64,000 nt of DNA from Eggerthella lenta DSM 2243 (GTDB lineage Bacteria; Actinomycetota; Coriobacteriia; Coriobacteriales; Eggerthellaceae), in contig NC_013204.1 in NCBI RefSeq assembly GCF_000024265.1, positions 1,786,180 through 1,850,179 on the forward strand, written 5' to 3'. The first letter of the stretch is position 1, and the number at the start of each line of letters is the position of its first letter. The position numbers were made by a program, and so were the translations under genes. The notes below the pieces were generated by a model that saw nothing but the letters and a program-made list of their open reading frames with translations, did no database searches and was not told the origin of the DNA. Shown here in pieces: positions 1-64,000 of the stretch.

Positions 1-811
1 CCACGTCATGGCGGGCGGCCAAATCGTCGATTCGTTCGCAGCGGGTCGGCTTCGCGCGGAGGATTGCGCGCGCTATGGACTTCGCGCGCTCGATCTACAC
101 GGCCTGAACCCGGAAAACCACCGTCAGCTCGGGGCGGAGGTCGCTTCAATGAAAGGCGTTTCGGTCTCCGCAGGCGGGCGAGCCCTGATCGGGCCCTTGA
201 CGCTCTCTTTGCGAGAGGGCGAGGTTATGGGCGTCCTTGGGGCAAACGGAGTCGGAAAGAGCACGCTCGCCCGGGCGATGTGCGGCCTTGCGGGCGGTCG
301 ACAGGCCTTCTCGTGGGGAGTTCGGCCTCGGCAGAGGCTTCGCCGATCGTACTACATGATGCAAGACGTCGATTACCAATTGTTCTTCGACACGGTGGAA
401 AACGAAATCCTGACCGACCAGAAAAGCATCGACGACAACCGTCTCAACGAGGTGGCGCGTATCGTCAAGGCCATCGACCTATGGGACAAGAGGACCGAGC
501 ATCCGCAAAACCTATCAGGAGGCCAGAAGCAGCGTTTGGCGCTGGCTTGCGCCTTTCTGAGCAGCAAGGAGATTGTCGTTCTGGATGAGCCGACATCGGG
601 ACTCGACTTCATGCACATGGCGAGGATTGCCGGGCTCATCGAGGAGCTTGCCAAAGGCCGTCCCGTGGCCGTCATCACCCATGACCTTGAGTTCCTGTTC
701 AAGGTCTGCACTTCGGCTCTGATGGTGGGGCGAGACGGCTGCGAGAAGGTCGACCTGCGGGCGCCCGGATCCAGCAAAAGCGTCCTTAGGTTCATGGGGT
801 GCGTTCGCTAG
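1..811 (+). CDS. ECF-type ABC transporter ATP-binding protein, 5' end outside window
   Basis: ATPase of an energy-coupling-factor (cobalt/biotin-type) importer that drives uptake of a vitamin or metal. The reading frame is open to the left edge. The first ~30 residues (VMAGGQIVDS...) look like the tail of a preceding ABC domain, so this is probably the C-terminal half of a two-ABC protein rather than a gene starting at the ATG at 8. Visible motifs are Walker A GANGVGKST, signature LSGGQKQR, Walker B IVVLDEP and the H-loop VITHD. The substrate cannot be read from the ATPase. A DtxR-type metal regulator follows, which is compatible with metal uptake, but this is inference. Confidence 0.8.
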   Translation, partial: HVMAGGQIVDSFAAGRLRAEDCARYGLRALDLHGLNPENHRQLGAEVASMKGVSVSAGGRALIGPLTLSLREGEVMGVLGANGVGKSTLARAMCGLAGGRQAFSWGVRPRQRLRRSYYMMQDVDYQLFFDTVENEILTDQKSIDDNRLNEVARIVKAIDLWDKRTEHPQNLSGGQKQRLALACAFLSSKEIVVLDEPTSGLDFMHMARIAGLIEELAKGRPVAVITHDLEFLFKVCTSALMVGRDGCEKVDLRAPGSSKSVLRFMGCVR

Positions 812-867
812 TTGTCTTCACTCGACGTAGCGGAAGCCGATTCCACGTCCCTTCCCGGATGGCAGAA

Positions 868-1011
868 GAGGCGTGCCGCATGGAGCAGTGCATCTACGGA
901 TTCTTTCGAGAACCCCTCCTCCTGCCTGGAGCGGATCGAGGATTCTCTTCGATGAGGGATCGGCATCGCCAATCGGCCGGCCCCATCGTCTTCGCCGATG
1001 CGGGGTCGGCT
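868..1011 (+). pseudogene. Decayed duplicate of the 3' end of the downstream DtxR-family gene
   Basis: About 145 bp that align almost base for base with 1405-1550, the last ~90 bp of the DtxR-family gene plus its 3' flank. Shared blocks include TGCCGCATGGAGCA, GGATTCTTTCGAGAA and ATGCGG-GTCGGCT. The frame is broken and the N-terminal DNA-binding part is missing. It reads as the remnant of a tandem duplication of the regulator gene; the rest of 811-1077 shows no gene. Confidence 0.7.
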
Positions 1012-1077
1012 CGTGCGGCGGACTGTTCGCGAAGCCGTGTCGCCTGCAGGGACTAGGCGAACGAGAGGATGATTTGA

Positions 1078-1494
1078 ATGAGGGATGAAGCCGATGCGAG
1101 CCGCGGCTCACGGAGCAGGGCGACAACCAAGTCGTCCGAAGACTACCTCGAGGCCATCCTCGTGATCCGCCGCCTGCGCGGGTCGTGCCGCAACGTGGAC
1201 ATCGCCGAGCGCCTGGGCTTCTCGAAGGCGAGCGTCACCAAGGCGCTCGGCAACCTGGCTCGTAAGGGCCTTGTCGAGGTGGTCGATCACGACGTTCGCT
1301 TGACCGCAGCTGGAAAGCACCTTGCCGAGGAGACGCTATCTAAACACCGCTTCTTCGAGCGTCTGCTCGCCAACGCCGGGGTGAATGCGGAAGTTGCCTC
1401 CAAAGAGGTATGCCGCATGGAGCACTGCATCTCCACGGATTCTTTCGAGAAGCTCTCCTCCCACCTAGGGCGGATTCAGGATTCCCTTCGATAA
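1078..1494 (+). CDS. DtxR/MntR-family metal-dependent transcriptional regulator
   Basis: A 138-residue protein. Residues ~18-75 form the winged helix typical of the iron-dependent repressor family (SEDYLEAILVI, then NVDIAERLGFSKASVTKAL, then LARKGLVE and a DVRLTAAG wing). The C-terminal half matches the dimerisation/metal-binding domain (HRFFERLLANAGVN, CRMEHCIS) and lacks the SH3-like third domain, as in MntR. It probably represses metal-uptake genes when Fe2+ or Mn2+ is bound. A purine-rich GAGAGGATG precedes the ATG. The adjacent ECF ATPase is a plausible target. The full start could be a few codons downstream. Confidence 0.8.
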   Translation: MRDEADASRGSRSRATTKSSEDYLEAILVIRRLRGSCRNVDIAERLGFSKASVTKALGNLARKGLVEVVDHDVRLTAAGKHLAEETLSKHRFFERLLANAGVNAEVASKEVCRMEHCISTDSFEKLSSHLGRIQDSLR

Positions 1495-1595
1495 GGGATC
1501 AGCATCACCAAGCGACCGGCCTCATCGCCTTCGGCAATGCGGAGTCGGCTTATCTTTCATGATAGCCCCGATTCATCTGGTGAGTTCCCCTACCA

Positions 1596-1632
1596 GCAAA
1601 GCGGCCCTCCGAATTGGACGGGGCCGCTTTGC
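1596..1632 (+). terminator. Rho-independent terminator after the DtxR gene
   Basis: Perfect 12-bp stem (GCAAAGCGGCCC / GGGCCGCTTTGC) with a 13-nt loop, followed by a T-rich stretch. It ends the DtxR transcript. The 1495-1940 stretch otherwise holds no recognisable gene; it contains this terminator and a second one at 1811-1830. Confidence 0.75.
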
Positions 1633-1810
1633 TATGTCGTTCTCTTCTTCCTTGTCAGGTCCCCACCTCATCATCTCGATTATCTGCGGCCAAGGCCTTC
1701 AAGTTGCAGGACGCATCCCGAAAATCAAGGCACATAAAGCAAAACTACTACCTGGGTGGCGCTTGCGGCGGATTGCGCAGATTTCGTCAACGAATGACAT
1801 GCAGGGACTT

Positions 1811-1837
1811 AGCGGGACAAGCCCGCTTTTCCCGTTT
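1811..1837 (+). terminator. Short hairpin with T-runs upstream of the ICE left arm
   Basis: AGCGGG-ACAAG-CCCGCT followed by TTT and, after CCCG, TTTT. Looks like a terminator shielding the first ICE operon from read-through. It may lie at or just inside the ICE left end, but no attachment-site repeat was found here. Confidence 0.5.
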
Positions 1838-1940
1838 TGACCCCATTCGACTCCGGCTCGAACATGACCGAAAGGACTTTATTGGAGCTATCGGTGCTCG
1901 AAACGCTTTAAGAGCGCCTTGTGGAGACGAAAGGAAACCC

Positions 1941-2165
1941 ATGGACGTATCGGAAGACGGCATCAGAGGCCTTCGGCGATTCGGAGGATCGAGCCAATCG
2001 CTGTCCGACCTCGTTGATGCGGAGGAAGTGTCCCGGCATCTCGGAATAACGCCCAGAAGGGTGCTGTCGATGGCCCGCAAGGGCTCGATTCCCTGCGTGA
2101 GGCTCAGCGCGAAGACCATTCGCTTCGATATCGAAGCTGTCGACCGGGCCCTTGGAAGGCGGTAG
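1941..2165 (+). CDS. Small helix-turn-helix protein, excisionase-like
   Basis: A 74-residue protein. The ATG at 1941 is preceded by AAAGGAAA, a fair ribosome site, whereas an upstream in-frame start has none. Residues ~25-70 have the layout of a MerR/excisionase-type helix-turn-helix: LVDAEEVSRHLGITPRRVLSMARKG, then a PCVRLSAKTIRF wing and a final helix. It probably binds DNA at ICE promoters or ends. It is first in a group of four DNA-handling genes (1941-3696). Confidence 0.65.
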   Translation: MDVSEDGIRGLRRFGGSSQSLSDLVDAEEVSRHLGITPRRVLSMARKGSIPCVRLSAKTIRFDIEAVDRALGRR

Positions 2166-2228
2166 GCATGCTGACGGCGCTCTTGCGCGCGCTGCCGCGT
2201 TCCGCCGCCTTCGGAAGGAGCACTCGAT

Positions 2229-2462
2229 ATGATTTCTGATAGAAAAACATCTGGCGTCTTCGTCAAGACGCCCGTCCTTGTCCAGGACACGTATTCGGTC
2301 GAGGAGATTGCAATTCTGTTCCGCGTAAGCCGAAACAGCGTCTACGAGTGGCACAAGCGCGAGGACGACCCCCTGCCTTTGAGGCGCATGAACGGCAAGA
2401 AGCGCGGGTTCTTCGCCTATCGCGACGAGCTCCTCGAGTGGAGCAAGCGCAATGCGGTCTAG
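2229..2462 (+). CDS. Helix-turn-helix domain protein
   Basis: A 77-residue protein with a GGAAGGAG ribosome site. Residues ~20-75 (YSVEEIAILFRVSRNSVYEWHKR, then PLRRMNGKKRGFFAYRDELLEW) form a DNA-binding helix-turn-helix with a wing, as in excisionase or terminase-small-subunit-like regulators. The preceding gene is of the same general type but not obviously a recent duplicate. Role within the ICE is unknown. Confidence 0.65.
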   Translation: MISDRKTSGVFVKTPVLVQDTYSVEEIAILFRVSRNSVYEWHKREDDPLPLRRMNGKKRGFFAYRDELLEWSKRNAV

Positions 2463-2482
2463 GGACGCGGGGAACGACCGGC

Positions 2483-2944
2483 ATGGCGGAGCGTAGCGAC
2501 GAGGCTTTCATCATCGTAAGGGAGTTCATGACGAGGGGGCTCGGCCTCACAGGCCTCCCCCTCCTTGTGTACGCCCGGATCTACGGCTTCTGCGAAAGCG
2601 GATCCCCCTACTTCGAGAGCAAGGCGCATCTGGGCAAGATTCTCGGAGTCGACACGCGAAGCGTTGTCCGAGCGGTGAGGAAGCTCGAGGAGGTGGGCCT
2701 TGTGTTCGAGGTAGGCCGCCAAGAGCTTTCCAAAGGGAGGGAGACGAAGGTCTACCGCATAGACTTCGAGGCGGCCCGAAGGGCGAAGGGGGCAATCGAG
2801 GGGGCCGGCCAGTCGACGCATGGCGAAATGCCATCGGATGACCGCGGGCCGCGCCCGTGCCGCCTTCTGCATGACCAGACGCCATGCCGACCCCTGACGC
2901 CTTGCCAGCTAATAACAAAGACGGAAAACAAAGATTACAGATAG
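2483..2944 (+). CDS. Winged-helix replication-initiator-like protein
   Basis: A 153-residue protein. The ATG at 2483 follows a GGGGAACG-type site and gives the protein that begins MAERSDEAF. The N-terminal ~100 residues resemble the winged-helix domain of plasmid/phage replication initiators (FIIVREFMTRGLGLTGLPLLVYARIY, then SKAHLGKILGVDTRSVVRAV and KLEEVGLVFEVGR). The C-terminal ~50 residues are low-complexity. Its place immediately before a DnaC-like ATPase repeats the common phage/ICE pairing of a DnaD/initiator-like protein with a helicase loader, suggesting autonomous rolling or theta replication of the excised ICE. Confidence 0.6.
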   Translation: MAERSDEAFIIVREFMTRGLGLTGLPLLVYARIYGFCESGSPYFESKAHLGKILGVDTRSVVRAVRKLEEVGLVFEVGRQELSKGRETKVYRIDFEAARRAKGAIEGAGQSTHGEMPSDDRGPRPCRLLHDQTPCRPLTPCQLITKTENKDYR

Positions 2945-2952
2945 GACGTGCC

Positions 2953-3696
2953 ATGGGCGAATCGAAGCCGACGCATTCGGAGGCTTGCTGCGAATACTGC
3001 GGGCGCCCCCTCGCTCCATGCGTGGTCGAGTTCGGCGCCAGGCGGATCGTCGCGGGGTTCCGCGAATGCGACTGCGAGGGCGCACGCGGGCAAAGGGCGC
3101 GAGCCGAGAGGATGGAAGCCGCGAAGAGGGAAGCGCGCCTGGCCGAGCGCCGCAAGCGCGCGGGGATCCCGAAGCGGTTCCTCGGCGCGACCGTCCAGCA
3201 CCAGGACCTCATCGACTACCTCGAGTCGTTCGAGGGCAGCGCAGGGCGAGGCCTCTACATATACGGCTCGGTCGGAAGGGGGAAAAGCTATTCAGCCGCA
3301 GCCTTGGCGAACGCCTTCGTGGACGCCGGCTACCGCACGGTGTTCACAACGGCATCGGCGATGCTCGAGAGGATCAAGGCGAGCTTCTCGGGGAACGGGG
3401 AGACCGATTCGGTCATTTCCAGATACGCTGCATGCGACGTCCTCGTCCTCGACGACCTCGGCAAAGAGGATGCCAAGGAGTGGTCCTCGAACATGATGTT
3501 CCTTGTGATAAACGCCCGATACGAAAACATGAGGCCGACCATCTTCACCTCGAACTACTCGCCCCAGGCGCTATCGAAAAGGCTTGGAAGGAAGGGAGAG
3601 ACGGAGACCGCCGAGGCTATCGCGAGCCGGCTCTCGGAGACCACCATCCCCATCCACCTCACGGGGCCGGATATGAGGATTGCGTCAAGGATGTGA
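2953..3696 (+). CDS. DnaC/IstB-like ATPase, putative helicase loader
   Basis: A 247-residue AAA+ protein; the ATG at 2953 has AGGAC before it and begins 8 bp after the preceding stop. The N-terminus has a possible zinc site (CEYCGRPL and CDC near residues 13-45). The Walker A is GSVGRGKS, the Walker B is DVLVLDDLG, and FTSNYSP matches the sensor region, followed by an arginine-rich IASRL. This layout is that of DnaC/DnaI helicase loaders and IstB. No IstA transposase is nearby, so replication of the ICE is the more likely role. Confidence 0.75.
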   Translation: MGESKPTHSEACCEYCGRPLAPCVVEFGARRIVAGFRECDCEGARGQRARAERMEAAKREARLAERRKRAGIPKRFLGATVQHQDLIDYLESFEGSAGRGLYIYGSVGRGKSYSAAALANAFVDAGYRTVFTTASAMLERIKASFSGNGETDSVISRYAACDVLVLDDLGKEDAKEWSSNMMFLVINARYENMRPTIFTSNYSPQALSKRLGRKGETETAEAIASRLSETTIPIHLTGPDMRIASRM

Positions 3697-3829
3697 CCGA
3701 CGGGACTTGCCGGGACGACGGCGCCTTCTCCCGCCGACGCCATCGGCGAGTCTGTGAGTAAATCGCGACAAGAATCGAGGGCAGTCGGCGTGCGGATGGC
3801 AGCCGACTCCGGAAGGCGATGGAGGAACG

Positions 3830-4348
3830 ATGACGGGCAGGTTGAAGGAAGCCGACGAGAGAACCAAGCGGGAGCTCGCCGACAAATGCCAGGAGAACGG
3901 CTGGCTCAGGCGGGGCGGATACCCCTGGCAAGACGACCCCTACCTCGAGGAATACCCCTACGAGTTCGCGAAGGCCGGCAGCGTGGAAGAGCTGCGCGGC
4001 TTCTTCGCGCACGGAAACTGGGCGCTGCGCCAGGGGATCGTGTACGAGGATCTCGCCTTCGTGCAGCAGGTCGACGGCGGCGACGAGTGGTGGACGCTGA
4101 AGCGCACCGACTCCGGCTGGCTCGCCTTCGAGAGTTGGTCCTTCGGCCGCATCGTGCAGGAGCCCGAGAGGTTCTCACATGCGATAGAGTGCATGCATCG
4201 CGCAACTCCAGAGCAGTGCAAGCGCCTCGAGTACATGGAGGCGGTTCCGAGCATCGAGGATGCCGCCAGACGCGCACGCGATTCCATCCAGCAACTGAAC
4301 AAAACGGCGATGACGCCCACGCGCGGCGCGCGGGCGGAGCTTCGCTGA
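3830..4348 (+). CDS. Conserved-type ICE hypothetical protein
   Basis: A 172-residue soluble protein, not recognised. It is preceded by GGAGGA. The first half is aromatic-rich (GYPWQDDPYLEEYPYEF, GIVYEDLAFVQQ, EWWTLKR) and the second half helical. No signal peptide, membrane segment or catalytic motif is visible. It lies alone between the replication genes and the conjugation operon, ends before a strong terminator, and so forms its own transcription unit or the end of the left-arm operon. A short inverted repeat AGTCGGC/GCCGACT lies at 3783-3808 in its leader. Confidence 0.55.
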   Translation: MTGRLKEADERTKRELADKCQENGWLRRGGYPWQDDPYLEEYPYEFAKAGSVEELRGFFAHGNWALRQGIVYEDLAFVQQVDGGDEWWTLKRTDSGWLAFESWSFGRIVQEPERFSHAIECMHRATPEQCKRLEYMEAVPSIEDAARRARDSIQQLNKTAMTPTRGARAELR

Positions 4349-4358
4349 ACACACTTAC

Positions 4359-4390
4359 GAAGGCGGGTTCACCCCGCCTTCTCTGTTTTC
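4359..4390 (+). terminator. Rho-independent terminator
   Basis: Stem GAAGGCGGG / CCCGCCTTC (4359-4367 with 4373-4381) followed by TCTGTTTTC. Separates the left-arm genes from the conjugation operon starting at 4440. Confidence 0.8.
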
Positions 4391-4439
4391 GGAAAGCGAC
4401 TGGGACAGTCTGTCCCACCAAGAGGAAGGGACAAGAAGC

Positions 4440-4988
4440 ATGACAAACGACTTCGGCGACGACTCCGGAGAGAAACTCGTCGACTGGATGATCCGCATAG
4501 GTCAGGATGCCGGCGAGGCGGCCATGATGGCCAGCGGCGAGCGGCTCGCATCGGCATTCAGGCGCGCCCGCGGCGAAGACGCAATCGAAGGCGGGGCCGA
4601 ACCTGGCCGCAGCGTGGCCGAGTGGGCAAAGCTCGACCTGTCCGAATTCACAGCGCTTCCCGAGTACGAGACCATCCGCCAGGCCATCGACGAGAAACTC
4701 TCGCGCGAGGGCATCCGACACGAGTTCGCGCCCATGCCGGAGGGCGAGCATCTCGTCTTCATGGTCGAGGATGCGCCCGCAGTGAACGAGGCTTTCAAGG
4801 ACCTCGAGAAGACCACGCGCGCATCCGCCCAGCGCGCGGGAAAGGAACTCTCGCAGATGCGCGAGCGTATCAAGGGCGAACCCATCGCGGAGAAGGCGGC
4901 GCGCGCCAGGGAGGCGTCATCCCGACTGGAGGCCGCCAAGGGAAAGTCGCGCGAGATGTCGCGCGGCGTCGAGACGAGGGCGAAATGA
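4440..4988 (+). CDS. PcfB-like (DUF3801) conjugation protein
   Basis: A 182-residue protein. It matches the PcfB/DUF3801 type, an accessory of the relaxosome that sits directly upstream of the VirD4-type coupling protein PcfC in Gram-positive conjugative elements. Visible here are a Gly/Ala-rich N-terminal helix (LVDWMIRIGQDAGEAAMMASGE), a central LSEFTALPEYETIRQAIDEKL / GIRHEFAPM region, and a charged coiled tail. Its stop overlaps the next ATG by 4 bp (ATGA), showing translational coupling to the coupling-protein gene. Confidence 0.7.
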   Translation: MTNDFGDDSGEKLVDWMIRIGQDAGEAAMMASGERLASAFRRARGEDAIEGGAEPGRSVAEWAKLDLSEFTALPEYETIRQAIDEKLSREGIRHEFAPMPEGEHLVFMVEDAPAVNEAFKDLEKTTRASAQRAGKELSQMRERIKGEPIAEKAARAREASSRLEAAKGKSREMSRGVETRAK

Positions 4989-6817
4989 GGCCGCTTGCGC
5001 AGGCGCTCGCGGCGGGTGCCGCAAGCGCCGCCTGCTTCTGCGCCGGAGACGCGCTCGCGGCTGCGGCCGCCGCGTCGGGGTTCCCCGCATGCGACGCCCC
5101 AGTCCTGCTGTCGGCGATTCCCGAAACGGGGCTCGCGGCGGAGCCCATGGCGCTTGCCGTGGGCCTCATGGCCGCATGCATACCCTGGGCGGTCTGGGCG
5201 CGCAGCCTCGTGCGCGCGGGCACGTACCGCCAGGGCGAGGAGCACGGCTCCGCCCGCTGGGGAACCCTCAAGGAGGGACGAGCGTTCATGGACAGGAAAG
5301 ACAAGGCGAACAACATCCTGCTCTCGAGGGACTTCGCGCTCGCGCTCAAGCCGAAGCGCTTCGACCTCAAGCACGACCGAAACCGCAACGTCTGCGTGCT
5401 CGGCGGCCCCGGATCGGGCAAGACGCGCTACTACGTCAAGCCCAACCTCATGCAGGCAAACGCCGACTTCCTCGTCACCGATCCCAAGGGAACCCTCCTC
5501 GGCGATGTCGGCTGGATGCTCGAGGACGCCGGATACGACATACGCACCTTCGACACGACCGACTTCTCCCGCTCGATGCACTACAACCCGCTTTCATACG
5601 TGAAGGACCAGGCCGACATCCTCGTCTTCGTGGAGTGCCTGATCAAGAACACCACGCCCGACGACCGCAAGGGGTCGGACCCCTTCTGGGAGAACTCCGA
5701 GCGCCTGCTCTACACGGCGCTGGTGGCCTACCTCGTCTACCACGCGCGACCCGAGGAGAGGGACCTCAACTCCCTCATGCTGCTACTGAGCCTCGCGGAG
5801 GCGCGCGAGGAGGACGAGTCCTACATGAGCCCGCTCGACCTCATATTCGAGGAGCTCGAGACGGGCATGCGCTTCATGGAGCGCGGGCGCGGGCGCGAGG
5901 CGCGGGAAGAGCGCCCCTTCGACGACGGGGGCGACTGGGGCTGGGTCCGCATCGCCGAGCCCCGCGACCCGGAGGAGGACTTCGCGCTGTCAAACTACCG
6001 CGCCTTCAAGGTGGCGGCCGGGAAGACCCTGAAGTCGATCATCATTAGCTGCAACGTGCGCTTGAAGCCCCTTTCGGTCGATGCGGTCTCCGATCTCGTC
6101 GCATACGACGAGATGGCGCTCGACTCTCTCGGCTCGGGAGAGGGCAGCCACGCCATCTTCGCGAGCATGTCGGACTCGGACTCGACTTTCGACTTCCTCT
6201 TCGCGCTGCTCATGTGGCAGGCCACGAGCGTGCTCTACAAGACGGCTCTCGCTCGCTTCGGGGGCTCGCTCAAGCGCCCCGTGCACTTCCTGCTCGACGA
6301 GTTCGGCAACATCGGCACGGTGCCCGACTTCGAGCGCGTCATCGCCACGGCCCGCTCGCGCAACGTGAGCTTCAGCATCATCCTGCAGTCGGCCAGCCAG
6401 CTCGAGCGCGCCTACAAGAAGGAGGGCGCGAAGACCATCCTGGACTGCTGCGACACCGTGGTGTTTCTCGGCGGCAAGTCGACCGAGACCAACGAGATGA
6501 TCTCCAAGATGGTCGGCAAGCAGACCGTGAAGGTGCTCACGGAAAGCGACTCGAGGGGCGCGAACCGCTCCACCACCCAGAACTACAACGTGATCGAACG
6601 CGACCTCATGACGCCCGACGAGGTGGGAAGGCTCCCGCGCGACGAGTCGATCGTGCTCATCAGCGGGACCTACCCCCTGAAGGGCGCGAAGTACCGCATC
6701 GAGGAGCATCCCTCCTATCCCGAGGTGGACCCCGGGCATGCGGGCGCGAGGCACGAGGAGCGTTTCGACTTCAAGGAGTACCGGGAAAGGAGAGGCGGTG
6801 ATGCGCCCATGAGATGA
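4985..6817 (+). CDS. virD4: VirD4/TraG-family type IV coupling protein
   Basis: A 610-residue ATPase that brings the relaxase-DNA complex to the secretion channel. The N-terminus has two membrane segments (~residues 5-30 and 55-75). Walker A GGPGSGKT lies near residue 140, a VTDPKGTL motif follows, and Walker B with HFLLDEFGNIG lies near residue 435; both TraG signatures are intact. The start at 4985 overlaps the PcfB-like stop, and an in-frame extension upstream would only read through that gene in another frame. An acidic insert of ~60 residues (LEEL...GRGREAREERP) sits around residues 285-330. Confidence 0.9.
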   Translation: MRPLAQALAAGAASAACFCAGDALAAAAAASGFPACDAPVLLSAIPETGLAAEPMALAVGLMAACIPWAVWARSLVRAGTYRQGEEHGSARWGTLKEGRAFMDRKDKANNILLSRDFALALKPKRFDLKHDRNRNVCVLGGPGSGKTRYYVKPNLMQANADFLVTDPKGTLLGDVGWMLEDAGYDIRTFDTTDFSRSMHYNPLSYVKDQADILVFVECLIKNTTPDDRKGSDPFWENSERLLYTALVAYLVYHARPEERDLNSLMLLLSLAEAREEDESYMSPLDLIFEELETGMRFMERGRGREAREERPFDDGGDWGWVRIAEPRDPEEDFALSNYRAFKVAAGKTLKSIIISCNVRLKPLSVDAVSDLVAYDEMALDSLGSGEGSHAIFASMSDSDSTFDFLFALLMWQATSVLYKTALARFGGSLKRPVHFLLDEFGNIGTVPDFERVIATARSRNVSFSIILQSASQLERAYKKEGAKTILDCCDTVVFLGGKSTETNEMISKMVGKQTVKVLTESDSRGANRSTTQNYNVIERDLMTPDEVGRLPRDESIVLISGTYPLKGAKYRIEEHPSYPEVDPGHAGARHEERFDFKEYRERRGGDAPMR

Positions 6818-6946
6818 GAGATGGGACGGCGGGAGCCGACACTCCCTTGACAAGCGCGGCGCGGCCAGCTTCCACACAAGCCCGCCGCGCGCCGTCCCGG
6901 ATGCAAAGGGGCGCGAGATGCGCTCCACGACCAATTGTACCAACCG

Positions 6947-6982
6947 GGGCGGCCGCCTCAAACCCAACCGTTGCGGCCGCCC
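6947..6982 (+). promoter_or_regulatory. 10-bp perfect hairpin in the leader of the VirB2-like gene
   Basis: GGGCGGCCGC pairs with GCGGCCGCCC across a 16-nt loop, 27 bp before the next ATG. There is no T-run, so it may be a processing or stability element that lets the abundant pilin-like subunit be made in excess over VirD4. A wider GGGACGGCG/CGCCGTCCC pair (6823-6831 with 6890-6898) lies just upstream. Confidence 0.45.
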
Positions 6983-7009
6983 ACAAGCAAGACATGCAAA
7001 GGAGCCAAG

Positions 7010-7225
7010 ATGCTCTCAAACATCATCGGACTCGTCTCCGGCTGCGTCACGTTCCTAGGGGGTTTCTTAATCGTCTGGGGCGCGGTGTCGCTCGGCCTCG
7101 CCATCCGAGAGCAGCAGGGAGGCGCTCAGATCGCCAGCGCGATCTCGACCATCGCTGGCGGGGCGATCATAATCGCCGCCGCCATCTACTTCGGCCAGCT
7201 CGACACGTCCTGGCTCCCCGCCTAA
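7010..7225 (+). CDS. Small two-membrane-segment protein, VirB2/Maff2-like
   Basis: A 71-residue hydrophobic protein with AAAGGAG before the ATG at 7010. Two membrane helices (~7-30 and ~43-62) are separated by a polar loop with EQQGG. Size, topology and position directly before PrgI and VirB4 genes match the Maff2/VirB2-like proteins of Gram-positive ICEs, which are thought to be pilin-like channel subunits. Sequence similarity to VirB2 itself is too weak to see by eye, so the role rests on context. Confidence 0.6.
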   Translation: MLSNIIGLVSGCVTFLGGFLIVWGAVSLGLAIREQQGGAQIASAISTIAGGAIIIAAAIYFGQLDTSWLPA

Positions 7226-7243
7226 GGGAAGGAGGATGTGCAA

Positions 7244-7651
7244 ATGCTATCCGTAAGGGTCCAGAAGGACATCGGCGAGTACACCGAGAAGATCGTGGGC
7301 AAGCTCTCCGCGCGCACGCTCGCGTGCCTCGCAGGCGGACTCGCCTCCGCCGTCGGAGCCGCGGCGCTCTGCCAGTTCGCCCTCGGCATCGAGGTGCGCG
7401 ATGCAGCCTTGCCGGTCATGTGCGCATCCATGCCGTTCTGGCTCGCGGGGTTCTGGCGGCCCCATCACATGAAATTCGAGAAGTTCGTCCCGCTCTGGCT
7501 CGACTTCAAGCTCGAGGACCAGAGGATCCTCTACCGCTCCACACCCGTGCTCGAGGGTGCGCAGACCTCTCCCGTGCCGGGACGCCCTTCGCGAAAGGCC
7601 AAGCGCAAGGCGAAGAGGAAGGGGGCGGAGGCGAATGCTGCTGTTCGATAA
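7244..7651 (+). CDS. PrgI-family (VirB3-like) transfer protein
   Basis: A 135-residue protein. The ATG at 7244 is 9 nt after GGAGG; a GTG at 7238 is also possible but very close to the ribosome site. It has the PrgI layout: a short N-terminal segment (VRVQKDI), two membrane helices (~25-45 and ~52-72), then a cytoplasmic tail with RPHHMKFEKFVPLWLDF and a lysine-rich end. PrgI proteins sit in the inner-membrane complex of the channel next to VirB4. Its 3' end overlaps the VirB4 gene by 17 bp. Confidence 0.7.
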   Translation: MLSVRVQKDIGEYTEKIVGKLSARTLACLAGGLASAVGAAALCQFALGIEVRDAALPVMCASMPFWLAGFWRPHHMKFEKFVPLWLDFKLEDQRILYRSTPVLEGAQTSPVPGRPSRKAKRKAKRKGAEANAAVR

Positions 7652-10145
7652 GACCAATAAGAAACCCAAGGAAAAGGAGGCGGCGGCACGCAAGGGCAGG
7701 CTGCCCGTGCGCGGCGCGCATGCCCGCACGACGAGGCTCGAGGAAGAGGAGAAGAAAGTCGAGCAGGCGGCGCGCCGCAAGAGGCGCGCGCGAGCCGAGG
7801 CCAAAGACGTCCTTTCCGCGATCGGCTACGACGCCATGTACGCCGACGGGACCGCGCAGGTCGAGGAGGGCCTCTTCAGCCAGACCATCGAGTTCGGGGA
7901 CATCAGCTACCAGTCCGCGCGCGAGGAGAACCAGCAGTCGGTGTTCGCGGCGATGAGCGAGCTCTACGACTACTTCGGCTCGGAGACCTCCGTGCAGCTC
8001 ACCATAACCAACACTCCCATACCCGAGCGCGAGATCGGGCGCAAGCGCTTCTTCGAGAAGAGCGACCCGCGCGTCGACGAGTACGTCGAGGAGTACAACC
8101 GCATCCTCAACGACAAGATGCGCGAGGGGGTCTCCAACCTCGTGCGCCACCGCTATCTCACCTTCCTCGTGGGGGCGGACGACCTCGATGCCGCAGCGCC
8201 CAGGCTCGCCCGAGCCCGCGGCGACTGCATGCAGACGCTCGCCCGCATCCGCTGCGAGGCGCGCATGCTCGACGGGGCAGAGCGCCTCGAGCTCGTCCAG
8301 TCACAGCTGCGGCCGAAAGCGGAGTTCACCTTCTCGTGGGACAAACTGTCCCAGCTAAGCGGGCTTCGCACCAAGGACCTCATTGCGCCCTCGGTGCTCG
8401 ACTTCAAGCCGGACGGGCGCGCCGACTGCTACCGGGCGGACGGCACCTGGTGCCGCGTGCTGGTCTTCCGCGGATTTGGCAGCGATCTCGAGGACGACTG
8501 CATCGCCAACGTCGTAGACCTGCCGATGCCGCTCAACGTCACGCTCCACATCCATCCCATGGGCAAGGCCGCCGCGGTGGCCTACGTGAAGAAGCGCATC
8601 GCCTGGATGGACAAGGAGGTCATCGACGAGCAGATGAGCGCGGTCAAGAAGGGCTACGACTTCTCCATCCTGCCTCCCGAGCTCTCGCACTCCAAGGAGG
8701 AGGCCGAAGAGCTCCTCGACCAGCTCCAGAACAAGAACCAGCGACTGTTCACCTACACGGGGCTCGTGTTCACCTACGCGGACACGGCAGAGGCCCTCGA
8801 CCACCAGACCCGCCAGATCATGGCGGCGGCGCGCCAGCGCTCCATCGAGGTGGAGCCGCTTTCGTACCGCCAGCGCCAGGGCATGAACTCGATCCTGCCT
8901 TTGGGGCTCAACCACGTGGAGGTTTCGCGCTACATGACGACCGCGCAGATCGTCATACAGATGCCCTTCGCCTCCCAGGAGCTCAACCAGGAAGGCGGCG
9001 GCTACTACGGCCAGTCCAAGCAGTCGGGCAACCTCGTCATCTGCAACCGCAAGAAGCTCGCGAGCCCCATGGGGTTCGTCTGCGGCAAGCCGGGCTCGGG
9101 CAAGAGCTTCAGCGTCAAGCGCGAGATCATGAACACTATCCTGGCCTATCCCGACGACGAGGTGATCGTCTTCGACCCGGCGGGCGAGTACGCGCCGGTC
9201 GTGGAGCCCGCGGGCGGGACCTGCATACGCTTCTCGCCGGACACCGACACGTTCATGAACCCCTTCGACCTCTCCGACGTCGCCGACAAGGCCAACCAGG
9301 CGCAGCTCGCCTTCAAGATCGACGCGATACTGGCACTCTCGAGCGCGACCATGGCAGAGGGGCGCGAGGGGCTGCCCGAGGCGGACAAGTCGATCATCAG
9401 CCGCTGCGTGGAGCTTGCCTACATGCGCTGTGAGGGCAAGGGGCGCCTGCCCGTCCTCGGCGACTTCTACGAGCTGCTGCTCGAGCAGGAGGAGCCCGAG
9501 GCGCGCGACATCGCGCTTCGCTACGAGCGCTACGTGAAGGGGGCGCTTTCGTTCTTCAACCACCAGAGCAACGTGGGTTTCACCAACCGCATCACCAACG
9601 TCGACTTCAAGGACCTCTCGCAGAACATGAGGGTCTTCGGCATGCTCACGGCGCTGGAAGCGGTGCGCAACCGCATGTACGCGAACTTCGAGCGCGGCGT
9701 GACCACCTGGCTCTACATCGACGAGGTGCAGAGCCTCTTCGGGCACCCGGCGATCATCAGCTACTTCTCCAAGTTCTGGGCGGAGGGCCGCAAGTTCAAC
9801 CTGATCTGCACGGGCATCACGCAGAACTCGACCTACATGCTCGAGCACGAGGACGCCCGCAACATGGTGCTGAACTCGGATTTCGTGCTCCTGCACAAGC
9901 AGAGCCACCTCGACCGCAAGAGCTGGGTCGACCTGCTGGCCCTCTCGGCCCAGGAGGAGGGCTACATCGACGACTCGATCAAGGCCGGCGAGGGCCTCCT
10001 GGTGGCGGGAGGCGTGCGCGTGCCGCTCAAGGACGACTTCCCGAAGGGCGCGCTCTACGACCTGTTCAACACCAAGCCCGAGGAGATCGCCCAGATAAAG
10101 CGCGCCCAGGCGTTCGCGCGGGCCCGGGAGGGCGGCGATGCCTGA
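7635..10145 (+). CDS. virB4: VirB4/TraE-family conjugation ATPase
   Basis: An 836-residue ATPase that powers assembly and substrate transfer of the type IV secretion channel. The ATG at 7635 lies inside the end of the PrgI gene. Residues ~1-60 are highly charged. The CagE/VirB4 N-terminal domain follows (~residues 90-400). The P-loop GKPGSGKS lies near residue 484, the Walker B WLYIDEVQ near residue 692, and GITQNS follows. Length and motif spacing are normal for the family. Its stop overlaps the next gene by 8 bp. Confidence 0.9.
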   Translation: MLLFDKTNKKPKEKEAAARKGRLPVRGAHARTTRLEEEEKKVEQAARRKRRARAEAKDVLSAIGYDAMYADGTAQVEEGLFSQTIEFGDISYQSAREENQQSVFAAMSELYDYFGSETSVQLTITNTPIPEREIGRKRFFEKSDPRVDEYVEEYNRILNDKMREGVSNLVRHRYLTFLVGADDLDAAAPRLARARGDCMQTLARIRCEARMLDGAERLELVQSQLRPKAEFTFSWDKLSQLSGLRTKDLIAPSVLDFKPDGRADCYRADGTWCRVLVFRGFGSDLEDDCIANVVDLPMPLNVTLHIHPMGKAAAVAYVKKRIAWMDKEVIDEQMSAVKKGYDFSILPPELSHSKEEAEELLDQLQNKNQRLFTYTGLVFTYADTAEALDHQTRQIMAAARQRSIEVEPLSYRQRQGMNSILPLGLNHVEVSRYMTTAQIVIQMPFASQELNQEGGGYYGQSKQSGNLVICNRKKLASPMGFVCGKPGSGKSFSVKREIMNTILAYPDDEVIVFDPAGEYAPVVEPAGGTCIRFSPDTDTFMNPFDLSDVADKANQAQLAFKIDAILALSSATMAEGREGLPEADKSIISRCVELAYMRCEGKGRLPVLGDFYELLLEQEEPEARDIALRYERYVKGALSFFNHQSNVGFTNRITNVDFKDLSQNMRVFGMLTALEAVRNRMYANFERGVTTWLYIDEVQSLFGHPAIISYFSKFWAEGRKFNLICTGITQNSTYMLEHEDARNMVLNSDFVLLHKQSHLDRKSWVDLLALSAQEEGYIDDSIKAGEGLLVAGGVRVPLKDDFPKGALYDLFNTKPEEIAQIKRAQAFARAREGGDA

Positions 10146-11712
10146 GAGCGCGGCGACATACTCGGACGGATCGGCACGGCTCGAGGCGGCAAGCCGCGAG
10201 CAGGCGCGTGCGCTCGGGATGGACGACCGGCCAGACGCCATCTCGGCGGGGATCGTGAAAGGATCGACCGAGCGCGCGGGCGAGGTGCTCTCATCGAAGG
10301 GCGAATCTCCGGGGCGGGGCAGGGCGGACTTCGCCGAACCCTCCCCTGTCGGTGCGGGCAGGCCGAAGGTGAAATCCCGCCTCGCCGCCCAGGCCAAGGG
10401 GAACCTCAAGCGCGCGATCGCCGATGCCGCCGCGTCCGAGGCGGACGACTCCGAGGAGCTCTCCGGCATCGGACAGGCGAGCAACACCTTCCGCGGCGCA
10501 CGCTCCGTCATCGCACGGCATTCCGCCTCCAAGAAGGCTACTGCCGCCTCGAAGCCTAAAGGCCCGCTGAAAGGGGCCGCAAAGCATGCCAAGGCGGGGG
10601 CCTTCGGTCAAGGCGCTGCCGCGAAGGCCCGGCATGCGGCCGTCAGCCAGGCATCTGCCGGGGCTGCGAAGGCTGCGGCATCCGCCGGCGGCAAGGGCGC
10701 GGTCGTGAGCGCGGGCTCGTCGGTTGCTGTCCCCGTGGCGGGCGTGCTCGCGGCGATCATGGCGTTTTTGCTCGCCGTGCTCGCAATCTCCCAGATCGTG
10801 AGCGCCCTTTTCGGGTTCTGGGAAAACGAGGCGTCCAAAGCCTCCCTCGAGGGGCTGCCGCCCTACATCACCTACGAGATGGTCGAGGAGGCGCTCGCGT
10901 GTCAGGAGGAGTACGGGCACCCCGCAGGATGCACGATCGCGCAGATCATCGTCGAGTCGGGGCAGGGCGACCACCTCTCGGGGCTCGCCACGCAGGACCA
11001 CAACCTGTTCGGCATGAAGTGGTCGAGCTCGTATGCGCTGTGCGAGGAGGTCGCGGGGAAGAGCTCGTGGAGGACCGGCGAGGAGTACGGCGGCGAGCAG
11101 GTCACCATCACGGCGGACTTCATCAGCTTCGTCGGCGACGCGGAGTGCATCCGCTTCCGCAGCCGCGTCTTCCTGCAGGCCGATCGCTACGCGTCAAACG
11201 CGCTCATACGCGAGGCGATTGCGAACCACGACTCGGACAAGATGGCCGAGGGGCTCAAGGACGCGGGATGGGCGACGAGCTCGAGCTACGTCGAGAGCCT
11301 GAAATCCACCATGGAGACCTACAACCTCTACCGTTTCGACGGCATGAGCCTGGAGGACTTCAGGTCCGGGGCGGTCTTGGCAGATGCGATCGTCTCCGCC
11401 GCCTACAGCCAGCTCGGTGTCCCCTACGTGTGGGGCGGGACGACCCCGGGCGTCGGCCTGGACTGTAGCGGGCTCACCCAGTATTGCTACAAGCAGGCCG
11501 GCATCTCGATACCGCGCAACACCGAGGCCCAGTACGCGCAGGGAAAGAAGATCGCGCTCTCGGAGGCGCAGCCCGGCGACATCCTCTACCGCATGGGGCA
11601 TGTCGGCATCTACATAGGGGGCGACCGCTACATCCACGCGCCCCATCGGGGCGAGGTCGTGAAGATCGCAAGCGGGATCTCGAGCTTCACCTGCGCCCTG
11701 TCGTATCGATAG
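10138..11712 (+). CDS. Membrane-anchored NlpC/P60 cell-wall hydrolase of the conjugation operon
   Basis: A 524-residue protein that opens the peptidoglycan for the transfer channel (VirB1-like role, compare Tn916 Orf14). Residues 1-195 are cytoplasmic and Ala/Lys-rich. One membrane helix lies at ~198-225. A lysozyme/glucosaminidase-like domain follows (CTIAQIIVESGQGDHL, DHNLFGMKW), then a C-terminal NlpC/P60 domain with catalytic Cys in DCSGLTQYCY (~443), His in GHVGIYIG (~488) and a third polar residue in YIHAPHRG. Both enzymatic domains appear intact, so it should cut glycan and peptide. Confidence 0.85.
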   Translation: MPESAATYSDGSARLEAASREQARALGMDDRPDAISAGIVKGSTERAGEVLSSKGESPGRGRADFAEPSPVGAGRPKVKSRLAAQAKGNLKRAIADAAASEADDSEELSGIGQASNTFRGARSVIARHSASKKATAASKPKGPLKGAAKHAKAGAFGQGAAAKARHAAVSQASAGAAKAAASAGGKGAVVSAGSSVAVPVAGVLAAIMAFLLAVLAISQIVSALFGFWENEASKASLEGLPPYITYEMVEEALACQEEYGHPAGCTIAQIIVESGQGDHLSGLATQDHNLFGMKWSSSYALCEEVAGKSSWRTGEEYGGEQVTITADFISFVGDAECIRFRSRVFLQADRYASNALIREAIANHDSDKMAEGLKDAGWATSSSYVESLKSTMETYNLYRFDGMSLEDFRSGAVLADAIVSAAYSQLGVPYVWGGTTPGVGLDCSGLTQYCYKQAGISIPRNTEAQYAQGKKIALSEAQPGDILYRMGHVGIYIGGDRYIHAPHRGEVVKIASGISSFTCALSYR

Positions 11713-11727
11713 ACAAGGAGCAAGAAG

Positions 11728-12435
11728 ATGGACAAGAAGACGAAACTGATGGCCATATGCGCCGCGGGCGCCGCAGCGATCCTGATAGGGGCAGGGCTCG
11801 CGCGTTGCGCGATAGAGCCGAGCGAACCCGAGGCCGTCGTTCCCGTAGAGGAGCGAAGCCAGAAGATAGAGAAGGCGGACGAGTCGCTCGCGGGCTATGC
11901 GGGCACCACCTGGGAAAGCGAGGACGGAGCGTGCACGCTCACGCTTTCCGACTCGACGATCGTCGAGTCTGGAGAGGCCGGGGTGCAGGTGATGTACTAC
12001 GAGGTGCTCTCAGAGGAGTCCGCCGACGCTGGCGTCTCGGCGCAGATATCCTTCACGCGCTCGGCGGGTGAGGCCGCCTCCCAGACACTGCTCTCCATAA
12101 GCGATGCGGGAGGCCGAAAGAGCATCTCCTGCGACGCGTTCTCGCTGTCGAAGAACTACCTCATCGCCGAAGGCTCCGATGCCGGGCTCGAGCTTGCCGC
12201 GCACCCCTCTGAGCTAAACGACCTCCTCGATGCCGAGGATCCCGAGATCGCCTCCGCCATCGCGCAGAGGGCGTCGATCGCATCCCCGACGGCGACGCTC
12301 GCCACCTGGGACGGCGAGGTCTACATCGACTGCAACGAGGACGTCCTCACAACGTCCTTCCACCTGAACGACGCAGCATCGACGATCGTTCAGCTCTCCC
12401 TAGACCGCGCGAGCGGGGAGCTGAGCGCGCTATGA
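11728..12435 (+). CDS. Putative lipoprotein of the conjugation operon
   Basis: A 235-residue exported protein, 15 bp after the hydrolase gene, with CAAGGAG before the ATG. The N-terminus is KKTK followed by a hydrophobic stretch ending LARC at residue 27, a plausible though weak lipobox. The body is acidic with beta-rich repeats (TWESEDGACTLTLSDS; AQISFTRS). No family recognised. Context suggests an extracytoplasmic channel component. Its stop overlaps the next ATG. Confidence 0.55.
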   Translation: MDKKTKLMAICAAGAAAILIGAGLARCAIEPSEPEAVVPVEERSQKIEKADESLAGYAGTTWESEDGACTLTLSDSTIVESGEAGVQVMYYEVLSEESADAGVSAQISFTRSAGEAASQTLLSISDAGGRKSISCDAFSLSKNYLIAEGSDAGLELAAHPSELNDLLDAEDPEIASAIAQRASIASPTATLATWDGEVYIDCNEDVLTTSFHLNDAASTIVQLSLDRASGELSAL

Positions 12436-13436
12436 GGCGGGTGGCGACGATGATCTCAGACAGGCGCTTCCGCATCGCGTTCGCCTCCACCTTGCTCTTC
12501 GCGACGCTCATGCTCGTCCCGGCGTCTCCCGCCTACGCGAGCATCGCCGACGACGTGAACGCATGGCTCGCCGGGCTTCTGCGGGATGCGTGCAATTGGA
12601 TGTTCACCAACCAGGTGGCGGTGCTCTCGAGCATCGGCTACGAGGGCATCATCGGCGCGGACTTCTCGCAGATGCTCACGACCGCAGGAGATGTCTCCAT
12701 GTACGACATCGCGCGAGGGGTCTGGGACGCCGCAGTGCTTCCCATCGGATGCGGGGTGCTCGGGCTGGTGTTCACGGTGAAGCTCATCCAGATAAGCCAG
12801 CGCATGGACGGCAACGCCTCCTTCCCCGGCGTGAAGGAGGTCGTCTTCCTGCTGGTCTTCTTCGCGGTGTTCCTGTTCCTCATACAGAACAGCTTCGAGC
12901 TCATGGAGGCGATCTACTCGGTGGTGGGGCTCGCCATCGACCGCACGATGGCGCTTTTCGGCGCGGGCGGCGCGATGGACCTCTCTGCCGTGAGCGTGGT
13001 GACCGAAGACGACGACGTTCCGGCCCTCATCGCGCTGCTCCTGGTATCCGTCATCAGCTGGGTCGTGGTGCTCGGGGCCTACATCGTGGCGCTCGTCGTG
13101 TGCTGGGCGCGCGCCATCCAGCTCTACGTCATGGCGGCGTTCGGCCCGATCCCGCTCTCGCTCATGGCGCTCGACGACACGCGCCAGATAGGCATCGGCT
13201 ACCTGAAGAACTTCACCGCGGTGTGCCTGGCGGGGCTCATCATCCTGATCCTGCTCGTCGCCTTCCCGCTCATCCTGGGCGGGCTCACCGGGGCGAGCAC
13301 CTCGACGGGAACCCCCATCGACGGCATCGCGACCGGGCTCACCTACGCGCTCCAGTACCTGGCGATGTGCGTGCTTTTGATCCTGTCGCTCGTCAAGAGC
13401 GGCGCTTGGGCGCGCGACATCGTATCCGGGGTTTGA
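12432..13436 (+). CDS. VirB6/TrbL-like multi-spanning conjugation protein
   Basis: A 334-residue inner-membrane channel protein. A signal-like segment ends in PAYASIADD, and about six membrane helices follow (~95-115, 130-152, 200-235, 262-285 and 305-330 are the clearest). A conserved-type patch WARAIQLYVMAAFGPIPLSLMA is typical of VirB6/TrbL proteins of Gram-positive elements. The first ATG overlaps the lipoprotein stop (ATGA); the ATG at 12450 is an alternative. A 129-bp gap with no gene follows. Confidence 0.75.
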   Translation: MRRVATMISDRRFRIAFASTLLFATLMLVPASPAYASIADDVNAWLAGLLRDACNWMFTNQVAVLSSIGYEGIIGADFSQMLTTAGDVSMYDIARGVWDAAVLPIGCGVLGLVFTVKLIQISQRMDGNASFPGVKEVVFLLVFFAVFLFLIQNSFELMEAIYSVVGLAIDRTMALFGAGGAMDLSAVSVVTEDDDVPALIALLLVSVISWVVVLGAYIVALVVCWARAIQLYVMAAFGPIPLSLMALDDTRQIGIGYLKNFTAVCLAGLIILILLVAFPLILGGLTGASTSTGTPIDGIATGLTYALQYLAMCVLLILSLVKSGAWARDIVSGV

Positions 13437-13564
13437 TCTTGTCGGAAGGATCTCTGAAAGGGGGTGATCGCCTTGGACGGCTGAGGGGCTTTCGACGGTA
13501 CGGACAGGCAGGCGGGCTTCCACATCGACAACCGCCTGCGAGGATGCAAAGAAAGGGGCATGGA

Positions 13565-14041
13565 ATGCCTGAGAAGAAGAACACCTACCTCACGCTCCAC
13601 AAGAACTTCGTGCGGACCGACATCGAGTACACCGACCGGGAGACCGGAGAGGTACGCACCTTCAACTCCGTGACGCTGCCGAAGGGCACGGTGGTCGACG
13701 GGGTTGACGTGAGCTACTACCAGTTCAGCCCGATGTTCGTAAACGAATCCCGCTACCGCGGCGAGAACTACCGCGACATCCCGCTTCTGACGGATCGCGA
13801 GGTGTGGCTCAAGAAAAGCGTGCTCGACGAGGACGGCCAGCCGGTGCTCGACGAGCGAGGAAAGCCCGCCAAGGACATCGTGCGCGTCATGCCGGCGCAG
13901 ATCAAGGAGGCGCTCGACCGCAACCGCAGCGAGTACCTGCAGAGCCTCTCCGAGAAGGCGCGCGGCGCGCGCGAGGGCTCGGAGCGCCTGGGAAACGGCG
14001 ATAGGCGCGCCGCCCAGAGCCGCGAGAGCATCGCGATGTAG
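13565..14041 (+). CDS. Conserved-type ICE hypothetical protein
   Basis: A 158-residue cytoplasmic protein, start chosen at 13565 after GAAAGGGG. Not recognised. The first ~80 residues are beta-rich with Tyr/Val (TDIEYTDRETGEVRTFNSVTL, VDVSYYQFSPMFVNESRY); the last ~60 are a charged helix (IKEALDRNRSEYLQSLSEKARG). It lies 17 bp before the adhesin gene and has no signal peptide, so it may regulate or assist transfer rather than be part of the channel. Confidence 0.55.
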   Translation: MPEKKNTYLTLHKNFVRTDIEYTDRETGEVRTFNSVTLPKGTVVDGVDVSYYQFSPMFVNESRYRGENYRDIPLLTDREVWLKKSVLDEDGQPVLDERGKPAKDIVRVMPAQIKEALDRNRSEYLQSLSEKARGAREGSERLGNGDRRAAQSRESIAM

Positions 14042-14058
14042 GAGGAGGTGCGCGAGAA

Positions 14059-17000
14059 ATGAAAGAGAAGACGATGGAGAGGATAACCTCCTCGAAAATC
14101 GTGCGGGTCGCCATGGCGATGGCGCTCGTGCTGTCCGTCGCCATCGTCCCGACCAAGGCATATGCCTCCGGGAACGTGAACGTCTCGATCGGCAAGAGCA
14201 TCCCCTATGCCGGATACGAGACGACCCAGATGAGCGCCAACGGCAACGACGCCTACTGCATCGAGCCGTCGCGCTCCACGCCCGATGCGGGAACCTATCC
14301 GACGAGTGAGGCGGGAGATCTGGCGGCGGCCATGTGGTTCTCCTATGGGGCACCCGGCTTCGACGCGTCCATGTGGCCCAGCTCCTGGTACGACGGAAGC
14401 GGCATGGACGAGGACAAGTACCGCGTGGCGAGCCACATCCTGCTCTCGTACGCCAACCTGGGATCTGCCGCCGAGGCGACCTACGGCACGAGCGCCGAGT
14501 TCGCCTCCTGGGCGGAGCGCGAGATCGCGGGCGACGTGTGGAGCCAGGTCAACGCACGTGCGAACGAGGTCTCCACGGGATTCTCGGCCATCAGGATCCA
14601 TGCGGGATCAGACGCCCAGACGCTCGCCAGCTTCACGTGGGAGCGCGGCGGCGTGAAGATCGCCAAGGTCGATGCGCAAGCCGGCGCAGGCGAGCAGGGC
14701 GACGCCTCGCTCGAGGGCGCCGAGTTCGCCATCGTCAACGCATCGGGGATGAACTCCTACGTGAACGGCCACAGCTACGCAGACGGCGAGACGGTCATGA
14801 CCATCTCCACCTCCTGGGACGGCTCGGCCTACACCGCGCAGACCGCGAGCGACGCGCTGCCGTGCGGCACCTACCGCATCGTTGAGGCGAACGCTCCGGA
14901 AGGCTACCTTCCCTGGGAAGGCGAGCTCGGGTTCGCCATCGAGGGCGACGGCCAGGTCGTCGACCTTTCCGGCGACCCCGTGCATGACGACGCGATACGC
15001 GGCGGCGTGCAGGTGACCAAGGCCGACGCGGAGCTCGGCGAGTCCGAGGCGGTCGGCGGGAACGGGCATGCAGCAGAAGGCGTCGGCACGACGCTCTCCG
15101 GCATCGAGTTCGCCATAACGAACGCCTCCGAGAACAAGGTCCTCGTAGGCGATGCCTGGTACGAGCCGGGCGAGGTCGTCGCCGCCATCGAGACCGAGTG
15201 GGACGAGGAAATCGGCTCCTACATCGCGAAGACCGCGCCCGACGCGCTGCCCTACGGCACCTACACCATCCAGGAGACCGCGACCAACGACTCCTACCTG
15301 CTCACCGACGGCGAGCCGAAGACCTTCGAGATCCGGACCGACGGCCTTGTCGTGACGGCGGACGCGGAAGGCGGCGAGCTCACCTTCTACAACCAGGTCG
15401 TCCGCAACGACCTCAAGCTCTCCAAGAAGGCCGAGGACACCAACGCGAGCCTGCAGGTTCCCTTCGCCATCTCCAACGTGGCGACCGGCGAGACGCACGT
15501 GCTGGTCACCGACCGCAACGGCCAGGCTTCGACCGAGGCGAGCTGGAACAGGCACACCGCCAACACCAACGGAAACGACGTCCTGCTCGAAGCCGACCGC
15601 ATCACGGCCGGTATGATGGACCCGTCGGCGGGCATCTGGTTCGGGCTGGGCGAGGACGGCTCGTCGGCTCCCGCCAACGACGCGCTCGGCGCGCTGCCGT
15701 ACGGCCAGTACACGCTCGAGGAGCTTCCCTGCGAGGCGAACGAGGGCTACGAGCTCGTGACCAAGGCCTTCTGGATCGAGCGCGACTCCGGCGTGGCGGA
15801 GGCCGTCTGGATGACGCTCGACGACCAGGAGGGGCCGAGGATCGGAACGCGGGCAACCGAAGTGGCCGACGGTGACCAGATCGCCCAGGCAAACGAGCAG
15901 ACGACGATTGTGGATACCGTCTACTACGAGAACCTCGAGTTCGGAGGCACGTACACCCTCACGGGCACGCTCATGGTCAAGTCCACCGGCGAGCCGCTGC
16001 TCGACGCCGAGGGCAATCCCGTGACCGCCACCAAGGAGTTCACGGCGAACAACACGAACGGGTCGGTGGACATCGAGTTCACCTTCGACGCGAGCCTGCT
16101 CGCGGGCGAGGACGTCGTGGCCTTCGAGAGCCTCGTGAAGGATAGCATCGAGGTAGCAGTCCACGCAGATATCGAGGACGAGGGCCAGACGGTCCATTTC
16201 GTCGACATCGGCACCACGGCGGCCGACGCCGCCGACGGCGACAAGCTCGTGACGGGCTCCGAGGTCATCATCGCTGACGAGGTGGCCTTCGAGGGTCTGA
16301 CCCCTGGAGGCTCTTATACGCTCGAGGCGACGCTGATGGATGCCGAGACGGGCGAGCCGCTGAAAAGCGGCGAGGGGCTTCTCGCGACTGACGTGGCCGC
16401 GACCGTCGAGTTCACGCCCGAAGCTGCCGAGGGTACCCAGACGGTAGAGCTCTCATTCGATTCCTCCGGCCTCGGCGGTCACCGCCTGGTGGTGTTCGAG
16501 AAGCTGCTCGACGCCGAAGGCACCGTCCTCGCGGTGCACGAGGATATCGAGGACGAGGGCCAGTCCGTCACGGTCGTCGAGATCGGCACCACGCTCGTCG
16601 ACGCCGCCGACGGCGACCACATGGTCGAGAACGGGACGGTCACCGTCGTGGATACCGTCGAGTACAAGGGGCTCGTCGCAGGAGAAACCTATACTGCCCA
16701 CGGCACCATCATGGACAAGGCGACTGGCATGCCCCTTGAGGACTCGGAAGGCAATCCGGTGACCTCAACCGCGGAGTTCGTGGCGGAAAGTTCTGAGGGA
16801 ACCGTAGAGATCACCTTCGAGTTCGATGCTTTCCAGCTCGAGGAGGGCGCCTCCCTCGTGGCGTTCGAGGAGGTGCTCGACGTGAACGGGAACGTCATCG
16901 CGGTACATCAGGACCTCGAGGACGAGGGGCAGACCGTGGTCGTCGACAACCCCGAGACTCTCGGCACCCCCTACGACAAGACGGGAGGCGACCTGCTTCC

Positions 17001-17127
17001 CGTATGGGTTCTGATCAGCGCCTTGATCCTCTGCGGCGGCGCTGCGGGCGCATACGCGCTTCGCGGCCGCATCCGTCGAAACGCATCAGTTGGCGAGGGA
17101 TCCACTGACGAGGGTCCCGAGAAGTAG
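14059..17127 (+). CDS. Thioester-domain/VaFE-repeat surface adhesin
   Basis: A 1,022-residue secreted wall protein. A signal peptide ends near TKAYAS (~residue 36). The N-terminal domain has AYCIEPS with Cys67, the hallmark of internal-thioester adhesin domains. Three SpaA/prealbumin-like domains start near 198, 316 and 451 (KIAKVDA, QVTKADA, LKLSKKAED). Three VaFE repeats of ~124 residues end at ~712, 837 and 960 (VHADIEDEGQT, VHEDIEDEGQS, VHQDLEDEGQT). The C-terminus is TPYDKTGGDLLP, a membrane helix and an Arg-rich tail; there is no LPXTG. A class B sortase gene follows and probably anchors it. It may aid mating-pair contact or host attachment. Confidence 0.85.
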   Translation: MKEKTMERITSSKIVRVAMAMALVLSVAIVPTKAYASGNVNVSIGKSIPYAGYETTQMSANGNDAYCIEPSRSTPDAGTYPTSEAGDLAAAMWFSYGAPGFDASMWPSSWYDGSGMDEDKYRVASHILLSYANLGSAAEATYGTSAEFASWAEREIAGDVWSQVNARANEVSTGFSAIRIHAGSDAQTLASFTWERGGVKIAKVDAQAGAGEQGDASLEGAEFAIVNASGMNSYVNGHSYADGETVMTISTSWDGSAYTAQTASDALPCGTYRIVEANAPEGYLPWEGELGFAIEGDGQVVDLSGDPVHDDAIRGGVQVTKADAELGESEAVGGNGHAAEGVGTTLSGIEFAITNASENKVLVGDAWYEPGEVVAAIETEWDEEIGSYIAKTAPDALPYGTYTIQETATNDSYLLTDGEPKTFEIRTDGLVVTADAEGGELTFYNQVVRNDLKLSKKAEDTNASLQVPFAISNVATGETHVLVTDRNGQASTEASWNRHTANTNGNDVLLEADRITAGMMDPSAGIWFGLGEDGSSAPANDALGALPYGQYTLEELPCEANEGYELVTKAFWIERDSGVAEAVWMTLDDQEGPRIGTRATEVADGDQIAQANEQTTIVDTVYYENLEFGGTYTLTGTLMVKSTGEPLLDAEGNPVTATKEFTANNTNGSVDIEFTFDASLLAGEDVVAFESLVKDSIEVAVHADIEDEGQTVHFVDIGTTAADAADGDKLVTGSEVIIADEVAFEGLTPGGSYTLEATLMDAETGEPLKSGEGLLATDVAATVEFTPEAAEGTQTVELSFDSSGLGGHRLVVFEKLLDAEGTVLAVHEDIEDEGQSVTVVEIGTTLVDAADGDHMVENGTVTVVDTVEYKGLVAGETYTAHGTIMDKATGMPLEDSEGNPVTSTAEFVAESSEGTVEITFEFDAFQLEEGASLVAFEEVLDVNGNVIAVHQDLEDEGQTVVVDNPETLGTPYDKTGGDLLPVWVLISALILCGGAAGAYALRGRIRRNASVGEGSTDEGPEK

Positions 17128-17196
17128 CCGGGTCCCGGTCGATCGAAGAGGGCGGGGCGGCGATGAGCCTCCCCGCCCGTCTTCCTGGAGGTTCAA

Positions 17197-17937
17197 GTGA
17201 GCACAAATATCAAGCAGCGATTTGCAATCATGGTGGCGGTGACAGCGCTGGTCGGTGCTGCGGCGTTGGGGTTGTGGCTCTTCAGCATCCATGACAGGGC
17301 GGCAGATGTAGACCCCTCTCCTATCTTGGCAGATGCTTCGGGAAGCGATGCGGCATCCGATGGCGCCCCGACGGTCGACTGGGAATTCTGGCTGTCGGTG
17401 AACCCCGACATCGTGGCGTGGGTGAGCGTCCCGGGGACTGATATTGACTATCCGGTGGTACAGGCGAGCGCCGACGATCCGACCTTCTACCTCGACCACG
17501 ACGTCTACCGCGGCTGGAACCCCTACGGATGCCCCTACCTCGACGCCGGCTGCGCGGGGCGGGGAATCGACAGCCCGCTCGCTCTCATGTTCGGCCACCA
17601 CATGAACGACGGCAGCATGTTCTCGGCATTCGCGAACTACTCGGACAGGGGGTTCGCGCAGGAGCATCAGGAGATTCTCCTGCAGACACCCGAGAGGGAC
17701 ATTCGCCTGAATGTCATCGCGGCGGACGTCGTGGATTCGAACGCTGAGCACAAGCGCCTGGAGTTCGCCGACGACGGAGAGCTCGGCTTTTGGCTCGAGA
17801 GGCTGCTGGCCGAAGCGGACGTCGTGCTCGACGTCGACGTTGAGGCGGATAGCGTCAAGGCGTTCTGCACCTGCAGCTACGGCAGGTGGAACGGGCACGA
17901 GAGGACGATAGTGTATGCGCGGGAGGAGGTGGTGTGA
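17197..17937 (+). CDS. srtB: Class B sortase
   Basis: A 246-residue transpeptidase with GTG start after CTGGAGG. It has one N-terminal membrane anchor (~8-28). The SrtB signature is complete: VPGTDIDYPVVQ, catalytic His in FGHHMNDG (~134), catalytic Cys in CTCSYG (~226) and Arg in NGHERTIVYA. It lies 69 bp after the adhesin gene, so the adhesin with its KTGGD-type C-terminus is the likely substrate. The stop overlaps the next small gene by one base. Confidence 0.9.
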   Translation: MSTNIKQRFAIMVAVTALVGAAALGLWLFSIHDRAADVDPSPILADASGSDAASDGAPTVDWEFWLSVNPDIVAWVSVPGTDIDYPVVQASADDPTFYLDHDVYRGWNPYGCPYLDAGCAGRGIDSPLALMFGHHMNDGSMFSAFANYSDRGFAQEHQEILLQTPERDIRLNVIAADVVDSNAEHKRLEFADDGELGFWLERLLAEADVVLDVDVEADSVKAFCTCSYGRWNGHERTIVYAREEVV

Positions 17938-18068
17938 TGCAATCGACCATATGCTTCTTCATCGGCATGGCGATGATGGCGTGCGCGATCGTGGGGTACG
18001 CCTGCATTCGGGTGGGCGCCATGAGCGAACGTGAGGAAATGCTCGCCGAGGGCAAGCGGGAACCCTAG
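17937..18068 (+). CDS. 43-residue membrane peptide
   Basis: An ATG overlapping the sortase stop (TGATG) with GGGAGGAGGT before it gives a short protein: one membrane helix (ICFFIGMAMMACAIVGYACI) and a charged tail (SEREEMLAEGK). Function unknown. The strong ribosome site and coupling argue it is translated. It is the last gene of the conjugation operon; the transposon at 18088 begins 19 bp after its stop. Confidence 0.6.
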   Translation: MQSTICFFIGMAMMACAIVGYACIRVGAMSEREEMLAEGKREP

Positions 18069-18087
18069 GCTGCTTTCGGCAAAAAAA

Positions 18088-18210
18088 GGGTATGTAAAAC
18101 AAGTGGTTGGAAATTGGTAAATCTCTGGTTGGTTGCTGTTGAGTCTAAATCAACTCATCCAACCATCTTTCTAACAGCTGGAGCTGCAATAATCCAACCA
18201 CTTATTTAAC
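18088..18210. repeat. Left terminal iteron array of the R-M transposon
   Basis: Four copies of CCAACCA-N4-TTTAAC-like sites: two on the minus strand (18088-18110 including the terminus, and 18116-18132) and two on the plus strand (18159-18175, 18194-18210), so the array is a large palindrome. The last copy overlaps the 3' end of the HEPN-like gene. Probably transposase-binding sites. Confidence 0.7.
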
Positions 18211-18837
18211 GTCTCTATGTATCATGTCGAAGTCAATCAGCTCTAGTTGCTCTACGAACTTCTCTAGATATGAGGCGACTTCCTCGTCATTCACGAAGAG
18301 CGGCCTATCCTGCGTGAGCCTTCCTGAACTGTCCTGCGGATAGCGAAGACTGATGCCGTTGTCGTCGATGTCGGCTACGGCCTCTACGAATGCGCCCATA
18401 TTTTTGATGGCCCTGTTGTCCTCACGGCACCTCTGCCCTGGGAACCTCGAGAGCAGTGAGCTCCACAGCTTCGTGAGGCTGTGCTCTCTCTTGGGCTCGA
18501 CTCCGCACTTCCTAATCACCCTCTTGATAGCTAGTTCCATGCAGTGTCTCGTGAGGAACAGGACCGGGATCGCATAGGAGTGCTTCAGCATCACGTACAT
18601 CCCAGGTCGGTCGATGGCCCTTCTTCCGGCGGCCGCCAGTTCCTTCGCGGCGTTGAGGAACGAGCGGATGAACTCCTCCTCGAACATCTCGCCCTTGAGT
18701 TTTTCCTTCATCAAGACGGATGAGTCGAGCAGGGAGAAATCCCTCAGGGTGGGGTCGTTAAAGCCGTTCATCTGGGGCTTCATCACTTGACGCCCCACGT
18801 ATCTAGGAAATACATGCTCGGTGAATATGCTCCCCAT
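18202..18837 (-). CDS. HEPN-like protein, transposon passenger
   Basis: A 211-residue soluble protein. Its ATG overlaps the transposase stop by one base (TAATG), so it is co-translated with it. The middle (MLKHSYAIPVLFLTRHCMELAIKRVIRKCG, then REHSLTKLWSSLL) has the helix pattern of HEPN-type proteins, in which a long helix with RH..EL.IK is followed by an H-L-x-x-L-W segment. A classical R-x4-6-H RNase motif is not clear. HEPN proteins often act as toxins or defence ribonucleases; that role here is inference. The 3' end contains a terminal iteron of the transposon. Confidence 0.5.
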   Translation of the reverse strand: MGSIFTEHVFPRYVGRQVMKPQMNGFNDPTLRDFSLLDSSVLMKEKLKGEMFEEEFIRSFLNAAKELAAAGRRAIDRPGMYVMLKHSYAIPVLFLTRHCMELAIKRVIRKCGVEPKREHSLTKLWSSLLSRFPGQRCREDNRAIKNMGAFVEAVADIDDNGISLRYPQDSSGRLTQDRPLFVNDEEVASYLEKFVEQLELIDFDMIHRDVK

Positions 18838-20216
18838 TAATGGACCTCCCCAGTCGTTGCGTCGACCTTCACTCCCGACCTCGGGTCTATGAACTCGTCC
18901 ACGGCCTCGTCCTCGCGGTCGGGCTCGGTCACGAAGAGCGGGCCGGGAGCATCGATGCGAGGGCCGATCGTGAGCCCGTTGCTCGCGATGATGCGGTCGA
19001 GGTTCTGCCTGCGGTAGAGGGTCCTTGCCCGAAGCGTCTCGAACGAGTATCCGCGCCCTCTCATGTCCGTTTCGTTGATGAGCCGGTTCGCGCACTCGGT
19101 GTAGCCGTTCGAGATGCGGCTGGGGCATTCCCAGTAGTTGAAGATGAACTCGCGGTGGTTCTGGACGGTCCGAGCAAGGGCTCTGAACGGATCGAACTCC
19201 CTGCCATCGGGAATTTCCCGAATCCAGGCGTCGAACGCCGCCTCAGCCTCCTCGCGTGAGGACGGATGGTCGTCGTAAATGCCGAAGAAGTCCTCCTTGA
19301 GGTCGTACGCGGTCATCAGCGTCGAGTAGGAGGGGTCTTCCCGTAGCGCCCTTAGGGCCGACGCCTCGTAGGGGCTGAGGTCGCGTGTCCGCTTCCTGAG
19401 GGCGTAGGCGAGGCCCTTCTTTAGCTCAAGGCGGCCCTTCCTGTCGAGGGCTCCCTGGAGGCCCTTGCGGACCGCGTCTAAGGCCTCGTTGGCTCCCCTC
19501 ACGACATGGAAGTGGTCGATGACCCATGTCGCGTTCGGGGTGTACTTGGCTATGCTCCTCCAGAACGGCCGGTACATGTCGCTCGAGACCCATCGTACGC
19601 GCTCGAGGCCCTCCAACGAGGAGAAATAGGCGTCGAGGTCGGACTGCGTCCTGCCGGGCACCATGTCGAAGACCGTCCTGTGCTCGAGGTCGGTGATCAC
19701 GGTCACCATGCCGACCCTCTTGAGGTTCTTCTCGTCTATGCCCAGGAACGCCGGCACCTTGAAGCGAAGCCTCGAGGCGTTCTCGCGGACGTAGTCCTCG
19801 AAGACGTTCTTCACGGTGACGTGCGAGAGCGGGTACTCCTCGGCGACCTCGCGGAAGGTGAGCCTGAGTGAGCGCTGGGCGATGTCGGCGTATGCCGCCT
19901 CCGTCATTCGGTGACCCGCGTCGACCCCGCCTATCGCCGGGCGCCACACGTAGCCGCACTCCGGGCATCGCATCCGCGGGAACCCTATCTCGAGCCTCGT
20001 CGGGATGCCCAAGTGTGGCGTCGACACAACGCCGACGGTCCTCGCGCCGTGGCTGTGCAGCGTCCCGCCGCACTCGGGGCACGATGCGGGGACGGGCCCG
20101 CGGTATCTCAGGTCGAACTGCTGGAGCCTCCTGCCGCAATCGACCTTGGTCGCACTGCCGATGAGCTCGCAGCCCCGGACGCCGAGCAGCTCCTCGACGT
20201 AGCCCGCCGCGCCCAT
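18837..20216 (-). CDS. ISL3-family transposase
   Basis: A 459-residue DDE transposase. Zinc-finger cysteines occur as CPEC (46-49) and CPEC (84-87), then a helix-turn-helix (~110-145, SLRLTFREVAEEYPLSHVTVKNVFEDY). The catalytic triad appears intact: D161 in LGIDEKN, D213 in SSDMYRPF and E374 in NGYTECANRL. The ATG directly follows the hsdR stop with no gap, and the stop overlaps the next gene. A plain IS insertion would bring non-coding ends; there are none here. The cognate ends are the outer repeats at 18088 and 28404. Confidence 0.9.
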   Translation of the reverse strand: MGAAGYVEELLGVRGCELIGSATKVDCGRRLQQFDLRYRGPVPASCPECGGTLHSHGARTVGVVSTPHLGIPTRLEIGFPRMRCPECGYVWRPAIGGVDAGHRMTEAAYADIAQRSLRLTFREVAEEYPLSHVTVKNVFEDYVRENASRLRFKVPAFLGIDEKNLKRVGMVTVITDLEHRTVFDMVPGRTQSDLDAYFSSLEGLERVRWVSSDMYRPFWRSIAKYTPNATWVIDHFHVVRGANEALDAVRKGLQGALDRKGRLELKKGLAYALRKRTRDLSPYEASALRALREDPSYSTLMTAYDLKEDFFGIYDDHPSSREEAEAAFDAWIREIPDGREFDPFRALARTVQNHREFIFNYWECPSRISNGYTECANRLINETDMRGRGYSFETLRARTLYRRQNLDRIIASNGLTIGPRIDAPGPLFVTEPDREDEAVDEFIDPRSGVKVDATTGEVH

Positions 20217-23200
20217 CTATTCCCCCTTCGAGAGGTAGGAGGCGAGCTCGGCGATGTCGTAGCGCTTCCCCTGCGAGATGAGGTCGTACACCTGGTCGGC
20301 CAGGGGCTCGATCGCCTGCGGGTCGTCGAGCGCCTGCTCGGCGAGGTCTCCCAGCTCGTTGCTCATCATCGACATGAGGGCCCTGATGACGATGTTGCGC
20401 AGGCGCCCGTCCGCGAGGACAGCCTCCTTCGTGTTGCTCGTGTTCGTGATCTGCGTGTTGGTCACGGGGTCTGCCGCCACGGCGTCGGAGACCGCATTGA
20501 CGGCTCGGGCCTTCACGAGGGGGTCGCCCTCGTCGCCCCACGTGCGGTTCAGCCTCTCCACGATCCTCGCCATGGTGTCGCGCTTGGGAGCGGCGCCTGA
20601 GCCGCCCGCGCCCATCGGCATGAGCTCGCCGCCCTCGACCCCCTCGGGGACCTTCTGGGCCGATATGCGGAAGTCCCGGAGCACGAGGCCGCGCACGTCG
20701 ACGTCGTCGAGCGAGGTGCCCGCGATCCTGTGGCCGAGCAGCTTTGCGAAGCTGTAGAACACCTCGAGGTCGGGGTCGCCGAAGTCGAGCGCCTGGGACA
20801 GGAACGTGTAGGCGGAGCAGTACTTGGAGAGCTTCTTCCTGAAGGTCATCAGCTCCGCGACGCGTCCCGCCGCCTCGTCCGCGCTCCTCTTGGCCCTCTC
20901 CGCCTCCTCGGCCTCGCCGGCCGCCTCCGCCCGGTTGGCGCACTCCAGCCAAGTCTCGTAGGAGTCCCTGGCCGCCGCGAACCTCTCGCGGAAGATCTCG
21001 GCGGGCCCGGAGACGGCGGAGTAGAGGGCGGTCCTGTAGGCATCGCTCTCCCCGCCGGCTGCGAGGCCCTTGGACCTGTAGAGCGCCTCCTTGAACCCCT
21101 CGACGTCTCGCGTCGCGAACACGTCGGCCGCGTCGAGGGCGTCCTTCAGGTCGTAGACGACGTTCGGGTCCTGGGCCGCGCTCATCGTCGCGCCCTTGTC
21201 GTAGGTCTTGAAGGCGGCGAGAACCGTCTCGGGGTCGTTCACGAAGTCGACGACGAAGACCCTGTCCTTGCCGGAGCACGTCCTGTTGACGCGCGAGTAG
21301 GTCTGCACGATCTCGATGGCGTTGCCGAGCGGCTTGTCGACGTAGAGGGCGACTAGCTTCTTCTGGTCGAACCCGGTCTGGAACTTGTTGGCCACGATGA
21401 GCAGCCTGCTCTCGGGGCGGTCGAACGCCCTCTCGACCGGGCCCTGCCCGGTCGGGTTCATGTTGGCCTCGGTGTACTCGTATCCGCGCTCGATGAGGGC
21501 GAACGGGTTGTCCTCGAGGTACTCGTCCTCGGGCAGGACGCACCTGTCGCCCAGGACCTTCTGGGAGAAGGCGACGAGCGGCTCGCCGGGCACCTTGAAG
21601 CGCAGCCTCGGCTCGACCTTGGCGGGGTCGAGGTCCGGGCGGGCGCGGAGGTACGCCTCTATCGCGTACTTGTAGCGCACGACCTCGGGACGCCCGGAGG
21701 TGACGATCATGGCCTTGGCCTCGCCGTTCAGGAGCGGCGCCACGTTGTCGACGAAGTGGTCGATGATCCACTTGGCCTTCTCCATGACGTTCGTCGGGTG
21801 GAGCGAGCGCCACTTGGCGATCTTCCTCCTGGCGCGGCGCTCGTCGACGAGTCTCCCGTCGGCGTCCTCGGACTCGTCCTCGATTCTCGTGAGGGTCTTC
21901 AAGGGCACGTATCCCGAGAGCGGGTCGATGATGTAGCCCTCCTCGATCGCCTGCCGCATCGGGTAGAGGTGGAAGCTGCCCATGACCGGGTTGCCGTCCT
22001 CGTCCTCCTCGCCCGTCGGCGTGCCGAAGAGGGTCTTGGTCTCGGCCTTGGGGGTCGCGGTGAACGCGAGGAAGGAGACGTTCGGCGGCATGAGGTTGCT
22101 CGCCTGCATCTGGGCGAAGTAGGCGTCCATGACCGACCCGTCGTCGCCCGAGTCGTCGTCGAAGTCGAGCATCCTCTCGAACTTCAGCTTGTCCGCCGCC
22201 GCGTTGAAGGCGGTCTTGAGGGACGCCGCCGAGCTGCCCTCCTGGGAGCTGTGCGCCTCGTCGACGATCACCGCGAAGCCGGCGCCGTCGAGCTCGGGCA
22301 GCACCGCGATGTCCGGCCAGGCGTAGAGGAACGTCTGGATGGTGACCACGACGATCTCCCTCTTCTGGCGCAGGGCCTCGACGAGCTGGGAGCTCTTTGA
22401 GCCGTCCGAGACGGCGTTGCCCCTCTCGTCGCGGCCGATCATGACGACCTGTCCCGTCACCTTGGAGAGCTGGGAGATGGTCTTCTTTATGTTCTGGTCG
22501 AGCGACAGCCTGTCGGTGACCACCACGACGCTCGAGAACATCTTCTCGCCGTCCGCGCGGCGGAGCCTCGCGAGGTCGTGCGCAGCCCATGAGATGGTCT
22601 CGGTCTTGCCGGAGCCGGCCGAGTGCTCGATGAGGTAGCGGCGCCCCGCCCCGTGCTCGCGCGCGTCGGCCAGGACCTTCCTCTCGGCGTCGAACTGGTG
22701 GTAGCGGGGGAAGATCTGGGTCGCCTGTCTGCGCCACCGGCCGCTCGCGTCCTGCCTGTCCTCGACCTCCTCGAAGACGAAGCGGTCGAAGATGGACAGC
22801 CAGTTGTCGCGCTGGAGGATGGTGTCCCAGAGGTAGTGGGTCCTGTACTCGCCCTCCGGCGCGTCCGGGTTGCCCGCCCCGCCGTCGCGTCCCAGGTTGA
22901 ACGGGAGGAAGCGGGGCCTCGCCGACTTGCTCGGGAAGGGGCCGAGGTTCGTGCACATCCAGACCTCGTCCTCGGAGACGGCGAAGTGGACCACGGCGCC
23001 CCTCTTGTACATGAGCAGCGGGTTCTTCCTGCCGCCGTCGGGCTCCACCGGCTTACGTTCGTCGGCGTACTCGTCGATGGCGTCACGCACGGTCTGGGTG
23101 AGCTCGGTCTTGACCTCGCCGGTGGCGACGGGGATGCCGTTGACGAACAGGACGAAGTCGAGAGACTTGCTCCCGGCGGTCTGGTAGTGGACCTGGTGCA

Positions 23201-23645
23201 TGAAGCGCAGGATGTTGGCGTCGTAGCGCTCCCTCGCCCCGGGCACGCGCTCGTCGTCCGGGTAGCCCGCCATGCACTCGATGGTCTGATAGCCCGCCAT
23301 CTGGAAGCCCTTGCGCAGCGTGAGGACGGTGCCGTTCCTCTCGAGACTCTTCACCAGGGCGCGCTTCAGCTGGTCGGCCCAGCGGGCGCCCTTCTCTCGG
23401 CGCATCTTGTCGAGCTTCTCCGGCGCGGTGGCCTCGAGCCAGGCGACGAAGTCGTCGAACACGAGTGCGTCGTTCGGGTCGAACCCCGTATCGTCAGGTG
23501 AGAGGGCCCAGCCCGAATGCTCCAGCCCTGCGACCTTGCGAGATATGTAGCGCTCGAACGGCGCCTCCTGATGGATCTTCCGGCTGCCGTCGAAACTGAC
23601 GTCGAGATCGGATTTGCCTGGGATATGCATATCGACCTTTGTCAT
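20217..23645 (-). CDS. hsdR: Type I restriction enzyme, R subunit
   Basis: A 1,142-residue translocase-nuclease that, with HsdM and HsdS, cuts DNA lacking the cognate methylation. The PD-(D/E)XK nuclease residues are visible as D163 and GEVK (176-179). The SF2 motor follows: Walker A SAGSGKTE (~342-349), DEAH at 462-465, FTATPK, and motif VI in QTYSRVNRT. The length is full for the family. It starts 2 bp after the hsdS stop. No frameshift is evident, so the enzyme should be active if expressed. Confidence 0.92.
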   Translation of the reverse strand: MTKVDMHIPGKSDLDVSFDGSRKIHQEAPFERYISRKVAGLEHSGWALSPDDTGFDPNDALVFDDFVAWLEATAPEKLDKMRREKGARWADQLKRALVKSLERNGTVLTLRKGFQMAGYQTIECMAGYPDDERVPGARERYDANILRFMHQVHYQTAGSKSLDFVLFVNGIPVATGEVKTELTQTVRDAIDEYADERKPVEPDGGRKNPLLMYKRGAVVHFAVSEDEVWMCTNLGPFPSKSARPRFLPFNLGRDGGAGNPDAPEGEYRTHYLWDTILQRDNWLSIFDRFVFEEVEDRQDASGRWRRQATQIFPRYHQFDAERKVLADAREHGAGRRYLIEHSAGSGKTETISWAAHDLARLRRADGEKMFSSVVVVTDRLSLDQNIKKTISQLSKVTGQVVMIGRDERGNAVSDGSKSSQLVEALRQKREIVVVTIQTFLYAWPDIAVLPELDGAGFAVIVDEAHSSQEGSSAASLKTAFNAAADKLKFERMLDFDDDSGDDGSVMDAYFAQMQASNLMPPNVSFLAFTATPKAETKTLFGTPTGEEDEDGNPVMGSFHLYPMRQAIEEGYIIDPLSGYVPLKTLTRIEDESEDADGRLVDERRARRKIAKWRSLHPTNVMEKAKWIIDHFVDNVAPLLNGEAKAMIVTSGRPEVVRYKYAIEAYLRARPDLDPAKVEPRLRFKVPGEPLVAFSQKVLGDRCVLPEDEYLEDNPFALIERGYEYTEANMNPTGQGPVERAFDRPESRLLIVANKFQTGFDQKKLVALYVDKPLGNAIEIVQTYSRVNRTCSGKDRVFVVDFVNDPETVLAAFKTYDKGATMSAAQDPNVVYDLKDALDAADVFATRDVEGFKEALYRSKGLAAGGESDAYRTALYSAVSGPAEIFRERFAAARDSYETWLECANRAEAAGEAEEAERAKRSADEAAGRVAELMTFRKKLSKYCSAYTFLSQALDFGDPDLEVFYSFAKLLGHRIAGTSLDDVDVRGLVLRDFRISAQKVPEGVEGGELMPMGAGGSGAAPKRDTMARIVERLNRTWGDEGDPLVKARAVNAVSDAVAADPVTNTQITNTSNTKEAVLADGRLRNIVIRALMSMMSNELGDLAEQALDDPQAIEPLADQVYDLISQGKRYDIAELASYLSKGE

Positions 23646-23647
23646 GG

Positions 23648-24835
23648 TTAGGCCTCCATACAGTCGATTTTGCCGGTCACGGCGTGGTGGATGACGGACT
23701 TGCGGTACTCGCCGAGCTTCTCGATGAGCTGCTCCTGGCGGGCGATTGCCTCGTCGATGGCCGCGCAGCGCTCGTCGAGGTAGTTCGCGACGGTTATTTG
23801 CGTTTCAAATGGGGGTTCAACTATGGTGATGCCCTTCATCTCTGCCCATTTTGTGGTCCAAAGGTCGTCTACTATTCCGTGACCGTTCTTATAAAACTCA
23901 TCAGCAAATAGGGTCGTGTGAAACAACCAGTCATAGAAGCGTGGCTCCATATGTTCTCGGGGGATAAGTACCGTATTGATAAGGGATACGGAGCCATCTT
24001 GTCTTGCTATTCCGCATGATCCACGTCTATCTGACCTGCTGTTGATTACGAAGTCTCCCTCCATAACCAACTTCCTATCGTCATGCGCATCGGTCTTGGC
24101 AGCGCTATCAAGTTGAGGAACGATGCCTTGCATGGTTACGGACAATGGCTCGTAATCGCAATCGCTGACTTTCGTGTTGCGCAGGTCATAGACCTGTCCG
24201 ATTTTCGTTAGACGCCAATTCGCCGGCACCTCGCCGATCCAGTCGACTCCGCTGTCCTTCATCTCTGTGTTCGGGTCGAGGCCCTTCGTCACGGCATGCG
24301 CAATGAGTGACTTCTTGTATTCCTTGAGCTTCCCGATGACATCGCGACGCTTCGCGACATCCTCGTCGATGGCCGCGCAGCGCTCATCGAGGTATGAGAT
24401 GATTCGTCGCTGCTCCGCAAGTGGAGGGCGGGGGATTCTCGAATTGTCCCAGTCAAATTGAGTCATACTCGGCTTAGCCGTGTTGGTCATATATGGCTTA
24501 ATGTCAACACAGGTTGCAGCATAGTAGAAGAACTTCAGTGAGAGCTTTTTACTTGTGATTTTCGCATCAAAAGCTGTATCGACGTTCCAGTAGAGCCCGG
24601 TAACAAGTTGGGGGCAATCTAATGTTCCCTTTCGTCCAAGAAGCACCGCTGGCCCATTCTTATGCTCGCCACAGGTTTTAAAGGGTTCGCCCCCGCTGCC
24701 CCAAACCGGAATATCACCAGGCGTTGTGGGGTCGGAGCCATGTCCAATTGAAACATCCGCCTTTATCGGAACGATTTCCCAGTTGACCGGCACCTCGCCG
24801 ATCCAGTCAACGCCACTGTCCTTCGTCTCCCTCAT
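23648..24835 (-). CDS. hsdS: Type I R-M specificity subunit
   Basis: A 395-residue protein setting the recognition sequence. It has the two-fold layout: each half begins KDSGVDWIGEVPxNW, holds a variable target-recognition domain, and ends in a conserved coiled coil (SYLDERCAAIDEDVAKRRDVIGKLKEY and NYLDERCAAIDEAIARQEQLIEKLGEY). The two recognition domains differ, so a bipartite site is expected. The base composition of the variable domains (for example 24470-24720 and 23810-24100) is more AT-rich than the flanks, as is usual for exchanged domains. It overlaps hsdM by 4 bp. Confidence 0.92.
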   Translation of the reverse strand: MRETKDSGVDWIGEVPVNWEIVPIKADVSIGHGSDPTTPGDIPVWGSGGEPFKTCGEHKNGPAVLLGRKGTLDCPQLVTGLYWNVDTAFDAKITSKKLSLKFFYYAATCVDIKPYMTNTAKPSMTQFDWDNSRIPRPPLAEQRRIISYLDERCAAIDEDVAKRRDVIGKLKEYKKSLIAHAVTKGLDPNTEMKDSGVDWIGEVPANWRLTKIGQVYDLRNTKVSDCDYEPLSVTMQGIVPQLDSAAKTDAHDDRKLVMEGDFVINSRSDRRGSCGIARQDGSVSLINTVLIPREHMEPRFYDWLFHTTLFADEFYKNGHGIVDDLWTTKWAEMKGITIVEPPFETQITVANYLDERCAAIDEAIARQEQLIEKLGEYRKSVIHHAVTGKIDCMEA

Positions 24836-26907
24836 GCCAGGAACCCCCTCATGAGCTCGCCGAGGCCGTCCTCGAGCTCGAGGATCTCCTTAGCGATGAC
24901 TTGCGGGTCGCGAGGCTTCTCGTACTTGTAGAAATACCTGTTGAACGAGATGGTCGTTCCGACGACGCCAACCCCGCCGTCGCCGAGCGGGTTGGCCGTG
25001 AGCCCGCTCTTGGCGTCGTACTTCGGCTCGTCCTTTACGGACTCGTCCACCACGGCGTCGGGAGCGTAGGGCAGCACCTCGGTCGCCATGTAGTCGTTGA
25101 TTTCCATGCCGATTGGAACGTTCTCCGTGTCCTTGAGCTCGGGGTCGAACACCGGATTGCCCTTCGCATCGATTGCGGGAGTCGCGGACGGGTCTCGACG
25201 TCCGAAGACCTTGACGAGGGCGTCGGCGAGGGCGGCCTTCTGTGGCTTGGGCTTTTCGATCGCTTTGTGAAGCTTCTCGGTCGCAGCCAGGACCTCGCTG
25301 TATGTGAGCGAGGCGCCCTCGTTCTTCTCAACCCAGGAGCGAATGGCGGCGCGGCTCGCGTCCGACAGCTTCTCCATGGGCTTGCTGAGGGTAAAGAGGG
25401 CATCCAGCCCATCGACCGAGGGCTCAATGACAACGCGCAGCGGGCGCTGCGTGGTCACCTTGCGGTACATGAAGTTCTCGACCGGGACGATGACCGACCT
25501 GCCGTGGTCGTGCCCGTCTACGTAGGTGCGCACGATCCACGCGGCCTGGTCCTCGCCGATCTCGTAGCGCTTGTTCCCTTGGCTCTTGCGCAGGGCGGTC
25601 TTCTCCTCCGAGGCGTCGATGAGCTGCACGTACCCCTTGCGGTTCTCCGGCTTGTGGTTGTTGAGCACCCAGATGTAGGTTGCGATGCCCGTGCGGTAGA
25701 AGATCTCGGTCGGCAGCTTCACGATGCAGTCGACGAGGTCCTCGCTGAACAGCCAGCGGCGGATGCCCGATGGCCCGCTGCCGGCATCCCCGTTGAACAG
25801 CGGGGAGCCCGAGAGCACGATGGCGGCCTTCCCGCCGCCCTCCTTGGGAGGGGCCATCTTCGCCGCGACGTTCTGCATGAAGAGCATGCTGCCGTCGTCG
25901 ATGTCGGGCTTGCCGGCGCCGAACCTGCCATCGAACCCACGGCCCATCTCCTCGAGGACGGCGTCCTTCTCCTTCTTCCACTCCTTGCCGTAGGGCGGGT
26001 TCGTGAGCTGGTAGTTGAAGGTGCGTCCCTCGAACCTGTCGTCGTCGAGGGTGTCGCCGAGCATGATGCCGGCCGACAGGTCGGTCATCTGGTCGAGCAC
26101 GTCTCCCGAGCCCCCGGCGATATTGCGCAGCATGAGCGCGGCCTTGCCCATGGCCCAGGTCGCGTCCTCGAGCTCCTGGCCGTAGGGGACAATCTTGGTT
26201 GGGCTCTTGAAGTGCCCCTTGTCGTGCCACTCGTCGAGCTGGTCGAGCGCGTCGCAGATGAAGCCGCAGGTGCCGCAGCTGCCGTCGTAGAGCGTGCGGA
26301 TGTCGCCGTTGTCGGCGTTGAGGAGCGTGTCCTCGTTCGCGAACAGGAGCGCCGTGGCGAGCCTCGCCACGTCCTTCGGCGTCATGAAGTCCTCGGCGTC
26401 CTGCGAGATCTCCTCGCCGTATCGCTGGATGAGGTGCTCGTAGATGTCGGTCATCATGCGGTCGGAGACCGTCTCGGGCCCGAGGTCGAAGCCCGAGAAG
26501 CGTGTGCACACCTCGTAGAGCATGCCCTTCTCATCAAGCTTCTCGCAGGTCTGGCGCATCTCGAAGCGCTGCAGGACCTCGCGGGCGTTCACGGAGAAGC
26601 CGTTGATGTAGGCCATGAGGGCGTCACAGGTCTTCGTCGCCCCGAGGTTGGAGAGCGTGAAGCTCGTGACGTTGTAGAAGCAGTGGCCGGAGAGGGCGCA
26701 GTACTTCGGGTCGTCGTCGTCCCAGACTCCCTTGGCGGCCTGTCTGCTCACGGCCGCCCGCGTAGGCTCGAGGGCGCACTCGAAGCGCCTCAGCACAGCG
26801 AAGGGAAGGATGAGCTTGTTGTAGTCGGCGGGGCGGATGACGTCGCGCACGTAGTTCGCGATGCTCCATATCTCATTAACGTAGTCGAACGCGGTCTTAT
26901 CGGCCAT
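24832..26907 (-). CDS. hsdM: Type I R-M methyltransferase subunit
   Basis: A 691-residue N6-adenine methyltransferase. The start at 26907 follows GAGAGG. An N-terminal helical domain (~10-160) precedes the SAM-binding motif I YDGSCGTCGF (207-216; the usual form is GTGGF, so one Gly is replaced by Cys) and the catalytic NPPYG (303-307). A C-terminal extension of ~180 residues with Lys/Pro-rich patches makes it longer than classical HsdM. It is the first gene of the operon; an IS1249-like element sits 41 bp upstream of the start. Confidence 0.92.
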   Translation of the reverse strand: MADKTAFDYVNEIWSIANYVRDVIRPADYNKLILPFAVLRRFECALEPTRAAVSRQAAKGVWDDDDPKYCALSGHCFYNVTSFTLSNLGATKTCDALMAYINGFSVNAREVLQRFEMRQTCEKLDEKGMLYEVCTRFSGFDLGPETVSDRMMTDIYEHLIQRYGEEISQDAEDFMTPKDVARLATALLFANEDTLLNADNGDIRTLYDGSCGTCGFICDALDQLDEWHDKGHFKSPTKIVPYGQELEDATWAMGKAALMLRNIAGGSGDVLDQMTDLSAGIMLGDTLDDDRFEGRTFNYQLTNPPYGKEWKKEKDAVLEEMGRGFDGRFGAGKPDIDDGSMLFMQNVAAKMAPPKEGGGKAAIVLSGSPLFNGDAGSGPSGIRRWLFSEDLVDCIVKLPTEIFYRTGIATYIWVLNNHKPENRKGYVQLIDASEEKTALRKSQGNKRYEIGEDQAAWIVRTYVDGHDHGRSVIVPVENFMYRKVTTQRPLRVVIEPSVDGLDALFTLSKPMEKLSDASRAAIRSWVEKNEGASLTYSEVLAATEKLHKAIEKPKPQKAALADALVKVFGRRDPSATPAIDAKGNPVFDPELKDTENVPIGMEINDYMATEVLPYAPDAVVDESVKDEPKYDAKSGLTANPLGDGGVGVVGTTISFNRYFYKYEKPRDPQVIAKEILELEDGLGELMRGFLA

Positions 26908-26923
26908 GGTCGGACCTCTCTGC

Positions 26924-26947
26924 GTAAAATACATTCCCAACCATGTA
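26924..26947 (-). promoter_or_regulatory. Palindrome upstream of hsdM, split by the IS insertion
   Basis: Without the IS, GTAAAATACAT (26924-26934), an 8-bp spacer and ATGTATTTTAC (26943-26947 continued at 28290-28295) form a perfect 11-bp-arm palindrome 17 bp before the hsdM ATG. The right half also forms one of the terminal iterons. Position suggests an operator controlling the R-M operon. The IS has cut it in the right arm. Confidence 0.6.
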
Positions 26948-26955
26948 GGGTTATA

Positions 26956-27131
26956 GGCAAGAAAGTGTGTCCGTTTTAGGGGTGTAAGGGCAGGTCAAAC
27001 CCTCGATAAACCATCGTTTAAATTTCGGAGGCAGGTTTAAGTGCCTGGCAAGAATGTGTGTCCGCTTTCGACTTGACACCGCAGGTCAGAGGCCGTAAAC
27101 CGCCCTCTTAAATTCCGTGGTTCAATCACGG
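26956..27131 (+). repeat. Duplicated left end inside the IS
   Basis: GGCAAGAAAGTGTGTCCG with its downstream ~75 bp (26956-27030) is repeated in diverged form at 27047-27125 (GGCAAGAATGTGTGTCCG, GCAGGTCA, TAAACC, CTTAAATT). The inner copy is immediately before the transposase gene, so the IS carries two tandem left ends. Confidence 0.65.
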
Positions 27132-27132
27132 G

Positions 27133-28251
27133 ATGAAGAAGATACTGTGCCCTGCGTGCGGGGGCGACACGAAACGCAACGGGAAGACCTCGTCGGGGGC
27201 GACTCGTTGGCGCTGCAAGGCATGCGGCGCATCCACCACGCAACGTTACGACAACGAGCCTAAACTGCTAGAGCTGTTCCTGAGGTGGCTGCTCTCGAAA
27301 AAGACCCAAGGCGAGTTCGGCATGCCCGGACGCACCTTCCGGCATCTCACGAATAAGTTCTGGGACCTGTGGCCCGTGGCTCCTGTCTGTGACGAGGTCC
27401 ACCACGTGGTGGAGGTGGATGGCCTTTGGCTGGGGCGCGACGTCGTGATTATGATCGCCTGCACCGAGAAGCACGTGATCGGCTGGCATCTAGCGAGAAG
27501 CGAGAACGCGCAGGCGTGGGCGGCGCTCATGGCGCGCATAGCCCCTCCCGACGTCGTGATTACCGATGGCGGAAAGGGGTTCGAGAAGGCGAGACGCGCC
27601 GTGTGGCCGAACACACGCGTGCAGCGCTGCGTCTTCCATGCGTTCTGTCAGGTGAAGCGCCAGACCACGACCAGGCCGCGGCTCCAGGCGGGCGTTGAGC
27701 TCTATGGCATCGCCAAGAAGCTCATGCGCATAGGTAGCCTCAACGAAGCTGCGGAGTGGCTTGCGGGCTTCTCTAATTGGTGCACGGCATGGGAAGGATT
27801 CCTAAAGGAAAAAGAGGTGGTTGACGGGCGGATCCGCTACAAGCACGAGAGGCTGCGCACTGCGCGCGGCGGGCTTCTGAAGCTTTGTAGGGCCGGTACC
27901 CTATTCACCTATCTCGACGAAGGCTTGCTCGAGGGAGGACCTGTTCCGGCGACTACGAACAGGATCGAAGGCGGCGTGAACGCCCAGATCCGCCACATGC
28001 TGCGAGAGCATCGGGGATTGAGGCTGACGAGGCGCGTCAAGGCGGCGTTCTGGTGGTGCTATATGGACCTTGAAGCCCGTGCAAGCCCGAAAGAGATCCT
28101 GAAGGAAATGCCGACGGACGTCCTGATTGCTGAGTTTTATCGAGCAGCTGCCGAAGCTAGCGAAAAAGATGAAGCGGTGGGGCGCTGGGGCACTGCTGTG
28201 CAATGGAATGACCTGCATGCAAGCGGCCCTTATCGCATGGATTACGATTAG
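27133..28251 (+). CDS. IS1249-family transposase
   Basis: A 372-residue DDE transposase of the Mutator/IS256-like group. The N-terminal zinc ribbon has CPACG and CKACG. Catalytic residues are D96 in VEVDGLWLG, D145 in VITDGGKGFE and Glu in TTNRIEGGVNAQIR (~280). The gene runs opposite to the R-M operon and nearly fills the IS. No strong ribosome site is visible before the ATG. Length is normal for IS1249. Confidence 0.88.
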   Translation: MKKILCPACGGDTKRNGKTSSGATRWRCKACGASTTQRYDNEPKLLELFLRWLLSKKTQGEFGMPGRTFRHLTNKFWDLWPVAPVCDEVHHVVEVDGLWLGRDVVIMIACTEKHVIGWHLARSENAQAWAALMARIAPPDVVITDGGKGFEKARRAVWPNTRVQRCVFHAFCQVKRQTTTRPRLQAGVELYGIAKKLMRIGSLNEAAEWLAGFSNWCTAWEGFLKEKEVVDGRIRYKHERLRTARGGLLKLCRAGTLFTYLDEGLLEGGPVPATTNRIEGGVNAQIRHMLREHRGLRLTRRVKAAFWWCYMDLEARASPKEILKEMPTDVLIAEFYRAAAEASEKDEAVGRWGTAVQWNDLHASGPYRMDYD

Positions 28252-28323
28252 GCTCTGGACACACTTTCTTGCCTATAACCCACCATGTATTTTACAACCT
28301 AGGTCCCTCATTTGGGTTAATGG

Positions 28324-28404
28324 CCAACCAATTGTTCAACAAATCTGGTAAGTGGTATCACCAACCACTGATTTAACGAACTCAACCAGTATATTTACAT
28401 ACCC
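28324..28404. repeat. Right terminal iteron array of the R-M transposon
   Basis: Three copies of the CCAACCA-N4-TTTAAC site in one orientation at 28324-28340, 28361-28377 and 28382-28404 (the last includes the terminal ACATACCC). A fourth copy is split by the IS (26937-26947 joined to 28290-28295). Confidence 0.7.
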
Positions 28405-28525
28405 CAAAAAAATAGGGCAGAAACGCTTTCGCGATCCCGCCCCGCAAACCCGAAGGTTTCTGTCTGGCTATAATTATCGTGATTGCGGCCCGTTTGTCAA
28501 ATCGAGCATATAGGATTTACCAGTA

Positions 28526-29491
28526 TCACCGTTGGCTCAGCCATGCCTGGAAGACCTTTGACAGAAAGTCGTATGCCGAGATGATAGTCGTGTTCCCCCT
28601 GTACCAATCCGAGTTCTCCTCTGCACGTTGCCTAAATGCCAGGAATCCGTCGTATGCTCTCGCCTGCCTTTCTCGGGTGACGAAACGGTTGCAGGCATAG
28701 GCGAGCACCGTCGTCTGGAGCACTCGCGGATTGCGCATCTTGGATCGTCTCAGGCGCTTCGAGACACCTGCGTCGCCGAGCGCTTTCGCGACCGATGCGG
28801 GGTATCTCGTCGACGTGGCCGAGGAGATACCCAAGCCGTTGATGATGGCGCTCGAATGGGCAGCGGCGTTCCTGAGCGAATTCGCTCGCCTGAGAAGGTA
28901 ATGGTCATCTCTCATTTCCGTATCGCCCCATCGGTTTGCGCAGAAGAGGTAGAAGCTGGCAAACGCGCCGAACGACGACAGCTCCAGGAACACCCATGCC
29001 GGCATCTCGTCTAGCGGATAGCGCTCGACGAGCGGTCCGAGGTAGGCGTCGTTCTCCAAGCGCGAGATCTCGCCTTCGCGCCTGTTGCGCTCGGCGTGGT
29101 TGAGGTGCGTGAGGTAGTCGGCGAGGACGGAGTAGCCGTCCTCGTTGCGATTGTCGGTTATTTTCTCGACGAGTTTTGTCTTGGCGGCGTTCTCCACGTC
29201 GAGTGTGAGCGGCAGCAGGAACCTGCGCAGTTCCTGGTCTATCCCCGCGAGGTCGACCAGTTGCCCGAAGTCGAGCTCGGCATACTCGCCGTCGTGCTTG
29301 CCGCCCACCCGTTTGGGAAAGAGCACGCGGTACGCCGCGAGGCGGAAGTAGTGGTCCTGCTCGGAGAGGATGCGAGAGGCCTCTCCCTCGTCGCACAGCT
29401 CGAAGGTCACGCCCTTGGACTTCAGGTGCTCTATCTGCTCCTCGACGGTGAGCTTGGGCTTTCTTTTATTATCTTCTGCGATTTCGTTCAT
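28526..29491 (-). CDS. Abi_2 (AbiD/AbiF-like) abortive infection protein
   Basis: A 321-residue protein, start at 29491 (MNEIAEDN...) preferred over upstream extension. It shows the Abi_2 layout: N-terminal LTVEEQIEHLKSKGVTF, then SEQDHYFRLAAYRVLF, a helical middle with LELSSFGAFASFY, and RRANSLRNAAAHSSAI. The last holds the R-N-x3-H motif of HEPN ribonucleases (RNAAAH). Such proteins halt translation in phage-infected cells. It lies downstream of the relaxase operon on the same strand and near the right edge of the R-M transposon. The target is unknown. Confidence 0.8.
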   Translation of the reverse strand: MNEIAEDNKRKPKLTVEEQIEHLKSKGVTFELCDEGEASRILSEQDHYFRLAAYRVLFPKRVGGKHDGEYAELDFGQLVDLAGIDQELRRFLLPLTLDVENAAKTKLVEKITDNRNEDGYSVLADYLTHLNHAERNRREGEISRLENDAYLGPLVERYPLDEMPAWVFLELSSFGAFASFYLFCANRWGDTEMRDDHYLLRRANSLRNAAAHSSAIINGLGISSATSTRYPASVAKALGDAGVSKRLRRSKMRNPRVLQTTVLAYACNRFVTRERQARAYDGFLAFRQRAEENSDWYRGNTTIISAYDFLSKVFQAWLSQR

Positions 29492-29614
29492 AGCTTCGAT
29501 CTTTCGTGCTTGGATAGGGATCGGTCTCGAGGGACGGAATGCGCGCCGTTTCTCAATTATCCTTCTTTTCGCATGCAATTGCGCGTGAAACGGCGATTGG
29601 AAGGTGCGCCTTGC

Positions 29615-29689
29615 CTACATGAACCGGAACACCGCCTTGAACATCCAGCGGACGAACGCCCCGATTCCCCTGAACACCGCTTTAATCAT
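29615..29689 (-). CDS. 24-residue cationic amphipathic peptide
   Basis: A small gene whose ATG overlaps the TAA of the upstream gene. GGAAGGA stands 6 nt before the ATG, ideal spacing. The peptide starts MIKAVFRG and ends FKAVFRFM, an internal repeat of KAVFR with a Trp between, and would form a cationic amphipathic or membrane-active helix. No family recognised. It could be a small membrane toxin, a leader peptide for the Abi gene 123 bp downstream, or a transfer accessory. Confidence 0.5.
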   Translation of the reverse strand: MIKAVFRGIGAFVRWMFKAVFRFM

Positions 29690-30254
29690 TTCCGAATCCT
29701 TCCATCCAATCGTCTTCCATGTCGTCTGCTGGCACCTCCTGTGCCGCTTCGGCCTCGACCGCCCTTTCGAGTGTAAGCGGAGTGACGCCGACCGCCTCCG
29801 CCATGAGCGCCTGGCTTGCCGCCAGCCTCTCGTCGTCGTTCGCCAGGTAGCCGCTCAGCCTCACGATGCGGCTGGCGAGCGACCCTCCGGGCCCGACGAA
29901 GAGGGCGCAAGCGCGATCTACCCTGGCGACGTCCACGAGCTCGCCGAAGAGCCTCGCGAGCACCGTCGAGCCGTCCAGGGTGACGCTCTCGATTCCGGCG
30001 GCCTCTCTCGGGGTGGCGAGCTGGAACCTCCAGCCCTTCTCGCGCCTCGCCTCGGGGGCCTCTCCGCCGTCTGTCCGGTAGGCCTCGTTCGCGGCGTAGC
30101 AGTGCGCCGTGAGCCAGAGGCCCTTCTTCTCGACGTCTGCGTAGTCGAGCGTGAGATCGGCGAGCATGCTCTTGCCCGAGAACGGCTGCGCCTCGGTGAA
30201 ACGGTCGGTGTCGAACGCCTCGATGCGCCCGCGGTAGGCGACCTCCACCCTCAT
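29682..30254 (-). CDS. Hypothetical protein of the mobilisation operon
   Basis: A 190-residue cytoplasmic, acidic protein, ATG overlapping the relaxase stop by 4 bp. Not recognised. It has a beta-rich N-terminal half (RVEVAYRGRIEAFDTDRF, LADLTLDYADVEKKGLWLTAHCY) and an acidic C-terminus (DDMEDDWMEGFGND). Tight coupling to the relaxase suggests a relaxosome or substrate-delivery accessory. Confidence 0.55.
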   Translation of the reverse strand: MRVEVAYRGRIEAFDTDRFTEAQPFSGKSMLADLTLDYADVEKKGLWLTAHCYAANEAYRTDGGEAPEARREKGWRFQLATPREAAGIESVTLDGSTVLARLFGELVDVARVDRACALFVGPGGSLASRIVRLSGYLANDDERLAASQALMAEAVGVTPLTLERAVEAEAAQEVPADDMEDDWMEGFGND

Positions 30255-31501
30255 CGGAGCTCCCTCCTTTCTCGCCGCCGTTCCTGCTGTGCCTGCGTCT
30301 CGCGGCTACGCGGTTTCGCGTCGCCGCGCCTGACGGGCGCTTCCTCGCCCTGCGGCTGCCTTTGCCGCCTTGTCTGCGCGGTTTCGGGCAGGAGCCTGTT
30401 CGCCGCCGCGTATGCGCGCACCTCGCGCAGCGCTTCCGCCCGTTCGGCGGAATCGCCGTCGGCGCGGCCTTCGAGCCTTTCGATCCTCCTGTCGAGGTCT
30501 GCCAGGCTGTGCGCGTTCGCGGACATGAACGCCTCTATCGCGCCGGCGAGACGTTCCAGCTCCGACAGGTCGTTCAGCTCGATGGCGCTTTCGGCTTCGG
30601 AGAGTATCCGTCGGGATGCCGCCGGGGCTGGGTGCCAGGCGGCGATCCTGTCGAAGCGCCGCCTGAGCGCCTCCTGGCCGAAGGAGAGCCCCAGCTTCTC
30701 GCCTCCGATGCGCCAGGTGGGGTGGTCTGAAAGCGAGTAGATCCAGTCACGTCGCCACGACTTCTCCGAGTTCTGCGAAACATCCACTTCGAGCGCCTCG
30801 AGCACGGCCATGAACTCGTCCTCGTTGCGGGCGAGCGCCTTGGCCACCGTGACCCGGTTGCGGATGTCTGCGACCCACGAGTAGCCACCCTCTTTCTGGA
30901 TCTCCCGCTCGGCGCGCCGCATGTATACGCTCTGCAGCGTCGCGGGCGTCGCCTTGCGCGTCTGCCCCTCGTCCTCCTCCCTCACGGTGTCGTTGCGCAT
31001 GAAGCGATATCCGCGTTCCTCTGCGAGATCCTGAAGGCTGCGGTTGAGCTCCAGCGGGTCGGGGGTCTGCAGCCTGCGTTCGGTGGCGAGGTTGGTGTTG
31101 TTGACGACGATGTGGGCGTGGGGGATCCTGCGCTCGTTGTCGTCGTGCAGGACAATCGCCGCCTCGAAGTCGGCGAAGTGCCTGAGCGCCCAGGCGCTCG
31201 CGAGCTCCGCCACCTGGTCTGCGGTCAAGCCGTCTTGAGGATCGGGCGACATGACGAAATGCTTGAAGGTCCTCGCCGGCTTGCCCCGATACGGGGTGTC
31301 GTTGCCGCAGGCGCGCCTCGTCGCGTCCATCGAGTCCGCCCAGTCGAACCCGGCCGGGGCGGCCGAGACGTCCTCGAAGGCGCGCTCCTCCTGCCATGCG
31401 AAGTTCATGACCATGATCCCGAGGGCGCGCCCTCCCTTCTCGAGGTAGTGCTTTATGCCGGCGCATCCCGTGTGGCCGGCTATGGGCTTCAGCAGCGGCA
31501 T
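30251..31501 (-). CDS. Relaxase/mobilisation nuclease (MOBP-like)
   Basis: A 416-residue protein that nicks the ICE at oriT and leads the strand into the recipient. N-terminal catalytic domain: Tyr19 in IKHYLEKGGR, TFKHFVMSPDP (~78-88), and the metal-binding HUH-like motif IPHAHIVVNNTN with H128 and H130. The C-terminal ~200 residues are helical and end in a basic Arg/Gln-rich tail. The MobC-like gene lies 1 bp upstream and the 190-residue gene overlaps downstream, forming a mobilisation operon. Subfamily assignment is by motif order only. Confidence 0.85.
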   Translation of the reverse strand: MPLLKPIAGHTGCAGIKHYLEKGGRALGIMVMNFAWQEERAFEDVSAAPAGFDWADSMDATRRACGNDTPYRGKPARTFKHFVMSPDPQDGLTADQVAELASAWALRHFADFEAAIVLHDDNERRIPHAHIVVNNTNLATERRLQTPDPLELNRSLQDLAEERGYRFMRNDTVREEDEGQTRKATPATLQSVYMRRAEREIQKEGGYSWVADIRNRVTVAKALARNEDEFMAVLEALEVDVSQNSEKSWRRDWIYSLSDHPTWRIGGEKLGLSFGQEALRRRFDRIAAWHPAPAASRRILSEAESAIELNDLSELERLAGAIEAFMSANAHSLADLDRRIERLEGRADGDSAERAEALREVRAYAAANRLLPETAQTRRQRQPQGEEAPVRRGDAKPRSRETQAQQERRRERRELR

Positions 31502-31502
31502 G

Positions 31503-31931
31503 CTAGTCTCCGCCCACTATGGCACGGCCTTCGAGCGAGGCAAGCTCGCCCGCCATCTCGCAGCGACCCTCGTCGACCTGCGCGAGCAGAAGCGCGCACT
31601 CGTCGAGCTTGCTGGACACCCACTCCAGGTCGCCCCTTCCGTGGTCCAGCGCGAACTTGATGGAGTTGAGGGCGTGCACGCCCTGGTTGTAGTGGTGCCC
31701 CCACCTGACGAGCTCGCGGGAGAGCCTGCGCATTGAGAGTCCGTCGAGCAGCACGCCTCCGCGCTTCGCGTTCTCGGCATCGTCCGCGACCATGCGGGCG
31801 ACGTAGCGCAGGTACTCGGAGCGGGTGAGCCCCTCCTCGTCGGCGCGCTCACAGACCGCGCGGAAGTCCGCGTCGCTCACGCGGGCGGTCAGCACGTTGT
31901 CGTATCTCAAGACCTTCGTCATCTTCTCCAT
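31503..31931 (-). CDS. MobC-like relaxosome accessory protein
   Basis: A 142-residue protein. The ATG at 31931 is 9 nt after GGAGG; an earlier ATG at 31940 sits directly against that site. N-terminal ribbon-helix-helix-like region (LRYDNVLTARVSDADFRAVCERADEEGLTRSEYLRYVARMV), then the MobC-type helical part (RELVRWGHHYNQGVHALNSIK). Such proteins bind oriT and help the relaxase melt DNA. It is first in the relaxase operon. Confidence 0.7.
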   Translation of the reverse strand: MEKMTKVLRYDNVLTARVSDADFRAVCERADEEGLTRSEYLRYVARMVADDAENAKRGGVLLDGLSMRRLSRELVRWGHHYNQGVHALNSIKFALDHGRGDLEWVSSKLDECALLLAQVDEGRCEMAGELASLEGRAIVGGD

Positions 31932-32115
31932 CCTTCGCATCCTCCGCCGCCCCGATGCGGTGGAGGCTCGGGCGGCGCTCTTTCCAGGGGCGCGGGGCAT
32001 CCCCCGCATGGCGCGGGCCGGGGAGCTTGCGGCAGCTTCGCGCGCCCGGCGGCGTCGCCTCCGCTTCGGGCTCTGGGCTCCGGGGCGGGGTGCGCCGTGC
32101 GCCCAGGCCGCCATC

Positions 32116-32135
32116 TATCTCGTGTATACGAGATA
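32116..32135. promoter_or_regulatory. Palindrome upstream of the mobilisation operon
   Basis: TATCTCGT-GTAT-ACGAGATA, perfect 8-bp arms, 185 bp before the mobC start and 50 bp after parB. Could be an operator or a relaxosome-binding site. The 31941-32110 stretch is very GC-rich with further inverted repeats and is a candidate oriT region. Confidence 0.5.
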
Positions 32136-32155
32136 GGCTACTTGCTGGAAACGGT

Positions 32156-32179
32156 GCAGGAGCCCCTTCGGGCGCCTGC
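32156..32179 (-). terminator. Hairpin after parB
   Basis: GCAGG-A-GCCC-CTTC-GGGC-G-CCTGC hairpin directly after the parB stop on the minus strand. The following T-run is weak. Likely terminator of parAB. Confidence 0.55.
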
Positions 32180-32185
32180 ATGGGA

Positions 32186-33115
32186 CTAAATGCGTCCAAG
32201 GAGCCTGCTGGCCGTTCTCGAGATCTTCTCGAGCACCTGCCTGTCCAGCCCGCTCGGCGGGTTTTCCGCCTTCGACTCGTAGCGCCTGAGCGCGCGAAGG
32301 GCGCTTGCGAGCGCCGCCGCGGGCTTGGGCGCGGGGCCCTTCACGTCTTCTTCGGCGGCGGGCTCGGCGGTCGACTTCTTGAGGAACTCGGTCGTCTCCT
32401 TCTTGCCCAGGGGCTGCGCCCGCCATGTCGCATGGAGCCGGTCCTGCGCATCGGAATCCAGATCGGCGAGGATCCCCACGGCGTCCGCCGAGAGCGCGTC
32501 CGCGAGCGCGGCCTCGCGCCACTGGGGCGTGAGCCTCTCCTCGATCTTGCGCGCGAGCGACTCCTGGCGCTGGATGGTCTTGCCCGATACCTTGCGTCCG
32601 GTCTGCTCGGATATGATCGCCGCCTTGATGTCCTCGGTGCGCACGCCGGAAAGCTCGGGGTTCTCGGCGCGCATGCGCTCGACCTCCACGCCGAGCGCAC
32701 GGCTCGCCGCCGCGCGCTCGGTCACGGTGAGGCTGCGCACGAAGTAGTTGGCGGCGTGCAGCAGCATGACCGACTGCTCGTCGGTGATGCCCCGGATGAC
32801 GCGGCAGGGGATCTGGGCGTATTTCTCATCTTCTTTCGCGAGGAGTGCGTAGGCCGCCTTTCGGCGGTGCCCGCTCACCATCTGCCAGCCGCCGTCGTCG
32901 AGCTTGCGCACGAGCGGCAGGTCGGTGAGCCCCTCCTCCTCGATGCTCTTCGCGAGCTGCGCGATGCCGGCCTCGTCCATCGAGTAGGCGGCGTTGGCGG
33001 GGTGATCGGCTATCTCTTCGATGGGGATCCTCTCGACGGGGTAGTCGTTGCGGGTCGATGCGCTCCTGTCGAGCAGCCCGGAGATGGTGAACCCCGATGT
33101 CGTGGGTTTAGCCAT
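32186..33115 (-). CDS. parB: ParB/Spo0J-family partition protein of the ICE
   Basis: A 309-residue DNA-binding CTPase-type protein. N-terminal ParB domain: IPIEEIADHPANAAYSMDE, then LPLVRKLDDGGWQMVSGHRRKAAY, the latter holding the GHRR box. A helix-turn-helix follows (~150-180), then a basic C-terminal region. It overlaps parA by 8 bp. It stabilises the excised or replicating ICE. The chromosomal parS-type 16-mer was not found inside the ICE, so this ParB probably uses a different site. Confidence 0.88.
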   Translation of the reverse strand: MAKPTTSGFTISGLLDRSASTRNDYPVERIPIEEIADHPANAAYSMDEAGIAQLAKSIEEEGLTDLPLVRKLDDGGWQMVSGHRRKAAYALLAKEDEKYAQIPCRVIRGITDEQSVMLLHAANYFVRSLTVTERAAASRALGVEVERMRAENPELSGVRTEDIKAAIISEQTGRKVSGKTIQRQESLARKIEERLTPQWREAALADALSADAVGILADLDSDAQDRLHATWRAQPLGKKETTEFLKKSTAEPAAEEDVKGPAPKPAAALASALRALRRYESKAENPPSGLDRQVLEKISRTASRLLGRI

Positions 33116-33869
33116 GGAGCACCTCCTCGGCGAGCGCCTCGTAGTCCTTGGCGGGCCGGCTGTTCGGCTTGAAGGCCGCGACGGGCTGCCACTGCCAGCT
33201 TCCCTCGCAGACCTTCGAGCTCGCGTGGATGACGGTGGCGAACTGGTTGTCGGGGAAGTACGCGTCGAGCACGTCGGCCCCGGTGGCCTCCGCGTTGGTC
33301 ATGAGCCCGGGCACGCACGTGCGCAGGATGCGCCATGCGGGCGTGGGCACGCGCAGCGCGTCGGAGATGGACTCGATGGCGCTGACCGTGAGGGCGGTGC
33401 CGCGCATGACGGTGGAGTCGAGCTTCACCGGCACGATCACCATGCCGTCGCCCGCAGCGGCTAGGTAGGCGTTGAAGGCGAGGCGCTTCATCGTGGGGCT
33501 GCAGTCCACGATGCAGACGTCGTAGTCGCCCGCGCAGTCGTCGAGCGCGAAGCGAAGGCGCTGCTCGCGCAGGAGCAGCTCGTTCTGGTCGACGAGTTCT
33601 ATGGTCGAGGGCACGACGGAGAGCCCATCGGCCTCGGTTTCGAAGGCAACGTCGCCGACGGGCGCGTTCCCGTAGAGGAGCTCGACGGCTCCCCGACGCT
33701 CGGCCGCGGCGCGGTCGTAGAGCCCGAAGAAGTCCGTGGCCGACGCCTGCGGGTCCAGGTCTATCAGGAGCGTCCTCAGGCCCCGCCTGGCGTAGATGGT
33801 GGCGAGGTTGACTGCAGTGGTGGTCTTTCCGACCCCGCCCTTGTAGTTCGATATCGCGAGCGTCCTCAT
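33108..33869 (-). CDS. parA: ParA-family partition ATPase of the ICE
   Basis: A 253-residue Walker-type ATPase with the deviant Walker A KGGVGKTT near residue 10, IDLDPQASAT, and YDVCIVDCSPTMKRL. It is the short type without an N-terminal DNA-binding domain, so autoregulation must come from elsewhere. The promoter at 33914-33943 carries the XRE operator. Operon with parB. Confidence 0.9.
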   Translation of the reverse strand: MRTLAISNYKGGVGKTTTAVNLATIYARRGLRTLLIDLDPQASATDFFGLYDRAAAERRGAVELLYGNAPVGDVAFETEADGLSVVPSTIELVDQNELLLREQRLRFALDDCAGDYDVCIVDCSPTMKRLAFNAYLAAAGDGMVIVPVKLDSTVMRGTALTVSAIESISDALRVPTPAWRILRTCVPGLMTNAEATGADVLDAYFPDNQFATVIHASSKVCEGSWQWQPVAAFKPNSRPAKDYEALAEEVLHG

Positions 33870-33913
33870 GCTTCCTCCGTCCTCTCTGCGATCGTCGATG
33901 GCGTTTACCCCGA

Positions 33914-33943
33914 GTATACAGAACGGAAACGTTCTGTTAATAC
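33914..33943 (-). promoter_or_regulatory. parAB promoter with palindromic operator
   Basis: On the minus strand TTAACA and TATACT are separated by 16 bp. The palindrome ACAGAACG-GAAA-CGTTCTGT (33918-33937) fills the spacer. The same palindrome recurs at 36472-36554 next to the XRE regulator gene, the likely binding protein. Confidence 0.7.
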
Positions 33944-33995
33944 TGACCGTTCGCCATGGGGTGGCGGTTCGCCATGGGGCGAGCCGCCTGCAAAC

Positions 33996-34019
33996 GGCCC
34001 CCTCCGTCCGGAGGGGGCC
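33996..34019 (-). terminator. Strong hairpin after the YraN-like gene
   Basis: GGCCCCCTCCG / CGGAGGGGGCC, an 11-bp stem 22 bp downstream of the stop at 34041. Two copies of GTTCGCCATGGGG (33949-33961 and 33967-33979) lie between it and the parA promoter. Confidence 0.65.
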
Positions 34020-34040
34020 TGCCCAGGCGGGCCGGAGGTC

Positions 34041-34412
34041 CTAGGCCTCGCCGAAGGCGTTGATGTGGTGCCTGAGCAGCGCGCGGTCCTCTCCGACGAC
34101 AATCATGCTGATCTTGTCGAACCTCACGCCGACCGATTCGGCGAAGTCGTTCTCGACGAGCCAGGAGACCGCGAGCAGCTCCATCGTCTCGCGATCGTTC
34201 CTCCCGTCGCCGAAGCCGGCGCCGGAGTTCGGGCGCGCGGAGACGTCGACGAACACGAGGTCGTCGGACTCGGGGTCGCGTGCGACCAGGTCGATGGTTC
34301 CTCTCGTCTCGGGCGACTTCCACCCGGTCGCGAGCGTCTCGTAGCCGCGGACCTCGAGGAAGCGGGCCGCCGCCTCGACCGCCCTGTCCTGGAGAGTGGG
34401 ATTGGTGTTCAT
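34041..34412 (-). CDS. YraN/UPF0102-like nuclease-fold protein
   Basis: A 123-residue protein, start at 34412 (MNTNPTLQDR). It fits the YraN/Holliday-junction-resolvase-like fold: QDRAVEAAARFLEVRGYETLATGW, then RGTIDLVARD and LVFVDVSAR. The family motif is GEIDLI and FVEVK; here the Glu is Thr and the EVK is DVS, so the catalytic Glu and Lys are replaced. It may bind DNA without cutting. It lies between ParA and the second MobC-like gene, separated from the latter by a structured 366-bp gap. Confidence 0.65.
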   Translation of the reverse strand: MNTNPTLQDRAVEAAARFLEVRGYETLATGWKSPETRGTIDLVARDPESDDLVFVDVSARPNSGAGFGDGRNDRETMELLAVSWLVENDFAESVGVRFDKISMIVVGEDRALLRHHINAFGEA

Positions 34413-34481
34413 GGTGACCTCCGTTCGGTTGGGGCGGAGCCCCTTGCCCCGCCTTGTGGCATCGGGGCCGCACCGCCTGCC

Positions 34482-34632
34482 GCGCCCCGCAAGGGAGGAA
34501 GCGAAGGCGCGTTCCTCGCCCCATCGGGCCGTTGGTTTTCCGAAGCCCGGAGGGCGCTTTGTTTTGCCGCTTTCGCCTTTTCTCTCGGGCGGCAAAAGAA
34601 ATCGGAAAAGCATCGCGACCCTTGCGGGGCGC
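34482..34632. other. Nested inverted-repeat structure, candidate oriT or structured RNA
   Basis: Three nested perfect stems in 151 bp: 14 bp GCGCCCCGCAAGGG (34482-34495) with 34619-34632; 8 bp TTTTCCGA (34536-34543) with 34602-34609; 9 bp TTTTGCCGC (34562-34570) with 34589-34597. No credible gene covers the 34413-34777 gap. Long nested palindromes beside MobC-like and relaxase genes suit an origin of transfer; a non-coding RNA is the alternative. Confidence 0.55.
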
Positions 34633-34777
34633 ATCGGGCGGCTGTGCGAGCCTTTGATGCCCAAGGAGGAGGCAAGGCGATCCGATCGAACGGAGCCCGC
34701 CGTGCCGCGAATGCCCCCAGGAGGCTGTCTGAGGGTCGGCTGCTCGGGGGAAGCCCTTGCCGGGCCGCCCGGCGGAG

Positions 34778-35164
34778 CTAGCCCCTCGCCATCCTGAGAA
34801 CCGCCGCGTCCTGCTGCGCCACGTCGTCCCCGACCGCCCCGAGCTCGTCGGCGCCGAGGTCGACGAACACGCGCGTCAGCACCTGCATGAGCTCGATGAG
34901 GCGCTCGTCGATGCCGTCGGCGCTCCTGAGCCTCCTGAGCTCGACGTAGACGGATTTCATCTGGTCGCGCAGCATCCTATAGACCCTCACGTTCGGGCTG
35001 ACGTTTATGTCGCGGCACTCGAGCCTGGAGGTTATGTAGTCCTGCTTGGTCATGCCGCTTGCCGCGACGAGGGCGTTTATCACCTCGTCCTCCTCCGGCG
35101 AGACCCGGAACGCTATCGTCTTGCTGCGCCGGCGCCCTTTGTAGTCGACGATCGGCCTGGACAT
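34778..35164 (-). CDS. Second MobC-like protein
   Basis: A 128-residue protein whose ATG overlaps the integrase stop (TGATG). N-terminal ribbon-helix-helix (SKTIAFRVSPEEDEVINALVAASGMTKQDYITSRL), then a MobC-like helical tail (RVYRMLRDQMKSVYVELRRL). It differs from the MobC-like protein at 31503 and lies next to the nested palindromes. Being coupled to the integrase it may link excision to transfer. Confidence 0.7.
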   Translation of the reverse strand: MSRPIVDYKGRRRSKTIAFRVSPEEDEVINALVAASGMTKQDYITSRLECRDINVSPNVRVYRMLRDQMKSVYVELRRLRSADGIDERLIELMQVLTRVFVDLGADELGAVGDDVAQQDAAVLRMARG

Positions 35165-36237
35165 CAGGGCCTCCTTCCCTGGTCGAGCGCCGCTGCCATG
35201 TCCGACTGCTTGCTGGGGAAGAGGTGGGCGTAGCGAAGCGTCATCTCGTAGGTCTCGTGCCCCAGCCGGTCCGCTATGGCGATCGCGCTGAACCCCATCT
35301 CTATGAGGAGCGAGACGTGGCTGTGGCGAAGGTCGTGGATCCGGATGGGCTCGAGCCCGCATGCGGCGCAGCCGCGCTTCATCTCGTGGTGCAGGTAGCT
35401 TTTGGTGAAGCAGAAGATGCGGCAGGCGCGCCGCTCCTCAGGGATGGATCCGAGGAAATCGGCGAGCTCGTCCGCGAGGAACTCCGGCATGACCACATCC
35501 CTCTTCGATTTGGGCGTCTTGGGGGAGGTGATGACGTCCCTCCTCCGAATCCGCTGGTAGCTCTTGGTGACGTGGATGAGGCACTTTCCAAGGTCGATGT
35601 CGTTCGGTTCGAGGGCGAGGAGCTCGCCGACCCTCAAGCCGCACCAGTACAGGATCTCGAACGCGTAGAAGCTGGCTGGCTTGTCCATCACCTCCTCGCT
35701 GAACGCGAGGTACTGCTCCTTCGTCCAGAACCTCATCTCTGCGCCTTTCCGCTCGCCGATCTTGATTGTCGGGGTGGCGGGGCTCTTTCCCAGGCCGTAG
35801 TACTTGACCGCGTGGTTGAAGATGGCGCTCAGCTGGTTGTTTATGGTTCTCAGGTAGGTGCCGCTGTACGGCTTCCCCTCGTCGTCGTACGAGCCCACCA
35901 TCCTGTTCTGCCAGTCAACCACGTCTTTGGGGGTGATGTCGCACATCCTCTTCGGCCCGAAGAACGGCACTATCTTCGTGCGGATGATGTGCTCCTTGGT
36001 GAGCCAGGTGTTGAGCTTGAGCCTTGGCCTCACGTCTTCGGAGTACCTCTTCACGAACGCCTCGAAGGGCATCGACATGGACCCGTCGGCAGAGGCCAGG
36101 AAATCAGCCTCCCACGCCAAGGCATCGCCCTTGGTCGCGAACCCCCGTTTCACCTTGTGCTTGCGGTTGCCGTCGATGTCGCTGTAGTAGCACTGGACGT
36201 ACCAGGAGCCCGTCTTCCCGTTCATGTAGGCGGGCAT
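35164..36237 (-). CDS. int: Tyrosine recombinase integrase
   Basis: A 357-residue site-specific recombinase that inserts and excises the ICE. It has an N-terminal arm-binding domain (GSWYVQCYYSDIDGNRKHKVKRGF), a SAM-like core-binding domain (~55-155) and a catalytic domain with R202 (GLRVGE), H311 and R314 (HDLRH), H337 (LGHE) and nucleophile Y346 (RYAHLF), all present. It overlaps xis upstream and mobC downstream by one base each. It lies 2.5 kb from the guaA 3' end, with two ICE genes between. Confidence 0.92.
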   Translation of the reverse strand: MPAYMNGKTGSWYVQCYYSDIDGNRKHKVKRGFATKGDALAWEADFLASADGSMSMPFEAFVKRYSEDVRPRLKLNTWLTKEHIIRTKIVPFFGPKRMCDITPKDVVDWQNRMVGSYDDEGKPYSGTYLRTINNQLSAIFNHAVKYYGLGKSPATPTIKIGERKGAEMRFWTKEQYLAFSEEVMDKPASFYAFEILYWCGLRVGELLALEPNDIDLGKCLIHVTKSYQRIRRRDVITSPKTPKSKRDVVMPEFLADELADFLGSIPEERRACRIFCFTKSYLHHEMKRGCAACGLEPIRIHDLRHSHVSLLIEMGFSAIAIADRLGHETYEMTLRYAHLFPSKQSDMAAALDQGRRP

Positions 36238-36449
36238 CAGCGGGCCTCTTGTCTGGGGGCGGCGTCTCCGCAGTGGAAGCGCTCGTAGAAATACTTTCGG
36301 CTCACCTTCCCTTTGATGGTGGTGTAGCCTCTCTGCTCCATCTCGGAGTTCAGCATCCTGATGATGCGGTAGGCGTAGGGCCTGCTGATGCCGAGGGCGT
36401 GCATGACCTCCTCGACGCCCATGATCACCGGCTTAGAATTCTGCTCCAT
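36237..36449 (-). CDS. xis: Excisionase-like small DNA-binding protein
   Basis: A 70-residue protein with AAGGAGGAAG before the ATG at 36449. Helix-turn-helix (VEEVMHALGISRPYAYRIIRMLNSEM) and a basic wing (YTTIKGKVSRKYFYERFH). Its stop overlaps the integrase ATG. Position and size match ICE directionality factors. Transcribed from the operator-controlled divergent promoter region at 36472-36563. Confidence 0.75.
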   Translation of the reverse strand: MEQNSKPVIMGVEEVMHALGISRPYAYRIIRMLNSEMEQRGYTTIKGKVSRKYFYERFHCGDAAPRQEAR

Positions 36450-36471
36450 ATCTTCCTCCTTCGTTCGATGA

Positions 36472-36563
36472 ACAGAACAGAAACGTTCTGTAATTCGTGA
36501 CACTAACAGAACGAAAATGTTCGGTCAAGACAAATTGAGAACGTTTTTGTTCTCTAGTATCAT
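36472..36563. promoter_or_regulatory. Divergent xis-int / xre control region with three operators
   Basis: Three palindromes of one type: ACAGAACA-GAAA-CGTTCTGT (36472-36491), ACAGAACG-AAAA-TGTTCGGT (36506-36525) and GAGAAC-GTTTTT-GTTCTC (36537-36554). The last lies between TTGAGA (36535-36540) and TATCAT (36558-36563), a 17-bp-spaced promoter for xre. This is the arrangement of an autoregulated repressor that also represses xis-int. Confidence 0.7.
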
Positions 36564-36588
36564 GGGGAAAACGATCAGAGGAGGAGAG

Positions 36589-37008
36589 ATGACGACGGGA
36601 AGCCGCATACGGGCATTGCGCGAGTCGCGGGGGATGACGCAACGGCAGCTCGCTGAGAGGGCCGGCTGCACCGACGCGGCCATCAGAAACTACGAGGCGG
36701 GCAGGAGGGCGCTGAAGGGCTCCGCCTTGGATGCGATTGCAGGCGCCCTCGGGGTCGCCCCCGAGGCCCTCATGCCCGTCCAGGCTGAATCCGTCAGGGA
36801 CGCCCTCGAGCTCCTCTTCAGGATCGAGGAGGAGTTCGGGCTCAGGCCCGTCGGCGGAGGCAGGCTCGCCGTCGCGCCCGGCGCGGAGAAGGCGCCTAAG
36901 CTCGCCGCCGCCATCAAGGCCTGGGAATCCCAGGTGGATGCGCTCGACCGCGGAGAGATAACCCCCGAGGAATACGAGTCCTGGAAGATGGGGATTGGCG
37001 GATGCTAG
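36589..37008 (+). CDS. XRE-family repressor of the ICE
   Basis: A 139-residue protein with GGAGGAGAG before the ATG at 36589. N-terminal helix-turn-helix of the Cro/CI type (SRIRALRESRGMTQRQLAERAGCTDAAIRNYEAGRRALKG). The C-terminal half is helical and of unknown function, with no LexA-type protease site. It probably binds the palindromes in its own promoter, at xis-int and at parA. It overlaps the next gene by 7 bp. Confidence 0.8.
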   Translation: MTTGSRIRALRESRGMTQRQLAERAGCTDAAIRNYEAGRRALKGSALDAIAGALGVAPEALMPVQAESVRDALELLFRIEEEFGLRPVGGGRLAVAPGAEKAPKLAAAIKAWESQVDALDRGEITPEEYESWKMGIGGC

Positions 37009-38252
37009 GCGATTCGAGGAGGATTTCGAGGGCGCGCCTTATCGGCAGCCTTCTATCAAGAATCCAAGAAGAGGCTCCGAAGCTCATCGCATTGAAGCGC
37101 GAAGGCGCCTACTGGGACTTCAAGAAGGAGTGGCACAAAGACAATTCCGAGCTGATCCACGACATACTATGCCTTGCCAACAATCTCGAGAGCGACGTGT
37201 CGTACCTCTTCATCGGCATAGACGAGGAAGAGGGCTATTCGGTGTGCGATGTCGAGAACAATGATCATGCCGAACGGAAGGCGAACCAGATGATCGTCGA
37301 TATGCTCTCGAAGACAAAATGGGACAACGGTCAGCCTCCCTTCGCGGTCGTGGAGCCAATGGAGCTTGACGGGGGAACAATAGACATCCTATGCGTCGTG
37401 AGCAGGCGGGAGGATATGCCTTATTCCCTCTCGAAAGGGTCGGGGAAAGTGCGCGCGCATATGGTCCACACGCGACGCGTCGACTCGAACACGCCCATAG
37501 ACGAAGGAGCGTCGTGGAACGAAGTGGAGGACATCTGGCGCCATCACTTCTCGCTCGACGAATCTCCTCTTGCGAGGGTGAAGGTGATGCTCGAAGACAA
37601 GGAGCATTGGAGGTTTCTCTCCGAGGTGGTCGGCACGGAGGACAAGTATTATCTGTACGCTCCGGAGTTTACCGTCTGCCATTATTCGGACGACGAGCGG
37701 GACGGCTACGAGTACTACATGCTGAACCAGACAGACCCTAGTCCGAGCTGGTATATGATCGAGATCCGCTATTTCCAGACTCGCATATTCGACACTCTCG
37801 GCATCGCCCTCGACGGCGGCAGGTATTTCGCGCCCGCCCCGTCGCGTTCCTTCGTGCGCTGGAATCGGCGCAGCCTGGATTTCAATCTCATGTATTGCTA
37901 CTACACAAGGGATTCTTTGGATTGGAACCTGAACGAGTTCTTCTTCGACGAGAACTACGGCGATGCCAGGATAGCGCGCAGGCGGTTCCTCGAAACCGTC
38001 GTCATCTTCCAAGACGAGGAAGAACGTAAAGGCTTCGAGATCCTTCTTCGCGAACGTCATTCCGAATTCGAGGAGGAGATGTCAGAGGCCCCCGACCCGT
38101 ACGGCGCAGAGCGACTTCCCGAGGACTATCCCCAGGAGGCGAAGGACCAAGCCACCCGCGAGCTGAAAGCGATTCCCATCCTCAAGCGCATGCTCGAAGA
38201 ATTCAGGGACGATCTCGAAGGGTTGCGCTTGCCCACTTCCAGGGATTGGTAG
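37002..38252 (+). CDS. Schlafen/AlbA_2-domain protein
   Basis: A 416-residue protein. Residues ~30-175 resemble the Schlafen AlbA_2 domain: EGAYWDFKKEWH (the E-x-x-x-x-D-F-K type motif), then DILCLANNLESDVSYLFIGIDEEEGY. The rest (~180-416) is rich in aromatic and acidic residues and unrecognised. AlbA_2 proteins can be nucleases or regulators and often sit in defence islands. Coupling to the XRE gene suggests the pair is co-expressed. Last ICE gene before guaA. Confidence 0.65.
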   Translation: MLGDSRRISRARLIGSLLSRIQEEAPKLIALKREGAYWDFKKEWHKDNSELIHDILCLANNLESDVSYLFIGIDEEEGYSVCDVENNDHAERKANQMIVDMLSKTKWDNGQPPFAVVEPMELDGGTIDILCVVSRREDMPYSLSKGSGKVRAHMVHTRRVDSNTPIDEGASWNEVEDIWRHHFSLDESPLARVKVMLEDKEHWRFLSEVVGTEDKYYLYAPEFTVCHYSDDERDGYEYYMLNQTDPSPSWYMIEIRYFQTRIFDTLGIALDGGRYFAPAPSRSFVRWNRRSLDFNLMYCYYTRDSLDWNLNEFFFDENYGDARIARRRFLETVVIFQDEEERKGFEILLRERHSEFEEEMSEAPDPYGAERLPEDYPQEAKDQATRELKAIPILKRMLEEFRDDLEGLRLPTSRDW

Positions 38253-38581
38253 TTTGGCCCGCAAGCCCTCTGCTGCTACTCGGGAGGAGTAATAGCGAAA
38301 TCCGACCGTCTTCGTGAGTTTGCGAGAATGACACTTCCAGGCTCTCCGCCAGGGGCATCCGTCATTCTTGAGTTTCGTTTTTCCGGGTGAGTTTCGTTTG
38401 AGTTTCGTCGATTTTCGGCGGCACCTGCAAGCCTCCCGCCATCATTGCCTCTCGTCGGCTTGCAGGTTCTTCGGTTCGCGTCGGTTCCCTTCGGTTCCGT
38501 TCGAGTCGTTTCAGGCTCGTTCGACCCATGCCCGTTTGCCATGGGGTGACAACCGACCATGCGTCTACCTGCGGAAACGAA
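38253..38581. repeat. ICE right-end region with direct repeats
   Basis: No gene. Three direct repeats GAGTTTCGT at 38370, 38389 and 38400, and a GTTTGCCATGGGG copy at 38534-38546 matching two copies near parA (33949, 33967). Such short repeats are compatible with integrase arm sites near an attachment site. The exact recombination point was not identified. Confidence 0.4.
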
Positions 38582-38610
38582 AAGGCTCCTCGATTCTTTC
38601 GAGGAGCCTT
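38582..38610. terminator. Bidirectional terminator between ICE end and guaA
   Basis: Perfect 12-bp stem AAGGCTCCTCGA / TCGAGGAGCCTT with loop TTCTT. A-rich on the left and T-rich on the right, so it could stop both the AlbA-type gene and guaA transcripts. Confidence 0.75.
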
Positions 38611-38732
38611 GTGAGTTTCTATCTGATTTCGGAATCATGCGGTTTGCAGGTGCGGACGTTCTGAAATGTCGTCATCGGTCGCCATTGGAACCGCTAGAAA
38701 CCGTATGAAAATCACAAACAAATGTTCTATTA

Positions 38733-39716
38733 CTATTCCCACTCGATGGTTCCGATGGGCTTCGGCGTGAGGTCGTAGACCACGCGGCAAATCCCCGGGA
38801 CTTCGGCCAAAATGCGCTCCGTGATCTTCTTCAGCAGCGCCCAATCCAGTTCCGGCACCTCGGCCGTCATGGCGTCCACCGTGTTCACCGCGCGGATGAT
38901 GGCGGGCCACTCGAAGGCGCGCACGCCGTCGCGGACGCCGGTGGCGCGGAAGTCGGGGACGCTCACGAAGTACTGCCACACCTTGCCTTCGAGGCCGGCC
39001 GCGGCGAACTCGTCGCGCAGGATGGCGTCGGCCTCGCGCAGCGCCTCCAGGCGGTCGCGCGTGATGGCGCCGAGGCAGCGCACGCCCAGGCCCGGGCCGG
39101 GGAACGGCTGGCGCTCGACCATGCCCTCGGGAAGGCCCAGCTCACGGCCGATGACGCGCACCTCGTCCTTGTACAGCAGCTTCACGGGCTCGCACAGCTC
39201 GAACTGCAGGTCGTCCGGCAGACCGCCCACGTTGTGGTGCGCCTTCACGCCGTCGGATTCCAGGATGTCGGGGTAGATGGTGCCCTGCGCGAGGAAGCTC
39301 ACCTCGTCGCCCACCTTGCGGGCCTCCTCCTCGAACACGCGGATGAACTCGGCGCCGATGATCTTGCGCTTGGCTTCCGGTTCGGCCACGTCGTCGAGCA
39401 GCTCGAGGAAGCGGTCGGTGGCGTCCACGTACACGAGGTTCGCGTCCAGCTGGTTCTGGAACACGTCAACCACCTGCTCGCTCTCGCCCTTGCGCATGAG
39501 GCCGTGGTTCACGTGCACGCAGATGAGCTGCTTGCCGATGGCCTTGATCAGCAGCGCCGCCACCACCGACGAGTCCACGCCGCCGGACAGCGCCAGCAGC
39601 ACCTTCTTGTCGCCGATCTGGGCGCGGATCGCGTCCATTTGCTCGTCGATGAAGGCGTTCGCCAGCTCAGGGGTGGTGATTCGCTCCATGTCTTCGGGGC
39701 GCTTGTTGGGGTCCAT
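38733..39716 (-). CDS. guaA: GMP synthase, stand-alone ATP-pyrophosphatase subunit
   Basis: A 327-residue protein that adenylates XMP and aminates it to GMP. It has the PP-loop SGGVDSSVVAALL (~44-56) and the conserved C-terminus KPIGTIEWE. GAGGAGG precedes the ATG. The usual bacterial enzyme (~510-525 residues) starts with a glutamine amidotransferase domain; none is present here or adjacent. The layout is like the archaeal two-subunit enzyme, so the amidotransferase must be encoded elsewhere, or ammonia is used. The 3' end is a known type of integration site for ICEs. Confidence 0.88.
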   Translation of the reverse strand: MDPNKRPEDMERITTPELANAFIDEQMDAIRAQIGDKKVLLALSGGVDSSVVAALLIKAIGKQLICVHVNHGLMRKGESEQVVDVFQNQLDANLVYVDATDRFLELLDDVAEPEAKRKIIGAEFIRVFEEEARKVGDEVSFLAQGTIYPDILESDGVKAHHNVGGLPDDLQFELCEPVKLLYKDEVRVIGRELGLPEGMVERQPFPGPGLGVRCLGAITRDRLEALREADAILRDEFAAAGLEGKVWQYFVSVPDFRATGVRDGVRAFEWPAIIRAVNTVDAMTAEVPELDWALLKKITERILAEVPGICRVVYDLTPKPIGTIEWE

Positions 39717-39812
39717 GCGGGGGTCCTCCTCGTGTTCGGCAATGATCTGAGGAAATTATACGTGAAATGGCGCGGGTGTATAGGCAGGTCGTTCGTTCTT
39801 TCGGCGCCCTGC

Positions 39813-40208
39813 TCAGTATCCCATCTCGTAGAGGCGAGCGTCGTCGATGCCGAAGTAGTGCCCGATCTCGTGCACGACGGTCTTCCCGATCTCCTCGACG
39901 ATCTCCGCGCGCGAGCCGAAGCAGCGCTCATGGGGACCTTTGAACACGGTGATCACGTCGGGGACGTCGCTGTCGTAGCCGTCGGCGCGATCGGGCAGCG
40001 ACACGCCGTCGTAGAGCCCCAGCAACTCGTTGTCGCAGACGGAAGCCCCTAGACAGTCGGGTTCCTCGAGGGTTTCCAGATGGTAGTCGTTCGGCTCGTC
40101 CTCTACGACGACGGCCACGTTCTCGAGCGCGTCGAGGAACCGCTCGGGAATGCATCCGAGCGCCTCCTCCACGGCTGATTCGAACTCGCTGTCGGTCATG
40201 CGGTGCAT
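39813..40208 (-). CDS. Minimal zinc metallopeptidase-fold protein
   Basis: A 131-residue protein of the possible-zinc-metallopeptidase family (DUF1025 type). Starts at 40208 after AGAGG. Ends with TVVHEIGHYFGIDDARLYEMGY, the HEXXH zinc motif; the N-terminal half (FESAVEEALGCIPERFLDALENVAVVVEDEP) is characteristic. Physiological substrate unknown. Divergent from padR. Confidence 0.8.
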   Translation of the reverse strand: MHRMTDSEFESAVEEALGCIPERFLDALENVAVVVEDEPNDYHLETLEEPDCLGASVCDNELLGLYDGVSLPDRADGYDSDVPDVITVFKGPHERCFGSRAEIVEEIGKTVVHEIGHYFGIDDARLYEMGY

Positions 40209-40331
40209 GGCGGCCTCTTTCGTCGGCGGGCGCGCGGGCCCTCGGCCCACCCGGTTCGCTGAACCGGCAGACACGAGTATACCCCATACGATTTGTACTG
40301 TGTGCCGCACATTATCGTGTGAACTATGTTA

Positions 40332-40350
40332 TAGTGTGCGACACACACTA
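40332..40350. promoter_or_regulatory. Palindromic operator before padR
   Basis: TAGTGTG-CGACA-CACACTA-like palindrome overlapping the presumed -10 region, 57 bp before padR. PadR proteins bind such sites in their own promoters. Confidence 0.5.
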
Positions 40351-40406
40351 TCCGACGCAACCGCAAAACCTGCGGCGCAGGGAAGCGGCACTGGAAGGAG
40401 GGGCGC

Positions 40407-40769
40407 ATGGCGTACGACGACATCGTATCGAGCATGGTCTTGGAACTTCGGCGCGGCACGCTGGTCATGCTCGTGCTGAGCCAGCTGCGCGAGCCGGCAT
40501 ACGGCTACGCGCTGGTGAAATCGCTGGCCGACCACGGCATCCCTATCGAGGCGAACACGTTGTACCCGCTGATGCGGCGCCTCGAGTCGCAAGGGCTGCT
40601 GGCAAGCGAATGGGACAACGGCGGCTCGAAGCCGCGCAAATACTACCGCACCACCGACGAGGGCCTGCGCGTGCTGCGCGAAGTGGAGGCCCAGTGGCAC
40701 GTTCTGTGCGACGGGGTGGGCAAGCTGTTGGAGACAAACGGAGAGGATCGGGAACATGCCGAACGATAA
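40407..40769 (+). CDS. PadR-family transcriptional regulator
   Basis: A 120-residue winged-helix repressor with AAGGAGG before the ATG. Typical PadR pattern: LRRGTLVMLVLSQLREPAYGYALVKSL, NTLYPLMRRLESQGLL, and the wing SKPRKYYRTTDEG. It overlaps the next gene by 14 bp, the usual pairing of a PadR regulator with a membrane protein it controls. Confidence 0.88.
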   Translation: MAYDDIVSSMVLELRRGTLVMLVLSQLREPAYGYALVKSLADHGIPIEANTLYPLMRRLESQGLLASEWDNGGSKPRKYYRTTDEGLRVLREVEAQWHVLCDGVGKLLETNGEDREHAER

Positions 40770-41745
40770 CGACCTGATCGAGCGTTACCTGTACGCCATC
40801 ACGCGGCACCTGCCCAGCGCACAGCGCTCCGACGTGGCCGAGGAGCTGCGCACGCTTATCTCGGACATGCTGGACGAGCGCTGCGGCAGCCTGCCGCCCA
40901 CGGCCAAGGACGTCCGGGTCGTGCTCACCGAGCTGGGAACCCCGGGCGAGATGGTGCGCAAGTACACGAGCGGGGAAGGGGAATGCCTGATCGGACAGCC
41001 GTACTACGCACAGTACCTTTACGTTCTGAAGATCGTGCTGGCCTGCGTCGCAGGCGGCATGCTGGTCGCCGGGGCGCTGTCGCTCGCAACGGGCGCGGAA
41101 GGGAGCCTCCTCGGAGGCGTGCTGGAGGGCATCGGATCCCTGATAGGGGCGCTTCTCTTCGCGTTCGCGATCGTCACCCTGCTGTTCGCCTTCTTCTCCC
41201 GCCGGGGCATCGAGGTCGAGACGATGGGCTCGCTCGACGACCTGCCGCCCGTGCCGCGCGAGACCAGGTCTTCCACGCGCGGCGACGCGGTTGCCGGCAT
41301 CGTGTTCTCCATCGTGGGCGCCGTTGTGTTCCTGCTGTTCCCCGACGTGCTGAACGCGCTCAGCCATCGCGCAGACGGCGTGCCGTTCGATCCGTTCAAC
41401 GTCGACGCCTTCCGCGCTTCGGCATGGGTCGTCGTCGTGTGGACGTTCGTGTGCGTCGCCGGCGAGAGCTTCAAGCTGGTGGAAGGCCGCTATACGAAGC
41501 GCGTGCTGGCGGTGACGTTCGCATGCGACCTGGTAGCGGGAGCGCTCGTCGTGTTCTGGCTGACGAACTTCCAGCTGGTCGACTCCCATGCCGTCGTCCA
41601 GGCGATGCAGTCGTCGGGCAAGGCGCTGGAGGGCCCGGTGCTGTGGGCGGTGTCCAACGCGCAGACGGCGTTCTGCGGTCTCGTAGTGGCGGCGCTCGTC
41701 ATCGACGCCGTGGACTCCATCGTGAAGACGGTGCGTGCACGGTAA
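40756..41745 (+). CDS. HAAS-domain membrane protein
   Basis: A 329-residue protein. The first ~70 residues (LIERYLYAITRHLPSAQRSDVAEELRTLISDML, then LGTPGEMVRKY) are the HAAS helical domain often encoded after PadR regulators. Six or so membrane helices follow (~92-112, 122-146, 182-200, 222-242, 255-277, 295-315). It probably senses envelope stress or acts with the regulator. No enzymatic motif. Confidence 0.7.
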   Translation: MPNDNDLIERYLYAITRHLPSAQRSDVAEELRTLISDMLDERCGSLPPTAKDVRVVLTELGTPGEMVRKYTSGEGECLIGQPYYAQYLYVLKIVLACVAGGMLVAGALSLATGAEGSLLGGVLEGIGSLIGALLFAFAIVTLLFAFFSRRGIEVETMGSLDDLPPVPRETRSSTRGDAVAGIVFSIVGAVVFLLFPDVLNALSHRADGVPFDPFNVDAFRASAWVVVVWTFVCVAGESFKLVEGRYTKRVLAVTFACDLVAGALVVFWLTNFQLVDSHAVVQAMQSSGKALEGPVLWAVSNAQTAFCGLVVAALVIDAVDSIVKTVRAR

Positions 41746-41762
41746 GGCGGCCGTCCTGTCGG

Positions 41763-41793
41763 CCCGCGCGCCCCTCGCGGAAAGGCGCGCGGG
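41763..41793. terminator. Bidirectional hairpin between convergent genes
   Basis: CCCGCGCGCC / GGCGCGCGGG, 10-bp stem with 11-nt loop, just after the HAAS gene and before the end of the permease gene on the other strand. Confidence 0.65.
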
Positions 41794-41798
41794 CGTTG

Positions 41799-44702
41799 CT
41801 AGATCGCGTCCGACCTCAGAGCCTCCACGATGTTGGAGGCGTGCGAGCGGCGCAGCGCGTAGGCCACGCTGAGCGCCAGCACGACGGCCACGATGGCCAC
41901 GGCGAGAGCCACGTAGTCCCACGGCAGCGTGAACTCGAGGCCGGCGAACGCCATGGACGTTGCTGCAAACAGCGCGAATGTAACCGCTACGGCTGCCGCC
42001 AGCCCTATCCCCAAACCGCGCAGGGCGTAGCTCGCGCACTCGTAGGCCAGCATTCGGGCGAAGGCGCGGTTGCCCATGCCGATGGAACGCAGCGCGGCGA
42101 ACTCGCGCGTGCGCAGGATGATCCCGTTCGCCAGCGTGTTGAACACGTTGGCCACGGCGATGAGCGTCGTGATGACGGAGAAGCACAGCACGAACAGCTG
42201 GAAGGCCTGCGCGATCAGGCGGTTCTGGCGCGCCGCATTCTCGATGTCGCTGACGTTGACCACGACGTCGCCCAAGTCGCGCGCCAGCGCCTCCAGCTCG
42301 TCGGAAGCCTTCGCGTGATCCTCCGCCGTGAACGAGGCTCCGGCGAACGAGTACGTGTACGGGTTCGAGTGGTAGTCGCCCAGCCCTGCGGCTCTCTCCG
42401 CAACGCTCTCCGGCAGGATGATCGAGGGGAAGTGGTTGTTGGCCGCGATGGCGTTCAGCACGGCCGGCTCCTCGTCGCAGAGCGCTCCTATCTCGATGCG
42501 GAAAGCCGTGGCCGCCTCGTCGATCGGGGCGGTGACGATGTCGGCCGTCCCGCTGACCCCGGCCTCCCGGTCGAGGTACCCCACCAGGGGCCGTCCGTCC
42601 GGGCCTTCCTGCAAGCCCATGTTGGAGAATCCTTCGCGCTCCTCGGTGACGTACAGGTCGACGGCGCCGGTGCCCGCGAAGGGCTTCGTGGACACGTACG
42701 TGCCGTCGGGCATCCTGTCCTGATAGGTGTTCAGGCCGATGGCGCGCGGGTTCTCCGGGTCGGTGTAGGCGGCTACGTCCAGGTCGAGCTCGTCCAGCAG
42801 CGCGCGCCACGAGGCATCGTCGACGAAGAAGGTGTACAGGGCCCCGTAGTAATCGCCGTCCTCGCCGAAGCTGTCGGGCACCCAGTCGGCGCTCGTCTGG
42901 GAGTTGTAAGCCTGCCGAGCAGCGCGCGCCTCTTGCGATATCATGCGACCGTCGACGACGCTTTCGGCCTGACCTTGGCGGCACGAGCCTATGAGCTGCA
43001 AGCCCTCGATCTCACTCGCCCGCGCCAGGAACTCGTCGTATTCGGCGGCGTAGTCGGACAGGTCGTTCCCTTCGCGCGGGGTGGTGTAGTCGGGATGCGC
43101 CGACACCACGATGTCGGCTCCGCTCCCAGCGCCGCGCGAGCTGCTGGCGCGGTCGGACAGCGGCGCGAGGTACAGCGCCGTGCTGCCGGCGACCACCACG
43201 AGGGTCACGCTGACCGCGAGCGATGCCACCACGGTGCGCCCGCGCGTCGCCGAGCGCGACAGGTTGCGGTGTGCGACGAACCCGGGGATGCCGAACAGCC
43301 TGCCCGCGATGCCCAGCTTCACGCGCCCGACGTCGGGCGCGTGCGATGGTGCCGACCGTTCTGCGCGCTTCGAGAGGCGCACGTCCTGCGTTTGGCGGAT
43401 GGCGTCGACGGCTGAGACGCGGGCGGCGCGGGCCGACGGCACCCAGGCGCTCACCAGCAAAGTGGCTATCGACAGTGCCGCGGCCGCAGCCAACGCTCCG
43501 GCATCCACGTGCACCGCGAGCCCCGCCGATCCCGATCCCAACATCGCAGCGAACGCCTCCTGCGACGACGAGAACGCGCCTGCCGTGCCCGCCACGCCCG
43601 CTAAGAGGCCAATCGGCACGCCGACGGCTCCCAGCAGCAGCGCCTCTGCCAGCACGGTGCTGCGCAGTTGCCGCTTCGAAGCGCCGAGAGAGGCCAGCAG
43701 TCCGAACTGCCGCGTACGCTCGGCCACCGAGATGGCGAATGCGTTGTAGATCAGCGATGCGGACGCCGCCACGATGACGATGGCCAACACGGCGGCAACC
43801 GCCCAGAGGCTTCCCCAGATGGGCCTGCCGTCGGAGATGCCCAAGTACGAGAACAGGCTGGTGTGGTACAGAGTGGCGGCCGTATCGTCCAATCCGGTCG
43901 CGTCGGCGAAGAAGGCCTTCATCTCGTCGAGGGTTCCCAGACCTTGCGTGACCAGATACGCGCCCGCAGCCGCTCCTTCCTCAGACGCGTCGGCCACGGT
44001 GAGGGCGACGCTGGGCGCGGAAGAGGCCGTGTAGTTGTTGGCGAGGAAAGGCGCTTGTCGCTTGTAGAATCCGGTAACCGTCAGCGTGCGCTCGCGGGCG
44101 TTCTCGACGCGCGTCTCGTTTCCGTCGGCGAGGCGCGCGCCGTCTTCGGCGGCTGCGAGGTTTCCAAAACCTCCCGTGAGGGTGGAACCCGTTTCAAGGG
44201 GGCCGTTCGAAACAACGCCCTCGGCGCCTCCCGCGCCCAGCTCCTCGCCTTGGAGATAGTCGGGCAGCACGATCTCGTCCGCTGTCTCGGGCCATCGCCC
44301 GCTTGCCAGCTCGGGCATCAGGGAGTACGGCGCGCCGCCCGGCTCGTCGACGCCCTTGACGGTGGTCGGCGTCGTCTTCAGCGCGATGAACGCACCCAGA
44401 CGGTTGGCGTCGTCGGGCGCGAGTGCGGCCGATCCGAGGTCGCGGAAGGTGGCGAGGTCGGTCACGGCGTCGCTTTCCACGAGCGCATCGATGCCCTGAG
44501 CGGGCACGTCGGGGGAAAACACGTGCCATGATCCTTCAGTTACCATCGTGCGCTCGAGCAAGCCCTGCTGCACGCTTGCCACGCTGGTCAGCACGGCGGC
44601 CAGAAGCGCCGTGGACAGCGCGATGCCGACGACGGTCACGGCCGTGCGCACGCGGTTCTGAGCGAGCGAGCGCAGGGTGAAACGCGTGAATATGCCGGCC
44701 AT
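41799..44702 (-). CDS. FtsX/MacB-type ABC transporter permease
   Basis: A 967-residue permease. One N-terminal helix (~15-37) precedes a large extracytoplasmic domain (~38-300). Three or four helices follow (~305-435), then a helix near 490-510, a second large extracellular domain (~520-815) and three C-terminal helices (~835-955). FtsX signatures are ERTRQFGLLASLGASKRQLR and LRTREFAALRSIGMGNRAFARML. Duplicated FtsX cores of this kind belong to peptide/lipid exporters or antibiotic-resistance transporters. It overlaps the ATPase gene by one base. Confidence 0.88.
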   Translation of the reverse strand: MAGIFTRFTLRSLAQNRVRTAVTVVGIALSTALLAAVLTSVASVQQGLLERTMVTEGSWHVFSPDVPAQGIDALVESDAVTDLATFRDLGSAALAPDDANRLGAFIALKTTPTTVKGVDEPGGAPYSLMPELASGRWPETADEIVLPDYLQGEELGAGGAEGVVSNGPLETGSTLTGGFGNLAAAEDGARLADGNETRVENARERTLTVTGFYKRQAPFLANNYTASSAPSVALTVADASEEGAAAGAYLVTQGLGTLDEMKAFFADATGLDDTAATLYHTSLFSYLGISDGRPIWGSLWAVAAVLAIVIVAASASLIYNAFAISVAERTRQFGLLASLGASKRQLRSTVLAEALLLGAVGVPIGLLAGVAGTAGAFSSSQEAFAAMLGSGSAGLAVHVDAGALAAAAALSIATLLVSAWVPSARAARVSAVDAIRQTQDVRLSKRAERSAPSHAPDVGRVKLGIAGRLFGIPGFVAHRNLSRSATRGRTVVASLAVSVTLVVVAGSTALYLAPLSDRASSSRGAGSGADIVVSAHPDYTTPREGNDLSDYAAEYDEFLARASEIEGLQLIGSCRQGQAESVVDGRMISQEARAARQAYNSQTSADWVPDSFGEDGDYYGALYTFFVDDASWRALLDELDLDVAAYTDPENPRAIGLNTYQDRMPDGTYVSTKPFAGTGAVDLYVTEEREGFSNMGLQEGPDGRPLVGYLDREAGVSGTADIVTAPIDEAATAFRIEIGALCDEEPAVLNAIAANNHFPSIILPESVAERAAGLGDYHSNPYTYSFAGASFTAEDHAKASDELEALARDLGDVVVNVSDIENAARQNRLIAQAFQLFVLCFSVITTLIAVANVFNTLANGIILRTREFAALRSIGMGNRAFARMLAYECASYALRGLGIGLAAAVAVTFALFAATSMAFAGLEFTLPWDYVALAVAIVAVVLALSVAYALRRSHASNIVEALRSDAI

Positions 44703-45382
44703 CAGCGCCTCCTTTCGTCGGAGGCGATGCGGCCATCCTCGATGGCGATGACGCGGTCGGCCATGCAGGCGATGTCCTCGTCATGCGTGATCACCACGAG
44801 CGTCTGGTCGAAGCGCTTGTTCGACTCGCGCAAAAGCGCCATGATCTCGTGCGAGTTGCGCGAGTCGAGGTTGCCGGTGGGCTCGTCGGCCAGCACCACG
44901 GCAGGCGCGTTCATGAGCGCGCGCCCGATGGCCACGCGCTGTTGCTGTCCGCCTGACAGCTGATTGGGCAGGAAGCGCTCATGGCCGCGCAGTCCCAAGC
45001 CGTCCAGAAGCATGCCGAGGCGCTCTTCGTTCACGGCGCGTCCGTCCATGAGCACGGGAAGCGTCATGTTCTCCACCACGTTGAGCACGGGGATGAGGTT
45101 GTAGAACTGGTAGACCAGCCCCACGTCGCGACGGCGCAGCACGGCCAGCTCCTCGTCGGAGCGCGCGTACACGTCCGCGCCGTTCAGCAGCACCGTGCCG
45201 GAGGTGGGGCGGTCGACGCCGCCCATGAGGTGCAGAAGCGTCGACTTGCCGGAGCCCGACGAGCCGACGATGGCCACGAACTCGCCCGCGGCCACGCTGA
45301 ACGACACGTCGTCGAGCGCCTTGAGCGCCGTGGGGCCGCTTCCGTACACCTTGGTGAGATGGTCGATGGTCAGAATGTCCAT
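44702..45382 (-). CDS. MacB/LolD-type ABC transporter ATPase
   Basis: A 226-residue ATPase partner of the FtsX-type permease. Walker A GSSGSGKST, LSGGQQQRVAIGRAL, VVLADEPTGNLD and the H-loop VVITHDED are complete. A TGATG overlap couples it to the permease gene. A two-component system lies immediately upstream on the same strand, as in antimicrobial-peptide sensing and detoxification modules. Confidence 0.92.
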   Translation of the reverse strand: MDILTIDHLTKVYGSGPTALKALDDVSFSVAAGEFVAIVGSSGSGKSTLLHLMGGVDRPTSGTVLLNGADVYARSDEELAVLRRRDVGLVYQFYNLIPVLNVVENMTLPVLMDGRAVNEERLGMLLDGLGLRGHERFLPNQLSGGQQQRVAIGRALMNAPAVVLADEPTGNLDSRNSHEIMALLRESNKRFDQTLVVITHDEDIACMADRVIAIEDGRIASDERRR

Positions 45383-45503
45383 GAGGAGCCTTTCTCGCTA
45401 ACGGTCTACGGAATAGTGTGCCATCCCGCGCTTGCGCGGGCATGAACGCCGCATGACGGAATTGTCATATTCGGCCAGCCCGCCGTTCCGGGCGAAGGGC
45501 CTC

Positions 45504-46508
45504 CTACACGACCACCTTCGGGAACGTCAGGTCGAAGCGAGCGCCGCCCGTTTCGCGGTCGTTGCCCGCGCGCAGCGTGCCTCCCTGGGCGGTCACGAGC
45601 GCCTGGGCCAGCGCGAGGCCGATGCCGAACCCCTCCGATCCCGCGCCGCGGTAGAAGCGCTCGAACAGGCGGGGAAGGTCCTCGGCGGCGATGCCCGGGC
45701 CCGTGTCGGCGACGGACAGGCGGAAGGCCACGGCGTCCTCGGACGCCTGCACGCGCACGCATCCGCCGGCGGGCGTGTGCTCCATGCAGTTCTTGAGGAT
45801 GTTGCCCAGCGCCTCGGCCGACCAGGCGGCGTCTCCGTTGAACGACGCTCCCTCGTCGACGTGCGTCTCGCAGGCGACGTCGCGCAGATCGAAGGCGCCG
45901 GCCAGCGGGGCCAGCGCGTCGCGCACGAGCCGCGCCGCATCCACGGGGCGAGCCTGCACGCGGATGGCCCCGGCATCGGCCTTCGCCAGCTTCAACAGCG
46001 CCGTGACCAGCCATCCCACGCGGCTCACGAGCGTTTCCAGCTCGTGCAGCGCGCGGATGCGCTCGGCCTCGTCGCTCGTGCGCTCGGCGGTGCCGATGAG
46101 CAGCCCCATGGCCGTGAGCGGGGTGCGTATCTGGTGCGACACGTCGGCCAGCGCGTCGGCCAGCGCGTTCTTCTCGGCGTCGAGGCGCTCGGTGGCGGTG
46201 CGCAGGGCGGCCACCATCTTCGCCAGCTCGTTTCTGAGCACGGCCAGATCTCCCTCGCGGTAGTCCGAGAAGGCGATGCGCCGGCCGCCGTGCAGCACCT
46301 CGTCGACCTCGGACGCCAAACGCGCGATCTGCCGGTAACGCCGCAGCGAGAACGTCGCGAACAGCGCGCAGGCCAGCGCTCCGGCGGCCAGCACCCACAG
46401 GCCCGCGCGCGGTCCTTCCACCGCGGCGGCCGCTGCGGCGAAGACGGCAAGCGCCCCCGCGAGCAGCGCCAACTGGCAGGCGAAGGCCCGGTTCCTCGTC
46501 AGGCCCAT
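45504..46508 (-). CDS. Sensor histidine kinase
   Basis: A 334-residue kinase. Two closely spaced membrane helices (~10-29 and ~36-53) leave almost no extracellular sensor loop, typical of intramembrane-sensing kinases. Phosphoacceptor His125 in DVSHQIRTPLTAMG. ATP-binding boxes NILKNCMEHTP, DTGPGI and GFGIGLALA are present. It lies one base after the response regulator stop. Likely senses substrates through the adjacent FtsX transporter. Confidence 0.9.
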   Translation of the reverse strand: MGLTRNRAFACQLALLAGALAVFAAAAAAVEGPRAGLWVLAAGALACALFATFSLRRYRQIARLASEVDEVLHGGRRIAFSDYREGDLAVLRNELAKMVAALRTATERLDAEKNALADALADVSHQIRTPLTAMGLLIGTAERTSDEAERIRALHELETLVSRVGWLVTALLKLAKADAGAIRVQARPVDAARLVRDALAPLAGAFDLRDVACETHVDEGASFNGDAAWSAEALGNILKNCMEHTPAGGCVRVQASEDAVAFRLSVADTGPGIAAEDLPRLFERFYRGAGSEGFGIGLALAQALVTAQGGTLRAGNDRETGGARFDLTFPKVVV

Positions 46509-46509
46509 G

Positions 46510-47181
46510 TCACGCCCCCGTCCGGTAGCCCAGCCCGCGCACGGTGAGGATGAGGCGGGGTTCGGCCGGATCGTCCTCCACCTTGTCGCGCAGGCGCTTG
46601 ACGTAGACGCTCAGCGTGTTGTCGCTGACGTATTCGCCGGCGCTGTCCCAGATGGCGTTGCGCACGTGCTCGCGCGTGACCAGCTTGCCCCGGCTCTGCG
46701 CGAACAGCAGGAGCAGCCGGTACTCGAGCGCCGTCAGCGCCAGGTCGCGGCCCGCCTTGCGCACGCACGCGGTGCCGGCGTCGATCTCCACGTCGCCCAA
46801 GCGCAAAAGCGACGAGGCGGCGTTCGTGCGGCGCAGCACCGAGCGGATGCGCGAGAGCAGCTCGCGGGCGCGGAAGGGCTTGGCGATGTAGTCGTCGGCG
46901 CCCATGTCGAGGCCGGCCACGGTGCTGAACTCGTCGTCGGAGGCCGTGAGGAAGATGACGGCGGGAGCCGGGTCGCACGCCTTGGCCGCCGCGCACACGG
47001 CGAACCCGTTGCCCTGGGCGAGCGCCACGTCCACCAGCGCCAGGTCGAAACGTTCGCTGCGCAGCAACTCGACGGCCGCGTCCTGGCCGTCGGCACAGCG
47101 CGTCTCGTATCCTTCCGATCGCAGCAGGTCCGTCAAGCTGGCGACGATGGCCGCGTCGTCTTCGACGAGCAACATGCGCAT
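46510..47181 (-). CDS. OmpR/PhoB-family response regulator
   Basis: A 223-residue regulator. Start at 47181 (MRMLLVED) from the domain boundary. The receiver domain has D51 as phospho-acceptor (ALVDVAL) and KPFRARELLSRI. The C-terminal winged helix is GKLVTREHVRNAIW...VSDNTLSVYVKRLRDKVE...TVRGLGYR. Operon with the kinase. Probable target: the ABC exporter genes downstream, where ATGAC-GGAAT-TGTCAT-like symmetry occurs near 45453-45468. Confidence 0.92.
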   Translation of the reverse strand: MRMLLVEDDAAIVASLTDLLRSEGYETRCADGQDAAVELLRSERFDLALVDVALAQGNGFAVCAAAKACDPAPAVIFLTASDDEFSTVAGLDMGADDYIAKPFRARELLSRIRSVLRRTNAASSLLRLGDVEIDAGTACVRKAGRDLALTALEYRLLLLFAQSRGKLVTREHVRNAIWDSAGEYVSDNTLSVYVKRLRDKVEDDPAEPRLILTVRGLGYRTGA

Positions 47182-47249
47182 GGGGCGTCCTTCCCTTCGG
47201 GTGCATCGTCTCCACGGTAGCAGAAAACGCGGGAAAGGGGAGGGGAGGA

Positions 47250-47465
47250 TCAGCCTTCTTCGTCGTCGACGAACTCCAGGATGTCGCCGGGTTGGCAGTC
47301 CAGCTCCTTGCAGATGGCGTTGAGCGTTTTGAAGCGCACCCCGCTGACCTTGCCGTTCTTCAGCTTCGACAGATTGCCGTCGGCTATACCCACCTTCTCG
47401 GCCAGCTCTCCCAGGGAAACCTTGCGATCGGCCATCATCCGATCGAGGCGCAGCACGATAGCCAT
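47250..47465 (-). CDS. Small Cro/CI-type regulator (YozG-like)
   Basis: A 71-residue helix-turn-helix protein (LDRMMADRKVSLGELAEKVGIADGNLSKLKNGK, then ALNAICKELDCQPGDILEF). It follows the DUF2975 gene by 9 bp. This pairing of a YozG-type regulator with a DUF2975 membrane protein is common in Gram-positive genomes. Confidence 0.85.
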   Translation of the reverse strand: MAIVLRLDRMMADRKVSLGELAEKVGIADGNLSKLKNGKVSGVRFKTLNAICKELDCQPGDILEFVDDEEG

Positions 47466-47474
47466 GCTGCCCTC

Positions 47475-47957
47475 CTAGATGATCTCGAAGTTCTCGTCTT
47501 GGACGAGATAGCCGTACTCGATGATCTGCCCGAGGCAGAACACGATGGCGGCCAGCATGAAGGCGAACATGACCGATTCGTCCACGAGAGCGCCGGACAG
47601 CGTTCCGGTTTGGATGCTGCCGACTGCCCAGTACAGCCACTTCGGCACCGCGAGCGTCGCGAAAAGGAGCACGGCCACCGCTTTGATCTTGCGCGGCAGG
47701 TTTGCGAAGAACGGCGTCTCCTCGCGATTGATGCGCAGAAAGACGAGAGCGACGTACACGGCCAACGCGACGAGAAGCCCGTCCCCGAGCAATCCCATGC
47801 CGTGGCGCACGGAGTCGGGGTTCGACAGCGCTTCACCGGTCGTCAGCCAGTCGAAGATATTGATCGACGTCTGAATGCCGAACAGCAGCGCGATGGCGAG
47901 GATCGCGACGAATGCGGTCATGCTGGTCGACTTGATCTTGGCGCGCGTCTTGTCCAT
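47475..47957 (-). CDS. DUF2975-type membrane protein
   Basis: A 160-residue protein with four membrane helices (~12-32, 50-72, 90-110, 122-145). RBS GGAGACC before the ATG. Size, topology and the adjacent YozG-like regulator identify the DUF2975 group, function unknown. A palindrome TGACG-TTTTA-CGTCA at 48024-48038 upstream is a likely operator of the pair. Confidence 0.7.
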   Translation of the reverse strand: MDKTRAKIKSTSMTAFVAILAIALLFGIQTSINIFDWLTTGEALSNPDSVRHGMGLLGDGLLVALAVYVALVFLRINREETPFFANLPRKIKAVAVLLFATLAVPKWLYWAVGSIQTGTLSGALVDESVMFAFMLAAIVFCLGQIIEYGYLVQDENFEII

Positions 47958-48023
47958 AGGGGTCTCCTCGCTATCGGATGGCTCCCAGTATACGCCGAAA
48001 CATGACGCAAAATGATATGAATA

Positions 48024-48038
48024 TGACGTTTTACGTCA
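48024..48038 (-). promoter_or_regulatory. Palindrome upstream of the DUF2975 gene
   Basis: TGACG-TTTTA-CGTCA, 66 bp before the gene start, with AGTATA (minus strand TATACT) at 47988-47993 as a possible -10. Candidate operator for the small regulator at 47250. Confidence 0.45.
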
Positions 48039-48057
48039 AAACATGCAGCCGGTCGAT

Positions 48058-48303
48058 CTACAGATCCACCCAGAACCTCGAGTTCTTGTACAGCTCCTCC
48101 ACTTTGCTGCGCGCCCACGGGGTCTTGCGCAGGAACGTGAGCGAGCTCTTGAAGTTCGGGTTCTTCTTGAAGCAGTTGATCCTGATGCGCTTGGCCAGGC
48201 CGTCCCAGCCGTACTTGTTCACCAGCTGCTTGAGCATCGTCTCCAGCGTGATGCCGTGCAGCGGGTCGTTGGGATGCTGCCGATCTGCGGGGTTGTCGGG
48301 CAT
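48058..48303 (-). CDS. VF530-family DNA-binding protein
   Basis: An 81-residue protein; start at 48303 (MPDNPADR) after GGAGAG. The family signature is nearly unbroken: [28 protein letters not shown], then [31 protein letters not shown]530/DUF2132 proteins bind DNA; their role is not established. Confidence 0.88.
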
Positions 48304-48405
48304 GGGCTCTCCGTGTTCCTCGAAACGTGTGCGCTCCATGATGACGCATGTGCGCGGCGTTTCCCGCCGGAAACGACCGCAATCAGCGAAACATCGTGCA
48401 AAATC

Positions 48406-48472
48406 AGGCGTATCTTCGCTCCAAAAACACGCCCCAGCGGACGAAGCGTGTTTTTGGAGCGAAGATACGCCT
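48406..48472. terminator. 27-bp perfect-stem hairpin
   Basis: AGGCGTATCTTCGCTCC plus AAAAACACGC pairs perfectly with 48446-48472 across a 13-nt loop. It lies downstream of the 99-residue membrane protein gene. The inner AAAAACACGC...GCGTGTTTTT is shared with the hairpin at 49474-49533. Confidence 0.6.
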
Positions 48473-48486
48473 TTCTCTGTTTGCGT

Positions 48487-48786
48487 TTACCGACGGCGCC
48501 CCATCGCCAGCACCGCGCGCACGCCGAGGAGCGTGAACGCCGCCACGGCGACGGCGCCCGCCGCTCCACCGGCTATGAGCCCGCCGACGAGCCCTGCGCT
48601 CTTCCCGTGGGCATGCTCGGGGTCTTGGCATCGCCGGGCGTCCGGCGTCGCGGGTCGATGCGGCCCCTCCGGCCCATCCGGCGTTTCCGCCGCTGAGGGC
48701 GCGTCGCGCTCCTCCTCGTTTCCCATGAGGGTGTCCAGCCCCCGGCCGAGGGCTGCGGGACGGGCGCTTCCTTCTTTCGCGTTCAT
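48487..48786 (-). CDS. Small membrane protein with a ParB-like N-terminal motif
   Basis: A 99-residue protein. GAAGGAGG precedes the ATG. Residues ~10-22 read PAALGRGLDTLMG, close to the N-terminal GLGRGLDALI box by which chromosomal ParB proteins contact ParA/Soj. A disordered linker rich in Pro, Asp and His (~25-62) and one membrane helix (~64-92, GLVGGLIAGGAAGAVAVAAFTLLG) follow. No ParB DNA-binding domain is present. It sits 0.7 kb from a parS site. A membrane anchor or decoy for ParA is possible; function is inferred from the motif only. Confidence 0.6.
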   Translation of the reverse strand: MNAKEGSARPAALGRGLDTLMGNEEERDAPSAAETPDGPEGPHRPATPDARRCQDPEHAHGKSAGLVGGLIAGGAAGAVAVAAFTLLGVRAVLAMGRRR

Positions 48787-48933
48787 GGCTGCCTCCTTCT
48801 GCTTGGCTTGTCCTTCCGCTCGGCACCTTACGCTTCGGGCGCGTCGGCGCAGCGGGCGGGCGCGCGGCGTGGGCGAGGCGAGTCGCAGCTGTAACGTTCG
48901 GTTGGAAAGCGTTTGCTCGGATCGAGGCCGAAA

Positions 48934-49344
48934 TTAAAGATCGGACGAGACGAAGCTGTCGATGAGGCGCAGGGCGGGATGGGCCACGATGCCGCCCGCC
49001 AGCGCGCCTCCCGCGCCCACGAGCCAATCGAAGAAGCTGAAGGGGTGGTCGGGAACCATGAGCGACACCGCTCCGTCGGCGATGCCCAGCATGCACGTGA
49101 TCAGGACGGCCGCTGCGCAGGCGGTGAGCAGTCCCATATGCTGCCACAGCGCGTTCGCCAGCAGGAAGCCGAGCACCGCGAACTCGACGAAGTACGCCAC
49201 TGCCGAAGGCGCGCTCACGGCGGGCCCGAAGTACACGACCGCCGCCCATGCCGCGGCCAGCGCCCAGCGCCCGACCACGATGAAGCGCCGCCGCTTCGAC
49301 ATGCGCGGCTTCGCATCTCCGATATCTTGCATCCGATCGTCCAT
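48934..49344 (-). CDS. VanZ-like membrane protein
   Basis: A 136-residue protein with four membrane helices (~25-43, 50-70, 75-95, 112-130). The pattern YFVEFAVLGFLLANALW and FFDWLVGAGGALAGGIV resembles VanZ-family proteins. It has no vanA-type neighbours, so glycopeptide resistance is not implied. Confidence 0.6.
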   Translation of the reverse strand: MDDRMQDIGDAKPRMSKRRRFIVVGRWALAAAWAAVVYFGPAVSAPSAVAYFVEFAVLGFLLANALWQHMGLLTACAAAVLITCMLGIADGAVSLMVPDHPFSFFDWLVGAGGALAGGIVAHPALRLIDSFVSSDL

Positions 49345-49442
49345 GCCCCCACCATACCACGCCCCCCGATCCGACCCCCGACACGGGCACCGTACCGTTG
49401 CCTGCGACGTTTCCCCGGACGTCGCAGGCCTGTCCGAACGGA

Positions 49443-49458
49443 TGTTTCACGTGAAACA
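49443..49458. promoter_or_regulatory. parS site 1
   Basis: TGTTTCACGTGAAACA, identical to the chromosomal ParB-binding consensus known from Bacillus and Streptomyces. Perfect 16-bp palindrome in an intergenic gap. Confidence 0.9.
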
Positions 49459-49473
49459 TCGACATCGAAAGAT

Positions 49474-49533
49474 GCATCATCGCCCGAAAAACACGCAAAA
49501 CGGCCTTCTAGCGTGTTTTTCGGGCGATGATGC
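49474..49533. terminator. 23-bp perfect-stem hairpin after the P-type ATPase
   Basis: GCATCATCGCCCG plus AAAAACACGC pairs with 49511-49533 over a 14-nt loop, 80 bp downstream of the ATPase stop. Same inner motif as the hairpin at 48406. Likely terminator. Confidence 0.6.
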
Positions 49534-49613
49534 GACGCTGCGACCCTTCTGCAACGTGCCGCGCCGCCTCTCTCGGGGCGGCACGGGCGATTCGCTCGGA
49601 TGACGCAAGCGGC

Positions 49614-51536
<1,923 letters not shown>

Positions 51537-51563
51537 GATCTCCAACCTTGCAGTTCGGGGTTC

Positions 51564-51682
51564 GTCATCCTGAGCGGAGCGCGTCAGCGCGGAGTCGAAG
51601 GATCCCGCGCGGCGGTAGCTGGAAGTCTGCCGGCTGACACTGCGCGGGATCCTTCGAACACGTTGCGCTCGCTCAGGATGAC
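51564..51682. repeat. Nested palindromic intergenic repeat
   Basis: GTCATCCTGAGCG (51564-51576) pairs with 51670-51682, and TCGAAGGATCCCGCGC (51595-51610) pairs with 51642-51657. A REP-like intergenic element; the inner arm type recurs weakly near 52001-52025. Confidence 0.65.
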
Positions 51683-51732
51683 ATCGGCTTTCGCTCGTTA
51701 TGGATGAGGGGATAGGATACGCGAAGCCGAAG

Positions 51733-51951
51733 TTAGCGCAGGATGACGCAGTCCGGTTCGAACTTCTTGCAGGCGTGCTGAGCTTCGTCCAGCACCGCTT
51801 CGAAGCGGTCGTCGTCGGCTTCCAACACCAGCTTCTGCGTCATGAAGCTGATAGAGGCGCTTTTCACGCCTTCGATGTTCTTGATGGCGTTCTCCATCTT
51901 CGCGGCGCAGTTTGCGCAGTCGAGATCCTGGAGTTTGAATGCCTTTCGCAT
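51733..51951 (-). CDS. Free HMA (heavy-metal-associated) domain protein
   Basis: A 72-residue protein. Its CANC motif in LQDLDCANCAAKMENAIKNIEGV is the metal-binding pair; the fold is that of Atx1/CopZ-like chaperones, but the extra Asp before CANC matches Zn/Cd-pump HMA domains. It probably delivers or senses metal for the downstream P-ATPase, which lacks such a domain. Confidence 0.85.
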   Translation of the reverse strand: MRKAFKLQDLDCANCAAKMENAIKNIEGVKSASISFMTQKLVLEADDDRFEAVLDEAQHACKKFEPDCVILR

Positions 51952-52037
51952 GGCGGTGTCCTTTCGTTTCGGCGTTGTTGCGAGCGGGGGCGCGCGGTGC
52001 GGAGTCGAAGCATCCCGTGCCGCGGTCGATGCGGGGC

Positions 52038-52439
52038 TTATTCGCAGATATGGGTCATGCCCTGGGCGAGCATCGTGTACACGTGGTCGTCCGACAGCGA
52101 GTAGATGACGTTCTTGCCGTCGCGCTGGAACTTCACGAGACGGACCTGCTTGAGCGTGCGCAGCTGGTGCGAGACGGCGCTTTGCGTGGCGCCGATAAGC
52201 TCGGCGAGGTCGGCGACGCACAGCTCCTGGCCCATGAGCGCGTACAGCATCTTGATGCGCGTCGTGTCGCCGAACACCTTGAACAGGTCGGCGAGGTCGT
52301 ACAGCAGCTCCTCGTCGGGCATGCACTCGGGGCTCGGCACGCCCGCATGCTCGGCGCTGCCGCACGAGCAGCCGTTGTCGTGCGCGTTCTGAGCGTCTTC
52401 GCTTCCGGGTGCCGCTTCGGTAATCTTGTCTGGCTTCAT
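52038..52439 (-). CDS. ArsR/SmtB-family metal-sensing repressor
   Basis: A 133-residue winged-helix repressor. N-terminal Cys/His region (CSCGSAEHAG), helix with LFKVFGDTTRIKMLYALMGQELCVADLAELIGATQSAVSHQLRTL, and C-terminal helix DDHVYTMLAQGMTHICE with an Asp-x-His pair of the alpha-5 Zn site. This mix suggests a Cd/Pb/Zn sensor like CadC or CmtR. It should control itself and the HMA/P-ATPase genes via the palindrome at 52458-52475. Confidence 0.88.
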   Translation of the reverse strand: MKPDKITEAAPGSEDAQNAHDNGCSCGSAEHAGVPSPECMPDEELLYDLADLFKVFGDTTRIKMLYALMGQELCVADLAELIGATQSAVSHQLRTLKQVRLVKFQRDGKNVIYSLSDDHVYTMLAQGMTHICE

Positions 52440-52457
52440 TCCGTCAACCTCTCAACA

Positions 52458-52475
52458 TATGATCAACTGTTCATA
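52458..52475. promoter_or_regulatory. ArsR-type operator
   Basis: TATGATCA-AC-TGTTCATA, an imperfect palindrome of the ArsR/SmtB type (one mismatch), 18 bp upstream of the ArsR start in the divergent gap. Confidence 0.65.
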
Positions 52476-52613
52476 AGTATACGGACAACAAGGTTCGTGT
52501 CAAGGGGCCGAAGGGGAAATTCCCGCTTGTTGTATTTCCAACGCAGCGCGCTGTCGAGCCATGCTATGCTCCCGGACGATAGCGAAGAGGACGACTTGTT
52601 TCGGGAGGAATCT

Positions 52614-53357
52614 ATGCTGCGGAAGATCATCGAGATCGACGAAACGGCCTGCAACGGCTGCGGCCTGTGCGTCGCGGCGTGCCATGAGGGCGCCATCGGC
52701 CTGGTGGAGGGCAAGGCGCGCCTGCTGCGCGACGACTATTGCGACGGGTTGGGCGACTGTCTGCCCGCGTGCCCGACCGGCGCCATCTCGTTCGTGGAGC
52801 GCGAGGCGGCAGCCTACGACGAGGCTGCGGTCAAGGCTCGAACGGCGCAGGAGAATTCGGTCGCACGCCTGTCGGGCGGCTGTCCCGGATCGCTCTCGCG
52901 CTTCTTCGCGTCCGAAGATCCTGAGGCGAAGCCCGCCCGGCCTTCCGCTTCCGCCCCCGTCGCCGAACCGGTTTGCGAAGAAACGCCCTCCCAGCTTTCG
53001 CAGTGGCCGGTGGAGATCAAGCTCGCGCCCGTGCAGGCGCCGTATTTCGCGGGCGCGCACGTGCTGATCGCCGCAGACTGTACGGCGTTCGCCTACGCCG
53101 ACTTCCATCGCGGCTTCATGCGCGGGCGCATCACTCTTATCGGCTGCCCCAAGCTCGACGGCGTCGACTACAGCCAGAAGCTCGAAGCCCTGTTCGCCTC
53201 CAACGACATCGCGTCGGTCACCGTGGCGCGCATGGAGGTGCCGTGCTGCGGCGGCCTGGAACATGCGGCGCGCGCCGCGCTCGAGCGCAGCGGCAAGAAC
53301 GTGCCGTTCGAGGTGGCGGTGATCTCGACGAAGGGCGCGCTGCTGGAGCGCCGCTAG
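52614..53357 (+). CDS. 4Fe-4S ferredoxin-type protein
   Basis: A 247-residue protein with GGGAGGA before the ATG at 52614. N-terminal ferredoxin domain: CNGCGLCVAAC and a second site CDGLGDCLPACP, spaced differently from the standard CxxCxxC. A Pro/Ser-rich linker (~85-125) leads to a C-terminal domain (~130-247) with DCTAFAYADFH, IGCPKLDG and EVPCCGGLEHAARAAL. This resembles iron-sulfur proteins of anaerobes annotated only as 4Fe-4S binding. Electron-transfer or metal-stress role is possible; it diverges from the ArsR gene. Confidence 0.8.
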   Translation: MLRKIIEIDETACNGCGLCVAACHEGAIGLVEGKARLLRDDYCDGLGDCLPACPTGAISFVEREAAAYDEAAVKARTAQENSVARLSGGCPGSLSRFFASEDPEAKPARPSASAPVAEPVCEETPSQLSQWPVEIKLAPVQAPYFAGAHVLIAADCTAFAYADFHRGFMRGRITLIGCPKLDGVDYSQKLEALFASNDIASVTVARMEVPCCGGLEHAARAALERSGKNVPFEVAVISTKGALLERR

Positions 53358-53429
53358 CGAGCGAAGCCGCGATTCGCCGGGGGACGCGGTCGGCCGAAGA
53401 TCTTCCGCCGACGCAGCCCTCCGTACAGA

Positions 53430-53445
53430 TGTTTCACGTGAAATA
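53430..53445. promoter_or_regulatory. parS site 2 (one mismatch)
   Basis: TGTTTCACGTGAAATA, 15 of 16 positions of the consensus. Lies in the 269-bp gap before the double-glycine peptide gene; nothing else recognised in that gap. Confidence 0.8.
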
Positions 53446-53626
53446 TCTGTTCGGACAAGCTCCTTCGCCTTCGGCTGTAATGGTTTGCGGGTTGTCTTTC
53501 GTTGCGCGAGAGCGGTCGTTTGTTCGTCGAGGCTTGACCGCTTCGGAAGCGCGCGTTCACACTGGTCGCAAGGCTTTGCGCTTTTGCCGCGGCCGGGACG
53601 CATACCCTCGAACCAAAGGATCAAAC

Positions 53627-53920
53627 ATGGAGACCATCGAAGAATTGTTCCGGAAGGTGTTGGACGACGAAGACCTGAGGGCTTCGTTCGGGCAGGCGCT
53701 GGAGGGCGACCGCTTGGAGGTTTTCCTTCGGGAAAACGGCTGCGAGGCTGCTCCTTCCGAGGTGCGGGAGGCCTTGGAGGGCATGTTCAGGGAAGAGCTG
53801 GGCGACGAGCTTCTGGATGAAGTGAACGGCGGAATGGCCAAATATCGTCTGTATCTCCACGAACCCTTTCTTAAAACTACAAGTGCCGCGTCGCAGAAGA
53901 TCAAGATCATCAAGGGTTAG
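53627..53920 (+). CDS. Double-glycine leader peptide precursor (Nif11-like type)
   Basis: A 97-residue precursor. AAAGGA before the ATG. Leader residues 1-69 have the Nif11-like pattern (FRKVLDDEDLRASFGQALEGDRLEVFLRENG, then ELGDELLDEVNGG) ending in GG at 68-69. The predicted core (70-97) begins MAKYRLYL, ends KIKIIKG, is basic and has no Cys. No modification enzyme, C39 protease-transporter or immunity gene is adjacent, so maturation would rely on genes elsewhere. Confidence 0.7.
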   Translation: METIEELFRKVLDDEDLRASFGQALEGDRLEVFLRENGCEAAPSEVREALEGMFREELGDELLDEVNGGMAKYRLYLHEPFLKTTSAASQKIKIIKG

Positions 53921-54067
53921 CGGCTTTTCTTCTGCATCTCGCGGACGAAGTCGGCCGTTCGGCCGACTTCGCGGATCCTTCGCCACCGACGGCTTCCGCC
54001 CGCAATTTCGTACAAGCGGCTCGGTGCGGTTCGTGGTATCGTCTCCTGCTTGGACGAAAGGTTTTGG

Positions 54068-55003
54068 ATGGAGACGATCGAATCTTGGAGCGCGCGCCCC
54101 GACGTGCGCGGCGCGCGGCTGGCCGACCCCGACATGGGCGCCGAGAACCGGCGCATCGCGCCGTTCGGGCCGTGCCCGGGCGTGGAGTTCGTCACGCTCG
54201 AGGGCATCGTGCAGCCGTTCCCGCTCCATTTCCACGATTTCTGGACCATCGGCCAGATGGTGGGAGGGCGGCGGCGCATGACGTGCCGTGGCGAGGTGCA
54301 CGATCTGGGGCCCGAGGACTTCGTGCTGTTCGGCTCCGGCGAGGTGCACGGCTGCAAGCCTTTGGACGACGCGCCGCTCATGTACCGCAGCGTGGTCGTG
54401 CCCGTCGGCCTGTTCGCGCAGGCGTTCGCCGAATCGCACGGTATCGGCGCCGCGTCCCTGCCCGACGGCGGCCCCGCTTGCCGCTTCAAGTCCGTGGTGG
54501 TGCGCGACGCGGCCCTTTCGGCGTGCATGGACCGGCTGTACGCGTTCGCCCGGACCGATTCCGCGCATGACCCGCTCGAGGAGGAAGAAGCGCTTTGGGC
54601 CCTCCTCGCGCAGACGGCGCGGTATTGCGAGAGCGAGGCGGCCGAGCCCCCGGCGCCCGAGGCCCCCTCCGCGGCGAACGTGGCGCGGGCGCGGGCGTAC
54701 CTCGAAGAACGGTTCGCCTCGTGCATCACTCTCGACGACCTCGCGTGCTGCGCGGGCGTGTCGCGCTACCACCTCATCCGCGTGTTCTCCGAGGAGACGG
54801 GCCTCACGCCGCATCGCTACCTGCAGGCGGTGCGCGCGAACCGTGCTCGCGACCTGCTGGCGGCGGGCGTCGATCCGGCCGAGGTCGCCGCGCGGTCTGG
54901 GTTCGCCGATCAGGCGCACATGGGGCGCGTGTACAAATCGTTCTACGGCATCACCCCCGGCAGCTACCGAACGGCGGCGCGCACGCGGGTGCGGGAAGGA
55001 TAG
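54068..55003 (+). CDS. AraC-family transcriptional regulator
   Basis: A 311-residue regulator. The N-terminal cupin (~20-130, HFHDFWTIGQMVGGRRRM) binds an unknown ligand. The C-terminal AraC domain (~205-300) has two helix-turn-helices (LDDLACCAGVSRYHLIRVFSEETGLTPHRY and EVAARSGFADQAHMGRVYKSFYGITPGSYR). The ATG at 54068 is favoured over a TTG 18 bp upstream. It is 4 bp before the EamA transporter gene and probably controls it. Confidence 0.88.
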   Translation: METIESWSARPDVRGARLADPDMGAENRRIAPFGPCPGVEFVTLEGIVQPFPLHFHDFWTIGQMVGGRRRMTCRGEVHDLGPEDFVLFGSGEVHGCKPLDDAPLMYRSVVVPVGLFAQAFAESHGIGAASLPDGGPACRFKSVVVRDAALSACMDRLYAFARTDSAHDPLEEEEALWALLAQTARYCESEAAEPPAPEAPSAANVARARAYLEERFASCITLDDLACCAGVSRYHLIRVFSEETGLTPHRYLQAVRANRARDLLAAGVDPAEVAARSGFADQAHMGRVYKSFYGITPGSYRTAARTRVREG

Positions 55004-55007
55004 CGAG

Positions 55008-55955
55008 ATGGCGGTTCAAACAAGCGAGGCCATAGAGGGGGCGCCGGCGGATCAGCGCCGCCCCGCCGTGCGCGGGCATGCGCTGGCGTTGGTCACCGTG
55101 GTGGTGTGGGCGGTCACGTTCGTATCCACGAAGGTGCTGCTCGTGCACCTCGCACCCATCGAGATCCTGTTCTTCCGCTTCGTCATCGGGTTCGTCGCGC
55201 TCGCGCTCCTGCGCCCGCGCATCCTGCACGTCCGGGGCTTCAAGGAGGAGCGGTGGTTCATGCTGGCGGGCGCTACCGGCGTGACGGTGTACTACCTGCT
55301 GGAGAACATCGCGCTCACGTTCACCACGGCCTCCATCGTGGGCGTGGTGGTGGCCGCGGCGCCGCTGTTCACCGGCGTCGCGTCGGCTGTCGTGCTGAAA
55401 GAGCGCCTGCGCGCGCCGTTCTTCGTCGGCTTCGCGGTGGCCATGGCGGGCGTGTGCCTGGTCAGCTTCGCGGGCGGCGCGTCGGGCGGCCTTGTCGCAG
55501 AAGGCGGGCTGGGGCAGGCGGGGCTCATCGGCGTGGCGCTGGCCTTGGCGGCGGCGGGCACGTGGGCCGTGTACTCCATCGTGACGAAGAAGCTCTCGAC
55601 GTTCGGCTACGACAGCATCCTCGTCACGCGCCGCACGTTCGCCTGGGGTCTCGCGTTCATGCTTCCCGCGCTGCCGCTTCTGGGCTTTTCGCCCGATTGG
55701 GGCTCGCTCGCCGCGCCCGAGATGTGGGGCAACCTCGTGTTCTTGGGGCTGGGCGCGAGCGCGCTGTGCTTCGTGACGTGGAACATGGCGGTGAAGGAGC
55801 TGGGGCCGGTGAAGACGAGCCTGTACATCTACCTCGTGCCGGCGCTCACCGTGCTGGCCTCGGCCGCCGTGCTGGGCGACCCGCTCACCCCGCCGGTCGT
55901 CGCCGGAGTCCTGCTTACTATAGCAGGGCTGTTCCTTTCCGAGCGCGGGAAGTAG
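55008..55955 (+). CDS. EamA/DMT-family transporter
   Basis: A 315-residue protein with ten predicted membrane helices in two EamA repeats (~22-145 and ~165-310). GGAAGGATAGCG before the ATG. Family members export amino acids or metabolites. Coupling with the AraC-type gene suggests inducible efflux; substrate unknown. Confidence 0.85.
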   Translation: MAVQTSEAIEGAPADQRRPAVRGHALALVTVVVWAVTFVSTKVLLVHLAPIEILFFRFVIGFVALALLRPRILHVRGFKEERWFMLAGATGVTVYYLLENIALTFTTASIVGVVVAAAPLFTGVASAVVLKERLRAPFFVGFAVAMAGVCLVSFAGGASGGLVAEGGLGQAGLIGVALALAAAGTWAVYSIVTKKLSTFGYDSILVTRRTFAWGLAFMLPALPLLGFSPDWGSLAAPEMWGNLVFLGLGASALCFVTWNMAVKELGPVKTSLYIYLVPALTVLASAAVLGDPLTPPVVAGVLLTIAGLFLSERGK

Positions 55956-56256
55956 CGCGCTACGAGGCGGCGCACGCGTCCGAAAGCAACGTCGGTGGCG
56001 AAAAAGCATCGGATTCGGAAGTTCGCAAGGGGTTCGAAGGCGCAGCGCAAGCTGCCTTTCCGCATAGTGCCCGATCGCAGAAGGGAAGCCGTGGGATTGC
56101 GCCCGTTCATCCCCGCGAAGCTCGCGGCTTTCTTCCGAATTCGATATGTTTTCTCCATTACACGTCTAACCGGCTGCACGGAGATGCTCGGGACTGGGCG
56201 GCTTCGAGCGAAGGGTTCCACCGAACATCGTTCGTCGAATGGAAAACACGCACGGA

Positions 56257-56272
56257 TGTTTCACGTGAAACA
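56257..56272. promoter_or_regulatory. parS site 3
   Basis: Perfect TGTTTCACGTGAAACA in the 400-bp gap between the EamA and SRAP genes (55956-56355). No gene or other element was recognised in that gap. Confidence 0.9.
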
Positions 56273-56355
56273 TCTACGCGTCGCGATGCCGAGGGATGTC
56301 GGCTCCGTCGCCGCTCCGGCGTCGTGGCCCTTGCGGCGTCGAAGCTTTCGCCGGC

Positions 56356-57132
56356 TCAACGCTCGGGACGCGCGGTCAGCCGCACGGCACCGCGGTCGAG
56401 CAGCGGCTCGTAGACGCCGCGCAGCCATAGGGCGGCCTCGCCCGGTTCCAGCGCGAGCGGCATGCGGTTGTGCACGGGAGCCACGGCGGCGTTCGGTTCG
56501 GTGGTGACGAGCGAGAATCGTCCGCGATCGTGCACGCCCGCCAGCAAGAGCGGCGCGCCGTCGGGCGCTGCGAAGGCGTACTGGCGCTTCACGGGGCGCC
56601 CGGTGCGCTCGCTCGGCACCGTCTCGGTCGCATGCGATTCGTAGAAGCCCCGAGCAGGCACCAGGCAGCGACGACGCGCGAAGGACTCGGCCCACATGCT
56701 GCCCTCGCTGCGCAGAGCCGTCTCGATGCGCGTGTTGAACACGGGTCCGTTCTTCCAAGGAACCTCGTATCCCCAGGCCATATGGGCTACCGCGAGGCCG
56801 CATCCGTCGCCCGCGGCCACGATGAGCGGCACGACCGACGAGGGAAGCGCCTCGGGGCGGTTCGCGCGGCCGATCGCGCCGGTTCCGCGGGCTTCTGCCG
56901 GCTCGTCCGATTCGCCGTCGAACAGCGAGAGCTGCACAGGCGCCTCTTCGCGTTTCGCTCGCTGCTCGGCGCGGTCCGGCTGCGCGGATTCGGGGAAGAA
57001 GAGGAAGTCCTCATAGGCCTCGATCGGGTCGAGCGAAGCCAGCTCGTCCGCGTGCGCGGCCAGGTCGCGCTCTATCTCCGCAGCGATGCGGGCGACTTCG
57101 TCGCAGTCGATCGGTATGAAACGGCGGCACAT
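56356..57132 (-). CDS. SRAP-family protein (YedK/HMCES-like)
   Basis: A 258-residue protein that crosslinks to abasic sites in single-stranded DNA. The start at 57132 gives Cys2 (MCRRF), the required nucleophile after Met removal. Other motifs: WGYEVPWKN, FNTRIET, RRCLVPARGFYE (catalytic Glu) and VHNRMPLAL (catalytic His). An Arg/Ala-rich insert at ~60-95 is unusual for short members. It lies near dinB, another DNA damage gene. Confidence 0.9.
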   Translation of the reverse strand: MCRRFIPIDCDEVARIAAEIERDLAAHADELASLDPIEAYEDFLFFPESAQPDRAEQRAKREEAPVQLSLFDGESDEPAEARGTGAIGRANRPEALPSSVVPLIVAAGDGCGLAVAHMAWGYEVPWKNGPVFNTRIETALRSEGSMWAESFARRRCLVPARGFYESHATETVPSERTGRPVKRQYAFAAPDGAPLLLAGVHDRGRFSLVTTEPNAAVAPVHNRMPLALEPGEAALWLRGVYEPLLDRGAVRLTARPER

Positions 57133-57360
57133 CCACGGCTCCTTCCTCGCGTTTCCGCTCGCATCCAGTGTAGCGGTTCGCACGACGATGCGGGGCTACC
57201 GTGCGGTGTCCTTCGCGTGACGGCCGCGTTCCGGCTCGGCTGCGCCGCTACCTTTCGCATTGGCTGCAGCGCGGGCGAGCCGCCTCCGCGACGTCGGCGG
57301 CGCGGCCCGCCGTAACGCGTGCCGTCGCTCCCGCCGTTCAAGCGCTCGCGGACGAAGGGG

Positions 57361-57414
57361 TTGACAATACCCTTAAGGGGTATATACTCGCGCTTGGATA
57401 CCCTCATGGGGTAT
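57361..57414 (+). promoter_or_regulatory. csoR-copA promoter with two CsoR-type operators
   Basis: TTGACA (57361-57366) and TATACT (57383-57388) with 16-bp spacing. Two near-palindromes, ATACCC-TTAAG-GGGTAT (57367-57383) and ATACCC-TCATG-GGGTAT (57398-57414), occupy the spacer and the start region, as expected for copper-released CsoR repression. Confidence 0.8.
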
Positions 57415-57431
57415 AGAAGGAAGGAATCATC

Positions 57432-57782
57432 ATGACCGAGAATCACGCGCAAGCTGAAAACGCCGCCATCTCGTCGCGCCCCGCGTCGACGTGCTGCTGC
57501 CACCGTAAGGAGACGCCGCGCTCGGAAGAGCTGCAGGCCGACCTTCATCGTCGCTTGAACCGCGTGATCGGGCAGCTGGGCGGCGTGAAGACGATGATCG
57601 ACGACAACCGCTACTGCGCCGACGTGCTCACGCAGCTGGCGGCCGCGGAAAGCGCGGTTCACAGCATTTCCGCCGTGGTGCTGCGCAACCACCTGGAAAC
57701 GTGCGTGGTCGAACAGATCGAACGCGGCAACGTGGAGATCATCGACGAGGTCATGAACCTGTTGAAGAAGTTCTCGCGCTAA
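57432..57782 (+). CDS. csoR: CsoR copper-sensing repressor
   Basis: A 116-residue all-helical repressor. The Cu(I) site is complete: C62 (DDNRYCADVL), H87 and C91 (LRNHLETC). A Cys cluster STCCCHRKE near residue 19-27 is an extra N-terminal feature. GAAGGAAGGA precedes the ATG. It binds the two operators upstream and should derepress copA when copper rises. Confidence 0.9.
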   Translation: MTENHAQAENAAISSRPASTCCCHRKETPRSEELQADLHRRLNRVIGQLGGVKTMIDDNRYCADVLTQLAAAESAVHSISAVVLRNHLETCVVEQIERGNVEIIDEVMNLLKKFSR

Positions 57783-57823
57783 CCCGCGCTGAAAGACAAG
57801 GCCGTTCGTCCGTTTGTCGCGGA

Positions 57824-57839
57824 TGTTTCACGTGAAACA
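57824..57839. promoter_or_regulatory. parS site 4
   Basis: Perfect TGTTTCACGTGAAACA between csoR and copA, 43 bp before the copA start. Confidence 0.9.
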
Positions 57840-57881
57840 TCCGTTCGCGCGAAGGGGAGGGCGGCTGCGAAGGAGTAAGAA

Positions 57882-60461
<2,580 letters not shown>

Positions 60462-60467
60462 GAACGA

Positions 60468-60492
60468 GGAGGGCTGCCGCGGGCGGCCCTCC
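60468..60492. terminator. Hairpin between copA and the aminotransferase-like gene
   Basis: GGAGGGC / GCCCTCC around an 11-nt GC-rich loop, between convergent genes. No T-run on either side; moderate evidence. Confidence 0.5.
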
Positions 60493-60502
60493 GTCGAAAG
60501 CC

Positions 60503-61639
60503 CTAGCAGCCGGCGATGATCTCCCGCAGGGCGGCCACGAGCTTCTCGTTGTCCTCGCGCGTGCGGACGGCCACGCAGAAGTAGCGGCTGTCTTCCAGCG
60601 CGGGGGTGCCCTCGAGCTTGCGGATCAGGAACCCGGCCAGCTGCAGGCGCTGCGCCAGCTCGTCGGTGTTCGCCACGCCGAGCGCCAGGTCGGGCCCGCC
60701 GTCGAACGTGCACATGACGTAGTTCGCCTCGGCGGGGAAGATGTCGATGCCGGGGATGAGGTTCAGCATGCACTGCAGCCAGGGAATCTCCGAATCGAGG
60801 AAGTCGCGCGTGCGCTCGAGGTGCTCCGTCTCCGAAAGCGCCAGCTCGCCGATGACCTCGGCGAACATCGGCACGCACGAGCTGTCGTAGAAGCGCGTGA
60901 TCTGCGCGATGGTGTCGGGGTGCGCGATGCAGTAGCTGATGGGGATGCCCGGCATGGCGAAGGGCTCGCACAGCGAGCGCACCACCACGAGGTTGCGGTG
61001 CTCGTTCACGAGCGCCACCATGCTCTCGCCGCCCAGCGTGAGCTCGATGGAGCGCTCGTCCACGACCACCCAGGTGCAGGCGTCGAGGTAGGCGAGCAGC
61101 GTCGGCCTCGGCAGCAGGCGGCTCGTAGGGTAGCCCGGGTTCGCCAGCACGGCGGCGTCGAACACGATGCCGTGGCGCTCGGCCGCGGCCGGATCGGGCA
61201 CGGTGAAGCCGGCGGGGCTGGCGATCTCAACCACGCGATGCCCGGCATTTCCTGCGGCCAGCGCGTACTCCACAGGGCCGGGAACGGCCACACCCACGGT
61301 GCAGGGCTGGTAGGTCTGGGCTACGGCGCGCACCATGTCGCCCACGGTGGAGCCCACGAGAAACGATTCCACGGACAATCCGAACTTGCGGGCCAGCACG
61401 CTGCGCAGGGCGTGAGCCTCGCGGTCGGGCGGGTAGTTCAGCTCGCCGGCGGCGAGCGCGGTCTCCATAGCGCGGATGAAAGAAGGGGGCGTGCCCAAGG
61501 GGTTCGCCGTGCCCGAGAAGTCGATCCAGTTCATCTCCGAGCGCATCTCGTAGGGAGGAGACAGCAGCTGCTCGGGCAGCGCGGTCACGCAGGCTCGTAC
61601 GCTGGGAAGCGCGTCGGTGTCTCGCTGCGTCATCGTCAT
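60503..61639 (-). CDS. Fold-type I aminotransferase homologue lacking the PLP lysine
   Basis: A 378-residue protein of the histidinol-phosphate aminotransferase/CobD group. Start at 61639 after GGAGG. Family features: FSGTANPLGTPPSF, a substrate loop LANPGYPTSR, and VVVDERSIEL with the PLP-ring Asp. Where the family has S-x-T-K (PLP lysine), this protein has RSLCEPFAMPGIPISY: the Lys is Glu (~residue 225) and the following Arg of GxR is Pro. It should not form the internal aldimine and may be a binding or regulatory protein, or a lyase with another mechanism. Confidence 0.8.
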   Translation of the reverse strand: MTMTQRDTDALPSVRACVTALPEQLLSPPYEMRSEMNWIDFSGTANPLGTPPSFIRAMETALAAGELNYPPDREAHALRSVLARKFGLSVESFLVGSTVGDMVRAVAQTYQPCTVGVAVPGPVEYALAAGNAGHRVVEIASPAGFTVPDPAAAERHGIVFDAAVLANPGYPTSRLLPRPTLLAYLDACTWVVVDERSIELTLGGESMVALVNEHRNLVVVRSLCEPFAMPGIPISYCIAHPDTIAQITRFYDSSCVPMFAEVIGELALSETEHLERTRDFLDSEIPWLQCMLNLIPGIDIFPAEANYVMCTFDGGPDLALGVANTDELAQRLQLAGFLIRKLEGTPALEDSRYFCVAVRTREDNEKLVAALREIIAGC

Positions 61640-61742
61640 GTCTCTCCCTCCCCGCATGTTACCTCGTGGCTCGAGGCAAGGAATGAATATCCTAGCACAA
61701 GTTCATTACGCCCGGACAGGGCATGGTAGACTTATTCGCGCA

Positions 61743-63071
61743 ATGCGATCCTATTCACCACAGACCGATCCCGAACGGCCCGCCAGCGGCGGCGGCTACG
61801 CCATGCCGCTCGAGCCGTGGGAGGGCCCGGCCATCCTGCTCGTGGACCTCGACGCGTTCTTCGCCTCGGTCGAGCAGCTGGACCATCCCGCCTGGCGCGG
61901 CAAGCCCGTCATCGTGGGCGGCGACGCCGACAAGCACGGCGTGGTGTCCACGGCGTCCTACGAGGCGCGCCCGTACGGCGTGCGAAGCGCCATGCCCTCT
62001 TCCACGGCGAAGCGCCTGTGCCCTCACGCCATCTGGACGCACGGCCGCTTCGACCGCTACCGCGAGATGTCGAACGCCATCATGGACATACTGCGCGCCG
62101 AAACGCCGCACGTGCAGCAGGTCAGCATCGACGAGGCGTTCATGGACGTGTCTCCCACGTCGGTGAACCGAGAGCATCCCGTGCGCGTCGCGCAGCGTAT
62201 CCAGCAGCGCGTCGAGGAGCTGGGCGTCACGTGCTCCATCGGGGTGGGCACGTCGAAGACCGTCGCGAAGATAGCCTCGGACATGGACAAGCCGCGCGGG
62301 CTGACCGTGGTGTACCCCGGAGGCGAGCGGGATTTCCTCGCGCCCCTGCCCGTGCGCACGATGAGCGGCATCGGAGCCGCAGCCGAGGAGAAGCTGCACT
62401 CCCGCGGCATACGCACCCTCGGCCAGCTGGCCGATGCGGACGAAGGAATGCTGCTGCGCGCGTTCGGCAAGAACGGCCGCGTCATGCACGTGCGGGCGAA
62501 CGGGGGCGACGACGCGCCCGTGGAGCAGGACGACACGGTGAAATCGGTGTCGAACGAGATGACGTTCGCGGTGGACCTCACCACGCGCGAAGACGTCGAG
62601 GGCGCCATCGCCACCATCGCCGCGAAGGTGGGGCGCCGCCTGCGACGCAAGGGGCTGCGCGGCCGCACCCTGGGCCTGCGCATGCGCTACGACGACCGCA
62701 GCGTGCGCTCGGTGCAGCGTCAGCTGCCGGCGCCCAGCGACGACGAGCTTTCCTACACGCCGCTTCTGTACCGCATGGCCGACGAGCTGTGGCGCCCCGG
62801 CATGCCCGTGCGCCTCATCGGCGTGGCGATGACCGGGTTCGGCGGAGGCGAAAGCGTGCAGGACAGCCTGTTCGACATCGCCGAGGCTGCTCCCAGCGAT
62901 GACGATGTGGACCCCGTCATCAAAGACGAGGCGAAGCGGCGCGGACTCATCGAGGCAACCGACCTCGTCAAGGACAAGTTCGGCGAATCCGCGGTCCGCT
63001 TCGGCCGCGAGCTGCGAGGCGAGGGCAACACCACCGGCTCCGCCAGCAAGAACCCGGCCGACTACAAGTAG
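61743..63071 (+). CDS. dinB: DNA polymerase IV (Y family)
   Basis: A 442-residue translesion polymerase. Palm motifs VDLDAFFASVEQ and SIDEAFMDVS hold the catalytic acidic residues; the thumb has CSIGVGTSKTVAKIASDMDKP and the little finger domain follows. A C-terminal extension of ~55 residues may include a clamp-binding peptide (VQDSLFD). The ATG at 61743 has no ribosome site and lies only ~10 bp after a TAGACT-like -10, so leaderless translation or a start at 61803 are both possible. Confidence 0.88.
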   Translation: MRSYSPQTDPERPASGGGYAMPLEPWEGPAILLVDLDAFFASVEQLDHPAWRGKPVIVGGDADKHGVVSTASYEARPYGVRSAMPSSTAKRLCPHAIWTHGRFDRYREMSNAIMDILRAETPHVQQVSIDEAFMDVSPTSVNREHPVRVAQRIQQRVEELGVTCSIGVGTSKTVAKIASDMDKPRGLTVVYPGGERDFLAPLPVRTMSGIGAAAEEKLHSRGIRTLGQLADADEGMLLRAFGKNGRVMHVRANGGDDAPVEQDDTVKSVSNEMTFAVDLTTREDVEGAIATIAAKVGRRLRRKGLRGRTLGLRMRYDDRSVRSVQRQLPAPSDDELSYTPLLYRMADELWRPGMPVRLIGVAMTGFGGGESVQDSLFDIAEAAPSDDDVDPVIKDEAKRRGLIEATDLVKDKFGESAVRFGRELRGEGNTTGSASKNPADYK

Positions 63072-63141
63072 ACATTATCAAAGCGAAGCCGGACGCAAGC
63101 GATATGCAGCCGCGAACCCTTCGAGAAAGCCAGCCTGAGGA

Positions 63142-63245
63142 GGTCGGGGCGGGCATGCCGCGCGCAGTTCCGCACGAGCCGAAGCGTCCTGTGAACGCTT
63201 CGAGCGAGCTCAGGACTGTTTGAGCACGGCATGTCTGCCCCGACC
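63142..63245. ncRNA. Candidate structured RNA with three-way-junction-like pairing
   Basis: 104 bp between the convergent dinB and degV genes. Outer stem GGTCGGGGC (63142-63150) with 63237-63245 continued, past a 3x3 internal loop, by CATGCCG (63154-63160) with 63227-63233. Inside are two hairpins, GAAGCGT/ACGCTTC (63181-63201) and GCTCA/TGAGC (63208-63225). No known family matched; SRP RNA tetraloop sequence is absent. It could instead be a complex terminator, but no T-run follows. Confidence 0.45.
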
Positions 63246-63282
63246 CCCCCAACAGGTTGAAAAATCGACAATGGACGCCAGG

Positions 63283-64000
63283 CTATCGCTTGTCGGCCAG
63301 GAAGAACAGCGCCATGGTGCCAGGTCCCGAATGGGCGCCGATGACGGGGTCGACGTAGTTGATGACGACCTCCTTCACGCCGAAGCGCTCCTTCACCTCT
63401 TGGGCCACGTACTCGGCGTCCTCGAGGCAGTCGCCGTGCGTGATGAACACCATCTGCTGGTCGATGGGGGCGATGGCCGTCTTCTCCATGTGGTCCACCA
63501 GGGCGTGCAACGACTTCTTGCGTCCGCGCACCTTCTCCAGGGGGATGAGGCGCCCCTCGTCGTCCACGTGCATGACCGGCTTGATGTTGAGCATGGTGCC
63601 CGCCCACGCCGCGGTCTTCGACACGCGCCCGCCGCGGAACAGGAACATGAGGTCGTCCACGGTGAACCAGTGCGCCAGGTTCAACTTGTGCTGCTCTACC
63701 CAGTCGCGCACCTCGTCGATGGAGGCGCCGCCTCGGGCGCGCTGCACGGCGTGCCACACGAGCAGGCCTTCGCCGCCCGAGGCGGCCAGCGTGTCCACGG
63801 AGCGCAGCTTCCGCTCGGGGAACTCCGCGGCCAGCTGCTTCACCAGGAGCTCGACGGCCTCGTAGGTACCCGACAGCCCGCTGGAGAAGCCCAGGTACAG
63901 CACGTCGCGTCCCTGTTCCAGCAGCCCGCGCATGAGCGCCTCGGAGTCGGCCAGGTTCGGCAGCGACGTGGTGATCACCTTGCCGTCGCGCATCATCGTG
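63283..64000 (-). CDS. DegV-family fatty-acid-binding protein, 5' end outside window
   Basis: The C-terminal ~238 residues are in the window and the frame is open at the right edge. DegV features: SSGLSGTYEAVELL (lipid head-group Ser/Thr), DTLAASGGEGLLV, LMFLFRGGRVSKTAAWAGTMLNIKPV and a final GAHSGPGTMALFFL. Such proteins (FakB type) present fatty acids to the kinase FakA. No fakA in the window. Confidence 0.9.
   Translation of the reverse strand, partial: TMMRDGKVITTSLPNLADSEALMRGLLEQGRDVLYLGFSSGLSGTYEAVELLVKQLAAEFPERKLRSVDTLAASGGEGLLVWHAVQRARGGASIDEVRDWVEQHKLNLAHWFTVDDLMFLFRGGRVSKTAAWAGTMLNIKPVMHVDDEGRLIPLEKVRGRKKSLHALVDHMEKTAIAPIDQQMVFITHGDCLEDAEYVAQEVKERFGVKEVVINYVDPVIGAHSGPGTMALFFLADKR

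Follow-up and report, generated by a model that had tools for sequence, protein, structure and literature searches.

The window, the whole stretch of 64,000 nucleotides analysed here, occupies positions 1786180-1850179 of the single 3,632,260-bp contig of Eggerthella lenta DSM 2243. It contains a gene for a precursor peptide consisting of an acidic leader and a short core (Table 1), as the sequence-only reading had recognised. The 69-residue leader closes with a double glycine at residues 68-69, preceded by Val at -4, Leu at -7 and Leu at -12, in the pattern L....L..V.GG (final letters LGDELLDEVNGG). The core, MAKYRLYLHEPFLKTTSAASQKIKIIKG, was rightly described as basic and Cys-free: its 28 residues include five Lys, one Arg, one His and one Glu, with zero Cys. 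GC content per codon position is 0.63/0.34/0.72, which is coding-like. Compared to the leader, the core is lower in GC (0.45 vs 0.61) and in GC3 (0.57 vs 0.78), and five measured precursor genes of the distal cluster described below have a GC3 of 0.71-0.76. An AlphaFold model built on an alignment of two sequences, with a mean pLDDT of 63.8, depicts the leader as helical, with a pLDDT of about 80 over its first 50 residues, and gives the core a pLDDT below 50. The hairpin behind the gene has an MFE of -37.5 kcal/mol over 83 folded nucleotides (z -2.84), and a terminator scan of this region found none.

Table 1. Features at the precursor locus, in window coordinates.
Feature	Coordinates	Strand	Basis
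Segment containing the gene	53360..53989	+	Three congeners with the same flanks have about 100-180 bp here
Operator, direct repeat CGTT (53500) and TGTT (53521), 21 bp apart	53497..53536	+	Cluster-trained model
Proposed promoter, TTGACC (53534-53539), 18-bp spacer, CACACT (53558-53563)	53534..53563	+	Gapless alignment with cluster promoters
Ribosome-binding site, AAAGGA	53615..53620	+	Sequence
Precursor peptide ORF, 97 aa plus stop	53627..53920	+	Ribosome-binding site, coding GC pattern, leader homology
Leader, residues 1-69	53627..53833	+	Homology searches; predicted helical
Core, residues 70-97, basic, Cys-free	53834..53917	+	Sequence; pLDDT under 50
Strong hairpin 3' of the gene, possible transcript end	53946..53971	+	Folding; without a T tail

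A chance reading frame is ruled out by the leader homology, the coding GC pattern and the operator held in common with the distal cluster. We also considered a frameshifted Cys-rich core; inspected by eye, one of the two alternative frames beyond the GG yields a single Cys and then an arginine-rich stretch and the other a short tail without Cys, and neither is convincing. Pfam returned nothing over cut-off for the peptide, the sole match being RPN2_N (E 0.16), and a fold search with the model returned two PDB matches, both with E above 8. The top match of a profile search against PDB sequences is a Nif11-domain chain (E 0.09). Searched alone against the collected loci, the core finds nothing beyond chance (best non-self E 1.3). 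Rfam matches to CsrC (E 0.004, inside the ORF) and PyrR209 (0.066) lie under the gathering scores and are taken as chance. A mobile or phage origin was likewise rejected, with no relatives in IMG/VR (eight pattern matches, zero confirmed), plasmids, phages or PHROGs.

The neighbouring genes encode a P-type ATPase, HMA and ArsR-type proteins, a 4Fe-4S protein, an AraC regulator, an EamA transporter, an SRAP protein, a metal-sensing repressor and a second P-type ATPase with HMA domains. The nine ORFs around the gene are unrelated to peptide modification or export. The earlier statement that modification and C39 genes are missing nearby is borne out. All 25 radical SAM matches (E<=0.001) and all three C39 matches (E<=10) in the genome lie outside the window, and Pfam names no YcaO cyclodehydratase among nine ORFs at 49.6-60.5 kb. 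Genome-wide, PF05147 (LANC_like) gives zero matches at E<=1, in a LanM/LanC test that consists of PF05147 only and has its control over cut-off in one of 14 genomes. In three congeners the same flanks enclose about 100-180 bp, compared to about 630 in the window, and the gene segment is absent. One of the three contains a C39 domain, located in a cluster with a LanM-like protein (the latter assigned by eye), which makes joint occurrence of the lone gene and an exporter uninformative. The low-GC3 cluster of congener G054 (L092, 6488-13072) comprises a C39 exporter, an oxidoreductase-like protein, a 1001-aa LanM-like protein and a GG precursor with a Thr/Ser-rich, Cys-free core; functions besides C39 were assigned by eye. 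Four copies of a palindrome, TGTTTCACGTGAAACA, one of them in the form TGTTTCACGTGAAATA, are found at 49443-49458, 53430-53445, 56257-56272 and 57824-57839 of the window. It has zero occurrences in 100 shuffles, it also lies between the same genes in the congeners, and we take it to resemble a ParB site.

The leader aligns with TIGR03798, the Nif11 leader model, over model positions 3-68 of 68, and its residues 1-69 score 17.1 bits against a curated cut-off of 32.3 bits. The label Nif11-type, given by the sequence-only reading, thus stands as kinship over nearly the full span of the model, but not as a family assignment at the curated score. Among 138 family genomes, the window peptide finds a match at E<=0.01 in three, its own genome counted; the match in genome G116 has 39% identity and E 1.4e-8, and a related leader in G128 carries an internal TAG. 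A two-row profile of the window and G116 sequences matches in 14 of 396 class genomes at E<=0.001, again with the own genome counted, at E values down to 3.9e-28. When the five strongest other loci (E 3.9e-28 to 5.4e-22) are viewed over about 1.5 kb on each side, four show LanM or LanC pieces and the remaining one stops at a contig end. Outside the own genome, a LanM/LanC piece (E<=1e-4) lies beside 12 of 26 profile loci. Both G273 and G308 have a 99-aa precursor whose core is Cys-rich, immediately followed by a 900-aa ORF matching LanM. Leader identity between the window and G273, G308 and G116 is 36-38%.

A tree of 21 chosen leaders groups the window leader with five LanM-linked-type leaders (95/96), while the three TIGR03798 leaders of its own genome's cluster form another set (99/99). 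Three further leaders near LanM pieces lie outside the 95/96 set. The window row has a branch of 1.74, compared to a median of 0.25, and the placement of so long a row is unsure. In blastp, the window leader matches one of the three cluster TIGR03798 leaders, with 28% identity over 25 residues at E 4.3. By these sequence comparisons, the window leader is closest to leaders encoded next to LanM synthetases in other Coriobacteriia. Searches of other genomes gave no orthologue of the whole peptide. A search of GTDB contigs for the window protein, by a method that reaches close relatives only, gave no confirmed relative. Two own-genome matches are taken as chance: a weak one of the peptide to a 781-codon frame at 2792015 (E 0.425), and a partial one of TIGR03798 at 1129747 (E 1.07). 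Given a core without Cys and a genome with no LANC_like match at E<=1, lanthionines in the core are unlikely, and a lanthipeptide identity for the product was rejected.

Several related loci show features of their own. In G116 (L014, 208-5779), the LanM behind the precursor is divided into three separate ORFs with part of DUF4135 gone, possibly by assembly error, and a reverse transcriptase gene is located near the split LanM. In G398 (L065, 1443-1932; L091, about 6951-7190 for the leader), a LanM-type leader continues in frame into the end of a LanC-like protein in a deletion-like arrangement. Elsewhere in the Eggerthellaceae, several genera encode many short peptides of the form KACKTPEE..LAKEEGYELSDEELEAVSGG with short cores (e.g. 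L022, L025-L038), and TIGR03798 has 17 matches in G112 and 27 in G117.

The sequence-only reading had proposed searching the genome for a GG-peptidase and would have been refuted by finding none; one C39 domain over cut-off is present, at 3423750 (E 4.7e-35), within an ABC exporter 1.58 Mb from the window gene. Queried without its N terminus, this exporter scores 816.7 bits against TIGR03796 (cut-off 853.3). Its reading frame carries Cys, His and Asp residues that we take to be those of the C39 type, with the corresponding roles. The surrounding 19-kb stretch (L013) encodes a radical SAM protein and another ABC protein, which reaches 720 bits with TIGR03797 (cut-off 709.4); an HlyD-type match there is weak, at 30.3 bits against a cut-off of 156.2. 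The stretch also encodes three TIGR03798 precursors, 121, 122 and 130 aa long, and more GG-type peptides. Most of the cores contain Cys. The three precursors found by TIGR03798 carry Leu -12, Leu -7, Val -4 and GG like the window leader; the other peptides were picked by a rule requiring nearly the same leader end and are hence no test of the pattern. This mechanical rule (an RBS-like stretch, an acidic leader, L....[LI]..x.[GA]G and a short core) returns only the window ORF in the 64-kb window, eight peptides in L013, one in L105 and none in L107, and misses at least two peptides spotted by eye. Very short GG leaders with CxxC-type tails, unlike the other cluster peptides, occur in L013 at 2965 (+) and 4769 (-) and in L107 near 2520 (+). 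Between the cluster genes lies a 290-aa regulator with a LytTR domain (PF04397, E 5.1e-9), for which the close-relative search of GTDB contigs gave no confirmed relative. A second LytTR regulator (PF04397, E 2e-14), which also has SnoaL-type matches, all under their cut-offs, is encoded beside another operator site. As scanned, neither regulator has a receiver domain by Pfam.

A 30-bp match between the region upstream of the window gene and the cluster led to a common promoter element. It consists of TTCGTT, then GGTC(G/T)TT(C/T)GTTCG, and has two (C/T)GTT cores 21 bp apart, located just upstream of the -35 position and at a fixed distance from it. The cluster has four copies: one ahead of p5 and the radical SAM gene, one ahead of p4, where the left core reads CGTG, one ahead of the small peptide opening the C39 operon, and one ahead of a sixth precursor. 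In all nine compared sites, a -10-like hexamer with three to six letters of TATAAT follows 16-18 bp past the -35 position. The window hexamer has three of the six letters and is the poorest, tied with that of the C39 operon; a strict sigma-70 scan upstream of the window gene returned no promoter. With a weight matrix derived from the four cluster promoters, the window site scores 28.1 and the next non-training position 6.0, among 202,566 positions on both strands of seven own-genome stretches (about 102 kb).

A 43-nt model (R1), trained on the four cluster promoters only and run on the whole 3.63-Mb genome, recovers those four and finds the window site (1839676) at E 3.1e-5, in register with the cluster promoters; it is the weakest site below 1e-4. 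The other non-training sites are 3412937 (E 6.4e-7), 3413060 (1.5e-4) and 3490866 (0.013), with the remainder above 0.1. In 12 loci of other genomes (113,893 bases, LanM clusters and congener flanks included), R1 gives nothing at E<=1. The new sites lie ahead of genes for a SpoIIE phosphatase, which adjoins an HATPase protein gene, for a small peptide with an AG-ending leader, and for a GG peptide behind the second LytTR regulator. A weak site at 3491329 (R1 E 0.16) precedes a CAAX-type protease. A second model (R2), whose nine training sites include the window and protease sites and which is therefore no independent test of the window site, adds 3426229, upstream of the first regulator, at E 0.0017; the next position is 80612 at 0.08. 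Nine of the ten R2 sites below 0.05 fall inside a 78-kb region (3412937-3491365), and the exception is the window site. Taken together, the R2 and TIGR03798 genome scans place the sole remote operator and the sole remote leader-spanning match to the Nif11 model at one and the same gene. The sequence-only reading called this gene an orphan; it does stand alone in the window, but the label is misleading, as the operator at its promoter makes it look like a remote regulon member. The SpoIIE-type phosphatase and HATPase protein (L105, 3280-5913) and the CAAX-type protease (L107, 2942-3781) lie behind peptide-type operators, weak in the case of the protease, an arrangement that suggests a partner-switch and an immunity arm of the regulon.

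On the evidence of operator and leader, we think it reasonably likely that the window gene is a stand-alone double-glycine precursor that belongs, through its promoter, to a LytTR regulon centred 1.58 Mb away, and it is probably run and exported by the distant cluster. Most likely, a lanthipeptide-type precursor was recruited into this LytTR-controlled regulon and is cleaved and exported in trans. Its joint switching with the cluster and its cutting and export by the C39 protein are inferred by analogy with the pln regulon. A LytTR protein would bind the direct repeat at 53497-53526 and activate the window promoter jointly with the promoters of the cluster precursors and the exporter operon, whereupon the 97-aa precursor would be produced. 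The sole C39 exporter would recognise L....L..V.GG of the helical leader, cut after Gly69 and release the 28-aa basic core outside the cell, where it may act as a bacteriocin-like or signalling peptide free of lanthionines. The leader itself would trace back to precursors of the LanM type, and the search of its own genome did not find their synthetase. Maturation by a distant transporter, as suggested from the sequence alone, thus gains support from the one C39 protein 1.58 Mb away and the cluster operator at the window gene. We tentatively extend this to regulon precursors of mixed descent, in which a lanthipeptide-lineage leader, minus its synthetase, acquired a new Cys-free core and an operator at a distant site, giving an unmodified secreted peptide that is possibly the inducer of the system; we put this forward as a speculation with some chance of being right.

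Several sequence features count against membership in the regulon: the leader differs in type from those of the cluster, its branch is as long as might be expected of a decaying gene, the core has no relatives among the collected loci, the whole peptide was not found in the other genomes searched, and the site is the weakest below 1e-4 with a poor -10. The main rival explanation is a relic of a lost lanthipeptide operon, in which LanM was deleted, the leader survived and the core is a functionless, chance in-frame tail. The LanM linkage of the nearest leaders, a genome without a LANC_like domain, the long tree branch, the lower GC and GC3 of the core and the lack of the segment in three congeners agree with such a history, and breakage is seen in relatives, with the split LanM of G116, the stop in the leader of G128 and the leader-LanC fusion of G398. 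However, the window ORF has kept its ribosome-binding site, coding GC pattern and GG motif, and the operator is present in the C39 cluster and was not found in the LanM loci examined. A relic of a LanM operon would have no reason to own a promoter of the C39 regulon, which outweighs this explanation and leaves it unlikely.

The core may be unmodified, as the sequence-only reading proposed. Modification in trans before export, by the radical SAM enzyme of the cluster or another radical SAM protein of the genome, would be in keeping with an operator common to the p5/radical SAM transcription unit, and, in the part of the literature available to us, precursors of this class are recorded as lying far from the genes for their modification and export (PMC2887384). 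The window leader is nonetheless unlike the TIGR03798 leaders of the cluster, as the blastp comparison indicates, and its core lacks the Cys that most cluster cores contain; we regard modification as improbable. A product that never leaves the cell, with the leader-like protein occupying the exporter or regulating the system, would fit an operator shared with the exporter operon and the long leader predicted to be helical, but it sits poorly with a GG motif that is intact and has a short basic core behind it, and we give it very little credence. Recruitment into the LytTR regulon, with export of the core, remains our preferred explanation. An apparently stranded precursor thereby becomes a testable regulon member in a human gut bacterium. 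Operators can tie RiPP precursors to exporters where gene neighbourhood fails, and the outcome includes a list of co-controlled peptides, several of them under the usual family cut-off. The accessible portions of the literature on Eggerthella and on this regulator type describe neither the regulon nor the window peptide.

In the available text, Haft et al. (2010) place E. lenta DSM 2243 among the genomes with N11P beside ABC transport clusters, and note precursors of these families distant from modification and export genes (PMC2887384). Like the N11P (TIGR03798) systems with NHLM exporters TIGR03796/03797, the window gene has a GG leader of about 70 residues, a C39 exporter in its genome and possible distance from enzymes; unlike them, its leader falls under the TIGR03798 cut-off, the gene is alone and the core is Cys-free. 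For E. lenta VPI 0255, Elen_2949, Elen_2953 and Elen_2954 are listed at 121, 122 and 130 aa in the part of the source available (PMC4289311). Judged by these precursor lengths, their cluster is the distal cluster, with the same operator as the window gene. These three have Cys-containing cores and lie beside radical SAM and C39 genes, and the window peptide differs on both counts. Class II lanthipeptide precursors with LanM in Coriobacteriia (G273, G308, G116) have a leader homologous to that of the window, followed by Cys-rich cores directly before LanM, whereas the window core has no Cys and its genome no LANC_like domain.

The pln regulon of Lactobacillus plantarum is the closest comparison for control. 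There, according to the accessible text, the LytTR regulators PlnC and PlnD bind tandem repeats just upstream of the -35/-10 region, and the several operons of the locus serve double-glycine peptides, transport and regulation and encode CAAX proteases (PMC2714321). As in pln, a tandem repeat lies upstream of a promoter type common to peptide and exporter operons, with a LytTR regulator encoded alongside. Unlike pln, where the repeat is of the TTCGTT type, the E. lenta repeat is TACGTTAAT, the LytTR regulators have no receiver domain by Pfam, and one member lies 1.58 Mb from the others.
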